Below are positions 1 through 64,000 of a DNA stretch of 64,000 nucleotides, piece after piece; the first letter of the stretch is position 1; each line of letters opens with the position of its first letter. The stretch lies in assembly GCA_025655455.1 (NCBI GenBank), contig JAHXIV010000050.1, forward strand, positions 79,208 to 143,207, written 5' to 3'. This stretch comes from a gamma proteobacterium symbiont of Taylorina sp. (GTDB lineage: Bacteria > Pseudomonadota > Gammaproteobacteria > GRL18). The notes beneath the pieces are model-generated. The model was not told the origin of the DNA. It worked only from the letters and a program-made list of their open reading frames with translations, and searched no databases. The position numbers were made by a program, and so were the translations under genes.

Positions 1-174
1 AGAGCCCTCGGCCAATAAACTTGCCCACTGTCGTTTTGCAAAAATCTTCACCTGTAAATAAGATTGTGGGCAAGTTTATGTTTGATAAGAGCCCTCGGCC
101 AATAAACTTGCCCACTGTCGTTTTGCAAAAATCTTCACCTGTAAATAAGATTGTGGGCAAGTTTATGTTTGATA
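1..174 (+). repeat. Two tandem 87-bp palindromic repeat units (family R1)
   Basis: Two identical 87-bp units run 1-87 and 88-174, and the first bases of a third follow before the sequence diverges. Each unit carries a 14-bp perfect inverted repeat, ATAAACTTGCCCAC at 15-28 against GTGGGCAAGTTTAT at 66-79, so each can fold into a hairpin. The outer part (GAGCCCTCGGCCAAT) and the middle (CTGTCG then TTTTGCAAA) recur in diverged copies at 340-420 and 55873-55954. The window edge may cut a longer array. No coding potential is seen. Confidence 0.9.
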
Positions 175-677
175 AGAGTTGCTTAAAACAGGTATGAGCT
201 TGTTTATATAACATCATTTTGTCTCTTGGAATATTTATTCATCAATATTTAATGCATCATCTCTAACTCTGGTGAAACATTTTATGATTCATGGACTGCT
301 GTCCTTTCAGAAAACATATAATATAAAGCTCTCATCAAACATGAATTTGTCACCACTATCTCTTTGCAGGAAAAAATGTTTGCAAAGCGACAGCGGCGAA
401 AATTCATTGGCCGACGGCTCCTGGTCAAACTTAGATTTGGCAACCATTCAGTTTTAGCATAGGATCAAGGTAGAGTACCAAACATTATTATTAATTTAGA
501 ATATATCTAATAAATACTTATTTCAACAACAATTTACATCATGTTTGGGGTTGTTTTTTCCTGTTGATAGAATTACAGATTAAAAATAAGGTATTTGTAA
601 GAAAAATCCTACATGATATTTTATTACATTGTGATAAACTAATATTAAATAAAAAATGAAAACAAAATCACTTTATT
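175..677. other. Gene-free leader region before the phosphate-binding/porin operon
   Basis: No credible gene is present. One further R1 copy lies at 340-420. At 466-485 there is a short match (AAGGTAGAGTA, two variable bases, AAACAT) to the interior of the R2 repeat at 29288-29397, so this stretch may hold a decayed mobile-repeat fragment. The promoter of the downstream operon should lie in the A/T-rich 500-670 stretch, but no clear -35/-10 pair could be chosen. Confidence 0.5.
340..420 (-). repeat. Diverged copy of the 85-bp palindromic repeat (family R1)
   Basis: Read on the minus strand, this stretch follows the 1-87 unit: GAGCCGTCGGCCAATGAA, then CGCTGTCGCTTTGCAAA, then a mirrored 3' part ending in AATTCATG. 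The inverted-repeat ends differ from those of the first units (TGAATTTT type rather than TAAACTTG) but still pair with each other, so pairing is kept while sequence drifts. It is closest to the copy at 55873-55954, sharing GTTTGCAAAGCGACAGCGG. Confidence 0.75.
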
Positions 678-1148
678 ATGTTAAAAAAAGGTCTATATAG
701 ATTTTTTCTTGCTCCAATCAGGTCTTTATTAGCCCTAATGCTATTACTTTTTGTCAGCAATAGTTATGCCGTTTCAATTATTGTTAATGAATCGGTTTCT
801 TCTTCACCTGCTTCAGTAAAAGAATTACGTAATATTTTCACCCTGCAAAAGCGCTATTGGGAAAATGGAACAAAAATTCACATTTTTGTTTTCCCTGATG
901 ATGACCCCCTGCATAGACAATTTTCAAAAACAGTGACTAAAATATTTCCCCATCAATACAGGCGTATCTGGGATAGAATTACATTTTCCGGTACGGGAGT
1001 TGCTCCAATTACTGTTTATAATCTTTCAGAAATGTTGGAAAAGGTAGGTCAGACAAAAAATTCTATTGGCTATATTGAGCAGCCTGTTGATCAACAAAAT
1101 ATAAAAATAATTGATCCGGAGTTATTTCAGGGGAATCTAAATGAGTAA
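678..1148 (+). CDS. Periplasmic phosphate-binding (PstS-like) small protein
   Basis: The product is 156 residues with a signal peptide (hydrophobic residues about 15-31, likely cleavage after NSYA). The mature part resembles the short PBP-like domain of phosphate ABC substrate-binding proteins (conserved features include LRNIF, W in RRIWDRITFSG, and a late SIGYIE). It is about half the length of a full PstS, and no ABC permease or ATPase is nearby, so transport is unlikely; a sensory or delivery role is inferred. The stop overlaps the next start by 8 bp (ATGAGTAA), so the gene is translationally coupled to the porin. Confidence 0.75.
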   Translation: MLKKGLYRFFLAPIRSLLALMLLLFVSNSYAVSIIVNESVSSSPASVKELRNIFTLQKRYWENGTKIHIFVFPDDDPLHRQFSKTVTKIFPHQYRRIWDRITFSGTGVAPITVYNLSEMLEKVGQTKNSIGYIEQPVDQQNIKIIDPELFQGNLNE

Positions 1149-2331
1149 GAAGTTTCAGTTACTATTAATGGGGTTTGTTCTACTCATTATCAGCCCATCA
1201 GTTATTGCTGTAGAGTTGGCTGAACATGTACAGTTACATGGTTTTTTAACACAGGGTGCATTTTATACCAGTGATAATAACTATAATGGTCAGAGTGATG
1301 ATAGTGTTTCATTTGATCAAACTGAAATAGGGCTTAATATTTTCTGGCAAGCTAATGAAAAAATAGATTTTTCTGCTCAGACTTTATATCGTCGTGCCGG
1401 AGCAGTAGAAAATGGTGATTTAAGATTAGATTACGGTATGATGAACATCAATTTATTCAATAATGAAGATAATTATTTTGGTGCTCGTCTGGGTAGAATT
1501 AAAAACCCGATTGGTTTATATAATGAAACCCGTGATGTGGCATTCACAACACCGAGTATTTTGTTACCGCAGAGTATTTATATGGATCGTTCGCGTTCCT
1601 TATTTGTTTCTTCTGATGGTGCTCAGTTGTATTCCAAGCATCAAATAGGTGATGGCTGGTTATCATTAAAAGTCAATTATGGTGTGCCGCAGAATGATAA
1701 TGATGAAATCATGAGAACCATGTTTGGTGATTTTGCACAGGGCACACTTGAAGCAGATAATGCAGTTTTTATGGGACAAATAAAATACAATTTCTTTAGT
1801 GATAAATATATTATAGCACTCAGTTATGCTGATGTTCTTCTGGATTATGATACGGGGCCTGGAGATCTGCTTGCTGCGGGGTCAGCCAGATTTAGTCCTT
1901 ATATCTTATCTGTACAGTATAATGGGGAAAGAATCAGTCTGACAGGTGAATATTATTATGCACAGAATGAATTTGAAGATTTTGGCTCTTATTCTCCTGA
2001 TTATTTTCCTGTAACAACCAATTGGTATCTACAGGGCACTTATCGTTTCTCTCATAAGTGGCAAGCTGTTTTGCGTTATGATGAGAGTTATCTTAATGAA
2101 GATGATAAATCAGGAGCTATATTTGAACAAGTTGGTCTGCCCGCCCATATGGGATTTAGTAAAGACTGGATGATAGGCATGCGCTGGGATATCAGGCCTG
2201 ATCTGATGCTCAGAGGTGAATACCATAATATTAACGGTACTTCCTGGCTGCCCTATGCTGATAATCCAGATAGAAACCAGACTAAGCAGTACTGGGATTT
2301 ATTTTCTTTACAAATGTCCTATCGCTTTTAA
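1141..2331 (+). CDS. Outer-membrane porin-like beta-barrel protein
   Basis: The 396-residue product begins with a signal peptide (KK near the start, hydrophobic residues 7-23, cleavage near VIA). The rest has alternating aromatic/polar beta-strand character throughout and ends in SYRF, the terminal-phenylalanine signature recognised by the BAM complex. The N-terminal QLHGFLTQGAFYTSDNN is typical of porins found beside PstS-like proteins. It sits between a periplasmic binding protein and a membrane GGDEF-EAL protein, 3 bp before the latter. The substrate cannot be read from the sequence. Confidence 0.75.
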   Translation: MSKKFQLLLMGFVLLIISPSVIAVELAEHVQLHGFLTQGAFYTSDNNYNGQSDDSVSFDQTEIGLNIFWQANEKIDFSAQTLYRRAGAVENGDLRLDYGMMNINLFNNEDNYFGARLGRIKNPIGLYNETRDVAFTTPSILLPQSIYMDRSRSLFVSSDGAQLYSKHQIGDGWLSLKVNYGVPQNDNDEIMRTMFGDFAQGTLEADNAVFMGQIKYNFFSDKYIIALSYADVLLDYDTGPGDLLAAGSARFSPYILSVQYNGERISLTGEYYYAQNEFEDFGSYSPDYFPVTTNWYLQGTYRFSHKWQAVLRYDESYLNEDDKSGAIFEQVGLPAHMGFSKDWMIGMRWDIRPDLMLRGEYHNINGTSWLPYADNPDRNQTKQYWDLFSLQMSYRF

Positions 2332-2334
2332 GTC

Positions 2335-4722
2335 ATGAAATTTTCTTTGAGTAAAAACACTTTTTTCAGTCTGAAATGGAAATACATGATTATTATTAGT
2401 TCTGTGATGCTCTTTTTGTATTTTATGCTCAGCTGGGGTATTTATTCTCAGGCAAAAAAGAATTTTGAGGAGCAGCTTTATGTCCAGCAATTAGAACATA
2501 TTAATGTATTGCATGATTTAATTAATTATTCCAGCCAGGTGATGGAGCAATTAATTGAGAGTCTTGCTCAATTGAAGCTGGATAATAATAAGACTGGCGA
2601 CAGGAAATTAAGTGATCTGATAGGAGAATCATGGTCAGATTTACAAATTGCCTGGGATTTAAAAAGTCTTGGTTTTTTTCACTCAGAAGCGAAAAAAAGT
2701 TTTTACTGGGGGGAACAGGAAGCTGACCTTAATAAGCTCTATCAAATTGTTCTGCAAACTGAACGTCCTCAACATCAGTTTGTATGTCAAATTCATTGTG
2801 TTTTATATATTGCTGTTCCTGTTCTCATTCAGGGTGAATTAAAAGGTGTGATCAGTATAGGGAAATCCATTGCAGAAACATTAATCAGCTTTGAAAAAAT
2901 CACTCAGGCAGATATCGGGATCTTGCTCAATATGAAAATACCAGCGATTACCAATGAAAAAAATAATCGTCCCTTATTGCAGGAACTGTTGTTACATAAC
3001 GTGTTAATAAGTCGAGTCAGCGGTGATGTCAGCACCCAGACTATACAGAAGCTCTTTAATAAGCAGCATTATTATATTAGTTTCTCTCCTGTTAATTTGG
3101 ATAGCAAAGCCAGTTTTATTATTATTAATAATATTGAACATAGTTATCAGTACCTGCAGAGTGAGCTTAAAAATATTATCTTTATTGGCTTGTTCAGTTT
3201 ATTCATTACGCTTATTTTATTATTTTTTTTACTGGAAAATGCATTAATAAGAATAAAATATTTTTCAACCGCTCTCCCTTTTTTGTCAATGACGACACCT
3301 GATCGGTATCAACAAGCCAGAGCAATTTTAGCAAAAGTAAGTCGCTCAAAATATGGATTTGATGAACTTGATCAATTAAATACTACCTCTATACAGCTCA
3401 GTGAGCAATTAGAACAGCTGGAAAATGATTCAAAAGAAAAAACACTACAAATTTCATGGATTGCATCACATGATTCATTGACAGGCTTATATAATCGTCA
3501 CTATTTTCATGGTGAATTTAAAAAAATAATAACGATAGCAAAACGTTATCAGAACAAAGTCGCCCTGTTCTATCTGGATTTAGATCAGTTTAAAATTATT
3601 AATGATACTCAGGGGCATAAGATGGGTGATCAATTACTGATACAGGTTGCTAATGTTTTAAAAAGCCAGTTGAATCGAGAATCTGATTTACTCTGTCGTC
3701 TTGGTGGAGATGAATTTGCTATTGTTACACCGATTACTGAAATTCAGGGGACTGTCTCTCTGGCTGGTAAAATTAATCAGTTAATCTATAACCTTGAATT
3801 TAATAATATAGCTCATCAGGTTGGTTTTAGTATTGGCGTCTCTATTTATCCGGAACATGGCAATAGTATTTATGAATTGTTGAGTAATGCTGATTTGGCT
3901 ATGTATAAAGCAAAAGAATCTGGTTTCAATCAATATCATATTTATGATCCCAATAATAATTATCATCAGGAACTCAATAAAAAGCTGGAATGGAAACAGT
4001 TGATAGAAAAAACTATTGCTGAAAAACAGCTTACGCTCTACTACCAACCTATTTTAAATCTGCATACACAAGTGATTAGTCATTATGAATGTTTATTGAG
4101 AATTATTAAAGAGAATGGTGAGGTGATGGGGCCTGTTGATTTTATTCAATATGCAGAAGAGCTCGGCTTGATAGAAACAATTGATATTTTGGTGATTAAA
4201 CTGGCAATTGAACAACATATTGAATTACAGAAAAAAAATAAAAGCCATCTTAAGCTGGCGATTAATTTGTCTGGTCGTTCTATTAATAATGATAAGGTAA
4301 AAGCTGAAATAAAGTCTTCGTTAAAAAATCCAGAGGTCTGCTCAGAAAAAATTATTTTTGAAATTACAGAGACTTCTGCTGTGACTAATTTCAGCTCAGC
4401 GCAAATATTTATTTCTGAAATCAGGGCACTGGGTTGTCAGGTGGCTCTGGATGATTTTGGTACAGGTTTTTCGTCTTTTTATTATTTGAAAAACATGTCT
4501 TTTGATTATATCAAGATTGATGGTGCATTCATTAAACGTATTGAAACAGATAAAGAAGACAAAATATTTGTCAAAGCTTTATCCGACGTCGCCCGTGCCT
4601 TAGGCAAAAAAACCATTGCAGAATTTGTTGAAACAGAGAATATTATTGATATATTAAAAGAACTTAAAATTGACTACGCACAAGGCTATCATATTAGTAA
4701 ACCTCTTCCAGCAATCGATTAA
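2335..4722 (+). CDS. Membrane GGDEF-EAL protein with periplasmic sensor (c-di-GMP turnover)
   Basis: The product is 795 residues. A first membrane segment lies at about 15-35, a periplasmic Cache-like sensor at about 40-280 and a second membrane segment at about 282-305. A GGDEF domain follows with an intact GGDEF motif at 457-461. The EAL domain has ECL at 585-587 in place of EAL, so the metal-binding Glu is kept, plus DDFGTG at 706-711 and KIDG. Both activities could therefore be present: cyclase from GTP and phosphodiesterase on c-di-GMP. Co-transcription with a PstS-like protein and a porin suggests that the periplasmic partner feeds the sensor (inference). Confidence 0.88.
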   Translation: MKFSLSKNTFFSLKWKYMIIISSVMLFLYFMLSWGIYSQAKKNFEEQLYVQQLEHINVLHDLINYSSQVMEQLIESLAQLKLDNNKTGDRKLSDLIGESWSDLQIAWDLKSLGFFHSEAKKSFYWGEQEADLNKLYQIVLQTERPQHQFVCQIHCVLYIAVPVLIQGELKGVISIGKSIAETLISFEKITQADIGILLNMKIPAITNEKNNRPLLQELLLHNVLISRVSGDVSTQTIQKLFNKQHYYISFSPVNLDSKASFIIINNIEHSYQYLQSELKNIIFIGLFSLFITLILLFFLLENALIRIKYFSTALPFLSMTTPDRYQQARAILAKVSRSKYGFDELDQLNTTSIQLSEQLEQLENDSKEKTLQISWIASHDSLTGLYNRHYFHGEFKKIITIAKRYQNKVALFYLDLDQFKIINDTQGHKMGDQLLIQVANVLKSQLNRESDLLCRLGGDEFAIVTPITEIQGTVSLAGKINQLIYNLEFNNIAHQVGFSIGVSIYPEHGNSIYELLSNADLAMYKAKESGFNQYHIYDPNNNYHQELNKKLEWKQLIEKTIAEKQLTLYYQPILNLHTQVISHYECLLRIIKENGEVMGPVDFIQYAEELGLIETIDILVIKLAIEQHIELQKKNKSHLKLAINLSGRSINNDKVKAEIKSSLKNPEVCSEKIIFEITETSAVTNFSSAQIFISEIRALGCQVALDDFGTGFSSFYYLKNMSFDYIKIDGAFIKRIETDKEDKIFVKALSDVARALGKKTIAEFVETENIIDILKELKIDYAQGYHISKPLPAID

Positions 4723-4830
4723 TTCTGACAAACACCTTCCATAATTCCTACAAAATAATCAGTTTTATCCTGCAGTATTTGATAAACAAAAATAATACAC
4801 TGAGTTATCAAAAATAACAGGGAAAGTACA

Positions 4831-5406
4831 ATGAAAAATCATTTAGTGGTTAGAGAATTTGGATTCACAATGGTAGAGTCAATAATTGTTATTAGTATTT
4901 TGGGCATTATTCTGTCTCTTTCAGCTCCATCATTTAGTGGTATGATTAAACGTCAGAAGGCAACAGGGGAAGCCAATAATTTGGTATCCCTTATTTATCT
5001 GTCACGTAGTGAGGCAATCAAAAATAACCAGGTGGTGACTCTTTGTCGTTCGAGTAATGGTCAGGTATGTGGTAATTCATGGAGTGAAGGCTGGTTGATG
5101 TTTGTGGATAATAATCGTAATGGTGCAAAAGATCTGCATGAAAAAATTATTCGTTCAGGTCATGCAGGAAATGGCTATCAGATATCTTTTAGTGCCTTTG
5201 GCTCAAACCGTTATATGCGCTTTTCGCCATTGGGTATTACTTTATCGCAAAATGGTACATTCAAACTTTGTCCCGAAGACAATGATAGTCGTTATGCCCG
5301 TGCAGTGATTATCAGTAAAACGGCTCGTACTCGGCTGGCTAAAGATTCAGACGGTGATGGTGTTTATGAAGCGGCTGACGGCACTCCCCTAAATTGTCGT
5401 TTGTAA
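4831..5406 (+). CDS. FimT/GspH-family type IV pseudopilin
   Basis: The 191-residue product carries a class III prepilin leader: a short basic N-terminus, then the cleavage site G/FTMVESIIVISIL with the conserved Glu at +5 of the mature protein and a hydrophobic helix. The body holds the GspH/FimT pattern (RSEAIKNNQVVTLCRS, then WSEGWLMFVD, then NRNG). Such minor pilins prime or decorate type IV pili or type II secretion pseudopili after cleavage by PilD. No other pilin gene is adjacent. AGGGAAAG lies shortly before the ATG. Confidence 0.85.
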   Translation: MKNHLVVREFGFTMVESIIVISILGIILSLSAPSFSGMIKRQKATGEANNLVSLIYLSRSEAIKNNQVVTLCRSSNGQVCGNSWSEGWLMFVDNNRNGAKDLHEKIIRSGHAGNGYQISFSAFGSNRYMRFSPLGITLSQNGTFKLCPEDNDSRYARAVIISKTARTRLAKDSDGDGVYEAADGTPLNCRL

Positions 5407-5425
5407 ATGATGTTTACTACCCCAG

Positions 5426-6838
5426 TCATTCCCGAGTGGCCTCCGGGATGGTTTTGCCCGGGTTAAGTATATTATCCGGATCAAATTGTTGTTTGATAGC
5501 TTGCATATATTTTAGATTCGTTTCATCTAATTCTTTGCTGACAAATTGTTTTTTGACCAAACCGATGCCATGTTCTCCGGAAAGGGTGCCGTCAAGAGAC
5601 AGCACCAGCTGAAAAACTTCTTCCAGACATTGCTGTGCTTTGATTTGTAATTGCTGATCATCGGGATCCGTGAGTAGATTGACATGAATGTTTCCATTAC
5701 CGGCATGGCCAAAATTAACAATAGGTATGTTATATTTTTGTGAAAGTCTGTCCAGATTTTCAATCAGATCAGGGATTTTTGAAACTGGTACCACCACATC
5801 TTCGTTAATTTTTTTAGGAGCAATTTTTCTTAAAGCCGGGGATAATGCCTTGCGTGTTTCCCATAAAGATTTGACATCCTGCTCTGTTTCAGCCTTGATA
5901 ATTTCAATACAACCATTGTTCTGTGCGCTGCATATAATAGACTCCAGTCCTTCTTCCAGATAACTTTTACTGCCATCCAGTTCGACCATCAGCATGGCGC
6001 CGGCATTATGTGGTAATTTGGCAGAGGAATAGTCTCTGATCATCTCTATTGCCTGCTTGTCAATAAACTCCAGAGCACAGGGTGTGACGGGTTGTGCCAT
6101 AATAGCTGATACTGCCTGAGCTGCACTATGGATTGAATCATAGCTAATTTGTAAGGTCTGTTTTTCATCGGCCAAAGGAGTCAGTTTTAAGACTGCTTCT
6201 GTAATAATCCCCAGGGTTCCTTCAGAGCCAATGATTAAACGGGTTAAATCATAACCGACCACCCCTTTGGTTGTTTTAACTCCGGTCTTAAGTGTATCAC
6301 CTTTGCCTGTGACAACAGTGAGACCCAAAACATTTTCTCGTGTGCTGCCGTATTTGACCGCGCGGGGGCCGGCTGAATTATAAGCCAGATTACCACCGAT
6401 TGTGCAGATTGTACTGCTGGTTGGATCAGGAGGCCAGAAAAAACCGTGTTCAGCGGCTGCATTTTGGATGGCCTGGTTGGTAGTACCCGGTTCGGTAATG
6501 ATTAAACGGTTATTTGCTTCAATACCAAGAATATTATTCATTTTTTCAAATGAGAGAATAACACCGCCTTTGACAGGGACAGTAGCACCGGTTGTACCTG
6601 TTCCTGAACCACGGCTGATAATCGGCATATGATATTGGCGACACAGCTTAACTAACTGGACAATTTGATGATGGCTTCGGGCAAACAAAACGGCTTGAGG
6701 TGGTGCATGCAGACGACTATTGTCATAACCATAAGTCCAGCAAAGAGCTTTATCCAGCAGCATATCTTCAGCGGAAAATAGCTGTTTAAGCTCTCGAGAA
6801 AAGGATTCTTCCAGTGATGAATTGATTAAGGATGACAA
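5426..6838 (-). CDS. FAD-linked oxidase, GlcD / D-lactate dehydrogenase family
   Basis: The 470-residue flavoprotein has an FAD-binding PCMH domain near residues 45-225 (GSGTGTTGATVPVKGG, then DPTSSTICTIGGNLAYNSAG, then GSEGTLGIITEAVLKLTP). The C-terminal oxidase domain contains FGHAGNGNIHVNLL, GEHGIG and DPDNILNPGK. The family oxidises 2-hydroxy acids such as glycolate or D-lactate and passes electrons to quinone or cytochrome. No glcE or glcF lies beside it, so a stand-alone D-lactate-type enzyme is a little more likely than a glycolate oxidase subunit. The start is 5 bp beyond the dolP stop, so it may be the last gene of the lpoA operon. Confidence 0.82.
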   Translation of the reverse strand: MSSLINSSLEESFSRELKQLFSAEDMLLDKALCWTYGYDNSRLHAPPQAVLFARSHHQIVQLVKLCRQYHMPIISRGSGTGTTGATVPVKGGVILSFEKMNNILGIEANNRLIITEPGTTNQAIQNAAAEHGFFWPPDPTSSTICTIGGNLAYNSAGPRAVKYGSTRENVLGLTVVTGKGDTLKTGVKTTKGVVGYDLTRLIIGSEGTLGIITEAVLKLTPLADEKQTLQISYDSIHSAAQAVSAIMAQPVTPCALEFIDKQAIEMIRDYSSAKLPHNAGAMLMVELDGSKSYLEEGLESIICSAQNNGCIEIIKAETEQDVKSLWETRKALSPALRKIAPKKINEDVVVPVSKIPDLIENLDRLSQKYNIPIVNFGHAGNGNIHVNLLTDPDDQQLQIKAQQCLEEVFQLVLSLDGTLSGEHGIGLVKKQFVSKELDETNLKYMQAIKQQFDPDNILNPGKTIPEATRE

Positions 6839-6843
6839 TAGAA

Positions 6844-7437
6844 TCAGTATTTCATATTATTAGGATCGACATATTCAAATAACTTAATTACACGTTTAAC
6901 GCCCTGAGTTGTACGGGTAATTTCTGTTATTTGATTGCCCTGTTTTTGAGTAACAAGTCCCATTAAAAAGACACTGCCATTTTCTGTGACGACTTTAACC
7001 TGGGCTCCGTCCAGTTCGCTCATGCTGGTAAATACAGAAGTTTTAATTTTTCCGGTGAGATAAGAATCATTACTGCGAGAAGTAAAAGAAGTCGGTTGAC
7101 CAATCACGACTTCATTATAATATTGACGTATATTTTTAATGTTTTCAGCAATTTTGCTTAAAGCCTGTTTTTGCTTCTTGGATTCTACTTCACCGGTGAT
7201 CAATACATGAAGATTATAACTGGTCACATTAATGTGAGACTTTTCATTTAAAAGGTCATCCTGATAATAGAGATGAGTAAACTTCATTTTAATATTTTGA
7301 TCTTCAACGTAGTCACCAGTTGTACGCTTATCAAGAGCAACAGAAGTACCAGCAGCTACGCCGCCTATTACAGCAGCGGTACAGCCTGAAAGAGTGAAAG
7401 TAATTAATAATAATGAAGTGAGTATTAATGTTCTCAT
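6844..7437 (-). CDS. dolP: Outer-membrane lipoprotein DolP (YraP), two BON domains
   Basis: The 197-residue product has a lipoprotein signal with lipobox LSGC at about residues 16-19, then a glycine/alanine stretch (AAVIGGVAAGTSVALDKRTTG) typical of DolP. Two BON domains follow, about 50-115 and 125-190, ending in the characteristic GVKRVIKLFEYV. DolP supports outer-membrane integrity and BAM function at the division site. The position directly after diaA matches the E. coli lpoA-yraN-diaA-dolP order. Confidence 0.92.
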   Translation of the reverse strand: MRTLILTSLLLITFTLSGCTAAVIGGVAAGTSVALDKRTTGDYVEDQNIKMKFTHLYYQDDLLNEKSHINVTSYNLHVLITGEVESKKQKQALSKIAENIKNIRQYYNEVVIGQPTSFTSRSNDSYLTGKIKTSVFTSMSELDGAQVKVVTENGSVFLMGLVTQKQGNQITEITRTTQGVKRVIKLFEYVDPNNMKY

Positions 7438-7465
7438 AGAGTTATCCTGTTAATTATGTATAAGT

Positions 7466-8464
<999 letters not shown>

Positions 8465-8487
<23 letters not shown>

Positions 8488-10450
8488 AATCTGTGTCAGA
8501 GTTTGAGTCAGGGAGGAATGCTTCCTGCACTTTTATCTCACCCTGTGAAAAACTGGCCCAGGGTAAGGAACGAATAATCTGATTCTGGTGATTAATGCTG
8601 AGTTCTCCTGTATCACCAGTAAATGATTCTGCCGGATTTTCTGCCAGAAAATTGATATAGGGTGCCACTTGATAACTGTCTGCCCCCATGGCGAACAGGC
8701 GTTCATATAATATCGTTTGTAAGCCGCTCTGAGTGCTGACCGCATCAGGCTTAATATCTAATAAAAATGGCATATCAGAAAAAATAACACCGTCTATGTC
8801 AATATTGAGCCGGGTATTATAATAATCTGCAATGATCCGTGCTGTAGAATAAATTGGAATAGTTTCACCGTGATGATATGTGATTTGCAATGGAATCTGC
8901 CTTGCCTGTTTTGGGAATGCGGCCATAAACAACATATCAATATCCTGTCTTCTTCTTGGTGTAAACTCAAGTTTTCTACCAATGGTACGGCTCAGAAGTT
9001 TTTTTCTTGATTCACTTTGTTCAATTTTAAGTAATGACTTTATAGATTCAGAAAAATCATATTCTTCTGGTGGATAACTGGCAGTTTCAACTACTATCCC
9101 TTCATCCTGCTGCCAGGATTGGGTAAAAGCAGTTTGCATGCGTTGTCCCCACAGATTATCCGGTACCATCACTACGGCATATTTATGCCCGTCCTGATAT
9201 CCTTTTTTTGCTACCATTCGGGCTTCTGATTCCGGAGAAAGACCAAATTGAAATAGATGCTGAGATTTAAGTATTCCTTCCGCTTCTATAGTTTCCTCAA
9301 TGCTATTCAGTGCCAGGGTGGGTATTTCCGGTAAAGATGACTGTAATAATAATTGAACATTAGTTTTTGTCAGTGGGCCGATAATAAATTCAGCTCCATC
9401 ATCAACCGCCTGTTTATGAAGAGTTATAGACTGAGTGCCTGAGGTATCATAGAAACGCAATTGAATATTATCCAGTAGTGGTGAAGAATAATGTGAAGCC
9501 ATAATTCCATTACGAATGGCTTTGGCCGGCTTGGCTAATTTTCCCTGCATTGGTAATAAAACAGCAATATGACTGATATGCAGTATAGATTCTTGTCTAC
9601 GTTGAATAATATAATTGATAAAAGCCCTGTCTGCTGGATGATGCGGATAGTTCTGCAGCCAGAAGCTGGTTGAATTATGGATCATTTGTGGATCATTGCC
9701 TTGTTGAAAAACAGCGGCTAAATCAAGCCAGCCAACATAAATTTGCTGATTTTCTGTCAATCCTGCATTTTCCAAACTCATACGTTCAAAATATTCTCGG
9801 GATTGTTTTATTTCCAGGGTATTAAGAGAATGTAAGTATATCCAGATGAGAGTTTGATTTTCCAGTTTTGCATTTTCAGGGAGATAATTCTGACGAAAAA
9901 TAAGTTCATGAATAGCATTGCTTTTTTGTCCCTGTTGATAATAACTGATAGCTATTATTTTATGATATAGAGACCATTGAGTGGATAAAGTTGTATTAAA
10001 ATCCTGATTCAGCAGCTGTATAGCCTGAGAAAATTGATGACGAACGACTGCTTCACTGGCAGAAGTCAGCGTAAGTTGATTACTCTGCTCTTTGCTAAGA
10101 GATATCCGATCGATCTGGCTGAATATTTTTTTGCTTAATTGTAAAGTATAATCTCTTTCTTCTGCGGTGAGTTCACTGGAAAGAAGTACCTCAGAACAGA
10201 GATAGAGAGCATTATCTAATAGAGCATTTTTTGAGCTGCCTTTAGAGAGTGACGCAGCAAATAAACGTTCTGCATATTGTATTTTTTCGTTGTTGTTCAT
10301 TGAACTGATGACAGTGTCGTCGAGCAAGGCAACATCACCGACTGTTTTATCGATGATTGCTGTTTCCTTTTTTTTATCTATTGTTCCACCGCAACTCATC
10401 AGTAAAACAAGGATGGGGAGTATGATTATAAATTGGTATAATTTAGACAT
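8465..10450 (-). CDS. lpoA: Penicillin-binding protein activator LpoA
   Basis: The 661-residue outer-membrane lipoprotein has lipobox LMSC near residues 17-20. A helical TPR-like N-terminal half (to about 285) is followed by a periplasmic-binding-protein-like domain beginning HIAVLLPMQGKLAKPAKAIRNG and containing IIGPLTKTNVQLLLQ. LpoA spans the periplasm and stimulates PBP1A. It is the first gene of the minus-strand operon, separated by only 27 bp from the divergent rsmI. Confidence 0.92.
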
Positions 10451-10477
10451 TGTTTTTATAAGCCATTAGGATATTAA

Positions 10478-11416
10478 ATGAAAGAACAACCTTCATCTTT
10501 AAATAAAAAACAGACTGCTGCTGGAAATTCAGTCTTGAATCAAAACTGTGGTCAATTATATATTGTTGCTACGCCGATTGGAAATTTACAGGATATTTCT
10601 CAAAGAGCGATTACCACATTAAAAAATGTGGATGTCATTGCTGCTGAAGATACCAGACATAGCGGACGTTTGCTGAAACAACTAGATATTAACACGCATT
10701 GTATTGCTTTGCATGAACATAATGAAAGACAATTTGCGGAAAATGTCATTCTAAAGATGATGAAGGGAAATAATATTGCACTGATTTCAGATGCAGGTAC
10801 CCCTCTGGTGAGTGATCCTGGTTACCATCTGGTTAAACTTGCCCATCAAAATAATATCAAAGTGATACCAATTCCTGGTCCCAGTGCATTAATTGCAGCC
10901 CTTTCTGCTGCAGGTCTTGCCACTGACCGTTTTTGTTTTGAAGGCTTTGTGCCTGCTAAACATGGCCAGAGAAAAAGTTTTTATGCACAAAGAACAAAAG
11001 AAGTCCGGACTATGGTTTTTTATGAAACTCCCCATCGTATTGTGGACTCTTTGACGGATTTATGTGCTGAATTTGGAGATGAATGTCGAGTAGTGATGGC
11101 CAGAGAGTTAACCAAAACATTTGAAACCATTCGTAATGATAGTGCAAAAAATTTACTCAATTGGGTGATTGCTGATAACAATCAACAAAAAGGTGAAATT
11201 GTTCTAGTGGTTCAGGGGTATCAGGCAATTAGTCAGGAATTACTATCGGAGCAAAGTGAACATGTGATTAGAACCTTGTTAAAGGAATTATCACTTAAAC
11301 AGGCTGTGCAGCTGGCGGTTGAAATTACCGGTGAAAAAAAGAAAAAACTGTACCATTTTGCTCTTTCTTTAAAAGAAGAGGTATCAAAGGGGTCAGAGTC
11401 AATTGATATTATTTGA
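10478..11416 (+). CDS. rsmI: RsmI, 16S rRNA 2'-O-methyltransferase (C1402)
   Basis: The 312-residue tetrapyrrole-methylase-fold enzyme has QLYIVATPIGNLQDISQRA, AAEDTRHSGRLL, SDAGTPLVSDPGYHLV and IPGPSALIAALSAAGL, all hallmark RsmI motifs. It uses SAM to methylate the 2'-OH of C1402. The N-terminus is about 14 residues longer than in E. coli. The last nine residues and the TGA stop are encoded by an R2 repeat (11389-11426), so the native C-terminus has been replaced by repeat sequence. Confidence 0.93.
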   Translation: MKEQPSSLNKKQTAAGNSVLNQNCGQLYIVATPIGNLQDISQRAITTLKNVDVIAAEDTRHSGRLLKQLDINTHCIALHEHNERQFAENVILKMMKGNNIALISDAGTPLVSDPGYHLVKLAHQNNIKVIPIPGPSALIAALSAAGLATDRFCFEGFVPAKHGQRKSFYAQRTKEVRTMVFYETPHRIVDSLTDLCAEFGDECRVVMARELTKTFETIRNDSAKNLLNWVIADNNQQKGEIVLVVQGYQAISQELLSEQSEHVIRTLLKELSLKQAVQLAVEITGEKKKKLYHFALSLKEEVSKGSESIDII

Positions 11417-11426
11417 CTTCGACCCC
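11389..11426. repeat. R2 inverted repeat (GGGGTCAGAGTCAA type), short copy
   Basis: GGGGTCAGAGTCAA at 11389-11402 faces TTGACTTCGACCCC at 11413-11426, with 12 of 14 positions complementary and a 10-bp loop. It shares its ends with the copies at 25555, 29288 and 38699. It overlaps the end of rsmI and provides its stop codon, and its right arm also carries the TTGACT that serves as a plausible -35 for rnpB. It may further act as a weak terminator hairpin for rsmI. Confidence 0.85.
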
Positions 11427-11442
11427 TCATAGAGAGGATAAT
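11413..11442 (+). promoter_or_regulatory. Predicted rnpB promoter with -35 inside repeat R2
   Basis: TTGACT at 11413-11418, an 18-bp spacer and GATAAT at 11437-11442 make a good sigma-70 promoter. The start site predicted 7-8 bp downstream falls at about 11449-11450, exactly where the RNase P RNA structure begins. The -35 hexamer lies in the right arm of the R2 repeat. Confidence 0.65.
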
Positions 11443-11449
11443 AGTTGCC

Positions 11450-11808
<359 letters not shown>

Positions 11809-11861
11809 TTTTTATAGTATCAAATGATGTATTGTTCATGCATCTATTTGGAGTTAAAATT

Positions 11862-11936
11862 ATGAGAACAACATTAAATCTTGACGATGATTTACTGGAA
11901 TCTGCTAAACATCTTGCCAGTCCTGGGTGGAAGTGA
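11862..11936 (+). pseudogene. Truncated VapB-type antitoxin remnant
   Basis: This short frame encodes MRTTLNLDDDLLESAKHLA followed by six foreign residues and a stop. The N-terminus is the classic ribbon-helix-helix start of VapB antitoxins (MRTTLNIDDDLL), which normally continues for 60-80 residues. A GGAG lies about 9 bp before the ATG. No VapC toxin frame follows; 11937-12022 holds nothing recognisable. It is read as the 5' stump of a deleted vapBC module. Confidence 0.65.
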
Positions 11937-12022
11937 AACAGAAATTAAATAATGTGTTTTGTTGCTATTACCTGGGAATTGATTAAGTTGAGACTTCATT
12001 TTTTAATGGAGGATTAACAGAT

Positions 12023-12460
12023 TTATACCGATAACAAGAAAGTCACCGGTCCGTCATTGAGTAGTGATACTTTCATATCAGCACCAAATTGACCGGATGT
12101 TGTATTGGGGTATTGCTCATAGGATTGTGCCAGGAAGTAGGAAAATAATTGTTTGGCTTCTGCAGGCGGCATAGCTGAACTGAAACCGGGACGTAATCCT
12201 TTTTTTGTATCAGCAGCCAGGGTGAATTGAGGAACCAGTAATACGCCTCCCTGAATATCTTTAACACTCAGGTTCATTTTATCATCACTATCAGCAAAAA
12301 TGCGGTAATTAAGCAGACGTTGTAAAAGTTTTTGTGCATGCTGCTGATTATCTGATTTTTGCATGCCCAGCAGAACTAAAAGACCCTGATCGATTTGGCC
12401 GACAATCTGTTCATCAACTACAACCTTTGCCCAGCTGACTCTTTGTATTAAGCCAATCAT
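12023..12460 (-). CDS. dtd: D-aminoacyl-tRNA deacylase (DTD)
   Basis: The 145-residue product begins MIGLIQRVSWAKVVVD; the frame extends upstream, but this ATG gives the family length and clears the upstream gene by 7 bp. Motifs are LLVPQFTLAADTKKG with the catalytic Gln-Phe-Thr and the C-terminal NDGPVTFLL with the cross-subunit Gly-Pro pair. It removes D-amino acids from mischarged tRNA. It follows the dynamin-like gene closely, suggesting co-transcription. Confidence 0.93.
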   Translation of the reverse strand: MIGLIQRVSWAKVVVDEQIVGQIDQGLLVLLGMQKSDNQQHAQKLLQRLLNYRIFADSDDKMNLSVKDIQGGVLLVPQFTLAADTKKGLRPGFSSAMPPAEAKQLFSYFLAQSYEQYPNTTSGQFGADMKVSLLNDGPVTFLLSV

Positions 12461-12467
12461 AGGAAAA

Positions 12468-14453
12468 CTATTGTTTAACTTTAGATTTAGTTCCAGGTTT
12501 TTTCTTGCTTTTGGCTGATAAAATAGGCGTTGTAACAATAGTGAGCATGGCGTTTAAATCAATAATATGCCTTTGCAGCATTTTAGCTTCCTTAGTCAGT
12601 TCATTCACTTGCTCTGTGAGACTATCTCTGGATTCTCCAGTTTTTTTCAATTGGTCAAGACGTAGCTGAAGATCCTGTTTTTGTGCTTTCACCTGATGAA
12701 TTAATGGAGTAAGTGCACCCTTAGCCCAGCTGTCAGAATCTTTATTTAACTGATAATAAATATTTCTGGCACGACTTACTAATGAAATAAAGAATTTTTT
12801 AATGACAAAACTTTGTTCGGTTAATGTGGAATAAACGCTGGTACGGTATTCTTCTGCATCTTCATAAAGTAATTCAATTTCCTGCTTATAAGAAGCAATG
12901 GAAAATAATTTAGCTTTAATCTGTGAACCAGTTTCTTCATTTTCCTCTTGAAAGCGGGTATAGATGGAGCTGATTAAACGATTAGTGAGTTCAATTTGTT
13001 TGTCGGCTTCAGTAATGGTACCGCTCAGACCATCAAATAATAACTTCATGGCTGTTTTCATGCCATTGGTTGTCCAGCTGCCCTGCATTGCTGTACGTGA
13101 TTTACTGATATGATCATCCAGCTTATCCAGGGCAATGATAGTATTGAGTCTTTTTTGCTGACCTAATAATATTTGACGACTGGCATGTAAGCTCTCAGCA
13201 TTTTTCTGGTAAGTCTTTTGTTCTTCACGAGTTTTTTCAAGTAGTTTCTGAATGACATTTTCACTTTTACCACTCATGCCGCCTAAACTGGCTATGGATT
13301 TTTTTCGAGAGTTAAACTGTCCAACCAGGATAGCCTTGGAACTTTTCATTAGATCAAAAATATTGCTGACTATGGTATTTCGAACCAGTTTTTGTTTTTG
13401 CGGCAGAATCTCATTTGCCAGAACATGTTCCAGGCTAGGTAAATTACTCTTGCTAATTAAATCATTGTCCTCTTTTACCCGTCCGATTAAGGCTTTCTGA
13501 GCAGAGACAGCAAAAACTCGATTAATGTCGATGCTCAAAGTTTTAGAGCTTTCCTGGCACTGTCTCTGAATACTGGCCATAATTTCTTGTTCAGATTTTA
13601 GATCATCCCATAGTGTATCAATCTTGTTTAGAGCGACGATCAGGCCATTGTTGCGGTTTCTACGGAAACTTTTCAGATGACGACGCCAGATATCCATATC
13701 AGATCGGGTAACCCCGGTGTCAGCAGCTAAAACAAAGATTGCTGCCTGAGCGTTAGGCAGCATATTGATGGTCAGTTCAGGCTCATTACCTAATGAATTG
13801 AGACCGGGGGTGTCAAGAATAGTCAGTCCCTGTTCCAGAAACGGGTGAGGGAAGTTGATCAAGGCATGACGCCACATGGGGATTTCAACTAATTTTTCAC
13901 CCGAAACTTCAGTGCCATTTTGATCAGTAATGATATCGTATAAGCCCAGACGTTTAGCTTCAGAGGCTTTAACTTGTTTTGTTTTGGTGATCTGAGCAAA
14001 AGAATCAGCCATACTTTCAGGAGAATTAATATTGAGCTGAACCTGGGTCCAGTTGACAGGATTTTGCTTGTGTTCTGTAATACTGGTATCTTCCAGGCGA
14101 CTTTCAATAGGCAGTAGTCGCATGTAAGGAGTTGGCTCATCTACATCATAAAATAACTCAGTTGGGCACATGGTTGTGCGTCCTGCTTCACTGGCCAGTA
14201 AACGACGTTTATAACGGGAAAAGAAAATAGCATTAATAAGTTCAGTTTTGCCTCTGGAAAACTCACCCACAAAGGCTAAAGTAATACGATCGTATTTTAA
14301 AGTTTGCAGCGTTTCATATATTTTTAAACTTTGCTCACTATCTTCAAGACCTGTTGTTTCTAACCAATCCTGAAATTGTTGTATCGTAGTGACCAGATCG
14401 CTTTTCCATTTTCCATAAGCCTGAACATTATCGAAAAAGTCTTCATTTGCCAT
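12468..14453 (-). CDS. Dynamin-like GTPase
   Basis: The 661-residue product has an N-terminal dynamin-type GTPase: P-loop GEFSRGKT at 63-70, G2 threonines in RTTMCPTELFY, G3 DTPG at 214-217 and G4 NKID at 276-279. Long amphipathic helices follow (about 340-640) with predicted coiled coils, and there is a lysine-rich C-terminus (SAKSKKKPGTKSKVK). No clear transmembrane span is seen. Bacterial dynamin-like proteins remodel or protect membranes; the role here is unknown. Gene order with dtd is unusual compared with E. coli. Confidence 0.85.
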   Translation of the reverse strand: MANEDFFDNVQAYGKWKSDLVTTIQQFQDWLETTGLEDSEQSLKIYETLQTLKYDRITLAFVGEFSRGKTELINAIFFSRYKRRLLASEAGRTTMCPTELFYDVDEPTPYMRLLPIESRLEDTSITEHKQNPVNWTQVQLNINSPESMADSFAQITKTKQVKASEAKRLGLYDIITDQNGTEVSGEKLVEIPMWRHALINFPHPFLEQGLTILDTPGLNSLGNEPELTINMLPNAQAAIFVLAADTGVTRSDMDIWRRHLKSFRRNRNNGLIVALNKIDTLWDDLKSEQEIMASIQRQCQESSKTLSIDINRVFAVSAQKALIGRVKEDNDLISKSNLPSLEHVLANEILPQKQKLVRNTIVSNIFDLMKSSKAILVGQFNSRKKSIASLGGMSGKSENVIQKLLEKTREEQKTYQKNAESLHASRQILLGQQKRLNTIIALDKLDDHISKSRTAMQGSWTTNGMKTAMKLLFDGLSGTITEADKQIELTNRLISSIYTRFQEENEETGSQIKAKLFSIASYKQEIELLYEDAEEYRTSVYSTLTEQSFVIKKFFISLVSRARNIYYQLNKDSDSWAKGALTPLIHQVKAQKQDLQLRLDQLKKTGESRDSLTEQVNELTKEAKMLQRHIIDLNAMLTIVTTPILSAKSKKKPGTKSKVKQ

Positions 14454-14609
14454 ACTTTTTATCTTCTATTGGTTTTCTATTTGTTATTTTGGATGAAAAA
14501 TGCTCGTTTACCCCATGATTCTAGCATATTTTTTTTAAAAAGTTGTGATTGCTGTCAAATTTTATTCCCTTAATAAAATAGTTCTAAACCTGGGTAAATA
14601 GTCTCAAAC

Positions 14610-15161
14610 TCAGCCAAAAAGCACAGGAACAAACATAATTAACAGATTAAGTACAACAAACACCAGTAATGGTGAGAGATCAAATCCGGAAAAGGGAGGT
14701 AGAAGTTTTCTTGCCGGCTGCATAACTGGTTCGGTAATACGATAGATGAGTGCTGTTGCAGGATTATAGGTGCCGGGACTTACCCAGCTAATGATGACCT
14801 GAATCAGAATTGCAAAAAAGTAAATGTAAAGAAATAATGTTAATAGTGAACCAATACTATGCCATAGTATTACCAGAGGGTTAATAGAAATACCTCTCAC
14901 TGCAAAAAGTAAAAAATTTTCAATACATTGTAAGATGTAGGCAAGCAGTAATGAGGCAATATCAAGTCCAAATAAGCCGGGAATGAAGCGTCGCATAGGA
15001 GTTAAAACAGGGCTGGTTGCCTTGACAATAAACTGGGAAAGAGGATTATAGAAGTCTGCTTTAACCAGCTGCAGCAGGAAACGTAATAAAATAATAATAA
15101 TATAAAGACCTATGATTGTGCTGATCAAATAAGTGGCTGCATTGACCATGAAGTTATTCAT
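14610..15161 (-). CDS. yggT: YggT family membrane protein
   Basis: Two YggT repeats are seen, each with membrane helices and the motif pair FYNPLSQFIVKATSPVLTPMRR and YNPATALIYRITEPVMQPAR, followed by PG-FGLD and PF-GFDLSP. The start is set at the ATG forming an ATGAATAA overlap with the proC stop, preceded by AGGAA; the frame is open a little further upstream. YggT proteins are linked to envelope and osmotic homeostasis, but their biochemistry is unclear. The yggS-proC-yggT order is conserved in gammaproteobacteria. Confidence 0.9.
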   Translation of the reverse strand: MNNFMVNAATYLISTIIGLYIIIILLRFLLQLVKADFYNPLSQFIVKATSPVLTPMRRFIPGLFGLDIASLLLAYILQCIENFLLFAVRGISINPLVILWHSIGSLLTLFLYIYFFAILIQVIISWVSPGTYNPATALIYRITEPVMQPARKLLPPFSGFDLSPLLVFVVLNLLIMFVPVLFG

Positions 15162-16017
15162 TAGCAGCATTTCCTAAAATTTGAGACAGTTCAATAGAAC
15201 GATCTTTTGCACCTTCCAGAGCTTTGTATATTAAAGATTCTAATTTACCTGACTGTAATATTCCAATGGCTTTTTCTGTGGTACCTCCGGGAGAAGTGAC
15301 TTTTTTTCGCAGTTGTTCTGGAGAATCACTACTTTCCAATGCCATTTTTGAAGCACCGAATGCAGTTTGAATTGCCAGCAGATGAGCTGTAGTTTTATTT
15401 AAACCTAACTGGATACCTGCTTTTTCAAGTGCTTCAAGGATCAGAAAAATATAGGCGGGACCACTACCGGATAAAGCAGTAACCGCATCCATATCTGATT
15501 CATTGTCCAGCCAGAGTGTCAGTCCTGCAGAACGTAAAATAGATTCAGCCAGTGTTTTTTGCTCATCATTAACCTGATTGTTGGCATATAGAGCCGTAGC
15601 ACCACTCTGAACCAGAGCTGGTGTATTAGGCATACAGCGAACAACTGCCAATGCACGGTTGTTAGCCGGCTGACCTGAAGCAGAACTGAGCCAAAGTTCA
15701 ATATCTTTGCTTAAAACCCCGGCCGCAATCGATATGATCAAAGGGGAAGTTTGGGTTAAGGCAGGAGCAAGTTCTTTACAAACCATTGCAAGTTGCTGTG
15801 GTTTGACTGCCAGAATAACAACATCCACTGTGTTAATGAGTTCTGCATTATCCTTGCTGATGTTAACAGAAAATTGAGCGGCTATTTGAGTAGTTTTATC
15901 TGTATCGGGATCACTGACCCAGATATTATTTCCTGCCACTCCGGTACTGGTTAGACCGCCCACTAAACTATAAGCCATATTTCCAGAACCAATAAAACCA
16001 ATTTTTTTATTAATCAT
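15154..16017 (-). CDS. proC: Pyrroline-5-carboxylate reductase
   Basis: The 287-residue enzyme has an N-terminal Rossmann domain, IGFIGSGNMAYSLVGGL, and the central VVILAVKPQQL and VRCMPNTPALVQSGATALYAN. The C-terminal dimerisation domain has DAVTALSGSGPAYIFLILEAL and the family signature VTSPGGTTEKAIGIL. It catalyses the last step of proline synthesis with NAD(P)H. Confidence 0.96.
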   Translation of the reverse strand: MINKKIGFIGSGNMAYSLVGGLTSTGVAGNNIWVSDPDTDKTTQIAAQFSVNISKDNAELINTVDVVILAVKPQQLAMVCKELAPALTQTSPLIISIAAGVLSKDIELWLSSASGQPANNRALAVVRCMPNTPALVQSGATALYANNQVNDEQKTLAESILRSAGLTLWLDNESDMDAVTALSGSGPAYIFLILEALEKAGIQLGLNKTTAHLLAIQTAFGASKMALESSDSPEQLRKKVTSPGGTTEKAIGILQSGKLESLIYKALEGAKDRSIELSQILGNAANE

Positions 16018-16122
16018 TATACCCTTGTGCCTCTACCTTATATGGTATGTAATTGAACTCAAATGATACTTTGAACAAATATCATTGAATCTGTTTCCGT
16101 TAAAGTGCCCATTATACACCAG

Positions 16123-16827
16123 CTAATTTTCTCTGCTACCAAAAAGTGCAGTACCAATCCGCACAATGGTTGCACCTTCAGCAATAGCTGCTTCCAGATC
16201 ACTGGACATGCCCATTGACAGGGTATCCATATTGAGTCCATATTCCTGGTTAAGCTGCTGCATTAATAATCTCAGTTGCTGAAAAGCAGTACGCTGCAGC
16301 ATAAATTGTTCACTGCTGTCCGGCACCTGTTCAGGTATTGCCATTAAGCCGCGTATTATTAAATTTGGCAAGGGCAGTATTCCTTTTATAGCATTATGGA
16401 TTGCAATGTTGGAAAACCCGGATTTTTGAATTTCCTGACTGATATTCACCTGTAAACAGATATTTAACGGGGGAAGTTCAGATGGGCGCTGACTGTTCAG
16501 CCGCTGAGCTATCTTGATTCGATCCACAGAATGCACCCACTGAAAATGACGGGCAATTTCTCTGGTTTTATTGGATTGTATCGGCCCGATAAAATGCCAG
16601 ACAATATCCAGATGAGACAATAGTTCAATTTTCTGTAAAGCTTCCTGCAGATAGCTTTCACCAAAATGTCTCTGACCCAAGTCATAGAGAGACTGTATTT
16701 TATCGTATGGATGGCGTTTGCTGACAGCAAGCAAAGTGATGTTATTGTCAGGCGGGCGTCCACTCAACTTGAAAGCCTGCTCAATCCGTTGATTAATATG
16801 AATGAATTGCTTTCTTATATTAGTCAT
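16123..16827 (-). CDS. yggS: PLP homeostasis protein YggS (PLPBP)
   Basis: The 234-residue single-domain alanine-racemase-fold protein has the PLP lysine in LLAVSKRHP (near residue 37), FGESYLQEA, WHFIGPIQSNK, QVNISQEIQKSGF, and near the end LSMGMSSDLEAAIAEGATIVRIGTALFG. It buffers pyridoxal phosphate and has no known catalytic activity. It is divergent from pilT, as in Pseudomonas. Confidence 0.95.
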   Translation of the reverse strand: MTNIRKQFIHINQRIEQAFKLSGRPPDNNITLLAVSKRHPYDKIQSLYDLGQRHFGESYLQEALQKIELLSHLDIVWHFIGPIQSNKTREIARHFQWVHSVDRIKIAQRLNSQRPSELPPLNICLQVNISQEIQKSGFSNIAIHNAIKGILPLPNLIIRGLMAIPEQVPDSSEQFMLQRTAFQQLRLLMQQLNQEYGLNMDTLSMGMSSDLEAAIAEGATIVRIGTALFGSREN

Positions 16828-16940
16828 TATGATCTATACTTGAACAAATTTTATTTTTTATTTAATTTAGAATTATACCAATTCAATAGCCTTTAGCCAG
16901 AAAAAGAAGCCTTTAGCCAACATTTAAAGAGTGAAGAATC

Positions 16941-17978
16941 ATGGATATTACAGAATTACTTGCTTTTAGCGCCAAAAATGGTGCCTCAGATTTACATTTA
17001 TCCGCAGGTCTGCCGCCAATGATACGGGTTGATGGGGATGTCAGACGGGTCAATGTCCCGGCACTGGAACATTCAGATGTTCATGATATGGTTTACGATA
17101 TTATGAATGATAAGCAGCGCAAGGATTTTGAAGAATTTCTGGAAACTGACTTTTCATTTGAAGTGCCGGGCCTGGCTCGTTTCAGGGTAAATGCATTTAA
17201 TCAAAATCGTGGTGCCGGTGCGGTATTTCGTACCATTCCATCTAAAGTTCTGACTCTGGAAGAATTAGGTGCTCCGGATATTTTCAAGAAACTATGTGAA
17301 AATAAACGTGGTGTGGTTCTGGTCACAGGCCCAACCGGTTCAGGTAAGTCAACCACTCTGGCAGCAATGGTAGATTATTTGAATGATAATATTTATGAGC
17401 ATATACTCACGATAGAAGATCCGATTGAATTTGTTCATGAGAGTAAAAAATGTCTGTTGAATCAACGTGAGGTACATCGTGATACGCTCGGATTCAATGA
17501 AGCTTTACGTTCGGCTCTGCGTCAGGATCCTGATATTATTCTGGTGGGTGAATTACGTGATTTAGAAACCATTCGTCTGGCTCTGACTGCAGCAGAAACG
17601 GGACATTTAGTTTTTGGTACCCTGCATACCAGTTCAGCAGCAAAAACTATTGACCGTATTATTGATGTATTTCCGGCGGCGGAAAAAGACATGGTTCGTT
17701 CAATGTTATCTGAGTCATTGAAAGCTGTGATATCTCAAACCTTAATGAAGAAAAACGGGGGGGGGCGTATCGCTGCTCATGAAATTATGATAGGAACCCC
17801 GGCCATCAGAAATCTGATCCGTGAAGGTAAAATAGCACAAATGTATTCTGCCATTCAAACCGGTCAGGGCATTGGTATGCAGACACTGGATCAAAATCTT
17901 TTAGAGCTATTAAATAAGGGATTAATCTCTAAACTGGATGCCAGAGCCAGTGCCTTTCAGAAAGATACTTTTATATAG
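16941..17978 (+). CDS. pilT: Type IV pilus retraction ATPase PilT
   Basis: The 345-residue hexameric ATPase starts with the characteristic MDITELLAFSAKNGASDLHLS. Walker A is GPTGSGKSTT, the Asp box ILTIEDPIEFVH, Walker B IILVGELRDLETIRLALTAAETGHLVFGTLHT, and a C-terminal AIRNLIREGKIAQMYSAIQ completes PilT. It depolymerises pilin to drive twitching motility. It lies divergent from yggS with a 113-bp promoter region that contains a direct repeat of AGCCTTTAGCCA. Confidence 0.97.
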   Translation: MDITELLAFSAKNGASDLHLSAGLPPMIRVDGDVRRVNVPALEHSDVHDMVYDIMNDKQRKDFEEFLETDFSFEVPGLARFRVNAFNQNRGAGAVFRTIPSKVLTLEELGAPDIFKKLCENKRGVVLVTGPTGSGKSTTLAAMVDYLNDNIYEHILTIEDPIEFVHESKKCLLNQREVHRDTLGFNEALRSALRQDPDIILVGELRDLETIRLALTAAETGHLVFGTLHTSSAAKTIDRIIDVFPAAEKDMVRSMLSESLKAVISQTLMKKNGGGRIAAHEIMIGTPAIRNLIREGKIAQMYSAIQTGQGIGMQTLDQNLLELLNKGLISKLDARASAFQKDTFI

Positions 17979-18078
17979 TTTTATTGACTCAATTTATTGG
18001 CTCATCTAACCTTGATAAACAGGATAAGATTAAGAAAATAAACAGCTTACTGGTTTATCAGCATAAAGGACAAATTTT

Positions 18079-19230
18079 ATGGATTTTGATTCATTATTAA
18101 AGTTAATGGCGCATAAAAAAGCGTCTGACTTATTTATTACTGTGGGCACTCCTCCTGCTATGAAAGTGAGCGGAAAAATAACACCAGTGACCCAAAATGC
18201 ACTCAATTCTGTGCAGTGTCAGCAAATTGTGACCGGTATTATGAATGACAGACAACGGACTGATTTTGAAGCTGAACATGAGGCCAACTTTGCTATCAGT
18301 CGCTCCGGTGTTGGACGTTTTCGTGTCAGCGCTTTTATGCAGCGCAATCAGGTGGGTATGGTGATACGTCGTATTGAAATGACAATTCCCACCTATCAGG
18401 AATTACGACTGCCCGAAGTCATTAAGGATCTTGCCATGACCAAACGTGGCCTGATTCTATTTGTCGGGGCTACCGGTTCCGGTAAATCAACCTCACTGGC
18501 TGCGATGATTGGTTATCGTAATAAAAATGGCAGTGGTCACATTATCACTATTGAAGATCCGATTGAATTTGTACACCAGCATGACGGCTGTCTGATAACA
18601 CAACGTGAAGTGGGCGTTGATACGGACTCATTTGAAATAGCCTTGAAGAATACTTTACGTCAGGCACCGGATGTTATCCTGATTGGTGAGATACGAACCA
18701 GAGAAACGATGGATCATGCGATTGCTTTTGCTGAAACCGGACATTTGTGTCTGGCTACACTACACGCCAATAATACCAATCAGGCCATGGATAGAATTAT
18801 CAACTTCTTTCCTGAAGAACGTAAGCAGCAGTTGTTAATGGATCTGGCAATGAATACCAAGGCATTTATTGCACAGCAATTAATCCCCACGCCTGATGGC
18901 AAAGGGCGTAGAGCGGCCATTGAAGTTATGATTAATTCGCCGTTAATCTCTGATTTGATCCTCAATGGAGAAACTCACAAAATTAAGGAAATTATAAAGA
19001 AATCACGGGAAGAAGGGATGCAAACCTTTGACCAGGCTTTATATGACTTATATAAAGAAGAAGCCATTACCTATGAGGATGCCATCCGCTCAGCAGACTC
19101 GGCAAATGATTTACGTCTGATGATTAAACTAGCAGATGAAGAAGCAACCGATGCAATGGGTTCAACACTGGAAGGTGTTAGCTTTACTGATACTCGTGGA
19201 GATAATGACCCACATGGCATGAGCTTTTAG
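18079..19230 (+). CDS. pilU: PilT-dependent retraction ATPase PilU
   Basis: The 383-residue PilT paralogue begins MDFDSLLKLMAHKKASDLFIT. Walker A is GATGSGKSTS, Walker B IILIGEIRTRETMDHAIAFAETGHLCLATLHANN as separate blocks, and it has the longer PilU C-terminal tail after about 350. PilU works with PilT to increase retraction force. The gene lies 100 bp after pilT. The hairpin pair starting at 19285 may act as its terminator. Confidence 0.95.
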   Translation: MDFDSLLKLMAHKKASDLFITVGTPPAMKVSGKITPVTQNALNSVQCQQIVTGIMNDRQRTDFEAEHEANFAISRSGVGRFRVSAFMQRNQVGMVIRRIEMTIPTYQELRLPEVIKDLAMTKRGLILFVGATGSGKSTSLAAMIGYRNKNGSGHIITIEDPIEFVHQHDGCLITQREVGVDTDSFEIALKNTLRQAPDVILIGEIRTRETMDHAIAFAETGHLCLATLHANNTNQAMDRIINFFPEERKQQLLMDLAMNTKAFIAQQLIPTPDGKGRRAAIEVMINSPLISDLILNGETHKIKEIIKKSREEGMQTFDQALYDLYKEEAITYEDAIRSADSANDLRLMIKLADEEATDAMGSTLEGVSFTDTRGDNDPHGMSF

Positions 19231-19313
19231 TATTTTAGAAATTTTATATTTCGTAAAAATACTTATCCCAGCGATTAGATGGGGCGTTCGGGAATGGTGT
19301 TGGCAATACGTGC

Positions 19314-19422
19314 TTTGGAGTATGGTGTTATGTTTCAGGGGACGCTCAAGGCCATCCATGGCACGCTATGTGAAAACATCCATGTTTTCAAAATCCCCTG
19401 AAACATAACACCACACTCCAAA
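19314..19422 (+). repeat. Cloverleaf hairpin A
   Basis: The arms 19314-19341 and 19395-19422 (28 bp) pair with one mismatch, and the stem ends in CAGGGG/CCCCTG. The 53-nt head begins ACGCTCAAG and holds two mini-hairpins, GCCATCCATGGC and AACATCCATGTT (the latter extended by GAAA/TTTC), separated by ACGCT plus 7 nt. The head matches copies B, C and D position by position, while the stem sequence is not shared with them. Confidence 0.88.
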
Positions 19423-19463
19423 TCACTCTTACGTTATTCCCTCTCTTGGGGCGTGAAGAGCAA

Positions 19464-19573
19464 TTTGGTGTGAGGGTTTGTAGTTCAGGAGGCTTTTTGA
19501 GCCATGGATGGCGAGGTTGAGCGATACATGGAGGTACTTGAGCGTCCTCCTAAACTACAACCCTCATACCGAA
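19464..19573 (-). repeat. Cloverleaf hairpin B (reverse orientation)
   Basis: The arms 19464-19492 and 19546-19573 pair apart from about three mismatches and one extra base; the inner end is AGGAGG. Read on the minus strand the 53-nt head starts ACGCTCAAG, then TACCTCCATGTA, TCGCT, 7 nt, GCCATCCATGGC and 8 nt. The first mini-hairpin has changed on both sides (TAC/GTA instead of GCC/GGC), so pairing is retained. Confidence 0.86.
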
Positions 19574-19609
19574 GTGCGTTTTTTACCTCACATTCCCGAA
19601 CGACGACTC

Positions 19610-20890
19610 CTATTCTGTTGAAAAAATCACCTCACCTGATTTAATGGTATAAATAACCTTGCCTTTTAACTCCCAGCCGTGAAAGGGGGTATTCTTCCCC
19701 TCGCTGACAAAGTTATTTTTATCTACCTGCCAGTAATATTCAGGATCAAAGATACAGATATCTGCATCGCTGCCTATGCTCAGAGTCCCTTCGGCTATAT
19801 TGAGAATACCGGCTGGCTGGATTGTGAGGCGGGAAATAACTTCAGAGAGACTCATGTCCTGCTCATCGACCATTTTTAGTGCTAGTGGCAATAGTGTTTC
19901 AACACCACTAATTCCAGCTTCTGTTTCTGCAAAAGGAGCCAGTTTTGCATCACTGCTCAACGGTTGATGGTCAGAAACAATACTATTGATAATACCGGAT
20001 TTCACAGCCAGCTGTAGCTTATCCCGATCTCTTTGTGTTCGTAATGGCGGGAATACGTGACAATTACTATCGAAATAGGCTATATCCATTTCTGTTAAAT
20101 GCAAATGGTGAATAGCAACATCAGCTGTAACAGGTAGGCCTTCTGCCTGAGCCTGTTGTATTAATTGTATTGCTTTGGCACTGGAAATCTGGCAAAAATG
20201 AGCACGTGCTCCGGTTAATTCAATGAGTTGTAAATCTCTTGAGATGGCAATGGTTTCAGCACTGACCGGAATACCTGTAAGACCTAAGCGGGTACTAATT
20301 TTTCCTTCGTGGATGCAGCCGTCACTGAGCCAGGGATCAAATGCCTGAATAAAGACAATAATATCGTGGCTGGCGGCATATTCTAATGCACGTCGCATGA
20401 CTAAAGTATTTTTTACAGGATGGCTTGCATTACTGGTGCCGACACAGCCGGCATCCTTAAGAGTGCGCATTTCACTAAGCTTTTCACCCCTTAGCTGCTG
20501 AGTTAGTGCACTTAAGGTAAAAACCTTGGCATGTCCTTCTGTCTGGGCTTTTAAGCGCATCAGCTTAACCATTGCTGTATTATCAATTACAGGATTGGTA
20601 TCCGGCGGATAACAGACGGAGGTAATACCTCCGGCAACTGCAGCTTTGGTTTCAGAATGAATATTGCCTCTTACGCGTAAATCCACCAGACCGGGACAGA
20701 CGATATAATGTTTTGCATCGATGATCTGTTGATTCTGAAAATGTTCGGGGTTTTCACCCAGAGCAATAATCTTTCCGTTTTCAATATGGATATCAGTGAG
20801 CTGGTCAATTTGATTGGCAGGATCGATAATGCGCCCATTAATAATACTGACTGCAGGAGCTGAACCAGAAGTTGTGATTAAATTGCTCAT
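19610..20890 (-). CDS. pyrC': Dihydroorotase-like PyrC' (probably non-catalytic)
   Basis: The 426-residue amidohydrolase-fold protein resembles type I dihydroorotase (CPGLVDLRVR, then AVAGGITSVCYPPDTNPVIDN, then GISGVETLLPLAL). The metal-binding HxH that normally follows VD is RVR here (VDLRVR for VDxHVHxR), and the late DHAPH is DHQPL. Catalysis is therefore unlikely. In Pseudomonas such PyrC' (PyrX) chains form a complex with PyrB and are needed for aspartate transcarbamoylase assembly. The start lies 2 bp after the pyrB stop, consistent with that partnership. No active dihydroorotase is in the window. Confidence 0.88.
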   Translation of the reverse strand: MSNLITTSGSAPAVSIINGRIIDPANQIDQLTDIHIENGKIIALGENPEHFQNQQIIDAKHYIVCPGLVDLRVRGNIHSETKAAVAGGITSVCYPPDTNPVIDNTAMVKLMRLKAQTEGHAKVFTLSALTQQLRGEKLSEMRTLKDAGCVGTSNASHPVKNTLVMRRALEYAASHDIIVFIQAFDPWLSDGCIHEGKISTRLGLTGIPVSAETIAISRDLQLIELTGARAHFCQISSAKAIQLIQQAQAEGLPVTADVAIHHLHLTEMDIAYFDSNCHVFPPLRTQRDRDKLQLAVKSGIINSIVSDHQPLSSDAKLAPFAETEAGISGVETLLPLALKMVDEQDMSLSEVISRLTIQPAGILNIAEGTLSIGSDADICIFDPEYYWQVDKNNFVSEGKNTPFHGWELKGKVIYTIKSGEVIFSTE

Positions 20891-20892
20891 TA

Positions 20893-21867
20893 TTAACTGA
20901 TCCCCTTGGTCTGCACTGTTCCTAAAGCCTGGGACATCACTGCCATACGAATGGCAATGCCGTTAGTGACCTGTTCAAGGATCACTGATTGCGACCCGTC
21001 TGCAATACTTGAGGCAATTTCCACACCACGATTTATTGGCCCCGGGTGCATGACAATGGCATCCGGTTTTGCATAGCTCAGTTTTTCTTCTGTTAAACCA
21101 TATTGCCGGTAATATTCGGCCTCACTGGGAAGCAGTGCACCCTGCATTCGTTCCTTTTGCAAACGCAGCATGATAATCACATCTGCACCGATTAATGCAG
21201 ATTGAAAATCATGATAGACATGAACACCCAGATTTTCAACATCAACGGGAATTAAAGTTTTTGGCCCTACTACCCGGACTTCTGTTACTCCCAGAGTTGT
21301 TAAGGCATGAATTTGTGAACGTGCCACTCTGGAATGTAAAATATCACCTACAATTACTACTTTCAGATCAGCAAATTCTTTTTTATGACGGCGAATGGTA
21401 AACATGTCCAGCATGGCTTGTGATGGATGAGCATGACAGCCGTCACCAGCATTAATGACACTGATATGAGGGGAAACATGTTGTGCAATAAAATGAGCAG
21501 CACCACTTTGACTATGACGTACAATAAACATATCGCAATGCATGGCTTCCAAATTCTGCAGCATATCTAACAGGCTTTCACCCTTGCTGGTGGCAGAAGT
21601 CTTGATATTGATATTTAAGACATCCGCGGAAAGTCGTTTGGCTGCCAGTTCAAAAGTTGTCAGGGTACGGGTACTGGGTTCAAAAAATAAATTAACAATG
21701 GTTTTTCCTCGCAGCAGAGGCACTTTTTTTATTGCCTGCTGCTGAACATTAGCAAAGGGTTCAGCCGCATCAAGAATATTAATCAGATGCTGCCGTTTAA
21801 AACCTTCAATCGATAGAAAATGCTTTAAACGCCCCTGTTCATCCAGTTGAATATTTTTTCTAATCAT
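20893..21867 (-). CDS. pyrB: Aspartate carbamoyltransferase catalytic chain
   Basis: The 324-residue enzyme has the carbamoyl-phosphate motif FFEPSTRT near residue 60, then [43 protein letters not shown] and [12 protein letters not shown]. The residue after STRT is Leu where Arg is usual; Ser-Thr-Arg-Thr itself is intact. It makes carbamoyl-aspartate in the second pyrimidine step. Coupling to the inactive PyrC' gene suggests a Pseudomonas-type class A complex. Confidence 0.94.
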
Positions 21868-21904
21868 AGAATTACCTTTATTTTTCCACCATGGGCTTGT
21901 TTGA

Positions 21905-22042
21905 AAATAGAAGTCGTCGCGAAGGAAAGCTGTTTTGAGTCAGATTTTGCTATCATTTGAAGCGAATAGTTGTACTATTTAATGAAAATGATAGTGAAAT
22001 CTGGCCAAAATTAGCTTTTCTGTAGTAGACTCTCTATTCTCG
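21905..22042. repeat. Long imperfect hairpin between pyrR and pyrB
   Basis: An inner stem pairs 21940-21970 with 21974-22004 (about 23 of 31 positions, with uninterrupted CAGATTT, CTATCATTT and AATAGT blocks). Outside it, AATAGA...AGTC...GAAAGCT on the left faces AGCTTTTC...GACT...CTATT on the right. The tip has only three unpaired bases. The right end overlaps the last codons of pyrR. No second copy is visible in the window, so it could be a mobile foldback element or an attenuator-like structure in the pyrR-pyrB transcript. Confidence 0.6.
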
Positions 22043-22552
22043 GACAAGCTCTCCTAGGGTCAATTTTAATGGTTTAGGACCACTGAGCTTAATTTGCTGG
22101 TGTGTTTCCAGAGTAATTTTTTGTCCGCATACATCAGCACATATCGGCAATTCATGCTCTCCTCGATCTAATAATACGCCAAGAATAACAGATGCCGGCC
22201 TGCCGTAGTCAAATATTTCATTCAATGCAGCACGTATGGTACGACCGGTGAATAAAACATCGTCAATTAAAATAATGTGCTTGTCATCTAAACCTGGAGG
22301 GAGCTGTGATGGTTTTACTTCAGGATGTAAGCCTATTTTTGTAAAGTCATCACGATAAAATGAAATGCTCAGGCTGCCTAATGTTGATGTTAATCCCAGT
22401 TTTTCATGCAGTTGTTCGGCAATCCACAAACCACCGGTATGAATTCCCACCATAATAATATCATTTTTATTAATATTCTGTATTTGTGTGTTTAGTCCCT
22501 GTTGCATACTATCCAGAAGTTTATCTAAATCAAGGTTTTGTTCTATACTCAT
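22034..22552 (-). CDS. pyrR: PyrR, uracil phosphoribosyltransferase / pyr regulator
   Basis: The 172-residue PRTase-fold protein contains [14 protein letters not shown], then [14 protein letters not shown], then the PRPP loop [19 protein letters not shown], and [10 protein letters not shown]. In Gram-positives it binds pyr mRNA; in gammaproteobacteria the regulatory role is less clear. It precedes pyrB-pyrC' in the same direction, with a long hairpin in the 166-bp gap. Confidence 0.93.
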
Positions 22553-22570
22553 TTATTCCTGTCCATCTAT

Positions 22571-22615
22571 TTATCCTCTCTCCCTTTGGAAGAGGGGTAG
22601 GGTGAGGGTTTTCTT
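22571..22615. repeat. Short G/C-rich hairpin-type repeat (CTCTCCCTTTGGAAGAGGGG)
   Basis: CCTCTCCCTTTGGAAGAGGGG is followed by TAGGGTGAGGG. The CCTCT/AGAGG arms pair over a short loop. Similar blocks occur at 34886-34968 and 47692-47743, all between genes. It sits in the gap between pyrR and ruvX. Confidence 0.5.
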
Positions 22616-22625
22616 AAATTACTAA

Positions 22626-23099
22626 CTAAGGTGACTGTAACCAGCTTTCTAAAATCAGTTGTGCAGCAAGCCGATCAATATCGTGACCCTGCTGTTTGTT
22701 TGTTTTTACTTTTTTTCCTGCTTTACTATAACGTCTGGGCGAGGTGTGTCCTTCATAACCTAATATCTGACTGGCTTCACGGGAGGTTAAACGCTCATCC
22801 ATAAAATGTATTGGAAGATTGTACCTTTGATTAAGTTGTTTGCCAAAAATATTTGCTGTTTCTGTTGTTTCCTGCTCTTCTCCCTCCATTGTCAGGGGAA
22901 GGCCAACAATGAGAGCTGCCGGGTGCCATTGTTGTATTAATTGTTCAATTGCTGACCAGTCGGGCTTTTTATGATGAGATTTTAAAGTGATCAATGCTCT
23001 TGCCGTGCCGGTCAAACGTTGCCCCACTGCAACTCCAATTTTATTCTGGCTATAATCAAAGCCAAGAAAGGTACTGCTTGCCGGATAGTCTGTAGTCAT
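22626..23099 (-). CDS. ruvX: RuvX (YqgF) Holliday-junction-resolvase-fold protein
   Basis: The product (158 residues from the chosen start) has the RNase H-like core FLGFDYSQNKIGVAVGQ, GLPLTMEGEEQ, FMDERLTSREA and a late DRLAAQLILESWL. It acts in 16S/pre-rRNA 5' processing and possibly recombination. Three in-frame starts lie within 24 bp; the ATG at 23099 avoids overlap with yqgE and matches the family length, but no strong ribosome site distinguishes them. The basic insert SKAGKKVKTNKQ is slightly longer than in E. coli. Confidence 0.9.
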   Translation of the reverse strand: MTTDYPASSTFLGFDYSQNKIGVAVGQRLTGTARALITLKSHHKKPDWSAIEQLIQQWHPAALIVGLPLTMEGEEQETTETANIFGKQLNQRYNLPIHFMDERLTSREASQILGYEGHTSPRRYSKAGKKVKTNKQQGHDIDRLAAQLILESWLQSP

Positions 23100-23103
23100 T
23101 ATA

Positions 23104-23661
23104 TCAGGCATGACCAATATCACTGGATATCAGGTGAATATCAATGCCTATCTTCATGGCAGCATTTTCCCAACGTTTATTAAAAGGTGTATGAAAAATA
23201 ATGTCATTATCTGCAGGCGTATTGAGCCAGGAATTTTCCTGTATTTCTTTCTCAATCTGCCCACTGATCCAACCGGAATAGCCTAGAATAATTAAATAAT
23301 CAGCAGGACCTTCACCTTTTGCAATTGCTGTTAAAATATCTTTAGAGGAACTCAGGGAAATATGTTCATTGATAGAGAGTGTCTGCTGCCAGCTTTTTTT
23401 ATCATGATTGCTGTGCAAAATAAAGCCGTGTCCTGTCTCAACGGGACCGCCCAGATAAACTGGAGTGGAACCGATACTGCTATCCTCTAATGGAATATTA
23501 AGTTGCGACAATAACTCAACAAAAGTAATATCAGTCGGGCGATTAATGGTTAAGCCCATAGCGCCGTGCTCATTATGCTGGCATATAAAACTGACGCTTT
23601 TTTCAAACATCGGATCGGCCAGGCCAGGCATTGCAATAATAAAATGATTGGTTAGATTCAT
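23104..23661 (-). CDS. yqgE: YqgE/AlgH family protein (UPF0301)
   Basis: The 185-residue product has the whole UPF0301 signature: LTNHFIIAMPGLADPMFEKSV, HNEHGAMGLTINRP, VYLGGPVETGHGFILH, and LIILGYSGWISGQIEKEI. The molecular role is unsettled. It precedes ruvX in the conserved pair, with 4 bp to the chosen ruvX start. Confidence 0.94.
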   Translation of the reverse strand: MNLTNHFIIAMPGLADPMFEKSVSFICQHNEHGAMGLTINRPTDITFVELLSQLNIPLEDSSIGSTPVYLGGPVETGHGFILHSNHDKKSWQQTLSINEHISLSSSKDILTAIAKGEGPADYLIILGYSGWISGQIEKEIQENSWLNTPADNDIIFHTPFNKRWENAAMKIGIDIHLISSDIGHA

Positions 23662-23682
23662 AAATGCTCGTGTGTAAAAATC

Positions 23683-24585
23683 CTATTTATAAGTAAAAGA
23701 CTTCCCTGAATTATGGGTGAACTGCCAGGTTCTTGTAATAACCAGGCGGTTATTTCCTCTTAAAACTGATTGTGGTACGGGTGCATAGGGTGCTGCCAGT
23801 TGTACGATTTTTCTGGCTGCATTATCCAGGGTATTATGACCTGATGATCGACTGATACGAATACTGATAATGTCTCCGTCAGGACTGATAGCTACGATTA
23901 AAACAAGTTGACCTTCCAATTTGTCTTTGCGTGCCTGAGCGGGATAATTGAGGTTGCCAATACGTTCAATTTTTTTTGTCCAGGACTTCAGATACATGGC
24001 ATCGGGTGTTCTTTGTGTTGATGCTGTTATATAAGTAGCCTTTGGACGCTTGGCATACATTTTATTCTTTTCATCAAGCTCGGCTTCTATTTCAATAATT
24101 TGTTTTTGTAAATCAGCCATATAGTCGTTAATAACAACAGGCTTCTTTTTCGGACGGGACTTTTTTTTCTTCTGTAGTTTTGGAGCTTTTTTGTTAGTTG
24201 GTTTTGCGGCTGATAAAATTGGTTTGTTATTAACAGTCTTTGGTACAGGCTTGGGTGCTACTTTTGGTCTGTTTTCCAGAGCATTTCCCTGAGTTGGTAT
24301 CTCTCCCGGATTCTTACTGGTTGGTTTGGCCTTTTCTTTTATATTACCCCCACCCACCTGATCTGCCTGAGCTAAGAAATCAGGATTTTCCGGTGCTTTT
24401 TCTGCTTTGGTATTGACTAAAACAATATCAAGAGTTTGGTTGGCAGAATGTTTTTTGATTGGAGGAGTGGTAAAAGAAATACCAAAAATCATAGAATTAT
24501 GGATGATCAAAGCAATCACAAAAGCTGTCAGTAAATTGGTTGGAGCTGTATAGGATAAAATTTTATGGTTTTTATTAAAATACAT
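23683..24585 (-). CDS. tonB: TonB-family energy transducer
   Basis: The 300-residue product has one N-terminal membrane helix (about residues 17-35), a long Pro/Lys-rich periplasmic spacer (about 75-150, including KKKKSRPKKKPVV), a charged helical stretch and a C-terminal TonB domain (about 205-300) with YPAQARKDKLEGQLVLIV and VAISPDGDI, then SSGHNTLDNAA. It couples proton-motive force to outer-membrane transporters. The place between yqgE and gshB matches tonB3 of Pseudomonas, linked there to pili, so a motility-related role is possible. Confidence 0.9.
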   Translation of the reverse strand: MYFNKNHKILSYTAPTNLLTAFVIALIIHNSMIFGISFTTPPIKKHSANQTLDIVLVNTKAEKAPENPDFLAQADQVGGGNIKEKAKPTSKNPGEIPTQGNALENRPKVAPKPVPKTVNNKPILSAAKPTNKKAPKLQKKKKSRPKKKPVVINDYMADLQKQIIEIEAELDEKNKMYAKRPKATYITASTQRTPDAMYLKSWTKKIERIGNLNYPAQARKDKLEGQLVLIVAISPDGDIISIRISRSSGHNTLDNAARKIVQLAAPYAPVPQSVLRGNNRLVITRTWQFTHNSGKSFTYK

Positions 24586-24605
24586 AGACTGACTAATAGC
24601 GTTTT

Positions 24606-25139
24606 TCAGGTTAAAGGCTTTTTGTTGATAAGAGCTTGCGTAATTATACCGCTAACAACACCAAGTAGCACGGCAAAAGTAATGAATACTGGCAGTAGTT
24701 TAAATAAACCTGGATGGGGAATGAAAAAATACCAGGCAATTAGAAACTGTCCCGTCATATGGGACATGGAAGCTATCACCGCGTAACCAATAGCACCGGG
24801 CTGGAAATACAATAGTAAATTATAACGAAACGGGAGCTGCAGCAGGCTGAGACTGATCAGGCTAAAGATTGCTCCGGACAGACTCAGTAGAAAAGAGGGA
24901 GATAAAAAAGTACCTAATAGCAAACTGCCGATAATGACTCGCAATAAGCTGACTTGCAATGCAGTTTTCCAGCCATAGATGATAAAAGTTAATAAAGTAA
25001 TGACATTGGATAAACCCGGTTTGATACCGGGCATTGGACTGGGAAAAGCAGATTCAATGATATGAATAGTAATCGCCAGAGCAGTTAACAGGGCAATCAG
25101 ATGATCTTCTTTGTTGGTGACAAAATGTAATTGCTTCAT
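24606..25139 (-). CDS. Gx transporter family membrane protein
   Basis: The product (177 residues from the chosen ATG) has five or six hydrophobic helices and the family pattern FPSPMPGIKPGLSNVITLL, with glycine repeats. It was first named for heptaprenyl diphosphate synthase component I. The start at 25139 follows the upstream stop by 1 bp; a longer frame would overlap that gene. The next genes encode a NusG domain II protein and ApbE. This trio recurs in other genomes and is thought to be a redox or flavin-associated membrane system; the substrate is unknown. Confidence 0.8.
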   Translation of the reverse strand: MKQLHFVTNKEDHLIALLTALAITIHIIESAFPSPMPGIKPGLSNVITLLTFIIYGWKTALQVSLLRVIIGSLLLGTFLSPSFLLSLSGAIFSLISLSLLQLPFRYNLLLYFQPGAIGYAVIASMSHMTGQFLIAWYFFIPHPGLFKLLPVFITFAVLLGVVSGIITQALINKKPLT

Positions 25140-25140
25140 C

Positions 25141-25659
25141 TTATTGTCCCCCTGATACGGCATCAAAACGACTGCCTTTGCCCGGTGCCGGAAAACTTTG
25201 AGATTGAGAACCTTGCAGCCTGATACTTATCTGATTAGGCAGACAGGCTGTGATGTCGCCATTATTGCTGATCCAGCCGTGTAAAATACAAAATTGGTTA
25301 TAGCAGGGGGAATGAATAAAACGAGCTTTTCTTTGTTTGATTTCAATCAGGCTTTGTCCTATTGCACCCTCAATTTTAATGGTTTTGTCCTGACTAAGAG
25401 AATATATTTTTGGCACAGCATCTGTGATTTGAATCATTAAAAATTCAGCTTCTCCTGAAGGTTTATTGTCAAACCAGAAAATATGATACAGCCATAGCGT
25501 TAAAATTACAGCAAATAATAAAATCAGGCCATCACCGGGTTTAAGAAATTGTTTGGGGTCGAATTGACCGGAGTCAGAGTCAAATGATGCAGCTGCGGAA
25601 TGTTTATTTAAATCAGTACCATTTGATACCGACCCCTTATTAAGGTTCTTATTATTCAC
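25141..25659 (-). CDS. NusG domain II-containing membrane-anchored protein
   Basis: The 172-residue product has one membrane helix (about 45-63) and a C-terminal extracytoplasmic NusG-II-like domain (about 70-155, with CYNQFCILHGWISNNGDITACLPNQISIRL). Two close Cys (C..FC) and one in TACLPN are conserved in this family. The first 40 residues are Ser/Asp-rich and come largely from an in-frame R2 repeat at 25555-25636. The first 8 bp overlap the end of apbE. Confidence 0.82.
   Translation of the reverse strand: MNNKNLNKGSVSNGTDLNKHSAAASFDSDSGQFDPKQFLKPGDGLILLFAVILTLWLYHIFWFDNKPSGEAEFLMIQITDAVPKIYSLSQDKTIKIEGAIGQSLIEIKQRKARFIHSPCYNQFCILHGWISNNGDITACLPNQISIRLQGSQSQSFPAPGKGSRFDAVSGGQ
25555..25636. 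repeat. R2 repeat copy inside a coding region
   Basis: GGGGTCGAATTGACCGGAGTCAGAGTCAAATG starts in two parts at 25555 (CGGAGTCAGAGTCAAATGATG from about 25569), and CCATTTGATACCGACCCC ends it at 25636. The outer GGGGTCG/CGACCCC and inner TCAAATG/CATTTGA blocks pair. It lies wholly inside the 5' part of the NusG-II gene without breaking the frame. Confidence 0.8.
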
Positions 25660-26740
25660 GACTACTGACTACTATTGATTTATTATTAACCAATAATTTG
25701 ATACGTTCAGCCATTGCTGATGATAGATAGATTTGATTATCTGTTGTAATCAGCATGACATGGTCAATTCCCATCTTGGCCGCGACAGCCTGCCATTGTT
25801 CCACACCTGCAATAAACAAAGCAGTTGAAGCTGCATCAGCCAGTCCGGCATCTTTTGCCAGAACGGTGACAGAACGTGTCCCTACTGATGGAAACCCGCT
25901 TCTCGGATCAATAATATGGTGATAATGTTGACCTTGAAATTCAAAAAAACGTTCATAGTTACCAGAAGTAAAAAGTGCCTCATCATTATACAGTTCAATA
26001 CTGGCTAAAATCTTTTTCTGATCAGGATGTTGTTTATAAGAAGGATTTTTAATGCCGATACGCCAGGGACGATTATTTTTTGAGCCAATAACCTTGAGAT
26101 CCCCACCGGCATTAATCAGACCATTATGAATATTGTTCTGCTTCATAATCTGAATCATTTTCTCAATGGCCACACCCTTGGCAAAGGCACCAAAATCCAG
26201 AGAAACTGCAGGGTTTGTGGTTCGAATTTCAGTATTATTGTTATTGGTATTAAGCACAATATCCTGCATTTGAGGATTTTGTTTTAATAAAGTCTCAATT
26301 TGTTTTTGCTCAGGTACTTTAAATGAATGATTTTCATCTTCAATTTGATCAAACTGCCAGGTTTTGATGAGTCGTCCTATGGCAGGATTAAACAGGCCGT
26401 TACTTTTTTCAGATAATGACTGGCTTTGTTGAATGAGAGAAATAATAGAAGCTGTTGTAGAAAATGGTTTTAAACTCTTTAACTGCTGATTAACCTGTCC
26501 CAGTTCCCCGTCGTTCCAAGGGTGCCAGTCAAGATGCAGTTGGTCAAATTCAGCACTAATCAAACCAATAACTTGTTGAGCCTGTTCAGGCTTATCACTG
26601 AGTAGACTGATATCAACTAAAGTTCCAAAAGTAAAAAGCTGCTGCTGATAGAGTTTTCCTGAATTATTTTCAAAGTGACAGGATGTTAAAATGAAAGTAA
26701 TAAGAATTAATAGAAGAAATTTAGAATCGTATTCTAACAT
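25652..26740 (-). CDS. apbE: FAD:protein FMN transferase ApbE
   Basis: The 362-residue lipoprotein has lipobox LTSC near residue 21. Family motifs are FTFGTLVDISL, LDFGAFAKGVAIEKM (FMN/FAD site), GLINAGGDLKVIG, and HHIIDPRSGFPSVGTRSVTVLAKDAGLADAASTALF in pieces. It attaches FMN covalently to threonine of target proteins such as Rnf/Nqr subunits in the periplasm. The target is not in the window; adjacent membrane genes are candidates. Confidence 0.93.
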   Translation of the reverse strand: MLEYDSKFLLLILITFILTSCHFENNSGKLYQQQLFTFGTLVDISLLSDKPEQAQQVIGLISAEFDQLHLDWHPWNDGELGQVNQQLKSLKPFSTTASIISLIQQSQSLSEKSNGLFNPAIGRLIKTWQFDQIEDENHSFKVPEQKQIETLLKQNPQMQDIVLNTNNNNTEIRTTNPAVSLDFGAFAKGVAIEKMIQIMKQNNIHNGLINAGGDLKVIGSKNNRPWRIGIKNPSYKQHPDQKKILASIELYNDEALFTSGNYERFFEFQGQHYHHIIDPRSGFPSVGTRSVTVLAKDAGLADAASTALFIAGVEQWQAVAAKMGIDHVMLITTDNQIYLSSAMAERIKLLVNNKSIVVSSRE

Positions 26741-26764
26741 AATTTGGCTTTACATAATCGATAG

Positions 26765-27721
26765 TTATTTCCGGACGATCTTTTCAATTTCATCCATTAA
26801 TAAGCCGCTAATATTCAAATTATATTGTGTATCCAATTCCCGAATACAAGTAGGGCTGGTGACATTGATTTCAGTAATATAATCACCGATAACATCCATA
26901 CCGACAAATATCAGTCCCATCGCTTTTAATCTGGGAGCTACTTGTTCACATAGCCAATAGTCCCGTTTACTTAAAGGTAATCCGACACCAGTGCCTCCGG
27001 CTGCCAGATTGCCGCGTGTTTCACCTGCTGGAGGAATGCGTGCCAAGGCATAATCAACAGGGATTCCATTGATCAGTAAAATACGTTTATCTCCCTGAGT
27101 AATTTCAGGAATAAAACGCTGTGCCATAATATAATGCTTACCATGATCAGTCATTGTTTCCAGGATGACATTAAAATTATGATCATTTTCCTTAATGCGG
27201 AAAATAGAATGTCCGCCCATACCACCCAGTGGTTTAACGATAATATCTTTGTGGTATTGTAAAAATTCCTTGAACTGATGTTTATTGCGACTGACTAAGG
27301 TTGGTACGGTGCATTCAGGGAACTGGTGGGTAAATAACTTTTCATTAGCATCCCGTAATGAAGAAGGTTTGTTAATAATAAGAGTGCCTGCCTGTTCTGC
27401 CAGTTCCAGCATATAAGTAAGGTAAATATACTCCATATCAAAGGGAGGATCCTTACGCATCAGGATGACATCTAAATCAGATAATGGGTGGATGGCAGGG
27501 GATTGATCAATAAATTGATACCAGTTATTACTACTATCTTCCAGATGTAAGCGTTGTGTCGTTGCCATGGCCTGATTATTGTCAATAAATAAATCGGCCA
27601 TTTCCATATAATGAATTTCATAATCACGCCGCTGAGCTTCAAGCAGCATAGCAAAACTGCTGTCCTTTTTTGTGTTAATGGATGCAATCGGATCCATTAC
27701 AATACCGAGTTTAATAGTCAT
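26765..27721 (-). CDS. gshB: Glutathione synthetase
   Basis: The 318-residue ATP-grasp enzyme shows the GshB pattern: LGIVMDPIASINTKKDSSFAM, DVILMRKDPPFDMEYIY, KPLGGMGGHSIFRI, AQRFIPEITQGDKRILLING, GGTGVGLPLS and the final INVTSPTCIRELD. It joins glycine to gamma-glutamylcysteine. Position upstream of tonB-yqgE-ruvX-pyr matches Pseudomonas, with the apbE trio inserted between. Confidence 0.96.
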   Translation of the reverse strand: MTIKLGIVMDPIASINTKKDSSFAMLLEAQRRDYEIHYMEMADLFIDNNQAMATTQRLHLEDSSNNWYQFIDQSPAIHPLSDLDVILMRKDPPFDMEYIYLTYMLELAEQAGTLIINKPSSLRDANEKLFTHQFPECTVPTLVSRNKHQFKEFLQYHKDIIVKPLGGMGGHSIFRIKENDHNFNVILETMTDHGKHYIMAQRFIPEITQGDKRILLINGIPVDYALARIPPAGETRGNLAAGGTGVGLPLSKRDYWLCEQVAPRLKAMGLIFVGMDVIGDYITEINVTSPTCIRELDTQYNLNISGLLMDEIEKIVRK

Positions 27722-27771
27722 AGTGGTGATTATACACCTTTATGCTCGTTCTATGGATAGATAAATCTGAT

Positions 27772-28506
27772 TTATGCCAAATCCCCCCACATATATTGTA
27801 AAACACTCAAAGTACTTATACCGGCAGTCTCAGTACGTAAAATTCTGGGACCCAAAGTAACTTTTTGATAGTTATTCTTAATCGATAATTGAATTTCAGA
27901 GTCATTCAAACCACCTTCAGGACCAATAAAAATATTTATACTGTCAGGCTTTAAGTGTTTTAATTCAGATAGGCTGGTACCGGCATCAGGTGATAATAAT
28001 AATTGTATATCAGCAGAATAATGACTGATTTGTTCTACCCGAATAGGGGAATTTACCTTAACCAGTGTGGTTCGACCGGATTGTTCACATGCACTTTGAG
28101 CAATGCCCTGCCAATGCTGTTCTTTTTTAGCAAGGCGTTTTGAATTAAAGTGACCGGCATTGGAGCGTTGTGTCAAGACCGGTGTAATACTATGCACTCC
28201 AATTTCTACTGCCTTTTGAATGCTGAAATCCATTCGTTCACTACGTGAAATACCCTGAAATAAATGAATTTTTACAGGAGATTCACTATTTTTTTCAATA
28301 AAATTATTAATAATAACGGAAACACTGCGCTTTTGAACTTCACTCAATGTCGCTGTATATTCACCCCCCAGGCCGTTAAACAGAATAATCTCATTGCCTG
28401 ATTTGAGTCTCAATACATTAACAATATAATTAATCAGAGCTGGGGGAAGATTGAACTGTTGTCTGGACGCTAGCGGAATATCAATAAAAAATCGAGATGT
28501 TCTCAT
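27772..28506 (-). CDS. rsmE: RsmE, 16S rRNA m3U1498 methyltransferase
   Basis: The 244-residue SPOUT enzyme has an N-terminal PUA-like part (FNLPPALINYIVNVLRLKSG) and a SPOUT domain: FQGISRSERMDFSIQKAVEIGV, PVLTQRSN, QSACEQSGR, FIGPEGGLNDSE and LGPRILRTETAGISTL. It methylates U1498 of 16S rRNA. It is directly upstream of gshB, as in many gammaproteobacteria. Confidence 0.95.
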   Translation of the reverse strand: MRTSRFFIDIPLASRQQFNLPPALINYIVNVLRLKSGNEIILFNGLGGEYTATLSEVQKRSVSVIINNFIEKNSESPVKIHLFQGISRSERMDFSIQKAVEIGVHSITPVLTQRSNAGHFNSKRLAKKEQHWQGIAQSACEQSGRTTLVKVNSPIRVEQISHYSADIQLLLSPDAGTSLSELKHLKPDSINIFIGPEGGLNDSEIQLSIKNNYQKVTLGPRILRTETAGISTLSVLQYMWGDLA

Positions 28507-28548
28507 ATTGTTGTTCTAAATCATAGGTTTAATGTAAGCCTAAGTAAC

Positions 28549-28636
28549 AAAAATTTATCCTCCATCATTTATAGAAATTTTATGTTACTACAAATGATGG
28601 TGGCCAAATTCATGTTGGCTGAAGGTTCTTGATGTT
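28549..28636 (-). repeat. R1-related palindromic repeat forming the 3' end of ubiT
   Basis: On the minus strand it reads CAGCCAACATGAATTTGG, CCACCATCATTTGTAG, and on to AAATGATGGAGGATAAATTT; the blocks AAATTTATCCTCCATCATTT (28551-28570) and AAATGATGGTGGCCAAATT (28592-28610) pair. It matches the copy at 61096-61180 over more than 40 positions. It includes the final codons and the TAG stop of ubiT. Confidence 0.7.
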
Positions 28637-29163
28637 TCACTTTCTTCCTGTGTGACAAAAGAGGCGACTTTTTGAATAATTTGATTGAGCCAGGCTGGCC
28701 AGTTATCAAAATCAATGCCGTCAATTGAATTTTTAATGGCTAATGCTAATTCTGTATCGCCTTCAATGAGCAGACGACGCTGGAAAAATAAAGTATCCGG
28801 ATCTTCACTGCGACTGGCTAATAAAATGAATTCTTTGGAATTACCACTAAAAATCACATCGGCCTGAGTGATTTGATTGGATAATTGTAATTGCTCATCA
28901 CGAAAAGTCAGGAAGAAACTAAGTCCCATATCATTGACGACGATATTCACCCATTTGTCTGCTAAACAATCGAAATCCCCCATTTCAATTTGTTCAGCCA
29001 TTAATTTGCCAAGTATTTTCTCTCCCAGTTTTTTTTGTAAAATAAAAGGGGGTTTTGGTAAATGCTTAATTATCCGGGGGATATCAGAACTCATCTTTTG
29101 TGCAACTTTTTGAGCAACAACTGTTGGAGATGGAGGCATTGGAAAGACTTTTTTCATAAACAT
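28588..29163 (-). CDS. ubiT: UbiT (YhbT), SCP2-domain accessory factor for anaerobic ubiquinone synthesis
   Basis: The product (191 residues) has a central SCP2 sterol-carrier domain, with the diagnostic block PDTLFFQRRLLIEGDTELALAIKNSIDGI close to E. coli UbiT. UbiT binds prenylated intermediates and works with UbiU/UbiV in O2-independent ubiquinone synthesis. The ATG at 29163 (GGAA just before it) is preferred over the frame-opening one at 29232, because the latter lies on the FNR-type site. The last 13 residues (from about TFSQHEFGHHHL) are repeat-encoded and have no counterpart in E. coli. Confidence 0.88.
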   Translation of the reverse strand: MFMKKVFPMPPSPTVVAQKVAQKMSSDIPRIIKHLPKPPFILQKKLGEKILGKLMAEQIEMGDFDCLADKWVNIVVNDMGLSFFLTFRDEQLQLSNQITQADVIFSGNSKEFILLASRSEDPDTLFFQRRLLIEGDTELALAIKNSIDGIDFDNWPAWLNQIIQKVASFVTQEESETSRTFSQHEFGHHHL

Positions 29164-29231
29164 TGGTTCCGGAAATAGGTTTATTTTTATTGAATAATTT
29201 GCCATGATGCAATAATTCAATAACTTATTCA

Positions 29232-29245
29232 TTGATTATTATCAA
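29232..29245. promoter_or_regulatory. FNR-type binding site (TTGATTATTATCAA)
   Basis: This is a perfect match to the FNR consensus TTGAT-N4-ATCAA. Its centre lies 75 bp before the chosen ubiT start, so a class II promoter (-41.5) would start transcription at about 29197, giving a roughly 34-nt leader. Anaerobic activation of ubiTUV fits the oxygen-independent role of the products. It is 186 bp from ubiU, 110 bp of which is an R2 repeat. Confidence 0.8.
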
Positions 29246-29287
29246 TTATAATTGATTTATAAATTGATAATATGGCACTTTATATCC

Positions 29288-29397
29288 GGGGTCAGAGTCA
29301 AATGGCATGAACTCTGAGTCACGGGATTAAGGTAGAGTAAAAAACATAATTTTAGCTGATTAATATCTGGTGGGATAAGCCATTTGACTCCGACCCC
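29288..29397. repeat. R2 repeat copy in the ubiT-ubiU promoter region
   Basis: GGGGTCAGAGTCAAATGG (29288-29305) and CCATTTGACTCCGACCCC (29380-29397) are inverted with one mismatch in 18. The 74-bp interior contains AAGGTAGAGTAAAAAACAT, partly shared with 466-485. The size and ends fit a non-autonomous mobile element (MITE); no transposase is encoded. Confidence 0.88.
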
Positions 29398-29430
29398 TTT
29401 TATGATGCTTAACACTTGGTACTTAAACCT

Positions 29431-30429
29431 ATGATTGAACTTGTTTGTCCTGCCGGAAACTTTCCGGCATTAAAAGAAGCGGTAAATAATGGTGCCAATG
29501 CTGTTTATATTGGTTTTAAAGATGATACTAATGCACGCCACTTTGCCGGTTTAAATTTTAATGAAAAAAATTTGCCGAAGGCGATTGAATATGCTCATCA
29601 ACGCGGTACTAAAGTTTTTGTTGCTATCAATACCTATCCGCAGCCGAATGGGTGGCAGCGCTGGAAAAAAGCAGTAGATACTGCTGCTGATATCGGAGTT
29701 GATGCATTAATTATGGCAGATATAGGTATTCTGGACTATGCGGCAAATCACCATCCGCAAATGTCACGTCACTTATCTGTACAGGGTTCAGCCACCAGTT
29801 ATGAATCATTAAAATACTACCAGCAGAATTTTGGTATTAAACGTGCTGTCCTGCCTAGAGTATTATCCGTTGCTCAGGTCAGACAATTAGCTGCAAAATC
29901 ACCGGTTGAACTGGAAGTGTTTGGCTTTGGCAGTTTATGTATTATGGCTGAAGGCCGTTGTCATTTATCATCCTATGTCACAGGAGAATCCCCCAATACC
30001 TGTGGTGCCTGTTCACCGGCAAAGTCCGTACGTTGGGAACAAACTCCACAGGGATTGGAATCACGATTAAATGATGTGCTGATTGATCGTTATGATGATG
30101 ATGAAAATACGGGGTATCCAACGCTTTGTAAGGGACGCTTTACTGTGGGAAAAAATACTTTCCATGTACTGGAAGAGCCCACCAGCCTTAATACTATTGG
30201 GATTTTGCCGGAATTGGATGAAATTGGTATTAAAGCCATAAAAATAGAAGGTCGCCAACGCAGTCCTGCTTATACCAAACAGGTAACGCAGGTCTGGCGA
30301 CAGGCAATCGATCACTATTATAACGATCCTGAAAATTATAAACCTCAGCTACAGTGGTCAGCGGCATTGGACAAGGTGTCTGAAGGTTCACAAACAACTT
30401 TAGGTGCATATAGCAGACCATGGCAGTAG
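29431..30429 (+). CDS. ubiU: UbiU (YhbU), U32 peptidase-family [4Fe-4S] protein
   Basis: The 332-residue product is close to E. coli UbiU from MIELVCPAGNFPALKEAV to the end QTTLGAYSRPWQ. The four cysteine ligands are kept: two in LCIMAEGRC, one in GACSP, one in TLCKGRF. With UbiV it forms the O2-independent hydroxylase of ubiquinone synthesis, using prephenate. The ATG at 29431 matches the family start; a TTG five codons upstream would add residues absent elsewhere. The preceding bases resemble degenerate CACTTAA heptamers, and no clear ribosome site is seen. Confidence 0.93.
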   Translation: MIELVCPAGNFPALKEAVNNGANAVYIGFKDDTNARHFAGLNFNEKNLPKAIEYAHQRGTKVFVAINTYPQPNGWQRWKKAVDTAADIGVDALIMADIGILDYAANHHPQMSRHLSVQGSATSYESLKYYQQNFGIKRAVLPRVLSVAQVRQLAAKSPVELEVFGFGSLCIMAEGRCHLSSYVTGESPNTCGACSPAKSVRWEQTPQGLESRLNDVLIDRYDDDENTGYPTLCKGRFTVGKNTFHVLEEPTSLNTIGILPELDEIGIKAIKIEGRQRSPAYTKQVTQVWRQAIDHYYNDPENYKPQLQWSAALDKVSEGSQTTLGAYSRPWQ

Positions 30430-30462
30430 GTTGTTCGGAAAATGCTTTTGGAAATGGAGCTT

Positions 30463-30581
30463 GTGAGCAGGGAGTCCGGGTACATATTGTTGGGGACGCT
30501 CAAGGCCATCCATGGCACGCTTAGTTACGTCATCCATGACTCCACAAACCCCAACAAGATGTACCCGAACTCCCTGCTCAC
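30463..30581 (+). repeat. Cloverleaf hairpin C
   Basis: The arms 30463-30495 and 30549-30581 (33 bp) pair with two mismatches, and the stem ends TTGGGG/CCCCAA. The 53-nt head is ACGCTCAAG, GCCATCCATGGC, ACGCT, 7 nt, GTCATCCATGAC, 8 nt. The second mini-hairpin (GTC/GAC) differs from that of copy A (AAC/GTT) by paired changes. The stem sequence has no match in A, B or D. Confidence 0.88.
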
Positions 30582-30631
30582 TACCAGAGTCATTGTCCTC
30601 ACTGGGAGTGGAAGAGCAAAAGCAAGAGCTT

Positions 30632-30694
30632 AAGATCAATAGCAATGAAGCAAGAGACTAAAATTTTTCTTGCTTTTGCTTTTGCTTTTGATCT
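30632..30694. repeat. Imperfect inverted repeat rich in AGCAA / TTGCT
   Basis: AGATCAATAGCAATGAAGCAAGA faces TCTTGC, TTTTGCTTTTGC and TTTTGATCT across a short A/T-rich tip, with unequal repeat numbers in the arms. It lies in the spacer between hairpins C and D and has no coding potential. Confidence 0.5.
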
Positions 30695-30725
30695 ACCCGC
30701 CCCAGCAAGAAAAATGATGTTGGTA

Positions 30726-30845
30726 GTGTCTGGTGTGGTGTTATATACCTACTCGGGGCTTTTCGAGGCAGGGATGCCGAGGATGAGCGGGTCATGGATG
30801 ACCTTGAAGTGTCCCCGGGCAGATATATAACACCACACCAGACAC
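30726..30845 (-). repeat. Cloverleaf hairpin D (reverse orientation)
   Basis: The arms 30726-30758 and 30813-30845 (33 bp) pair with three mismatches, all near the inner end; the outer 22 bp are perfect. On the minus strand the 54-nt head reads ACACTTCAAG, GTCATCCATGAC, CCGCT, 7 nt, GGCATCCCTGCC, TCGAAAAG, matching the layout of the other copies with one extra base. The ubiV start lies 33 bp beyond. Confidence 0.86.
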
Positions 30846-30877
30846 GGATTCATAAACAACCATTTTGGAGTAATACT

Positions 30878-31759
30878 ATGAAGTTATCACTTGGCCCCTT
30901 ATTATATTTCTGGGCACAGGATCAAATTGAAGATTTTTATCAGGAAATGATAAAGACACCTGTGGATATTATCTATCTGGGTGAAACGGTTTGTTCCAAG
31001 CGCCGCTCTCTGGGCTTTGAACAATGGCTGGAACTGGCTCGAAGTATTCAACAATCCGGCAAAGAAGTGGTTTTATCTACCTTGTCGTTGATTGAAGCGG
31101 AATCTGAATTAAAAACCCTTAAACGTTATTGTGATAATGGCGAATTCAGGGTTGAAGCCAATGATATAGCGGCAGTGCAATTATTATCAGAAAATAAAAT
31201 CCCCTTCAGTTGCGGGCCAACTATTAATATTTATAATGCACAGACACTGGCTATTCTTTATAAACAAGGACTCTATCGCTGGGTAATGCCGGTGGAACTT
31301 TCACAGCAGACTCTTAATGATATTCTGACAGAACTGGAGACTTTAGGAATCAAAGATAAAGTTGAAACTGAAATATTCAGTTATGGTCATATGCCGCTGG
31401 CATTATCTGCTCGCTGTTTTACTGCCAGAGCACATAATCTTCCCAAAGATCAATGTGATTTGAAATGTATTGATTATCCAGATGGTCTGCAGGTTAAAAG
31501 TCAGGAGGATCAAAGTTTGTTTACCCTCAATGGTATTCAAACCCTGTCGGGCTTACATTATGATTTATATAATGAACTAGAAGCAATGCAAAACATGGGT
31601 ATTGATATCATACGTATCAGTCCTCGTTCACAACAGACAAATAAAATAATTAAAGCCTATCATGCTAAAGTTTTTTCCAATAATACCGATGCGTATACTA
31701 TTAGTGAACATTGTAATGGTTATTGGTATGGAGAACCTGGAATGATACAAAGTCAGTAG
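30878..31759 (+). CDS. ubiV: UbiV (YhbV), partner of UbiU
   Basis: The 293-residue product begins MKLSLGPLLYFW, like E. coli UbiV, and TTGGAG lies 8 bp before this ATG; the frame is open upstream into hairpin D, but that part is repeat sequence. Cysteines for the [4Fe-4S] cluster are in LGETVCSKRRS, SARCFTARAH, and DQCDLKC. It forms a heterodimer with UbiU. A 448-bp repeat-filled gap separates it from ubiU, which is unusual for a pair that is normally adjacent. Confidence 0.93.
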   Translation: MKLSLGPLLYFWAQDQIEDFYQEMIKTPVDIIYLGETVCSKRRSLGFEQWLELARSIQQSGKEVVLSTLSLIEAESELKTLKRYCDNGEFRVEANDIAAVQLLSENKIPFSCGPTINIYNAQTLAILYKQGLYRWVMPVELSQQTLNDILTELETLGIKDKVETEIFSYGHMPLALSARCFTARAHNLPKDQCDLKCIDYPDGLQVKSQEDQSLFTLNGIQTLSGLHYDLYNELEAMQNMGIDIIRISPRSQQTNKIIKAYHAKVFSNNTDAYTISEHCNGYWYGEPGMIQSQ

Positions 31760-32061
31760 CCTTTAAGCAAACAAATAAAAGCTAAAAATTTTATAGAACC
31801 TCCCTAAATTCTCACTTTGTTTATGTTAGAGTCGAGGAAAGGTTGCAGTATTTAAGTGTCATAATTGCTCAATATTTTTCTATTATTGTGATTATTAAAT
31901 TTTTTTTGTTTATTGATACAGAACAAAAAACAATGAAAACAATGAAAGTAATGAAAATAACGTAGAAATGATTTAATATTAGATCTACTATCAGTTTATA
32001 AAGTAATTTTAAACATAATATAACTGTAATAAAAAGTTAAACCAAAGGGGAGTGACAACTC
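31760..32061. other. Intergenic region before the chemosensory cluster
   Basis: These 302 bp carry no recognisable gene. The sequence is A/T-rich, with a short AAACAATGAAA/GTAATGAAAATAA repeat near 31930-31960 and CATAATATAAC near 32014 that could include a -10 box. No sigma-28 (GCCGATAA) or sigma-54 pattern was found, so flagellar-type control of the cluster is not supported. GGGGAG lies 10 bp before the receptor start. Confidence 0.5.
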
Positions 32062-34875
32062 ATGCCAAGTTTGAATAATGTAAAAATTAAAACCAAATTA
32101 ATCAGTATGTTCTTACTGATTGGTTTATTGCCGCTTATTATTGTCGGCTGGTTTTCACAACATCAGGCTGAAACGGCTCTGGAAACCACCAGTTTTAATC
32201 AGCTCTCTGCAGTTCGTGATATCAAAAAGAATCAGCTTGATGATTACTTCCATGGAGTGGTGAATAATATTGACGGCCTGGAAATTACGGTTAATAATAT
32301 TCAAACTGAGGCTTACAACAAACTGGATGCTGTTACCAGTATCAAAAAAGCCCAGTTGGAAATGTATTTTAAATTTCGTGAAATTGATGTTAAATCATTG
32401 GCAACCAATGTGCATGTGGTGGATGCTCTGAGCAACTTTGCCCGGGCATTTAATAGTGATAGCAGTACTCCAACAGAAAATGAAAACTGGAAAGAAGCCA
32501 GTGAAGAATTTGATGGATGGTTTCAGGATTACGTCAAAATGTATGGTTATTATGATGTTTTTCTGATTTCTTCTAATGGTAATGTAGTTTATACCCAGGC
32601 CAAAGAATCAGGTCTGGGAGAAAATCTATTAACCGGAAAGTTACAAAATAGTGGTTTAGGTAAAGCATTTAAAAAAGCACTGAAGTCTGATTACGCTATT
32701 GCTGATTTTGAACCTTATGCCCCCTCTAATGGTGATCAGGCAGCTTTTATTACTGCGCCTATTATGAGTAATGGCTTTGTTTTTGGTGTGATAGGTCTGC
32801 AGCTGCCGGTTGATAAAATCAATGCTATTGTACAACGTCGTGATGGTATGAGTCACTCAGGTGAAAACTATCTGGTGGGTAAGGGGGATGACGGCAAGAC
32901 ATCGATGCGCAGCGATCGGGTGGTCAAAAAAGCTAAAATTGGTAAAGCCAAATCAGGAAAATATATTAATAAAGCTCTGGCAGGTAAACAAGGTTTTGCG
33001 ATTAAAGTGGGTAGTTCCGGTGCTGTGGAACTGGTGGGTTACTTCCCTGTAAAAGTTAAGGGGCTGGAATGGGTCTTAATTGCTTCCGTGTCTCTTGAAG
33101 AAGTACTTGCCGGTCAACTCGATAGTGATAATAAAGGCTTTTTTGACCATTATATGGAACTTAATGGCTATTATGACCTGTTTTTAATCCATCCTGAAGG
33201 TAAGATTTTTTATAGTGTAGCCAAAGAGGCAGATTATAATACCAATATTATCAGTGGTAAGTATAAAACTTCTAATCTGGGTGAAGCTACCAGAGAAGCA
33301 TTAAAAACCAAAGAGCACGTAATTGCTGATTTTGCCCCTTATGAACCCAGCAATGGTGAACCTGCCTCCTTTATTGTACAGCCGGTAATAGGTAATACTG
33401 GTGAGGTTGAACTATTATTAGCCCTGCAGCTTCCTCAGGATAAAATTAATAAGATTATGCAGGAAAGAACCGGTATGGGTGAGACAGGAGAAACCTATCT
33501 GGTGGGTACTGATAAGCTGATGCGCTCGGATTCTTTTTTAGATAAACAGGGGCGTTCAGTGAAGGCTTCCTTTGCTGGTACGGTAAAAGATAATGGTGTG
33601 GATACTGATGCAGTTGCAGCAGTCAACAGTGGAAAAACAGGTGCCACTATTATCATGAATTATAAAGGTAATTCTGTATTATCTGCTTATACTCCTTTAG
33701 ATGTTCAGGGTTTCTTTTCCTGGGTGGTGATTGCTGAAGTTAGTATGGCTGAAGTGGATATACCAATCAATGCATTGGTGATGAATATCCTGATAATTGC
33801 CGTGATTATTGCAATTATTATTTTAATGGTTTCAATTTATCTGTCTTTAAGTATTTCCAGACCATTGGTAAAAGGGGTTGCCTTTGCTGAACTGATTGCA
33901 CAGGGTGATTTAACCGGTACTCTGGATGTGGATCAAAAAGATGAAATAGGAATGCTGGCTAATGCATTACAGGATATGCTGGCTAAATTAAGAGATATTG
34001 TAACTAATGTCAAAATGTCTACGGCAAATATTTCTCAGGGTTCTTCACAATTGAGTGAAAGTGTCCAGAATCTTTCCAGTGGTGCCTCTGAACAGGCGGC
34101 CAGTGTGGAGGAAACCTCCAGTGCTCTGGAAGAAATGAGTGCCAATGTCAATCAGAACGCTGACAATGCCAAGCAGACTGAGAAAATGGCTGAAACAGCC
34201 TCTCATCAAGCAGCAGAAGGCGGGGAAGCCGTGGAAGAAACGCTTGCGGCAATGAAAAATATTGCTGATAAGATTGGTATTATCGAAGATATTGCCTATG
34301 AAACCAAGATTCTGGCATTGAATGCAGCGATTGAGGCAGCACGTGCCGGGGAGCATGGCAAGGGCTTTGCGGTGGTTGCAGCTGAGGTAAGAAAACTGGC
34401 AGGTAATAGTGAAGTGGCCGCTAATGAAATCAGTGAATTGGCCAAATCCAGTGTTTCGGTGTCTGAAAAGGCCGGTAAACTCCTCAATGAAATGGTGCCT
34501 ACCATAACTAAAACTGCTGATCTGGTGCAGGAAATTACTGCGGCCAGTGAAGAGCAGTCAACAGGTATTGGTGAAATCAACGGTGCCATGACTCAGCTGG
34601 ATTCGGTCACACAAAATAATGCGGCATTATCAGAAGAACTGGCTTCTACTGCAGAAGAAATGAATTCTCAGGCTATGTCGCTGGAGGATATGATGGGATT
34701 CTTTACCATTGATGGTTCAGGCGGTGGTCAGTTACGCTCAGCAGCTAATTCAGGTCAGCGTCGTCAACAGGCCAAAGCTCGTCCTGCTGCAAGAGCCGCA
34801 AAAGCTGTGCCGGTCAATGATAATCTGGATTTTCCGGAGGATGATAGTATTCCGGATGATTTTGAACGTTTTTAA
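32062..34875 (+). CDS. Methyl-accepting chemotaxis protein with duplicated Cache-like sensor
   Basis: The 937-residue receptor has membrane helices at about 12-32 and 571-597, a HAMP region near 598-650 and a signalling domain with hairpin tip [20 protein letters not shown]. The periplasmic part holds two related modules (about 145-275 and 360-490), each with a GYYD(V/L)FLI strand, an IADF-PY-PSNG block, LQLP-DKIN and GE-YLVG. The last residues DDFERF fit the general CheR-docking pattern x-F-x-x-F. The signalling half is nearly identical to that of the receptor at 35576-37579. Confidence 0.92.
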
Positions 34876-34885
34876 TCTTTTTTTA

Positions 34886-34968
34886 ACCTCCCCCTTTTTT
34901 AAAAGGGGGACAGAGGGGGGTAAGCTGTTAAATTGCAACCCCCTCAATCCCCTTCTAGAAGGGGAAGT
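34886..34968. repeat. G/C-rich double hairpin repeat between receptor and cheW1
   Basis: CCCCCTTTTTTAAAAGGGGG (34890-34909) and CCCCTTCTAGAAGGGG (34949-34964) each self-pair, and CAGAGGGGGG can also pair with CCCCCTC between them. It follows the receptor stop by 10 bp and ends shortly before the cheW1 ribosome site. It may attenuate or terminate transcription. Relatives lie at 22571-22615 and 47692-47743. Confidence 0.6.
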
Positions 34969-34993
34969 AAATTCGTAATTAAAGGAGTCTAAA

Positions 34994-35515
34994 ATGTCTC
35001 TTGAAGAAATAATGGATGAAATTATTGTAACAGAACAGGATCAACACCTGATGTTTGACTTGTCCGGTGAAGAGTTGGCTGTTCCAGTGATGAATATCCG
35101 TGAAATTATTCGCTATGGTAAATTAACTAAAATGCCTATGGTGCCTGATTTTATCGAAGGTGTGATTAATCTGCGTGGTAACGTGGTGCCGGTTATTAAT
35201 CTGTCGGCTAAATTTGGTTTAAGCATTAATAAGTCCGATAAGCGAACCTGTATTATTATTATGGAAGTGGAAATAGCAGATGATTCTGTGGTAATGGGTA
35301 TTGTAGTGGATAAGGTCTCTCAGGTAATTGAAATACCAGATAGTGATATTGAGCCTACTCCGACGTTAGGAGCTAAAATCCAGACAAATTTTATTAAAGG
35401 GATGGCACGTATAGATGATGGCTTTATTATTATTTTAGATATCAGTCAGGTGCTGTCAGCAGAAGAAGTGGCCATTGTCAGCGGTATCCACAAGGAAACT
35501 ACGGTAAAAGAATAA
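34994..35515 (+). CDS. cheW: CheW coupling protein 1
   Basis: The 173-residue CheW-like SH3 fold has LMFDLSGEELAVPVMNIREII, IEGVINLRGNVVPVINL, VVMGIVVDKVSQVIEI and FIKGMARIDDGFIIILDI. It links receptors to CheA. AAAGGAG stands 8 bp before the ATG. A near-identical paralogue follows at 37748, so the receptor-cheW pair has been duplicated. Confidence 0.95.
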   Translation: MSLEEIMDEIIVTEQDQHLMFDLSGEELAVPVMNIREIIRYGKLTKMPMVPDFIEGVINLRGNVVPVINLSAKFGLSINKSDKRTCIIIMEVEIADDSVVMGIVVDKVSQVIEIPDSDIEPTPTLGAKIQTNFIKGMARIDDGFIIILDISQVLSAEEVAIVSGIHKETTVKE

Positions 35516-35575
35516 ACTAAAAATATTATGATTTAACCAGCTGTAAAATTTTGCTTTAAATATTGGAGAATGAGC

Positions 35576-37579
35576 ATGTTTAAGAGTATGAAAGTATCAA
35601 CTATGTTGATATTAGGATTTGGTGTGGTGCTAGCCATAACCATTATAATATCAGCCATTTCATATAATGGTCTAAACACAGCAATTGATGGATTTAAAGA
35701 TTATCGTGCTCTGGCAAAAGATACCAATCTATCTGGACGTGTTCAGGCCAATATGTTGTTGGTGCGCTTGTATGTTAAGGACTTTTTTAAGACGGGGTCA
35801 GTAGAAAGTGTGGAAAAGTATCAAAAACGTATGATAACGTCTAAACAACTGGTTTTAGAGGCTCAAAAAGAGATACAAAATCCCTCGAGAGCTAAAAATG
35901 TGAAATTAATTGTGGATTCAGTAGACGACTATGATAATTACTTTCAGGAGGTAATCAAATTTAAAGCCGAGAGGGATAACCTGGTTATTAAAGGTATGGA
36001 TCCCAATGGTCTGAAAATGAGAAAAAATCTCACTGAAATAATGAAAACAGCTTATAAAGATAACGATCCTGATGCAGCCTATTATTCTGGCCGGATTCAG
36101 GAGCATGTTTTATTAGCCCGATTATTTGCTGCCAAATTTTTAACGGATAATCATGAGGATGATGCAGAACGTTTTCATAAAGAAATTGGTGAGGAAATTG
36201 ATCATCTGGCCAAAACACTGGATGCAGGGTTACAAAACCCGGAACGCAGACGTTTATTTAAGGAATTTTTAGAAGCCAGACAAATTTACAATAAGAAATT
36301 TGAACAGGTTCATGCCATAATTATCAAACGTAATGATATTATTAAAAATCAATTGGATCGAATTGGACCCATGATTGCCACCGCAGCAGAAAATGTCAAA
36401 TTATCAGTGAAAAAAGATCAAGATATTCTTGGTCCGCAGGTTCAACAACATAATGAAAAAACATCCATTCTTGTTATAGTTTCATCTCTATCCGGGGTAG
36501 CTATCGCCATTCTTCTTATCTGGGGAATTATCATCTTAATTAAACGTCCTCTGGGAGAAGAACCGGTTCTTTTACAGAAAATCGCACAACGAATAGCTAA
36601 AGGTGATTTAAATATTCAATTTGAAACGGGTGATAAAAAACCAACGGGTGTCTTTGCAGAAATGATAGAGATGTCTGATCATCTCAAAGAAATTGTCATT
36701 AATGTTAAAAATTCGGCGAGTAATATTTCACAGGGTTCATCTCAATTAAGTGAAAGTGTTCAAAATCTTTCCTCAGGAGCTTCTGAACAAGCAGCCAGTG
36801 TAGAAGAAACATCCAGTGCTTTAGAAGAAATGAGTGCCAATGTGAATCAAAATGCCGACAATGCCAAGCAAACTGAAAAAATGGCAGAAGCCGCTTCTCA
36901 TCAGGCGTCAGAAGGTGGAGAAGCTGTTCAGGAAACTCTGGAGGCAATGAAAAATATTGCTGATAAGATTGGTATTATTGAAGATATTGCCTATGAAACA
37001 AAGATTTTGGCTCTCAATGCTGCCATTGAAGCAGCTCGTGCTGGTGAGCATGGCAAGGGCTTTGCAGTGGTTGCAGCAGAGGTAAGAAAGCTGGCAGGTA
37101 ATAGTGAAGTGGCCGCTAATGAAATTAGTGAGTTGGCCAAATCCAGTGTTTCGGTTTCTGAAAAGGCCGGTAAACTATTAAATGAAATGGTGCCAACTAT
37201 TACTAAGACAGCTGATCTGGTGCAGGAAATTACCGCGGCCAGTGAAGAGCAATCTACGGGTATTGGTGAAATTAATGGCGCCATGACTCAACTTGATACA
37301 GTCACGCAAAATAATGCAGCCCTATCAGAAGAGTTAGCTTCTACTGCTGAAGAAATGAACTCTCAGGCCATGTCACTGGAAGATATGATGAGATTCTTTA
37401 CCATTGATGATTCAACAGGTGGACAAAGGGCATCGTCTGCAATGCGAGGTAGTTCAGGTCAGCGTCGTCAACAGACGAAAGCTCGTCCTGCTGCAAGACC
37501 AGCAAAAGCTGCACCGATAAATGATGATCTGGATTTTCCGGAAGATGATAGTATTCCAGATGATTTTGAACGATTTTAG
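35576..37579 (+). CDS. Methyl-accepting chemotaxis protein with helical (HBM-like) sensor
   Basis: The product is 667 residues from the ATG at 35576, which has GGAG 7 bp upstream; an ATG two codons earlier is too close to that site. Membrane helices lie at about 9-29 and 298-323. The periplasmic part is all-helical, about 265 residues, with repeated R-x-N/Q-x-L-x-x-R helices that suggest a helical bimodular (HBM) domain. The signalling domain and the tail DDFERF are almost the same as in the first receptor, whose sensor is unrelated. Confidence 0.9.
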
Positions 37580-37665
37580 TACAAGCGTTAAGTTCTAAGA
37601 GTTAAGTGCCAGGTTAAAAGCAAGAGGTAAAAGCTCTTAGCTCTTGAACTTAGCTTAGCATCTAG

Positions 37666-37721
37666 CACTTAACACTTAATGCTCAATACTTAATGCTCAA
37701 TACTTAATGCTCAATACTTAA
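37666..37721 (+). repeat. Eight tandem 7-bp units (CACTTAA / TGCTCAA / TACTTAA)
   Basis: Units of exactly 7 bp run CACTTAA, CACTTAA, then TGCTCAA and TACTTAA alternating three times, and a partial TACTAAT follows. The preceding 37590-37665 contains related inverted pieces (TTAAGTTCTAAGAGTTAAGTGC). It ends 26 bp before the cheW2 start, and the ribosome site GGGGAG comes after it. The same unit, also eight times, lies before cheB. Confidence 0.85.
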
Positions 37722-37747
37722 TACTAATGAAACTAGGGGAGTCTATA

Positions 37748-38269
37748 ATGTCTCTTGAAGATGTAATCGGTGAAATTGATGCAACAGAACAAGATCAGCA
37801 TCTTATGTTTGATTTGTCCAGTGAAGAATTGGCGGTTCCGGTGATGAATATCCGTGAAATTATTCGCTATGGAAAATTAACCAAAATGCCTATGGTGCCG
37901 GACTTTATTGAAGGAGTGATTAATCTACGGGGTAATGTCGTGCCTGTGATTAATCTGTCTTCGAAGTTTGGTTTAATAGTGAAAGAAGCAGATAAGCGAA
38001 CCTGCATTATTATTATGGAAGTAGAAGTAGCAGATGATTCAGTGGTGATGGGAATTGTGGTTGATAAGGTGTCTCAGGTGATTGAAATACCTGATAGTGA
38101 TATTGAACCCACTCCGTCTTTAGGAGCTAAAATCCAGACTAACTTTATTAAGGGTATGGCACGTATAGATGATGGCTTTATTATTATTTTAGATATCAGC
38201 CAAGTGTTGTCAGCAGAAGAAGTGGCCATTGTCAGTGGAATTCATAAGGAAGCCACGGTAGAAGATTAA
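37748..38269 (+). CDS. cheW: CheW coupling protein 2
   Basis: The 173-residue product differs from CheW1 at few positions and shares GKLTKMPMVPDFIEGVINLR and TNFIKGMARIDDGFIIILDI. The ATG at 37748 is chosen because GGGGAG lies 9 bp before it and the length equals that of the paralogue; the frame is open seven codons upstream. It is read as the second half of a duplicated receptor-cheW pair. Confidence 0.94.
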   Translation: MSLEDVIGEIDATEQDQHLMFDLSSEELAVPVMNIREIIRYGKLTKMPMVPDFIEGVINLRGNVVPVINLSSKFGLIVKEADKRTCIIIMEVEVADDSVVMGIVVDKVSQVIEIPDSDIEPTPSLGAKIQTNFIKGMARIDDGFIIILDISQVLSAEEVAIVSGIHKEATVED

Positions 38270-38414
38270 ATTGATTCATTCAACACCATTATCTGATCTG
38301 GAACACATGATTGATGAGCTTTTAGGCGTTAATTCTTTGCTGATTGAGAACCATCAGTCTGATACAGAGCAACTAGCTGACAAATTGTCAGATAGTCAGG
38401 AAGAGGAAATTTCT

Positions 38415-38720
38415 ATGGGAACGGGAACAATACAATTAAGTGGTGAATGTACTATTTATGAAATAGCGCAATTACATCAGAAAATTCATGATAACTGGAA
38501 AGCGGGCAGCGGTTTGGAATTAAATGCTGCAGAAGTAAGCGATGTAGATGCTTCTTTCATACAGTTATTAGCAGTCTGTAAGAATATAGCAGAATCCAAT
38601 GAACAGAGCTTTTTATTATTAAATCCTTCTGAAGTACTCAATGAAAAAATCGATGCGATGTTTATGCATGACTTCTTTTTTGCTGAAGATGATAAAAAGG
38701 GGGCGGAGTCAAATGATTGA
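38415..38720 (+). CDS. STAS-domain protein in the chemosensory operon
   Basis: The product is 101 residues from the ATG at 38415, which follows AGGAAGAGG and gives a plain STAS domain (GTIQLSGECTIYEIAQLHQK, then LNAAEVSDVDASFIQLL with the usual D-S/A-S loop, here DASF). The frame is open back to 38271 (TTG 2 bp after the cheW2 stop; ATG at 38307) with a plausible acidic sequence, so a 149-residue form is possible. Stand-alone STAS proteins next to CheA occur in several clusters; their partner is unknown. The last residues and the TGA stop come from repeat R2. Confidence 0.8.
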   Translation: MGTGTIQLSGECTIYEIAQLHQKIHDNWKAGSGLELNAAEVSDVDASFIQLLAVCKNIAESNEQSFLLLNPSEVLNEKIDAMFMHDFFFAEDDKKGAESND

Positions 38721-38772
38721 GACTTTACATCATTTATTAAATCTGTCCTGTCTGTCATTTGACTCCGCCCCC
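38699..38772. repeat. R2 repeat copy between STAS gene and cheA
   Basis: GGGGGCGGAGTCAAATGA (38699-38716) and TCATTTGACTCCGCCCCC (38755-38772) are perfect 18-bp inverted repeats around a 38-bp interior. The left arm supplies the STAS stop codon. The right arm lies 19 bp before the cheA start. Its strong stem might reduce read-through into cheA. Confidence 0.9.
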
Positions 38773-38791
38773 GGGAAAGTAGAGGTGAATT

Positions 38792-41059
38792 ATGGAAATT
38801 GATGAGAATGTACAAATCTTTATCTCAGAAGGTGAAGAGCTGCTGCAGGATATGGAAGATTCTCTATTAGAACTTGAAGAATCAGATGATCCGGAAGTGC
38901 TTAATACAATTTTTCGGGCAGCTCATACTATCAAAGGTTCAGCAGGACTTTTTGGGCTGGATCATATTATCCATTTTACCCATGTGGTTGAAAATGTTTT
39001 AGATGACATGCGTAATTGTATGATCCCGACCTCTTCTGAACTCATTACTGTATTGATGCGCTCACGTGATCATATTGTTTCTTTACTGGAAGGTATTGTT
39101 GATGATGACGAAGGGAATAAGGAAGAAGAAGCAGAGCTGATACAGCTTTTAAAGGCCTTTCAGGGTACTGTTGCAGATGAGCTGGTGGCTGCTGCTGATA
39201 GTAATGAAGTAGAAAGTAGTGCAGAGCCATTAGCTGAAGATGGAGAGGTATCTGCTGAAGGTGAACACTCGTTAACGGATCACTACCATATCTCATTAAG
39301 ACTGGGCGAAGACACTTTTCGTCAGGGCTTTGATCCGGCTTCTATGTTTCGTCAACTCAGTGATCTGGGTGAAATCAAGGAAACAGTTTTTATCCCTCAG
39401 ACTTTACCTTCTCTGGATGATCTGGATCCGGAGAGTTGTTATCTTGGCTGGGAAATTGCAATACATAGCGATTTCAGGAAAGAAAAAATTAGTGAAATTT
39501 TTCAATATCTGGATGGCTGCCATCTGTCTATTCTGGCACCGCAAAGTCATTTTTCAGAATATAAACATCTGATTGAACAATTGCCGGAAGAAGAAATGGC
39601 ATTGGGACAAATCCTGCTGCAAACCGGTAGTTTGACACAAGGCGAATTGCAAAGAGTACTTAATCAGCAAAAAGAAAATATTGAATCGGGGGAGCTGGAA
39701 TCAGAAAACCGCACGGGTGATCTGCTTGTTGAAAACCAGGTGGTGCAAAAAGAGGTGGTTGAAGAAGCTTTAAATAAACAGACCAAAGTCCGTGAACAAA
39801 AACAAAAAGCCCTGAGCTTTGTTAAAGTAGACTCCGAGAAACTGGATAAGCTGATTAATCTTGTCGGCGAGCTGGTTATTAATGGTGCCAAGCTGAATAT
39901 GATTACTGAAAATATTGCTGATGAAGAACTCAATGAAACCATGGAAGGGATGACGATGTCCCTGGAAGATCTGCGTGAAATTGCTTTAGGTTTACGTATG
40001 GTGCCGATTGGTACGACTTTTAATCGTTTTCATCGGGTTATCCGCGATACTTCAAAAGATTTAAATAAAGAGATTAACCTGGAAATCTATGGTGCAGATA
40101 CAGAACTGGATAAAACTGTGATTGAAAAGATTGGTGATCCATTGATGCATCTGATCCGTAATTCCATGGATCATGGTATTGAGATGCCTGATGATCGCCA
40201 GCTTGCAGGTAAAAGCAGAGAAGGAACAATAACGCTTCAGGCACAACATGAAGCGGGTTATATTACCATTCAGATTAAAGATGATGGCAAGGGGTTGAAT
40301 CCTGAAATGTTATTAGAAAAAGCCATAGAAAAAGGCATTGTTAAGGACAATCAGAAACTCAGCAAACAGGAATGCCTTAATTTAATCTTTGCTGCCGGCT
40401 TTTCTACTGCCACTGAGATCAGTAATATTTCCGGTCGTGGTGTGGGTATGGATGTGGTACGTCGGAATATTGAATCACTACGCGGCAGTGTATATATTGA
40501 CTCTGAACTGGGAGTGGGTACGACCATTACTATTCAATTACCATTAACACTGGCAATTATTGATGGTTTTAATGTCAGCATTGATAGTGAATTTTATATT
40601 TTTCCTTTAGATATGGTTCATGAATGTCTGACACTCACGCCTTCTCAAATTGAGGAAGCATCGGTGCATAACTATATCACCTTAAGAGAAGAAGTCCTGC
40701 CGATTGTACATCTTAAAGAATATTTTGATGTAGAACAGAGTGAACAATACAATGAAACCTATATGGTACATAAGGGCAGAGAACGCCATAATATCGTCGT
40801 AGTTGAATTTGCCAATAAAAAAGTCGGTTTAATTGTCGATGAACTATTAGGTGAAGTGCAGGCGGTTATCAAACCACTGGGACGTGTATTTAAAGGTCTG
40901 TCCGGTTTTGCCGGTTTTACCATCCTGGGCAGTGGCATGGTAGCACTGGTGCTGGATATCCCCAGTCTTATTAAAGAAGTAGTGGGCAATGAGCATAAGC
41001 ACTTTGATTCATTAAAACAAAAATCGGTGGCATCAAGGGGTAATCGGGTAGTGCATTGA
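38792..41059 (+). CDS. cheA: Chemotaxis histidine kinase CheA
   Basis: The 755-residue kinase has an Hpt domain with phospho-acceptor His45 in AAHTIKGSAG, a linker, then an atypical middle: an alpha/beta module about 160-245 (P2-like) and a helical-pair module about 270-345 (ILLQTGSLTQGELQRVLNQQ and DLLVENQVVQKEVVEEALNKQ) like MshEN/GspE N-termini. P3 starts near 346 (KLDKLINLVGELV), the ATPase has DPLMHLIRNSMDHG at 449 and GRGVGMDVV near 548, and a CheW-like P5 ends it. It phosphorylates the nearby CheY and CheB. Confidence 0.95.
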   Translation: MEIDENVQIFISEGEELLQDMEDSLLELEESDDPEVLNTIFRAAHTIKGSAGLFGLDHIIHFTHVVENVLDDMRNCMIPTSSELITVLMRSRDHIVSLLEGIVDDDEGNKEEEAELIQLLKAFQGTVADELVAAADSNEVESSAEPLAEDGEVSAEGEHSLTDHYHISLRLGEDTFRQGFDPASMFRQLSDLGEIKETVFIPQTLPSLDDLDPESCYLGWEIAIHSDFRKEKISEIFQYLDGCHLSILAPQSHFSEYKHLIEQLPEEEMALGQILLQTGSLTQGELQRVLNQQKENIESGELESENRTGDLLVENQVVQKEVVEEALNKQTKVREQKQKALSFVKVDSEKLDKLINLVGELVINGAKLNMITENIADEELNETMEGMTMSLEDLREIALGLRMVPIGTTFNRFHRVIRDTSKDLNKEINLEIYGADTELDKTVIEKIGDPLMHLIRNSMDHGIEMPDDRQLAGKSREGTITLQAQHEAGYITIQIKDDGKGLNPEMLLEKAIEKGIVKDNQKLSKQECLNLIFAAGFSTATEISNISGRGVGMDVVRRNIESLRGSVYIDSELGVGTTITIQLPLTLAIIDGFNVSIDSEFYIFPLDMVHECLTLTPSQIEEASVHNYITLREEVLPIVHLKEYFDVEQSEQYNETYMVHKGRERHNIVVVEFANKKVGLIVDELLGEVQAVIKPLGRVFKGLSGFAGFTILGSGMVALVLDIPSLIKEVVGNEHKHFDSLKQKSVASRGNRVVH

Positions 41060-41142
41060 TAGATAATTAAATATAGCTGTTACAATAATAGCGGTAGCAA
41101 TTCAGTCAGGGGGACTAAATATATTAATATGAGAATATAGCT

Positions 41143-43020
41143 ATGTGGAAAAATCTAAAAATATTCAGCAAAATTATGCTGGGATTCGGAGTTATTTTAA
41201 CCATTCTGGTGGTGATCAGCAGCTGGTCTTATATTAATATTAATGGCATGATCAATGATGGCAAAGAAGTCATTGATGGTAATAAACTGCGAGGGAATAT
41301 CCTGCAGCGTGAAATTGATCACCTGAACTGGGTGAATCAGTTAAGTCAGTTCCTCAATGATGATCAGCTTAATGAATTGGGGATTCAGCTAGATCCCACT
41401 CAATGTAAACTGGGCAAATGGTATTATGGTGCAGGACGTAAGCAGGCTGAACTGCTGGTGCCTGAACTCAAAGAATTACTGGATGCTCTGGAAGAACCGC
41501 ATGGTCATTTACATGAATCTGCAGGTACAATAAAGGAACTCTATCAGGCTGCTGATGCGACATTACCCACCCAATTAGCCAAACTTGAAGCTGATCATCT
41601 TGCTTGGTCCGGGAAAGTACAAAATGCTGTATTAACTAAACAGAACACTATTAAGGTTCAGCATGACCCCAGAAAGTGTAATCTGGGCAAGGTGATGTAC
41701 GGGGCGTACGCCGAAGCTTTCAGAAATGATAATCCTGATTTTGATCAATTGTTTACTGCAATTGAACCTGTTCATAACAAATTGCATCAAACAGGCAGTA
41801 AGATTAATGAAGCTCTGAAGTCAGGTGACTATGAATATTCAATGAAGCTTTATCAGACTGGTGTCGTACCTGCACTGGCTGGTATTCGAAAAGGCTTATC
41901 TGCTATGCAGGACTTAGCTCTGCACAAGCTGGAAGGAAAAACAAAGGCTAATGAGGTCTTTGTTCAGCAGACACAGCCGCTATTAGCTGAATTGATTGAT
42001 CTTTTTCATGAAATTGATAAAACAACAGCTGGAAATATCTTAACAGAAGATCAGATGGTGGATAATGGTCTGCAAACCCGTCAGATGGTATTGATGCTAT
42101 CGATTGTTGCCATTATCCTGGGTATTATTATTGCACTAATACTTGCCCGTGCAATTTCTCAACCTATTTTACAGGCAGTTGCTTTTGCCAAAACCGTCTC
42201 AACAGGTGATTTAACAGACAAACTGGAAATTAATCAAAAAGATGAAACTGGTCAGTTGATTAATAGTCTGGATAGTATGGTGGACAATTTGCGTGAAGTT
42301 GTTTCCGGTGTACTGACTGCTACGTCCAATGTATCACAAGGTTCCACACAATTAAGTGAAAGTATACAAACCTTGTCCAGCGGTTCCTCAGAGCAGGCGG
42401 CCAGTGTAGAGGAAACTTCCAGTGCGCTGGAACAAATGAGTGCCAATGTGAACCAGAATGCGGATAATGCCAGACAGACTGAACAAATGGCAAGTACCGC
42501 GTCGCATCAGGCAGAAGAGGGTGGTGAAGCAGTTGGAGAAACTGTCAGAGCAATGAAAGAAATTGCTGATCGTATTGGTGTCATTGAAGATATTGCCTAT
42601 GAAACCAAAATTCTGGCGCTCAATGCAGCTATTGAAGCAGCACGTGCCGGAGAGCATGGTAAAGGTTTTTCCGTAGTTGCTGCTGAAGTGAGAAAGCTGG
42701 CGGGTAATAGTGAAACTGCAGCTAATGAAATCAGTGAACTGGCTAAAAACAGCGTGGCTATTTCTGTAACTGCAGGGGAATTACTTGAAAAAATTGTACC
42801 CAATATCCAGAAAACAGCGGATCTGGTACAGGAAATTTCAGCCTCCAGTGATGAACAGGCTACGGGAGTCAGTGAAATCAGCGGTGCCATGAATCAACTG
42901 GATACGGTGACACAAAATAATGCAGCATTATCTGAAGAACTGGCATCTACTGCAGAAGAGATGAATTCTCAGGCGATGGCACTGGAAGATATGATGAGTT
43001 ATTTTACAATTAAAAAATAG
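41143..43020 (+). CDS. Methyl-accepting chemotaxis protein with two periplasmic CZB domains
   Basis: The 625-residue receptor has membrane helices at about 9-29 and 314-337. Between them lie two tandem CZB (chemoreceptor zinc-binding) domains: ligands His60, Cys88, His120 and His124 with Trp63, and His152, Cys179, His211 and His215 with Trp155. HAMP and a signalling domain ([20 protein letters not shown]) follow. Unlike the two other long receptors it has no DFERF tail. CZB domains sense zinc or hypochlorous acid in known cases; the signal here is inferred to be zinc or an oxidant. Confidence 0.9.
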
Positions 43021-43062
43021 TCTTAACGGGCAATGAATGACAGCAGTTGAACAAGGAAAAAA

Positions 43063-43884
43063 ATGAACCAATTAGCAACATTTGTGCTAAATAATAAAGA
43101 ATTTGATAAAATTCGTCAGCTTATCCATAAAAAAGCTGGTATCTCAATGTCTGATGCTAAGCGTTCATTAGTGGCAGGCCGCTTAAGGAAACGCCTGGTA
43201 GCTCTGAAACTGGACAGCTATGAAGCCTACTATCAATTCCTGAAAAAAGATGAGCAGGCGGGTACGGGAGAACTACAGCGTTTTATTGATCTGCTGACGA
43301 CTAATGAAACCTGGTTTTTTCGTGAAGAAAAACATTTTGAATTTTTAAAACAGCAATTGAAAGATCGACCCATTGCAAAAGAAATTAACATATGGAGTGC
43401 GGCTAGTTCCAGTGGGGAAGAACCCTATAGTATTGCTATGACTATGGCTGAATCAATGGGAATGACTAGTCCCTGGAAAGTGTTAGGCACTGATATCTCA
43501 ACTGAGATTCTGGCAAAAGCCAAAAAAGGCCTTTATGTGAAGGATAAAATTAAAGGTTTATCAAATACATTAAAACGTAAATATATGCTTAATGGTGTAC
43601 GTGATTATGCAGATTATCTGGCTATTGTACCGGAATTGAAAAGTAAAATGAATTTTCAACATTTTAACTTGCAAAGTTCACCACTACCCGGTATAAAGTT
43701 TGATTTTATTTTCTGTCGCAATGTATTAATTTATTTTAATCAGGAAGATAAGAAAAAAGTGATTCATCGATTGGCAGGATGTTTAAAAACCGGAGGATAT
43801 TTCTTTCCCGGGCATTCAGAATCACTGCATGGTTTATATGATGAATTGACAACAGTAGCACCATCGGTTTACCAGAAAAGATAG
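43063..43884 (+). CDS. cheR: CheR receptor methyltransferase
   Basis: The 273-residue SAM enzyme has an N-terminal helical domain (KKAGISMSDAKRSLVAGRLRKRL) and a catalytic domain: TTNETWFFRE, IWSAASSSGEEPYSIAM, GTDISTEILAKAKKG and FCRNVLIYFN. It methylates receptor glutamates. It is followed by an array of eight heptamers before cheB. Confidence 0.95.
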   Translation: MNQLATFVLNNKEFDKIRQLIHKKAGISMSDAKRSLVAGRLRKRLVALKLDSYEAYYQFLKKDEQAGTGELQRFIDLLTTNETWFFREEKHFEFLKQQLKDRPIAKEINIWSAASSSGEEPYSIAMTMAESMGMTSPWKVLGTDISTEILAKAKKGLYVKDKIKGLSNTLKRKYMLNGVRDYADYLAIVPELKSKMNFQHFNLQSSPLPGIKFDFIFCRNVLIYFNQEDKKKVIHRLAGCLKTGGYFFPGHSESLHGLYDELTTVAPSVYQKR

Positions 43885-43890
43885 CGCTAA

Positions 43891-43946
43891 CACTTAACAC
43901 TTAACACTTAACACTTAACACTTAACACTTAACACTTAACACTTAA
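43891..43946 (+). repeat. Eight perfect tandem CACTTAA units upstream of cheB
   Basis: Eight uninterrupted copies of the 7-bp unit CACTTAA fill 56 of the 69 bp between cheR and cheB. The array ends 7 bp before the cheB ATG, occupying the place where a ribosome-binding site should be. Perfect short tandem repeats are prone to slippage, so copy number may vary between cells or strains. Confidence 0.92.
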
Positions 43947-43953
43947 ATAACAT

Positions 43954-45027
43954 ATGGCAAAAATTAAAGTAATGGTGGTAGATGATTCAGCATTAGTGCG
44001 TAAGCTAATGACAGAGTTATTAAATACAGACAGGGATATTGAGGTGATTGCTCAGGCACCTGATCCGGTATTTGCTCTGGAAAAACTGAAAAAAATCAAA
44101 CCGGATGTGATTACTCTGGATATTGAGATGCCCAGGATGGATGGCGTGACTTTTTTAGGGAAATTGATGTCTACCACCCCTATTCCTGTGGTGATCTGTT
44201 CCAGTCTGGCAGAAGATGGTGCAAAAACAACGTTGGAAGCAATAAAAAATGGTGCAGTAGATATCATTACTAAACCCAGAATGGGGGTGAAAGGATTCTT
44301 AAAAGAATCTTCCATGCAGATTATTGATGCAGTGAAAGGTGCTGCTCGTTCAAGGGTTAGGAAAAGAGTCAAGCCGCTGGAGATTCAGGCAAAAAATACT
44401 GCGGATGTTATTTTGGCTCATAGTAATAAATCCATGACGGAAACCACAGAAAAAATTATTGCCATTGGAGCTTCTACTGGAGGAACCCAGGCGCTTAGAG
44501 ATGTTTTATCAAGAATGCCGGCCGTTTCTCCCGGTATTCTGATTGTGCAGCATATGCCGGAAAAATTTACTACAGCATTTGCAGAACATTTAAATGATCT
44601 TAGTGAAATGGATATTTCAGAAGCTAAAAAAGGAGATAGACTAATACCGGGTAAAGTGCTAATTGCACCGGGTGGACAACATATGCTGCTGAAACGCAGC
44701 GGGGCTTTTTATCAGGTTGATGTCATTGATGGTCCTCTGGTGAGCCGGCATCGCCCCTCAGTGGATGTGTTGTTTCGCTCAGTGGCACGTTATGCAGGAC
44801 GTAATGCAGTGGGTTGTTTAATGACCGGTATGGGAGATGATGGTGCACAGGGCTTACTGGAAATGAAAAATGCAGGTAGCAGGACTATTTCTCAGGATGA
44901 AGCCTCCAGTGTGGTTTATGGTATGCCGCAGGAAGCCTGGAAAAAAGGAGCGTCAGAAGCTCAGATATCACTGAATAAAATCCCTCAGACATTATTGGAT
45001 GCCTGTGCGGGAAAACGAATAAAATAA
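43954..45027 (+). CDS. cheB: CheB receptor methylesterase / deamidase
   Basis: The 357-residue product has an N-terminal receiver (VDDSALVRKL, phospho-Asp in LDIEMPRMDG) and a C-terminal esterase with the catalytic triad Ser in IGASTGG, His in IVQHMP and Asp in TGMGDDGAQG. It demethylates receptors when phosphorylated by CheA. No GGAG-type ribosome site is seen; the heptamer array stands in its place. Confidence 0.95.
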   Translation: MAKIKVMVVDDSALVRKLMTELLNTDRDIEVIAQAPDPVFALEKLKKIKPDVITLDIEMPRMDGVTFLGKLMSTTPIPVVICSSLAEDGAKTTLEAIKNGAVDIITKPRMGVKGFLKESSMQIIDAVKGAARSRVRKRVKPLEIQAKNTADVILAHSNKSMTETTEKIIAIGASTGGTQALRDVLSRMPAVSPGILIVQHMPEKFTTAFAEHLNDLSEMDISEAKKGDRLIPGKVLIAPGGQHMLLKRSGAFYQVDVIDGPLVSRHRPSVDVLFRSVARYAGRNAVGCLMTGMGDDGAQGLLEMKNAGSRTISQDEASSVVYGMPQEAWKKGASEAQISLNKIPQTLLDACAGKRIK

Positions 45028-45075
45028 GGTGTGTCACGGGGAGACTCCGACCGCAGCCAATAGGAATATATATAA

Positions 45076-46302
45076 ATGATAAATACAAAGACAATCACTC
45101 TTTTTATAATGATTATGATACCGCTCCTGATGACTCTGATAGACTTATCCATGGTCAATTATCTTGGTATTCTACTGATGTTGGGGTTTGGATCTTATCA
45201 GTTTTTTCTTATCCGTAAAGATGATAAAGATGCACAGGACATAAACTCTGAAAATGCAGACCTTCATACCCAATCAGAGGAAAAACAACAAGCTTCACAT
45301 CTTGTATTACATTATACCGCCAGTGCCTTACCTGTTCATATCGAACAAATCAATAATGTGGTCAATGAAACAGGTAATGCAGTTTTAAATCTGGGTGAGC
45401 ATTTTTCATCCCTGCTGGATCAGATTAATAATAATATTGAACACTCACAACAATTAAAAAATAAACTCTTGCATGAAGAAACAGGTTTGATTATACGTCT
45501 TCAGGCTAATGAGCATGTGCTGGAAAAATTGGAAGCCAGTTGTGAGGACAATAATACCAGTTCCAGTGCATTGCTGGATCAATTTCAGGAGTTTCGTCAA
45601 CATAGTGATAATATTCACCAGTTAGCGGATCGGATTCAGGATATAGCCGGTACCACCAATTTATTGGCTTTGAATGCAGCTATTGAAGCAGCCCGCGCCG
45701 GTGAGCATGGTCGTGGTTTTGCTGTGGTGGCTGATGAGGTGCGCAATCTTTCCATGCAGTCAACAGAAACAGGTGATGAAATTCGTACCAGCCTGGATGC
45801 TTTTTCTGAAGCGATGAATCAATATGATAAGAATATTAACCAGTTTATCTATAATCAGAAAGGAATGCTTGAGAAATTTAAAGATCAGATGGATGATGTT
45901 ACGGGTGAACTGGATGATGATATTGATATCCTTAGCCAGTCCATGCAGGGCTTGGTAACAGATACAAAATCTGTCCAGACTTCTGTTTCTGAGGTGATGA
46001 TTTCTTTGCAGTTTCAGGACACAACACGACAAATACTGGAACATGTGCAGGAAGATTTATCTAAAATTACCAGTGATATTCATGAACTGGAACTATTAAT
46101 TGATGCAAATAATATAGAAGAATCCAGAAAGCTAGAGGAAAACATAGCAAAGCGCTATACTATGGAAAGTGAACGTAAGGCTTATGAAAAGGCAACGGGG
46201 AAGACAACAGTTGCTGCTGCAGCTGCCAGTGTTGCTGGTGAAAATGTTATTGCTGAAAAAAGCAGTTCCAGTGAAGATGATGAAGAAATTACATTTTTTT
46301 AG
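45076..46302 (+). CDS. Receptor-like signalling protein without periplasmic sensor
   Basis: The 408-residue product has two closely spaced membrane helices (about 8-24 and 28-46) with almost no loop between, and a cytoplasmic MCP signalling hairpin with tip [27 protein letters not shown] (split at the tip). No HAMP is evident. The tail is rich in acidic residues ([13 protein letters not shown]). It probably reports cytoplasmic or membrane state, or modulates the array. The ITFF end is also found at the end of CheD in this cluster. Confidence 0.82.
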
Positions 46303-46324
46303 AAATTAAAAGCAGGAAATAAAT

Positions 46325-46687
46325 ATGGGTAAAAAAGTACTCTTTGTTGATGACTCCGCGTCTATGCGCCAGGTCGTGGGCATAGCATTAAAAAATGCAG
46401 GTTATGAAGTCGATACTGCGGTTGATGGGCAGGATGGTGTGAGTAAACTGAGCGAACGTTATGCAGCGATAATCAGTGATCTGAATATGCCTAATATGAA
46501 TGGTATTGAATTTATCAAGGCTATTAAACAAAATCCCAATAACAAGTTTGCTCCAATTATTATGCTGACTACTGAATCTTCAGATGCAATGAAAAAACAG
46601 GGTCAGGCTGCCGGAGCAAAAGTTTGGATTGTTAAACCATTTAAACCTGATCAGCTGATAGGTGTATTGGGTAAGTTATTGGGCTAA
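46325..46687 (+). CDS. cheY: CheY-type response regulator
   Basis: The 120-residue single receiver domain has Asp9-Asp10, phospho-acceptor Asp52 in ISDLNMPNMNG, the Thr in LTTES, and the Lys in IVKPF. No output domain is present. It carries the CheA signal to a motor: flagellar switch or type IV pilus machinery; the window has pilT/pilU but no flagellar genes. Confidence 0.94.
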   Translation: MGKKVLFVDDSASMRQVVGIALKNAGYEVDTAVDGQDGVSKLSERYAAIISDLNMPNMNGIEFIKAIKQNPNNKFAPIIMLTTESSDAMKKQGQAAGAKVWIVKPFKPDQLIGVLGKLLG

Positions 46688-46697
46688 GGACTTCTGA

Positions 46698-47327
46698 ATG
46701 GCAAGAATCTCTGATGTCAATATAAAAGATGAAGAGCTTTATTGGGATCATCGTTTTAAACGTCATACTATAAAACTTTTACCGGGTGATTTTGATGTGG
46801 TCAATGGTGAGGAAATGCTGGTCACCGTATTAGGCTCCTGTATTGCAGCCTGTATTCGAGATATTAAAAATGGTATTGGCGGTATGAATCATTTTCTCTT
46901 GCCTGCAGATAAAAAACTGAATAATGGTAATGCTCATCAATTAAATACTTATGATTCCGATGCCACACGTTATGGTGATCTGGCTATGGAGCAGCTGATA
47001 AATAATATTATCAGTATGGGGGGACGCAGAGAAAATTTTGAAGCCAAAATATTTGGTGGGGCAAGAATGTTTAAAGCAACACTTTCCAACGTGGGTCAAC
47101 AGAATATCGAATTTGTAAAAGACTATCTTAAAACAGAAAAAATCAGGCTTGTCAGTAATGATACTGCTGGTACACAGGCTCGTAAAGTTTATTATATTCC
47201 CTCAACTGGCGATGTCTTTCTTAATCGAATCACCCGGGTTAATAATAATACAATTGAAGAACGGGAGAAACAATATCTCACTGAAGCGAAAAGCGCAGAT
47301 ACCAATGCTGATATTACTTTCTTTTAA
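46698..47327 (+). CDS. cheD: CheD receptor glutamine deamidase
   Basis: The 209-residue enzyme has the catalytic Cys in TVLGSCIAACIRD, His in GGMNHFLLP, Thr in NDTAGTQARK, and the FGGARMF block. It deamidates receptor glutamines and can bind CheY or CheC partners. No CheC or CheZ is seen in the window. The C-terminus ends ITFF, as does the preceding sensor-less receptor, a possible docking tail. Confidence 0.94.
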   Translation: MARISDVNIKDEELYWDHRFKRHTIKLLPGDFDVVNGEEMLVTVLGSCIAACIRDIKNGIGGMNHFLLPADKKLNNGNAHQLNTYDSDATRYGDLAMEQLINNIISMGGRRENFEAKIFGGARMFKATLSNVGQQNIEFVKDYLKTEKIRLVSNDTAGTQARKVYYIPSTGDVFLNRITRVNNNTIEEREKQYLTEAKSADTNADITFF

Positions 47328-47457
47328 TTAGACTCTGTTCCATGTGTATTCAAGGTATCAATTAATTCCTACAAAATATTACCATTAATGCTGACAGTAT
47401 TTTTTCCCCATTCGTATAAAATCCTTAATCAGTATCTATCAAGATTAAGGAAATCAT

Positions 47458-47643
47458 ATGAATTTAAGAGAATATCATTATTTTTATAGCGCGGATGGTC
47501 TATATTTACCTGACGGTTCTTATATAGTTGAAGAAATCTCATCTCAACAAATGAAATCTCTATTGAAAGATCAAAACCAAAAAACACTGAATTTGCAAAA
47601 CTATTCGTATCAAACCCATATTAATAGTAAAATACTTAAATAA
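47458..47643 (+). CDS. Small hypothetical protein (61 residues)
   Basis: The frame encodes a 61-residue, Tyr/Ser/Gln-rich protein with no membrane segment or known motif. AAGGA lies 8 bp before the ATG, which supports translation. It stands alone in a 484-bp gap between cheD and rfbB. Function unknown. Confidence 0.45.
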   Translation: MNLREYHYFYSADGLYLPDGSYIVEEISSQQMKSLLKDQNQKTLNLQNYSYQTHINSKILK

Positions 47644-47691
47644 AATATTGGGACTGAGTAAATAGAGCTATTTATCTTTACGCTTTATTTA

Positions 47692-47743
47692 GCCCTCTCC
47701 CTGGTCTTTTTTAGGAGGGAGGTTAGGTGGGGTAGTTTTTAAA
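47692..47743. terminator. G/C-rich hairpin repeat, possible terminator
   Basis: CCCTCTCCCTGG, TCTTTTTTAGGAGGGAGG and TTAGGTGGGG form an imperfect stem of CCTCTCC/GGAGGG type. It lies after the small gene and before rfbB and resembles the repeats at 22571 and 34886. A terminating role is inferred only. Confidence 0.35.
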
Positions 47744-47811
47744 AGTATAAGGTAGAATTGGTCAGTCCTAAAATATTTATGAAATTTTAAATTTATTGTA
47801 TGGAGAAATAT

Positions 47812-48885
47812 TTGAATATTATTGTCACTGGTGGTGCGGGATTTATCGGTTCAGCAGTTATTCGTCAATATATTAATGATACAGATCATACGATTATCAA
47901 TGTGGATGCTTTGACTTATGCGGGCAATCTGGAATCATTGGCCGAAATTGAAAAAGCTCCCCGCTATCATTTTGAACAGGTTGATATCTGTGATAAAGAT
48001 AAAATGGAATCGGTCTTTAAGCGTTACCAGCCAGGTGCCATTATGCATCTGGCGGCTGAATCTCATGTTGATCGTTCTATTGACGGCCCGGCAGACTTTA
48101 TTCAGACTAATATAGTCGGTACCTGTAATCTGCTTGAAGTGGCTCGTGCCTATTGGAATCAACTGGATGATGACAAAAAATCCAGCTTTCGATTTCATCA
48201 TGTTTCTACTGACGAAGTTTATGGTGATCTGGATGATACCGGTTTCTTTACCGAAACAACGGCCTATGATCCCAGCTCTCCTTATTCTGCCAGTAAAGCA
48301 TCTTCCGATCATCTGGTGCGAGCCTGGCATCGTACCTATGGATTCCCTATTGTTATTACCAATTGCTCCAATAATTACGGCAGTCATCAATTTCCTGAAA
48401 AATTAATTCCCTTGGTGACGCTCAATGCACTGGAAGGAAAGCCTTTGCCAATTTATGGCAATGGTCAGCAGATCAGAGACTGGCTGCATGTGGATGATCA
48501 TGCCAGAGCCTTAAGACTGGTTCTGGATAGAGGTAAAAATGGGGACACTTATAATATTGGTGGACATAATGAAAAGACTAATATTGAAGTGGTAAAAACC
48601 ATTTGTTCCCTACTTGACAGGCTTGTGCCCGATTCACCTTATAAACCCCATGAAAATCTGATGACTTATGTCTCTGATCGACCCGGTCATGATGTGCGTT
48701 ACGCCATTGATGCCGATAAAATTGCCAGAGATCTGGGCTGGTTGCCGCAAGAAACTTTTGCATCCGGGATAGAAAAAACAATTCATTGGTATCTGGATAA
48801 TAGTGAATGGTGTCAACATGTTCAGGATGGCAGCTATCAACGAGAACGCTTGGGCAGCGCTGAAGAAAATGGAGATGATAAATGA
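47812..48885 (+). CDS. rfbB: dTDP-glucose 4,6-dehydratase
   Basis: The product (357 residues) has Rossmann [28 protein letters not shown], the catalytic STDEVYGD and [17 protein letters not shown] (YxxxK). The start is set at the TTG at 47812 because GGAG lies 6 bp before it and the protein then begins MNIIVTGG like the family; an in-frame ATG at 47800 has no ribosome site and remains possible. It makes dTDP-4-keto-6-deoxyglucose, the second step to dTDP-rhamnose. Confidence 0.93.
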
Positions 48886-49766
48886 AAGGTATCATCCTGG
48901 CCGGTGGTTCAGGGACTCGCTTATATCCTATTACTAAGGGTATTAGTAAACAACTGACCCCCATTTATGATAAGCCTATGGTGTATTACCCCCTGTCTGT
49001 CTTAATGCTGGCTGGTATCACAGAGGTACTAATCATTTCAACACCACATGATTTACCACAGTTTGAGAGCTTGCTGGGAGATGGTTCTGATATAGGTATG
49101 CAATTCAACTATAAAGTTCAGCCCTCACCGGATGGTCTGGCTCAGGCCTTTATTCTTGGTGAAGATTTTATTGGCAGTGATGATGTGTGTCTGGTTCTAG
49201 GTGATAATATTTTTTACGGACATGGTTTTAAACGAATGCTTAGACATTCAGTTGAAAATGTGACTAAACAGTCCAAAGCCACTGTATTTGGTTATTATGT
49301 ACGTGATCCTGAGCGTTATGGTGTGGCTGAGTTTGACAGTATGGGCAATGTCCTGAGTATAGAAGAAAAACCGGAGCATCCCAGAAGCAATCATGCGGTG
49401 GTGGGCTTATATTTCTACCCGAACAATGTGGTGCAGGTGGCGAAATCCGTTAAACCATCGCAGCGGGGCGAGTTAGAGATTACTTCGGTCAATCGGACTT
49501 ATTTGGAACAGAAAAACCTTAAAGTTGAAATTATGGGACGTGGCTTTGCCTGGCTTGATACGGGTACCCATGAAAGTCTGATGGAAGCTTCTAACTACAT
49601 TCAGACAATAGAAAATCGTCAGGGTTTAAAAGTCGCCTGTATTGAAGAAATTGCTTTTGAGATGGGATATATCACTAAAGAACAATTAATTGAATTAGCC
49701 CAACCCCTGAAAAAAAATCAATATGGGCAATATCTATTACGCAGAGCAAAAGAGGACATTATCTAA
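48882..49766 (+). CDS. rfbA: Glucose-1-phosphate thymidylyltransferase
   Basis: The 294-residue enzyme has the nucleotidyltransferase signature [20 protein letters not shown] with a catalytic lysine in [11 protein letters not shown], then [12 protein letters not shown] and [14 protein letters not shown]. It makes dTDP-glucose from glucose-1-phosphate and dTTP. It overlaps the rfbB stop by 4 bp (ATGA). Confidence 0.96.
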
Positions 49767-49770
49767 GGCC

Positions 49771-50352
49771 ATGGAATTTATAAAAACAGCAATCCCGGAT
49801 GTGATTATTATCAAGCCAAAGGTGTTTGGTGATGATCGCGGTTACTTTGTTGAAACATTTCGCAGTGATCTCTTTGCTCAGCAGTCAGGTATAAAAACTA
49901 ATTTTATACAAGATAATGAATCACGCTCTGACTATGGTGTGTTAAGGGGATTGCATTATCAATTACCACCTTATGCCCAGAGCAAACTGGTACGTGTGAT
50001 TGAAGGTAAAGTACTGGATATGGCTGTTGATATACGTCAGGGCTCGGCTACATTTGGTCAGTATGTGAGTGTAGAATTATCGGCTGAGAATAAACAGCAA
50101 TTATTTATTCCCCGAGGTTTCGCCCATGGCTTTGTTGTCTTGTCAGAAACCGCTTTGTTTGCTTATAAAGTGGACAATTATTATTCTCCGGAATGTGACA
50201 GAGGGATTAAATTTGATGATGCGGACTTGGCTATTGACTGGCAGATTAATAAAGAACAGATACAATTATCTGAAAAAGATAAGTTGCAACCGCTGTTAAA
50301 AGAAAGCAATGATTTATTTAATTATAATAATGATTTGTATGCCTTAATTTGA
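49771..50352 (+). CDS. rfbC: dTDP-4-dehydrorhamnose 3,5-epimerase
   Basis: The 193-residue cupin enzyme has KVFGDDRGYFVETFR, NESRSDYGVLRGLHYQ (catalytic His), VRVIEGKVLDMAVDIR and PRGFAHGFVVLSE. The start at 49771 (MEFIKTAIPDV) follows the rfbA stop by 4 bp and gives the family length; the frame extends 16 codons upstream over rfbA. Confidence 0.95.
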   Translation: MEFIKTAIPDVIIIKPKVFGDDRGYFVETFRSDLFAQQSGIKTNFIQDNESRSDYGVLRGLHYQLPPYAQSKLVRVIEGKVLDMAVDIRQGSATFGQYVSVELSAENKQQLFIPRGFAHGFVVLSETALFAYKVDNYYSPECDRGIKFDDADLAIDWQINKEQIQLSEKDKLQPLLKESNDLFNYNNDLYALI

Positions 50353-50366
50353 AGAACCAGAAACTT

Positions 50367-51245
50367 ATGAAAATATTAATTACTGGAGCCAGAGGCCAGG
50401 TCGGCACAGAACTGGTCAATCAGGCTGATCATCAGGTTTTTGATTATGGATCAAAAGAACTGGATATTTCTGACCTTGATCAGTTAAAAGTCGCAGTTCA
50501 ACATGTCAATCCGCATGTGATTATTAATGCTGCAGCCTACACAGCAGTTGATAAAGCAGAAACAGATCAGCAGCTGGCTTATGCTGTTAATTCTCTGGGC
50601 AGTAAAAATCTGGCTCAGATCTGTAAAGAAAATAATATTCCCTTACTGCATATCTCTACTGACTATATTTATGACGGGGAAAAAAAATCGCCCTATAATG
50701 AAAATGACACTCCAAATCCTATAGGCGTTTATGGTGCATCCAAATTAGAAGGTGATGAATATATTGCTCAAATCTGGCATAAACATATTATTCTTCGTGT
50801 CAGCTGGGTGTTTGGTGTACATGGGAATAATTTTGTTAAAACCATGTTAAGGCTTGCAGAACAACGAGATGAACTCAGTATCGTTGATGATCAATTTGGT
50901 GCGCCTACTTCTGCGCAAGCCATTGCAAAAGTATTACTGGATATTATTGAGACAAAGCAATTTAATCAGCCTGATTTTGCCTGGGGACTCTACAATCTGC
51001 AAAGTGATCCGGGAGTCAGCTGGTTTGAATTTGCCCGGGAAATTTTTAAGCAGGCACAAGCTCTGGGAATGATCGATAAGCCAATGAAACTTAATGCCAT
51101 TCCGTCATCAGATTTTCCTACCCCGGTGAAACGACCAGCTAATTCAAAACTGGATGGAAATAAGCTGCAGCAGAACTTTAACATTTCAAATGCTGACTGG
51201 CAGGAAGATTTACAGTCAATGTTGATATTTATCAATAAGCAATAA
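50367..51245 (+). CDS. rfbD: dTDP-4-dehydrorhamnose reductase
   Basis: The 292-residue SDR has KILITGARGQVGTELV, NAAAYTAVDKAE, HISTDYIYDGEK, and YGASKLEGDEYI with YxxxK. The ATG at 50367 is preferred to a TTG at 50349 that overlaps the rfbC stop. It yields dTDP-L-rhamnose for LPS or exopolysaccharide. The order rfbB-A-C-D is complete, but no glycosyltransferase follows. Confidence 0.95.
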   Translation: MKILITGARGQVGTELVNQADHQVFDYGSKELDISDLDQLKVAVQHVNPHVIINAAAYTAVDKAETDQQLAYAVNSLGSKNLAQICKENNIPLLHISTDYIYDGEKKSPYNENDTPNPIGVYGASKLEGDEYIAQIWHKHIILRVSWVFGVHGNNFVKTMLRLAEQRDELSIVDDQFGAPTSAQAIAKVLLDIIETKQFNQPDFAWGLYNLQSDPGVSWFEFAREIFKQAQALGMIDKPMKLNAIPSSDFPTPVKRPANSKLDGNKLQQNFNISNADWQEDLQSMLIFINKQ

Positions 51246-51344
51246 ATATTGAAGAACTTAGTGGTCATGCCGGTTTATATACCAGTCGTTGGAATGAATT
51301 GGCGGCGACCAAATATTAATTCCTGGTAACTATTTCGCCCTAAT

Positions 51345-51695
51345 CTAACGTCCCATTCGTCGATTATAAGAATTATTGATACGTTCAATCAGTGTGGAAT
51401 CGTGTTGAGTGGAACCTGATGTGTCAAATTGAATACGTACACTACCATCAGCCTGAGAGCGGACACTTGCTGTGACTTCTGTAGCATTTTTCCTTCCCTG
51501 TATAATACCTGCTGTCCGATCTTGAGTGGTAATATGTACGCCCTGATCAGAGAGTGCGCCTGTCACTGCAGACCAGGACTGGTCAAATTTATTTTGAGGA
51601 ACAGTTGTATAGTAAGCTCCTGGTGAGGCTTGATAGTAGGTACATCCTGTTATGAGTGTAGTGATTAATATAATGCTGCTGACGATAATTTTCAT
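51345..51695 (-). CDS. Small lipoprotein of unknown function
   Basis: The 116-residue product has a lipobox LITGC at about residues 14-18, then a mature domain with a repeated beta pattern: FDQSWSAVTGALSDQGVHI, RTAGIIQGRKNATEVTASV and SVRIQFDT. The pattern (aromatic-W..V..AL followed by G.I.G) resembles small DUF3568-type lipoproteins, but no specific match is claimed. It stands alone, convergent with rfbD. Confidence 0.65.
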   Translation of the reverse strand: MKIIVSSIILITTLITGCTYYQASPGAYYTTVPQNKFDQSWSAVTGALSDQGVHITTQDRTAGIIQGRKNATEVTASVRSQADGSVRIQFDTSGSTQHDSTLIERINNSYNRRMGR

Positions 51696-51837
51696 GATGG
51701 AAAGTACCTGAGTATAATAGGTTTATAATAAGAATGATGATTAGTTTAACATAAAATTTTACCTTGTTTTTCTTCTCTGAAGTTTCTTCTCAGCCCCATG
51801 ATATAATCAACAACCAGCAATTATCCTTGTGAGAAAC

Positions 51838-52359
51838 ATGAAAGTTTGTTTAGTGATTGGCCATAAAGAAAGTTCACCGGGTGCCTGTAATGAATCAGGG
51901 CTATGTGAATATAAATACAATGAGCATATCGTGCAAAGCATTGCTGAGAAATTAGAAAATTCTAAACGGATTCAATGTAAAGTTATCTATCGAAAATCTT
52001 ATAGGAAACTCCCTAAAAAAATCAATGCACTTAATTCTGATCTGGTGATCAGCTTTCATTGTAATGCTTATAATAAAAAAATCAGTGGTTCGGAAGTTCT
52101 TTATTATCATAGCTCAAAGAAAGGAAAAAAATTTGCGGATCTCATGATGGATAGCATCGTCAATGTTTTAAAACTACCGGATAGAGGAAGCAAAGCCATT
52201 GATGATGAAGGTAAGGGCGGTTATTTACTCAAATATACTAAAGCACCGTGTATTCTGATTGAGCCATTTTTTATTGATAACAACACTGATCTGGAGCGTG
52301 CAATGAGCAAAGAATATGCCTTGCTGCAGGCTTATGTGAAGTTTATTAAAATGCTATAA
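51838..52359 (+). CDS. N-acetylmuramoyl-L-alanine amidase (Amidase_3 fold)
   Basis: The product (173 residues) matches the zinc amidase core: His in VIGHKESSPGA, Glu in CEYKYNE, His in VISFHCNAY and the catalytic Glu in ILIEPFFIDN. There is no signal peptide or cell-wall-binding domain, unlike AmiA/B/C, so it is a small phage-like or cytoplasmic enzyme, or is exported by lysis. The ATG at 51838 is preferred to a GTG three codons upstream. Confidence 0.82.
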   Translation: MKVCLVIGHKESSPGACNESGLCEYKYNEHIVQSIAEKLENSKRIQCKVIYRKSYRKLPKKINALNSDLVISFHCNAYNKKISGSEVLYYHSSKKGKKFADLMMDSIVNVLKLPDRGSKAIDDEGKGGYLLKYTKAPCILIEPFFIDNNTDLERAMSKEYALLQAYVKFIKML

Positions 52360-52417
52360 TCAGGCTGTTTGTCATAAAGATAGCAGTGTTAATAATTAAT
52401 AGGACAGCGATTTTATT

Positions 52418-52743
52418 ATGGAATTTATAGATAATACATTGGCATTCCAGTCGTTTTTTACCGTGACTTTGGCCATTATTGTTTTATTTATCGGCAAAGG
52501 ACTTAATCTGCACTACGCCATATTGCGCGATTTTACTATTCCTTAGCCGGTTGTCGGAGGATTACTTTTATTTCACCACAGGCTGCCAGGAAATTTAACT
52601 GGCTTGACTGGAAAGCCAGGCATACTGCTACGGCTAATATGACTGCAGTGACTCAGCGTTATGGCTCTTCACACCTGGCCTTTGTCATAGTCCCTCTGGT
52701 CTGTGCTTTTTTTGTTGATTTAATTAATGTGGTGTTAATATAG
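52418..52743 (+). pseudogene. gltS: Decayed sodium/glutamate symporter (gltS)
   Basis: The first 42 codons read FFTVTLAIIVLFIGKGLN and LRDFTIP, then TAG where GltS has Glu (IPEPVVGGLL), and the frame continues PVVGGLLLF. After a scrambled joint near 52573-52625, another frame gives TATANMTAVTQRYGSSHLAF and VIVPLVCAFFVDLINVVLI, the C-terminus of GltS. About 300 central codons are missing. It combines a nonsense change, an internal deletion and a frame change, so it is clearly non-functional. Confidence 0.85.
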
Positions 52744-52820
52744 TCTTTGCTGGCTTATTTTAGTTAAATAATATTTATGAAGTAGTGGATAATAAATAAA
52801 AAGGTAAGAAAATTTAAATC

Positions 52821-55800
52821 ATGATCACTTTATTTAATCGTATTTTACAATTGTTTTTTATTTCCCTGCTGTCTTTCAATACAGTGAATGCTGCTGAATG
52901 TCTGCCTGATCTGGGAAGTGGTAATATTTGTACGGCCAAAGATTTTACTCTGACCAGCGCGGTGGTTGCAGGTCCTGCAGATTGTACTGAAGGAGAAATT
53001 ATTCCAGGAGGTATTACTATTCGTGTTGGTGTCACGCCAACCGCCAGTCGTAGATATGATATTGGTTTTTTTATCGCTAATAATGATGAGCCGGTGATAG
53101 AGGGAGATAGTTGTACTTTTACCTCTTTGGCACCGCTTGAAGTTGGTAGAAATTTTGATGGGGATAGCGGCAGTGGTCCTTATCGTAATCTGGATGGAGA
53201 TGCCTGTGGTGATGCCGGCCAAATTGATGGTGAAATTTTTAAAAATATGGTTTTAAATGATGTGCTTTGTCAGGATGTGGATAATGATGGTAATTTAGAT
53301 ATTGACTATGCCTTAACCTGGCAAAAAAATCAGAGTTATTTTTGTGCTGATCCCTCGGTACCGAGTAATTTTTTTCCACCAACTTCTTCCAGTTGTAAAG
53401 CCGCGATTGGTAATCTTGATATCCCTGTTGTTCCTCCGCTACCTGCCCCACAAATCAGCATAGAAAAAAGTGTCTCTCCTGATGAGCTGGTTGCTAATAT
53501 TGATGGTAATGTGATTTATTCTTTAACTATTACCAATACAGGAACAGAAACAGTGACATTGATTGAACTGGATGATGATATATTTAATGATGTGAATGGT
53601 CTGGGTAATTGTTCTGTACCGCAAACAATTAAAGCAGATAATAGTTATCATTGTAGTTTTCCAATCACTCTGACAGGACAGGCAGCTGGCAATACACATA
53701 CCAATAGCATAACAGCCACTGCTGAAAATAGTGCTGCAGCTTCCGTTAATGATAGTGATGATGCGACGGTCATATTTGTTGCAGGTACTACAACTTCTAT
53801 TGGTGATCTTGTCTATAATGATCTGAATGCTAACGGTATTCATGATGATAATGAGCCAGGTATCAGTAATGTTGTTGTCATTCTGATTAATCAGGATACC
53901 AACACCCAAACTCAACTCACGACAGACCCTGATGGGCATTATATGTTTCTTGGCCTGGTCGCAGGAAATTATCTTGTGACACCACGTACAAATACAGCAC
54001 CGCTAAGAGATATGGTGCATACGGGTGGTATTATTCCTCATGTTATTTCTCTGGCAAATGATGAACATTATTTACTGGCTGATTTTGGTTTTTCACAGGC
54101 AAAAATAACGGTTAATAAAACGGCAAGTCCAACAGTGGTGGATGCTCCTTCTGCGTATGTTGTATTTAAAGTCATTGTCACTAATGTGGGAGCAATAGAT
54201 GTCGTTCTTACTAATCTGGTGGACACTCAATTTGGTATTTTATCCTCAAGTGAATGTGATTTATCCATCCCCCCAACATTGTCATCAAAAGAGAGTTACA
54301 CCTGCCAGTTTACTAAAACAATCAGTGGAAATACAGGAGATGAACATCATAATAGCGTGACAGCTCTGGCTTGGGATCGGGGAAAAAATACACATTTTGC
54401 CAGTGATAGTGCCAGGGTAATCTTTAATGACCCTGCTAACAGCTCTATTGGCCATTCAGTATGGAATGATGTGAATATCAATGGTGTTTATGATGCAGGT
54501 GAGCCGGTTTTCGATGATATTACACTGATGCTTTCAGGCACAACAAATGCTGTAACAACCACGAATAATGGCGGTGTTTATTCCTTTTCTAATCTGGCCG
54601 CAGGTAATTATATAGTCACATTAAATGATCCTTTAAAAATTTTAGATGATTATGTTCTTGTCTCTGGAGTGAATCCTTATAATAATCCGGCACTGGCTAT
54701 AGGAGAAAATGATACCAATGCTAATTTTGGTTATGCAAAAGCAGAAATTGAAGTCACTAAAACAGCAAATCAAAATATTATTTATAATAATAGCAACGTG
54801 ACTTATAGTATTAGCATTAATAATACAGGAAGGATCCCGGTCACTCTAAATGTTCTTGAAGATAATGTATTTGGCGATCTTAATGGAAATGGAAACTGTG
54901 TTGCTGGAGGTATTATAGCTGCTGGATCAAGTTATCTATGTAGTTTTACTGAAACTATCACTCTTGGGGGAGTTGGTATTCACAATAATACAGTTACAGC
55001 TACTGTCAATGATAGTGTTAATGATATACAAGCATCTGATAGTGCCCATGTGCTGGTGATTGCTGTAGGAGCTATTGGTCATTTAATCTGGAATGATCTT
55101 AATGATGATGGGATTAAAGATGCTGATGAAGAGGGTATTGATGGGGTCACTATTGATTTGACCGATAATATCGGTACAGTGTTGCAATCAACCACAACAG
55201 CATCTGGTGGTCAGTACGATTTTGTCGTTGTAAATGGCACTTATCGTATTCATGTGACAGATGAAGCACAGCTTTTAAATGGTATGGATTTAACCACAGG
55301 TGCTGATAGTATTGGTATGAACCCCAGTAATGATATTATTATTAATAATAATATAAAGCAGACTATTAATTTTGGTTATAACTTTCCACCTCCTGTCATA
55401 ACACCTTCAATCAATGTGACTAAGCTGGCCACTACATCACTAATCATTGGTTCAGCATCGGTAACTTATAGCATCACTGTTATCAATACAGGTCCTTTAA
55501 ATGTGACTCTTAATATACTCTATGACAATCAATTTGGCTCACTCAATGGTAAAGGCAGTTGCGTCACGGGTGGGGTAATAACAGTAGGTAATAATTATAG
55601 CTGTAGTTTCACAGAAGTTTTATCCGGTACTCATGGTGATGTCCACAATAATATTGTTATTGCAGTTGCTCAAACAGTAAGTGTACAAAGAAGTATCTGG
55701 ACTTTGTCCCAGTTTGCCATTGCAGCTGATAAATGGGATATTAACTTTATTTTAGCTGAAAATATTCCATTATTATCAAATCTGGGTATTGTATTGCTCA

Positions 55801-55844
55801 TCATTTTAGTCTTATTAGTGGTACAGCGGAAAAATCAGGTATAA
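52821..55844 (+). CDS. Large surface protein: alternating DUF11 and SdrD-B-like domains, IPTL-type tail
   Basis: The 1007-residue product has a signal peptide (to about residue 24), an N-terminal Cys-containing domain (about 25-205), then four DUF11-like beta domains (ITNTG-type, each with paired Cys) alternating with three SdrD-B-like domains that start IGDLVYNDLNANGIHD, IGHSVWNDVNINGVYD and IGHLIWNDLNDDGIKD with Asp-rich calcium loops. The end ENIPLLSNLGIVLLIILVLL plus QRKNQV resembles an IPTL-CTERM sorting signal: proline motif, one helix, basic tail. It is probably attached to the cell surface. No exosortase-like gene is in the window. Confidence 0.82.
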   Translation: MITLFNRILQLFFISLLSFNTVNAAECLPDLGSGNICTAKDFTLTSAVVAGPADCTEGEIIPGGITIRVGVTPTASRRYDIGFFIANNDEPVIEGDSCTFTSLAPLEVGRNFDGDSGSGPYRNLDGDACGDAGQIDGEIFKNMVLNDVLCQDVDNDGNLDIDYALTWQKNQSYFCADPSVPSNFFPPTSSSCKAAIGNLDIPVVPPLPAPQISIEKSVSPDELVANIDGNVIYSLTITNTGTETVTLIELDDDIFNDVNGLGNCSVPQTIKADNSYHCSFPITLTGQAAGNTHTNSITATAENSAAASVNDSDDATVIFVAGTTTSIGDLVYNDLNANGIHDDNEPGISNVVVILINQDTNTQTQLTTDPDGHYMFLGLVAGNYLVTPRTNTAPLRDMVHTGGIIPHVISLANDEHYLLADFGFSQAKITVNKTASPTVVDAPSAYVVFKVIVTNVGAIDVVLTNLVDTQFGILSSSECDLSIPPTLSSKESYTCQFTKTISGNTGDEHHNSVTALAWDRGKNTHFASDSARVIFNDPANSSIGHSVWNDVNINGVYDAGEPVFDDITLMLSGTTNAVTTTNNGGVYSFSNLAAGNYIVTLNDPLKILDDYVLVSGVNPYNNPALAIGENDTNANFGYAKAEIEVTKTANQNIIYNNSNVTYSISINNTGRIPVTLNVLEDNVFGDLNGNGNCVAGGIIAAGSSYLCSFTETITLGGVGIHNNTVTATVNDSVNDIQASDSAHVLVIAVGAIGHLIWNDLNDDGIKDADEEGIDGVTIDLTDNIGTVLQSTTTASGGQYDFVVVNGTYRIHVTDEAQLLNGMDLTTGADSIGMNPSNDIIINNNIKQTINFGYNFPPPVITPSINVTKLATTSLIIGSASVTYSITVINTGPLNVTLNILYDNQFGSLNGKGSCVTGGVITVGNNYSCSFTEVLSGTHGDVHNNIVIAVAQTVSVQRSIWTLSQFAIAADKWDINFILAENIPLLSNLGIVLLIILVLLVVQRKNQV

Positions 55845-55872
55845 GTTTTGTAGATGTTATCTCTTAATCAGG

Positions 55873-55954
55873 CATAAAATTTTACCCCTGTCTTATTTGC
55901 AATTTGGATATGTTTGCAAAGCGACAGCGGAAAATTTTATTTGCTGACGGCTCT
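55873..55954 (-). repeat. Copy of the 85-bp palindromic repeat (family R1)
   Basis: On the minus strand it reads GAGCCGTCAGCAAATAAAAT, then CGCTGTCGCTTTGCAAACAT, ending in AAAATTTTATG; the ends AAAATTTTA and TAAAATTTT pair. It shares GTTTGCAAAGCGACAGCGG with the copy at 340-420. It lies in the gap after the surface protein and may act as a terminator hairpin. Confidence 0.78.
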
Positions 55955-56011
55955 GGAGGTTTGTAGTAGAATCAACTTCATTTTATGTTACTCAAGAGTA
56001 TACAAACACCT

Positions 56012-57259
56012 ATGTTCAGACCTCTGTCACTCTTTATCGGCTTCCGCTACACCCGAGCCAAACGCCGTAATCAGTTTGTCTCTTTTATTACCCTGAGTTC
56101 CTTTATAGGCATTGCTATTGGAGTCTGGGCCTTAATTACCGTGCTCTCTGTGATGAATGGTTTTCAGGCTGAAATTCGTGAACGTATTCTGGGTATGGCT
56201 GCTCATGCCACTATTAGTGGTATGAATGGTTCCCTGGATCAGTGGCAGTCAATGAATCAAATTATTAAACAACAGCCTCATGTGATTGGCTCAGCACCCT
56301 ATATTCTCAGAGAAGGAATGTTGAGCAATGGCTCTAATGTACATGGTGCATTAATCAGAGGTGTGGATCCGCAGATAGAAAAGAATGTTTCTGATGTCTC
56401 TGAAAATATGTATCGGGGCAGCTATGATGCCTTGAATGATAAGAAGTACAGCATTATTCTGGGACGTTATCTGGCACGTTCTATCGGTGCATCGGTGGGT
56501 AGTAAAGTCATTATGGTCACTCCTTCAGCCAATATTACTCCGGCAGGGATAATGCCGCGCCTGAAGCGTTTTACGGTTGTGGGTATCTTTGAAATGGGAC
56601 ACAATCAATATGATGCCAATATGGCATTGATTCATCTGCGTGATGCACAGACCCTGTTTAAAATGAAGGGACTGGTGACTGGTATTCGTCTGAAACTGGA
56701 TGATTTATATAATGCGCCGAAAATTAGTCGGGAGATTGAAACAAAGATCAGTGGTTTTCATCGGGTAATTGACTGGACACAGCATCATGCTAATTTATTT
56801 CGCGCCATCAATATTGAAAAAACTATGATGCTGCTGATTTTATCTCTGATTATTGCCGTGGCTGCTTTTAATATTGTTTCTACACTGGTGATTGTTGTCA
56901 ATGATAAGCAGGCGGATATTGCTATTTTGAGAACTTTAGGAGCCAGTCCTGCGATGGTGATGCGTATTTTTATTGCTCAGGGCATGCTGATTGGTGTGGT
57001 TGGAACTTTATTAGGCGTTGTCAGTGGTATATTGACGGCGCAAAATATTGAAACCATTGTACCTGCCCTGGAAAGTGTTTTAGGCTTTAAATTCTTGGCA
57101 CCGGATATTTATTTGATCAGTGATTTACCTTCTGAAATGAAATGGTCTGATGTGATGGTGACGGCTACGATTTCGTTTAGCTTAACAGTGCTGGCAACTA
57201 TCTACCCTGCCTGGCGTGCTTCGCGGATTCAGCCGGCAGAGGCATTGCGTTATGAGTAA
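56012..57259 (+). CDS. lolC: Lipoprotein-releasing ABC permease LolC/LolE
   Basis: The product (415 residues from MFRPLSLFIGFRYTRAK) has one N-terminal and three C-terminal membrane helices flanking a large periplasmic domain. Family blocks are LITVLSVMNGFQAEIRERILGM, NIVSTLVIVVNDKQADIAILRTLGAS and the end RASRIQPAEALRYE. It moves lipoproteins from the inner membrane to LolA. Only one permease is present, so a homodimeric LolF-like arrangement is possible. An in-frame ATG at 55985 is a weaker start. It overlaps lolD by 8 bp (ATGAGTAA). Confidence 0.92.
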   Translation: MFRPLSLFIGFRYTRAKRRNQFVSFITLSSFIGIAIGVWALITVLSVMNGFQAEIRERILGMAAHATISGMNGSLDQWQSMNQIIKQQPHVIGSAPYILREGMLSNGSNVHGALIRGVDPQIEKNVSDVSENMYRGSYDALNDKKYSIILGRYLARSIGASVGSKVIMVTPSANITPAGIMPRLKRFTVVGIFEMGHNQYDANMALIHLRDAQTLFKMKGLVTGIRLKLDDLYNAPKISREIETKISGFHRVIDWTQHHANLFRAINIEKTMMLLILSLIIAVAAFNIVSTLVIVVNDKQADIAILRTLGASPAMVMRIFIAQGMLIGVVGTLLGVVSGILTAQNIETIVPALESVLGFKFLAPDIYLISDLPSEMKWSDVMVTATISFSLTVLATIYPAWRASRIQPAEALRYE

Positions 57260-57935
57260 TCAGATAATTATTGAATGTCGGGATCTGACACAATGCTTTG
57301 ATGAAGGAGAAAATCAGGTTGAGGTGTTTCAGAATGTCGATCTGAAAATTTATACAGGAGAATGTCTGGCCATAGTAGGAGCTTCAGGTTCAGGAAAAAG
57401 TACCCTATTGTATATGATGGGCGGGCTGGATAAAATTAAATCAGGACAGGTACTGCTTGATGGTCTGGATATCAGCCGGTTGAATGCAAAAAAACTGGGT
57501 ATGCTGAGGAATAAAACACTGGGCTTTGTGTATCAGTTTCATCATCTGCTGCCGGAATTTACTGCTCTGGAAAATGTGGCTATGCCCTTGTTAATTCGTG
57601 GTGATAATACGAGCATAGCAAAGGCTAAGGCAGCTGATTTATTAGCACAGGTAGGTTTAGAAAATAGAATGAAACATAAGCCGGGTGAATTGTCAGGAGG
57701 GGAAAGGCAGCGTGCAGCCATTGCACGAGCCTTAGTGACAGAACCAAAATGCCTGCTGGCAGATGAACCAACAGGTAATCTGGATAATACTAATTCACAA
57801 CAGATTTATGATTTACTGATAAAACTCAATAAAGAAATGGATACCAGCTTGGTTCTGGTCACCCATGATGAGCACCTGGCATCTAAAATGGACAAGGTTT
57901 TGCTATTGAGTGGTGGTCATTTACTTGAAACTTAA
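57252..57935 (+). CDS. lolD: Lipoprotein-releasing ABC ATPase LolD
   Basis: The 227-residue ATPase has Walker A GASGSGKST, signature LSGGERQRAAIARAL, Walker B CLLADEPTGNLD and the H-loop VTHDE. The start is the ATG in the ATGAGTAA overlap with the permease. The frame is open 12 codons further upstream, but that region is in the lolC end. Confidence 0.95.
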   Translation: MSNQIIIECRDLTQCFDEGENQVEVFQNVDLKIYTGECLAIVGASGSGKSTLLYMMGGLDKIKSGQVLLDGLDISRLNAKKLGMLRNKTLGFVYQFHHLLPEFTALENVAMPLLIRGDNTSIAKAKAADLLAQVGLENRMKHKPGELSGGERQRAAIARALVTEPKCLLADEPTGNLDNTNSQQIYDLLIKLNKEMDTSLVLVTHDEHLASKMDKVLLLSGGHLLET

Positions 57936-57955
57936 AAAATTTGTTTTAAGAATCC

Positions 57956-58906
57956 CTAAAAATGTTTTGTTTTTCCTTTCCAGGGTTCTCCCTTTTTCAT
58001 AATATTATGCATCAGTGTACTCACCATAGAATGCAGTTCTTCGGTAGGATGTTCAAACTCTAAAGCCATCTGGAACATGCTGATACCGGATACCTCTACC
58101 AGTTCCTGACGTATGGCGTGTGCCCGAAGGTTAAGACTATAGCTTTCATCAGTCCCTTCCAGTTGGATTTGAATGGATTCATTGAGATCTATCGGATCCG
58201 GCATAGTAATCATCATACCGCCCTTAGAAATGTCTTCCAGAGTGGACTTCAGCTCATCAATATCCCAGAATGTAACATCAATACGATGAGCAAAACGGGT
58301 ATGCTTGCGATGTGTATCATGTGTTGAATTGAGTAATAGTTCCAGCAGGTTATCCAGCCTGGATTCATCTTTCGGGTGTAGTATAGAAAAGCGCACAGAA
58401 GTATTGTACATTCCGCCATATTCCCAGGAACGTATAATAGTCGCCTTGATATCAATATCACCGCCATCATGATAAGGCAGTGATAAATCCAGAACCTCCC
58501 CATCATTACCCAGTGGTTCTTTGGTTCGTATACGCACGCCGCCCCAGGAAATATTGGTTAAGCTGCCCTGCCATTCCTTAGCAATGGAGGGTGAAGTGAT
58601 TTTAATGAGTGATGATACCTTGAGACGAGGCTGGGTTCTTTTTTCTTCCAATACAGCGGAACTTTTTACTGCAGCCATGTAGATTTTAACTAGTGCTAAA
58701 GCCTCTTTATAGATACGATTACCATCCTGAATAAGATGTTTATTATCGCTTTCATTGCCATCACCCATCACAATGGATAGAGCATCCATTAATGGTACCT
58801 CGGCATTTTTTTCTCTGTGCTGAGCTAAACTGATTGCCAGCATATGTATGCAATCAGTCAATTGTTTTGTTGAAGGGAGGGTATTAGTATCCTGATTTAT
58901 ATTCAT
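57956..58906 (-). CDS. Double PilZ-domain c-di-GMP receptor
   Basis: The 316-residue product has an N-terminal helical part (about 1-90) and two PilZ domains in tandem. The first has RTQPR and, after about 30 residues, NISWGG; the second has RKHTR and DISKGG. Both therefore keep the RxxxR and (D/N)xSxxG c-di-GMP motifs. There is no other output domain. It probably relays c-di-GMP to a partner protein. It is convergent with lolD, 20 bp away, and follows sthA. Confidence 0.87.
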   Translation of the reverse strand: MNINQDTNTLPSTKQLTDCIHMLAISLAQHREKNAEVPLMDALSIVMGDGNESDNKHLIQDGNRIYKEALALVKIYMAAVKSSAVLEEKRTQPRLKVSSLIKITSPSIAKEWQGSLTNISWGGVRIRTKEPLGNDGEVLDLSLPYHDGGDIDIKATIIRSWEYGGMYNTSVRFSILHPKDESRLDNLLELLLNSTHDTHRKHTRFAHRIDVTFWDIDELKSTLEDISKGGMMITMPDPIDLNESIQIQLEGTDESYSLNLRAHAIRQELVEVSGISMFQMALEFEHPTEELHSMVSTLMHNIMKKGEPWKGKTKHF

Positions 58907-58926
58907 AATTTATCTTTGATAAACAA

Positions 58927-60312
58927 TCAATTTAAGCGATTCCAGGCATCAAGAGCGGCAATTTTATAGGCTTCGGCTAAAGTTGGATAATTGAATACAT
59001 TCTCAAGGAAATAGTCAAGTCCTCCATTAAGTACCAGGGCTGCCTGGCCTATATGAATGAGTTCGGTTGCTCCCTCTCCAATGATATGAACGCCCAGCAG
59101 TTCATGTTTTTCCAGACTAAAAATAAGTTTCAATATTCCGTGTTCCAGTCCCATAATCTGACCTCGAGCTGTTTCACGAAGTCGCGCGATGCCAACTTCA
59201 TAGGGGATATTCTTTTTAGTCAGTTCCTGTTCGGTTAGACCCACCATACTCATTTCAGGAACGGCAAATATTCCAAAGGGGAAGTTTTCCAGTTTATTAT
59301 TAATATTCTGACCAAAGGCATGACAGGCAACCTGACGTCCCTGTTCCATGGCTGTAGAGGCAAGACTGGGAAAGCCAATAATATCCCCCGCTGCATAAAT
59401 ATGCGGCTGACTTGACTGATAATTCTCATTAACCTGAATAAGATGACGGCTATTAAGCTCAACGCCTGCAGCTTCAAGATTCAGGCTTTGAGTGTTGCCG
59501 GAACGTCCTGCTGCCACTAAAACCACATCTGAATGTAATTGCTTACCGCTTTTAAGCACAGTGAGAACTGAACAATCTTCCTGATAGGTGATAGTTTCTA
59601 CCTGTTCTCCGAGACGGACAATCATTCCTTGATCACGAAATTGATGAATCAGTTCATCAGTCAGTTCTTTGTCCATAAAACCAAGAAGACTATCACGACC
59701 ATCTATAAGATTAACCTCAACATCAAGTGCACTAAAGATAGAGGCATATTCAACACCGATAACACCGGCACCAATAACCGTCATAGAACGTGGCAGCTCT
59801 TCCAGATCCAGTATATTATCACTGTCGATAACCTTGCCGCAGTCAAATGGATAACTTTCAGGATGAACCGGATAAGTGCCGGTTGCAATCAAGAAACTAT
59901 CAGCCTGAATTTCAATCACCTTCCCCTTGTCATCTTTTACCTGAACGTGTTTTTCATCTGTAAACGTTGCTGTGCCATTAAAAAGTTGAATTCCGTTACG
60001 ATTTAACTGATGTAAGATAACCTCCTCTTCACGTTGTATTGTGGTGTTGAGTCGTTGTTTAAGATCAGCCATGGTCAGATCATCCTTCAGGCGATATCCC
60101 TGCCCATAAAAGCCTCTCTGGCTGTAGCCGCTAAGGTAGAGGACGGCCTCACGCATTGTTTTACTGGGCACTGTACCAGTATGCAGACAAACACCGCCGA
60201 TATCAGTGCGGCGATCAACAATGGCGACTTTTTTCCCCAGTTTAGCTGCCTGAATAGCTGCTTTCTGGCCTGCAGGGCCTGATCCAATGACTAGAAAATT
60301 AAAATTATGCAT
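58927..60312 (-). CDS. sthA: Soluble pyridine nucleotide transhydrogenase SthA
   Basis: The 461-residue flavoprotein has the FAD site VIGSGPAGQKAAIQAAKLG, then GGVCLHTGTVPSKTMREAV where the second redox Cys of lipoamide dehydrogenases is absent (Thr), as in SthA. The NAD site is VIGAGVIGVEYASIFSAL, FAD again in YAAGDIIGFPSLASTAMEQG, and the end carries the dimer domain (HIIGEGATELIHIG). It balances NADPH and NADH. Confidence 0.93.
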   Translation of the reverse strand: MHNFNFLVIGSGPAGQKAAIQAAKLGKKVAIVDRRTDIGGVCLHTGTVPSKTMREAVLYLSGYSQRGFYGQGYRLKDDLTMADLKQRLNTTIQREEEVILHQLNRNGIQLFNGTATFTDEKHVQVKDDKGKVIEIQADSFLIATGTYPVHPESYPFDCGKVIDSDNILDLEELPRSMTVIGAGVIGVEYASIFSALDVEVNLIDGRDSLLGFMDKELTDELIHQFRDQGMIVRLGEQVETITYQEDCSVLTVLKSGKQLHSDVVLVAAGRSGNTQSLNLEAAGVELNSRHLIQVNENYQSSQPHIYAAGDIIGFPSLASTAMEQGRQVACHAFGQNINNKLENFPFGIFAVPEMSMVGLTEQELTKKNIPYEVGIARLRETARGQIMGLEHGILKLIFSLEKHELLGVHIIGEGATELIHIGQAALVLNGGLDYFLENVFNYPTLAEAYKIAALDAWNRLN

Positions 60313-60402
60313 GAGTTTTTTCCTTAATGAACGACTGTATATTATATTTTTTACTCACTCAGCACCTGTCTGTCTACACAACAGGGTAGTTGAAGAATAA
60401 AA

Positions 60403-61065
60403 CTAGTGTGAAAGCAGGCGAATGTAGCTGATTAAGGCATCTACGTCACTTTGACTTAGAATATTGCGCCATGCGGGCATAAACCTACCCTTACCGTCCA
60501 GGATGCTATTGGCTAGTTCCTGATTGTTAAGTTTATTGGTTTCATTCGGGTTAGTATGATCCATTGGCATTATACCCATTAATTGCGTCATAACACCATC
60601 TCCATCACCTTCTATACCATGACAAACCTGACAGTATTGCTGGTAAAGATTAAAACCTACTTTCGGATCGCCCATCAGTTCATACTTTGCACTGCCGAGA
60701 AAGCGTAAATAGGCAATTAAAGCTTTTATTTGTTCCTCAGTAAATATATCCTTCCACTCCGGCATTGCATCGCTGAGCAGGTTGTGACGGTCACGACCAG
60801 TAATAGTTTGTCGGCCTTTACCAGTAATAATTTTTGTTAAAATAGTGTCGCTTCTGGAACGTACAGTTGTGGTTAAGTTTGCCGGGTGAATATCCATGGC
60901 TTTTGCTAAAGCACCATCACCTTTACCTTCTGTGCCATGACATAATTGACAATAAGAAACATAAAGTCTTCTTCCCTCATAAGCCGGAGGGGGATTTGAA
61001 TATGACTGAACCGGTGCTAATATGATTAATATAAATAAAACAACTGGATGAACAATTTGTTTCAT
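60403..61065 (-). CDS. Periplasmic dihaem cytochrome c
   Basis: The product (220 residues) has a signal peptide and two CxxCH haem sites, CQLCHGTEGKGDGALAKAM and CQVCHGIEGDGDGVMTQL, in two similar halves, each with a downstream Met ligand candidate (DAMPEW, RFMPAW). This is a tandem class I cytochrome c (cytochrome c4-like). The ATG at 61065 is chosen because GGAG lies 6 bp before it; a TTG four codons upstream lies on that site. It probably carries electrons to a terminal oxidase. Confidence 0.9.
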   Translation of the reverse strand: MKQIVHPVVLFILIILAPVQSYSNPPPAYEGRRLYVSYCQLCHGTEGKGDGALAKAMDIHPANLTTTVRSRSDTILTKIITGKGRQTITGRDRHNLLSDAMPEWKDIFTEEQIKALIAYLRFLGSAKYELMGDPKVGFNLYQQYCQVCHGIEGDGDGVMTQLMGIMPMDHTNPNETNKLNNQELANSILDGKGRFMPAWRNILSQSDVDALISYIRLLSH

Positions 61066-61095
61066 AATTAACTCCAATAAAATAAGATAGATTTA

Positions 61096-61180
61096 GAGCC
61101 ATCAGCCAAGCTTGAATTTGGCCACCACCATTGTAATAATATAAATTTTTACACAATGATGATGGAAAAATTTAAGTTAC
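61096..61180 (+). repeat. R1-related palindromic repeat upstream of cytochrome gene
   Basis: GAGCCATCAGCCAAGCTTGA, then TTTGGCCACCACCATTGT, pairs with ACAATGATGATGG and AAATTTAAG; the outer CTTGAATTT and AAATTTAAG also pair. It is closest to the copy at 28549-28636. It lies in the 283-bp gap between the cytochrome gene and the DUF4124-like gene, so it could affect either promoter. Confidence 0.7.
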
Positions 61181-61360
61181 TTAGAGTATAAGCTTTGATT
61201 TTGTAAATATCTATTTAAAAGCCTGATATTTCTTTCTAAATAAGCATAATAACGCTATGATAAATTATATAAATTAACTTAACAGGATTCTTATCCATTG
61301 ATTTTAGAGGTTTTAGATTTAAGTTTAATACTCCTTTAGTGAATTAATCAGGACATAAAA

Positions 61361-61798
61361 ATGAATAAAAATAATCAGCTACTGAAATTAATTGTATTAT
61401 CGCTTGCTTCATTAAGCTCGATGCCGGTGTTTTCTGTACAGGATGTTTATGAATATCAAAACAAGGAAGGGGTGACTGAGTTTACGGATAAGATGAAAGC
61501 TAATAAAAAACCTGAAAAACACATTCAAATTCAAAAAATGACACCGGAGCAGGAAATTCAGAGCAAAGAAAAACTGGATGAGATAATGGCAAAGGATGAG
61601 AAGCTGGATAAGAGACTGGCAAAGGAGAAAGAACTGGAAGAGGAACGTCTTGAGAAACAAAAAAAATCCAGACAGGAAGAACTTAAGCAGCAACCTTCAA
61701 ATTCAAATAATGATAACAGGTATTCTGCACCAAGAGTAACTCCAAAATATAAAAACAGACCAAGATTAAGAATTGGCTCTGAGCAGGATGTCAAATAG
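61361..61798 (+). CDS. DUF4124-like secreted protein with charged coiled coil
   Basis: The 145-residue product has a signal peptide (to about FS-VQD), a short DUF4124-type segment (VYEYQNKEGVTEFTDK, where a Y-x-x-D/E-x-x-G-x-x-x-F-T/S-D pattern is usual), then about 55 residues of very high Lys/Glu content forming a likely coiled coil, and a Pro/Arg-rich end. Function unknown. The stop joins directly to a tandem 17-bp repeat. Confidence 0.75.
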   Translation: MNKNNQLLKLIVLSLASLSSMPVFSVQDVYEYQNKEGVTEFTDKMKANKKPEKHIQIQKMTPEQEIQSKEKLDEIMAKDEKLDKRLAKEKELEEERLEKQKKSRQEELKQQPSNSNNDNRYSAPRVTPKYKNRPRLRIGSEQDVK

Positions 61799-61850
61799 GA
61801 TCATGTCAGCAAATAGGAGCCATCAGCAAATAGGGGCCACCAGCAAATAA
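61799..61850 (+). repeat. Three tandem 17-18 bp units (CAGCAAATA type)
   Basis: GATCATGTCAGCAAATAG, GAGCCATCAGCAAATAG and GGGCCACCAGCAAATAA run in tandem from the base after the DUF4124-like stop. The second unit GAGCCATCAGC matches the outer end of R1 repeats (GAGCCGTCAGCAAAT), so the array may have grown from an R1 end. Confidence 0.75.
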
Positions 61851-61914
61851 GAGCAGAGCCAATGCTTTATGTCATATGACTCCGTTCAGGTCTGTATGGT
61901 GAACAGGAGCCTGT

Positions 61915-62118
61915 CTAATAAACCCTTAGCTGGTGTCTCTGTCTGAGATAATGGTGTAATAGAAAGCAATCATTTTCGTCATCATAGTGAGATTTATCTT
62001 CTACAAACCATACTCCATCATCATTTTTGAACCCTTTCAGTTTTTTTGCTTTAACTAAATTTATGACATTTAAATAAGTTTGATGAGTTTTTGTTGCGAA
62101 ACTACGAGCACTCTGCAT
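61915..62118 (-). CDS. Small protein with excisionase-like helix-turn-helix pattern
   Basis: The 67-residue product has TYLNVINLVKAKKLKGFKND and VWFVED, similar to the helix-turn-helix plus wing of MerR/excisionase-type small DNA-binding proteins (x-V-x-x-L-I-x-x-G-K-L-x-G-x-K-x-G-x-x-W). GGAGGG lies 8 bp before the ATG, a strong ribosome site, so translation is likely. The C-terminus is His/Asp-rich. No integrase or toxin is adjacent. The DNA-binding role is an inference. Confidence 0.55.
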   Translation of the reverse strand: MQSARSFATKTHQTYLNVINLVKAKKLKGFKNDDGVWFVEDKSHYDDENDCFLLHHYLRQRHQLRVY

Positions 62119-62266
62119 TTTGTTTTCCCTCCATTACTTTTAACTTCATGTAGTAATGATACGCAAAACGAGGGTATGCTGCTTGTCTATATGCGCCAAT
62201 CTTTTGTCTTTTTAAGACATAATTACTAGGATAATGACTTATTTACGGAAATAACAACCTAAAGTC

Positions 62267-63391
62267 CTAAAAAGCGGGGGTGGTGATCAGGTTGCTAAAA
62301 TTACTGCTGCAATTATTTTGTAGTGATTGTGCTATCATATAAAACTTAACATCTTTCGGGACAGGTCCCAGCGTAACACTATTAGAATCAACAAAATCAT
62401 AGTGAAGCAGCGGGGTTGCGTCGGGATAGGGAGCATAATAGATTCTATAGCCAGTAACATCGTCTATTTTTTTATTAGAAGCTGTTTCAATAGTTAAGGT
62501 GAGTTGTTGCTTAGTAATATTTTTCTGAACAGAAAGTCTGGGGGCTGAAGAACTGTCTTTGCACACATGGGATTGAATAAAGTTATTATAACGTGAGACC
62601 CGAGTGTAAACGCCAAAAAAATCTGCTTCAGCACAGCCAATACCAAAACTGACAATCCCTATCTGTTTCCAGCCTGCTCCACCTTCATGGTGAATGACAA
62701 GCGGCCCTCCGCTGTCACCGGTACAGGCATCGATACCGCCCTGTTCAAATCCGGCACAAATCATATTGAGAGTGATATCAATTCCATATTCTTTGTAATT
62801 ATCAGAGCAATCCTGAAAATCAGCAATGGGCAGCTGTGCCTGCCTTAACAGAGTGTTTTGATAACGTTGAGTAGTACCCCAACCTAAAACAGTTGCCGGT
62901 TCCCATGATGATCGGATTGGCGCATTAAAATATTGTCCGGGCACACTGACAGGTGGAATATCAACAATGGGAGAATCCAGTTGTAATAGAGCGATGTCAT
63001 TATTATCACTTGAATAAGAGTAATCAGGATGTATGATCGTACTGATTACCTCACGCGTGATGGTATCTTCATCTGTCTTTAAGAGATCGGACTGTTTGAA
63101 TAATGCTGTAATTTTCAGATTACTGGCATTTTGGCCACTATAATCATAAAGGCAGTGTGCTGCTGTCATTAACCATTGTGAGTCAATTAATGAAGCACCG
63201 CAAAAGTGGTTATTATTTTGATCAATTAAGGCCACTACCCATGACCACTCATTGATATCAGATGTACTATTGGTACTGAAATTAACAATGCTTCCCCCGA
63301 TAATTCGCTTTTGATAGTCTGGAGAAATATCAGCAAATACAGGTTGATATGCAAATAGTAAAAAAAAGATAATAATAGTTTTATATGACAT
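62267..63391 (-). CDS. Secreted trypsin-like serine protease (S1)
   Basis: The 374-residue product has a signal peptide (cleavage after VFA near residue 20) and a short propeptide up to R29/IIGG. The catalytic triad is His79 (TAAHC), Asp132 (NNDIALL) and Ser228 (TGDSGGPL). Asp222, six residues before Ser, predicts cleavage after Arg/Lys. Six or more Cys suggest disulfides. A beta-rich C-terminal extension (about 285-374) is not part of the S1 fold. It is divergent from the exoprotein gene that follows. Confidence 0.92.
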   Translation of the reverse strand: MSYKTIIIFFLLFAYQPVFADISPDYQKRIIGGSIVNFSTNSTSDINEWSWVVALIDQNNNHFCGASLIDSQWLMTAAHCLYDYSGQNASNLKITALFKQSDLLKTDEDTITREVISTIIHPDYSYSSDNNDIALLQLDSPIVDIPPVSVPGQYFNAPIRSSWEPATVLGWGTTQRYQNTLLRQAQLPIADFQDCSDNYKEYGIDITLNMICAGFEQGGIDACTGDSGGPLVIHHEGGAGWKQIGIVSFGIGCAEADFFGVYTRVSRYNNFIQSHVCKDSSSAPRLSVQKNITKQQLTLTIETASNKKIDDVTGYRIYYAPYPDATPLLHYDFVDSNSVTLGPVPKDVKFYMIAQSLQNNCSSNFSNLITTPAF

Positions 63392-63562
63392 AGGGTAATT
63401 TTAGTTTAAATTTAGCTATTAATCAATGTGTTATGATGAGCACTGGTTCACACTACAGGAAATACTTTATTTTAAATTGAAATATTTATGTTATATGAGA
63501 GCTTTATAGTATGATGGAAATGCTCAGGAATGTTCACGAAATAATTTTTTGGCGGCCAAATT

Positions 63563-64000
63563 ATGTCTTTCTTATATAACCTTACTTTCAATAAAATTCT
63601 GCTTTTTGCTATTACTTTTATTTTATCCTGTGGTGTGCTGTATGCAGAAATAATAACTGATGGCAGTACTGGTGCAAAATTAAACATTCAAGGACCTGAT
63701 TATTCAATTAGCGAACAATTGGGCACAAGAGCGGGAGATAACCTTTACCATAGCTTTCAGTCTTTTAACCTGAAAAGTAATGAGTCTGCAGTATTTACAG
63801 GAAGCAACTCAATTAAAAATGTCATTAGCCGGGTGACGGGTGGAGATGTATCTACCATCAATGGCTTAATTTCTTCTCAAATTGGCTATCAGGGTTTTTA
63901 TTTTATTAATTCATCAGGCATTGTTTTTGGCAACAATGCCAGTATTGATGTGCCTGCTTCTTTTTATGCTTCAACTTCTAATCATCTCTCTTTTTCAAAT
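63563..64000 (+). CDS. Two-partner-secretion exoprotein, filamentous haemagglutinin-type (5' part)
   Basis: The frame runs off the window end; 146 codons are visible. A signal peptide (hydrophobic stretch to about YAE) leads into a TPS domain: GAKLNIQGPDYSISEQLGTR, then GDNLYHSFQSFNL, then SRVTGGDVSTINGLISS and YFINSSGIVFGNNASIDVPASFYAST, the usual NPNGI-FG and (A/V)-SF-AST pattern. Such proteins are exported by a TpsB/FhaC-type porin and act as adhesins or toxins. TpsB is not in the window. Confidence 0.9.
   Translation, partial: MSFLYNLTFNKILLFAITFILSCGVLYAEIITDGSTGAKLNIQGPDYSISEQLGTRAGDNLYHSFQSFNLKSNESAVFTGSNSIKNVISRVTGGDVSTINGLISSQIGYQGFYFINSSGIVFGNNASIDVPASFYASTSNHLSFSN

Follow-up and report, generated by a model that had tools for sequence, protein, structure and literature searches.

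What does a chemoreceptor detect when its entire sensor appears to consist of two CZB zinc-binding domains placed outside the cytoplasm? The question is raised by an open reading frame at positions 41143–43020 (+ strand) of the window, the 64,000-nucleotide stretch of DNA analyzed here. This frame is intact, with the start and stop originally assigned to it, and from the ORF and its Pfam matches it encodes a methyl-accepting chemotaxis protein (MCP) of 625 amino acids with a tandem, apparently nested CZB sensor. Hydropathy places two transmembrane segments at residues 7–25 (TM1; 41161–41217) and 316–334 (TM2; 42088–42144). A Pfam scan matched the CZB family (PF13682) twice, with a whole-protein E-value of 1.3e-26 and the best stretch at residues 60–130. 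The first domain (CZB1, residues 60–130; 41320–41532) scored 57.0 bits and the second (CZB2, residues 152–221; 41596–41805) scored 45.5 bits, both above the gathering cut-off of 29.4. TM2 is followed by a HAMP domain (residues 334–385; 42142–42297) and by an MCPsignal domain, with its best stretch at residues 448–608 (42484–42966); all of these features are on the + strand. Since the sensor lies between TM1 and TM2 and is followed by HAMP and MCPsignal, as is standard for MCPs, the CZB pair is assigned to the extracytoplasmic side by homology with HAMP-containing receptors. The original prediction of two complete periplasmic CZB domains as the whole sensor is thus upheld. The other 13 above-cut-off CZB domains of the same genome are single and are either C-terminal to any predicted transmembrane segment or part of proteins that have none.

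Most CZB domains are indeed single and cytoplasmic, as had been claimed: 384 putative periplasmic domains were counted among 10,140 CZB sequences, or ~3.9% (PMC8262984). The members of this small periplasmic subgroup resemble the window protein in being MCPs with a CZB domain between TM1 and TM2 and in carrying the same 3His/1Cys ligands. They differ at position 2 of the Cys motif, which is Ala or variable in the subgroup and K/N in the window protein, and we found no tandem or nested pair described among them (PMC8262984). Within the open-access literature, to which our search was confined, we found no report of a paired (tandem or double) CZB sensor and no experimental study of a periplasmic CZB receptor. 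Overall, the receptor is a real, conserved, and apparently undescribed version of a known kind of sensor; its architecture is nearly certain, and its function we infer.

The eight putative zinc ligands, His60, Cys88, His120, and His124 in CZB1 and His152, Cys179, His211, and His215 in CZB2, were all found at the positions previously named. Each is invariant in all 24 sensors of an alignment whose members are 41–67% identical to the window sensor, and 46 of the 286 alignment positions are invariant in total. The remaining histidines vary (His122 is present in 7/24 sensors, His174 in 1/24, His261 in 1/24, and His289 in 18/24). Because the relatives were selected partly by the requirement for two Cys motifs 91 residues apart, neither this spacing nor the two cysteines, which are the only ones in the protein, can be counted as independent evidence. 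Conservation of the histidines, in contrast, does count as such. A profile search that imposed no spacing requirement also returned full-length matches in the same and in further genomes. The two domains are related copies, as indicated by 26 identical residues out of 75 (35%) and an alignment score of 114, far above the 24 ± 4.3 obtained with shuffled sequences. Each bundle would hold one zinc ion through three His and one Cys. More than one transition metal can be accommodated by a site made of His and Cys, and the two sites might bind and report Fe, Ni, Cu, or Co in the periplasm; we consider this very improbable, given that the 3His/1Cys sites of characterized CZB domains bind zinc (PMC8262984).

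The two CZB domains had been described as a tandem pair. They do follow one another in sequence, but CZB2 is apparently nested in CZB1, between its last two long helices, as judged from structural models and from homologues. Three single-CZB receptors (L091, L122, and L123) align as the two-CZB sensor minus approximately residues 147–264 (41581–41934), the inserted module that contains CZB2. Long gaps were cheap in this alignment, and the junction is supported by residue matches on either side. Approximately residues 265–314 (41935–42084) form the returning helix, which in the models and the alignment closes the CZB1 bundle before continuing toward TM2. One of the single-CZB receptors, L091, clusters with the two-CZB receptor L087 (tree support 93/96; both belong to family f84) and retains the flanking 'LPxFLA' linker, suggesting that CZB2 was probably lost in its lineage.

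AlphaFold2 models of the sensor, which were based on four sequences, gave pLDDT values of 84.2 and 81.6 and pTM values of 0.57 and 0.52. The modeled helices span residues 2–72 (TM1, continuous with the first sensor helix, through His60), 109–135 (containing His120 and His124), 141–164, 198–226, 230–298, and 302–344 (through TM2). In VIA-align comparisons, the CZB domain of Escherichia coli DgcZ (3t9o), which has the same ligand set as CZB2, matched CZB2 with Z 11.9 over 116 residues at 2.8 Å (model 108–232). The whole sensor was matched by McpS (2yfb; Z 12.8, 223 residues, rmsd 8.3), by PilJ (7zjr; Z 11.2, 230 residues), and by the TorS sensor. Compact four-helix bundles aligned either to model 108–230 or discontinuously to 16–266, the pattern expected from nesting. 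The CZB fold is thus identified in CZB2 through 3t9o, and in CZB1 it is indicated by the discontinuous four-helix-bundle matches. These structural matches provide support and not proof, since Z values of 11–14 are not exceptional for helical bundles and a Foldseek search with the model gave no match at E ≤ 0.001. Among PDB sequences, neither phmmer nor a search with the A2 profile found a meaningful relative of the sensor.

Cytoplasmic CZB domains react to zinc and/or HOCl through the 3His/1Cys site (PMC8262984, PMC6715182), and a 2026 preprint argues that Salmonella McpA gauges redox state indirectly, through the availability of zinc (PMC13370339). From the sequence, we favor the view that the window receptor reports zinc occupancy to the CheA–CheW–CheR–CheB system around it and would in this way sense either the availability of zinc or redox/sulfide chemistry; this reading, including the zinc binding itself, is somewhat better than an even bet. 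One argument against it comes from DgcZ, a cytoplasmic CZB protein with sub-femtomolar affinity for zinc (PMC8262984): a site as tight as this might simply stay zinc-loaded in the periplasm. The zinc could then be structural, with some further ligand serving as the signal. The predicted shape of the whole sensor is compatible with such a role, since McpS (a helical bimodular sensor), PilJ, and TorS may share its double four-helix-bundle form and the signals read by McpS are organic acids rather than a metal; many positions other than the zinc ligands are also among those invariant in the alignment. However, the HBM profile (PF16591) gave no match in the Pfam scan of the protein at E 1, and assignment to the HBM family was dropped on this ground. 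Characterized CZB domains, moreover, sense via the zinc site itself (PMC8262984, PMC13370339), and we regard a purely structural zinc as unlikely.

If zinc occupancy is the signal, the receptor would act as a transmembrane homodimer, dimerization being assumed by homology, and its periplasmic sensor would comprise two stacked CZB four-helix bundles with one zinc ion each. The membrane-proximal CZB1 bundle would be formed by the helix continuous with TM1, the helix bearing His120 and His124, and the helix returning to TM2, and the distal CZB2 bundle would be inserted among these helices in the nested packing predicted by the models and homologues. Loss or alteration of zinc occupancy at either site, whether through zinc depletion or through attack of oxidants or sulfur species on its single Cys, would loosen that bundle. 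Both bundles would share the long helices that run to TM1 and TM2, so that this change could pass through HAMP to CheA–CheW, and adaptation would proceed via the adjacent CheR and CheB. What the receptor senses, and which way the response runs, we infer. TlpD and McpA also couple a CZB domain to an MCP signaling domain, but they are soluble proteins with a single, cytoplasmic, C-terminal CZB, and DgcZ differs from the window receptor in being cytoplasmic, with a single CZB domain and a diguanylate cyclase output.

The partners required by this scheme are encoded alongside the receptor, all on the + strand. Directly upstream is CheA (38792–41059), with Hpt, dimerization, HATPase, and CheW domains; directly downstream is the CheR methyltransferase (43063–43884), which starts 42 bases past the receptor stop (window 42960–43063), followed by the CheB methylesterase (43954–45027). 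These assignments and that of a STAS-domain protein (38271–38720) come from Pfam, and two CheW proteins (34994–35515 and 37727–38269) are annotated in the window, which contains further MCPs near the receptor. In two sister species a CheW gene follows the receptor gene. A C-terminal tail ending in FERF, similar to the CheR/CheB-binding pentapeptide (PMC7390727), occurs in the three nearest homologues and in the MCPs at 32062 and 35570 but is missing from the window receptor, which therefore may rely on neighboring receptors for its adaptation. The sensor of the MCP at 32062–34875 contains two stretches matched by dCache_1.

The original prediction that such a receptor is uncommon is borne out in the Gammaproteobacteria and fails in another class. 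In the order of the window's genome, the full sensor occurs in 4 of 24 genomes, all within its genus, and across 369 gammaproteobacterial genomes one further MCP with the full sensor was found (G628). By contrast, 37 of 48 genomes in the class of G061, probably Magnetococcia, encode the full sensor, nearly always in one copy. Their receptors share 41–51% sensor identity with the window protein and agree with it in length, ligands, and nesting site. They differ in the C-terminal pentapeptide-like tail, present in 13 of the 20 examined, and no description of them was found in the open-access literature searched. The G061 homologue is likewise set among cheA, cheR, and cheB homologues. A putative double-zinc-site nested sensor that is conserved this widely provides a clear test of CZB sensing outside the cytoplasm. 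Further tandem CZB pairs may occur, both in this phylum and in others, as our search for them used the A2 profile, which is biased to its own family, and the survey with a CZB profile covered this phylum. In the sensor tree, the four gammaproteobacterial sequences form one group at the end of a long branch, and most of the deep forks lack support. With tblastn, no sensor match was found on plasmids and a single weak partial match was found on viral contigs.

Several variants of the sensor were also encountered. A gammaproteobacterial protein with HisKA and HATPase domains (G731; L140) carries a two-CZB-like sensor in which the first CZB alone exceeds the Pfam cut-off, and the same is true of the sensor at L139. 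In another gammaproteobacterial genome (G653; L141 1508–4066), an MCP has an sCache_2 domain (residues 184–326) between parts of the second CZB. Sensor homologues of ~300 amino acids, with one N-terminal hydrophobic stretch and most zinc ligands missing, are encoded in the G061 class (L124, L125, L126, and L127; minus-strand ORF near 3500–4600); in G085 one of them lies near the two-CZB receptor.

Of 16 tested genomes with the receptor or near it, 15 had dsrA above the cut-off, and the gene occurs in both classes, consistent with sulfur metabolism in the two groups. This observation bears on a direct sensing role for the cysteines, which the original prediction had raised alongside zinc, whereby HOCl, polysulfide, or a similar species would modify Cys88 or Cys179 and release zinc, the metal being a cofactor and not the signal. 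Oxidation of the CZB cysteine by HOCl has been reported for TlpD and DgcZ (PMC6715182, PMC8262984), and the two invariant cysteines, with no others in the protein, would suit such chemistry. HOCl is, however, an oxidant of host inflammation with no evident role here, and dsrA is also found in relatives without the receptor, so its link to the receptor is not specific. We therefore give little credence to direct oxidant or reactive-sulfur sensing and retain zinc occupancy as the preferred signal.

MamK, the magnetosome actin, was over the NCBI cut-off in 12 of 12 tested genomes of the G061 class, which is thus probably magnetotactic. Since the receptor is near-universal in this class, it is a candidate redox input of magneto-aerotaxis there. 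A broader and doubtful extension is that the two sites of the nested periplasmic sensor gauge zinc speciation as a stand-in for the oxic–anoxic or sulfide boundary, and that magnetotactic cocci retain this sensor as a core receptor for navigation, in common with sulfur-metabolizing gammaproteobacteria; the specific tie to the oxic–anoxic boundary is offered purely as a hypothesis. For the window's own genome, a link to magnetotaxis was considered and we do not assert it: its MamK-like gene is below cut-off and lacks obvious magnetosome-like neighbors, and such genes do not track with the receptor within the genus. This MamK-like actin (G000:C4:89042-90037; L135 9022–10035) scores 384 bits against a cut-off of 400, and its neighbors do not resemble a magnetosome cluster. 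In another genome of the same family (G018; L136), a MamK gene over cut-off adjoins genes for a CxxCH protein and transporter-like proteins, an arrangement that suggests a magnetosome cluster.
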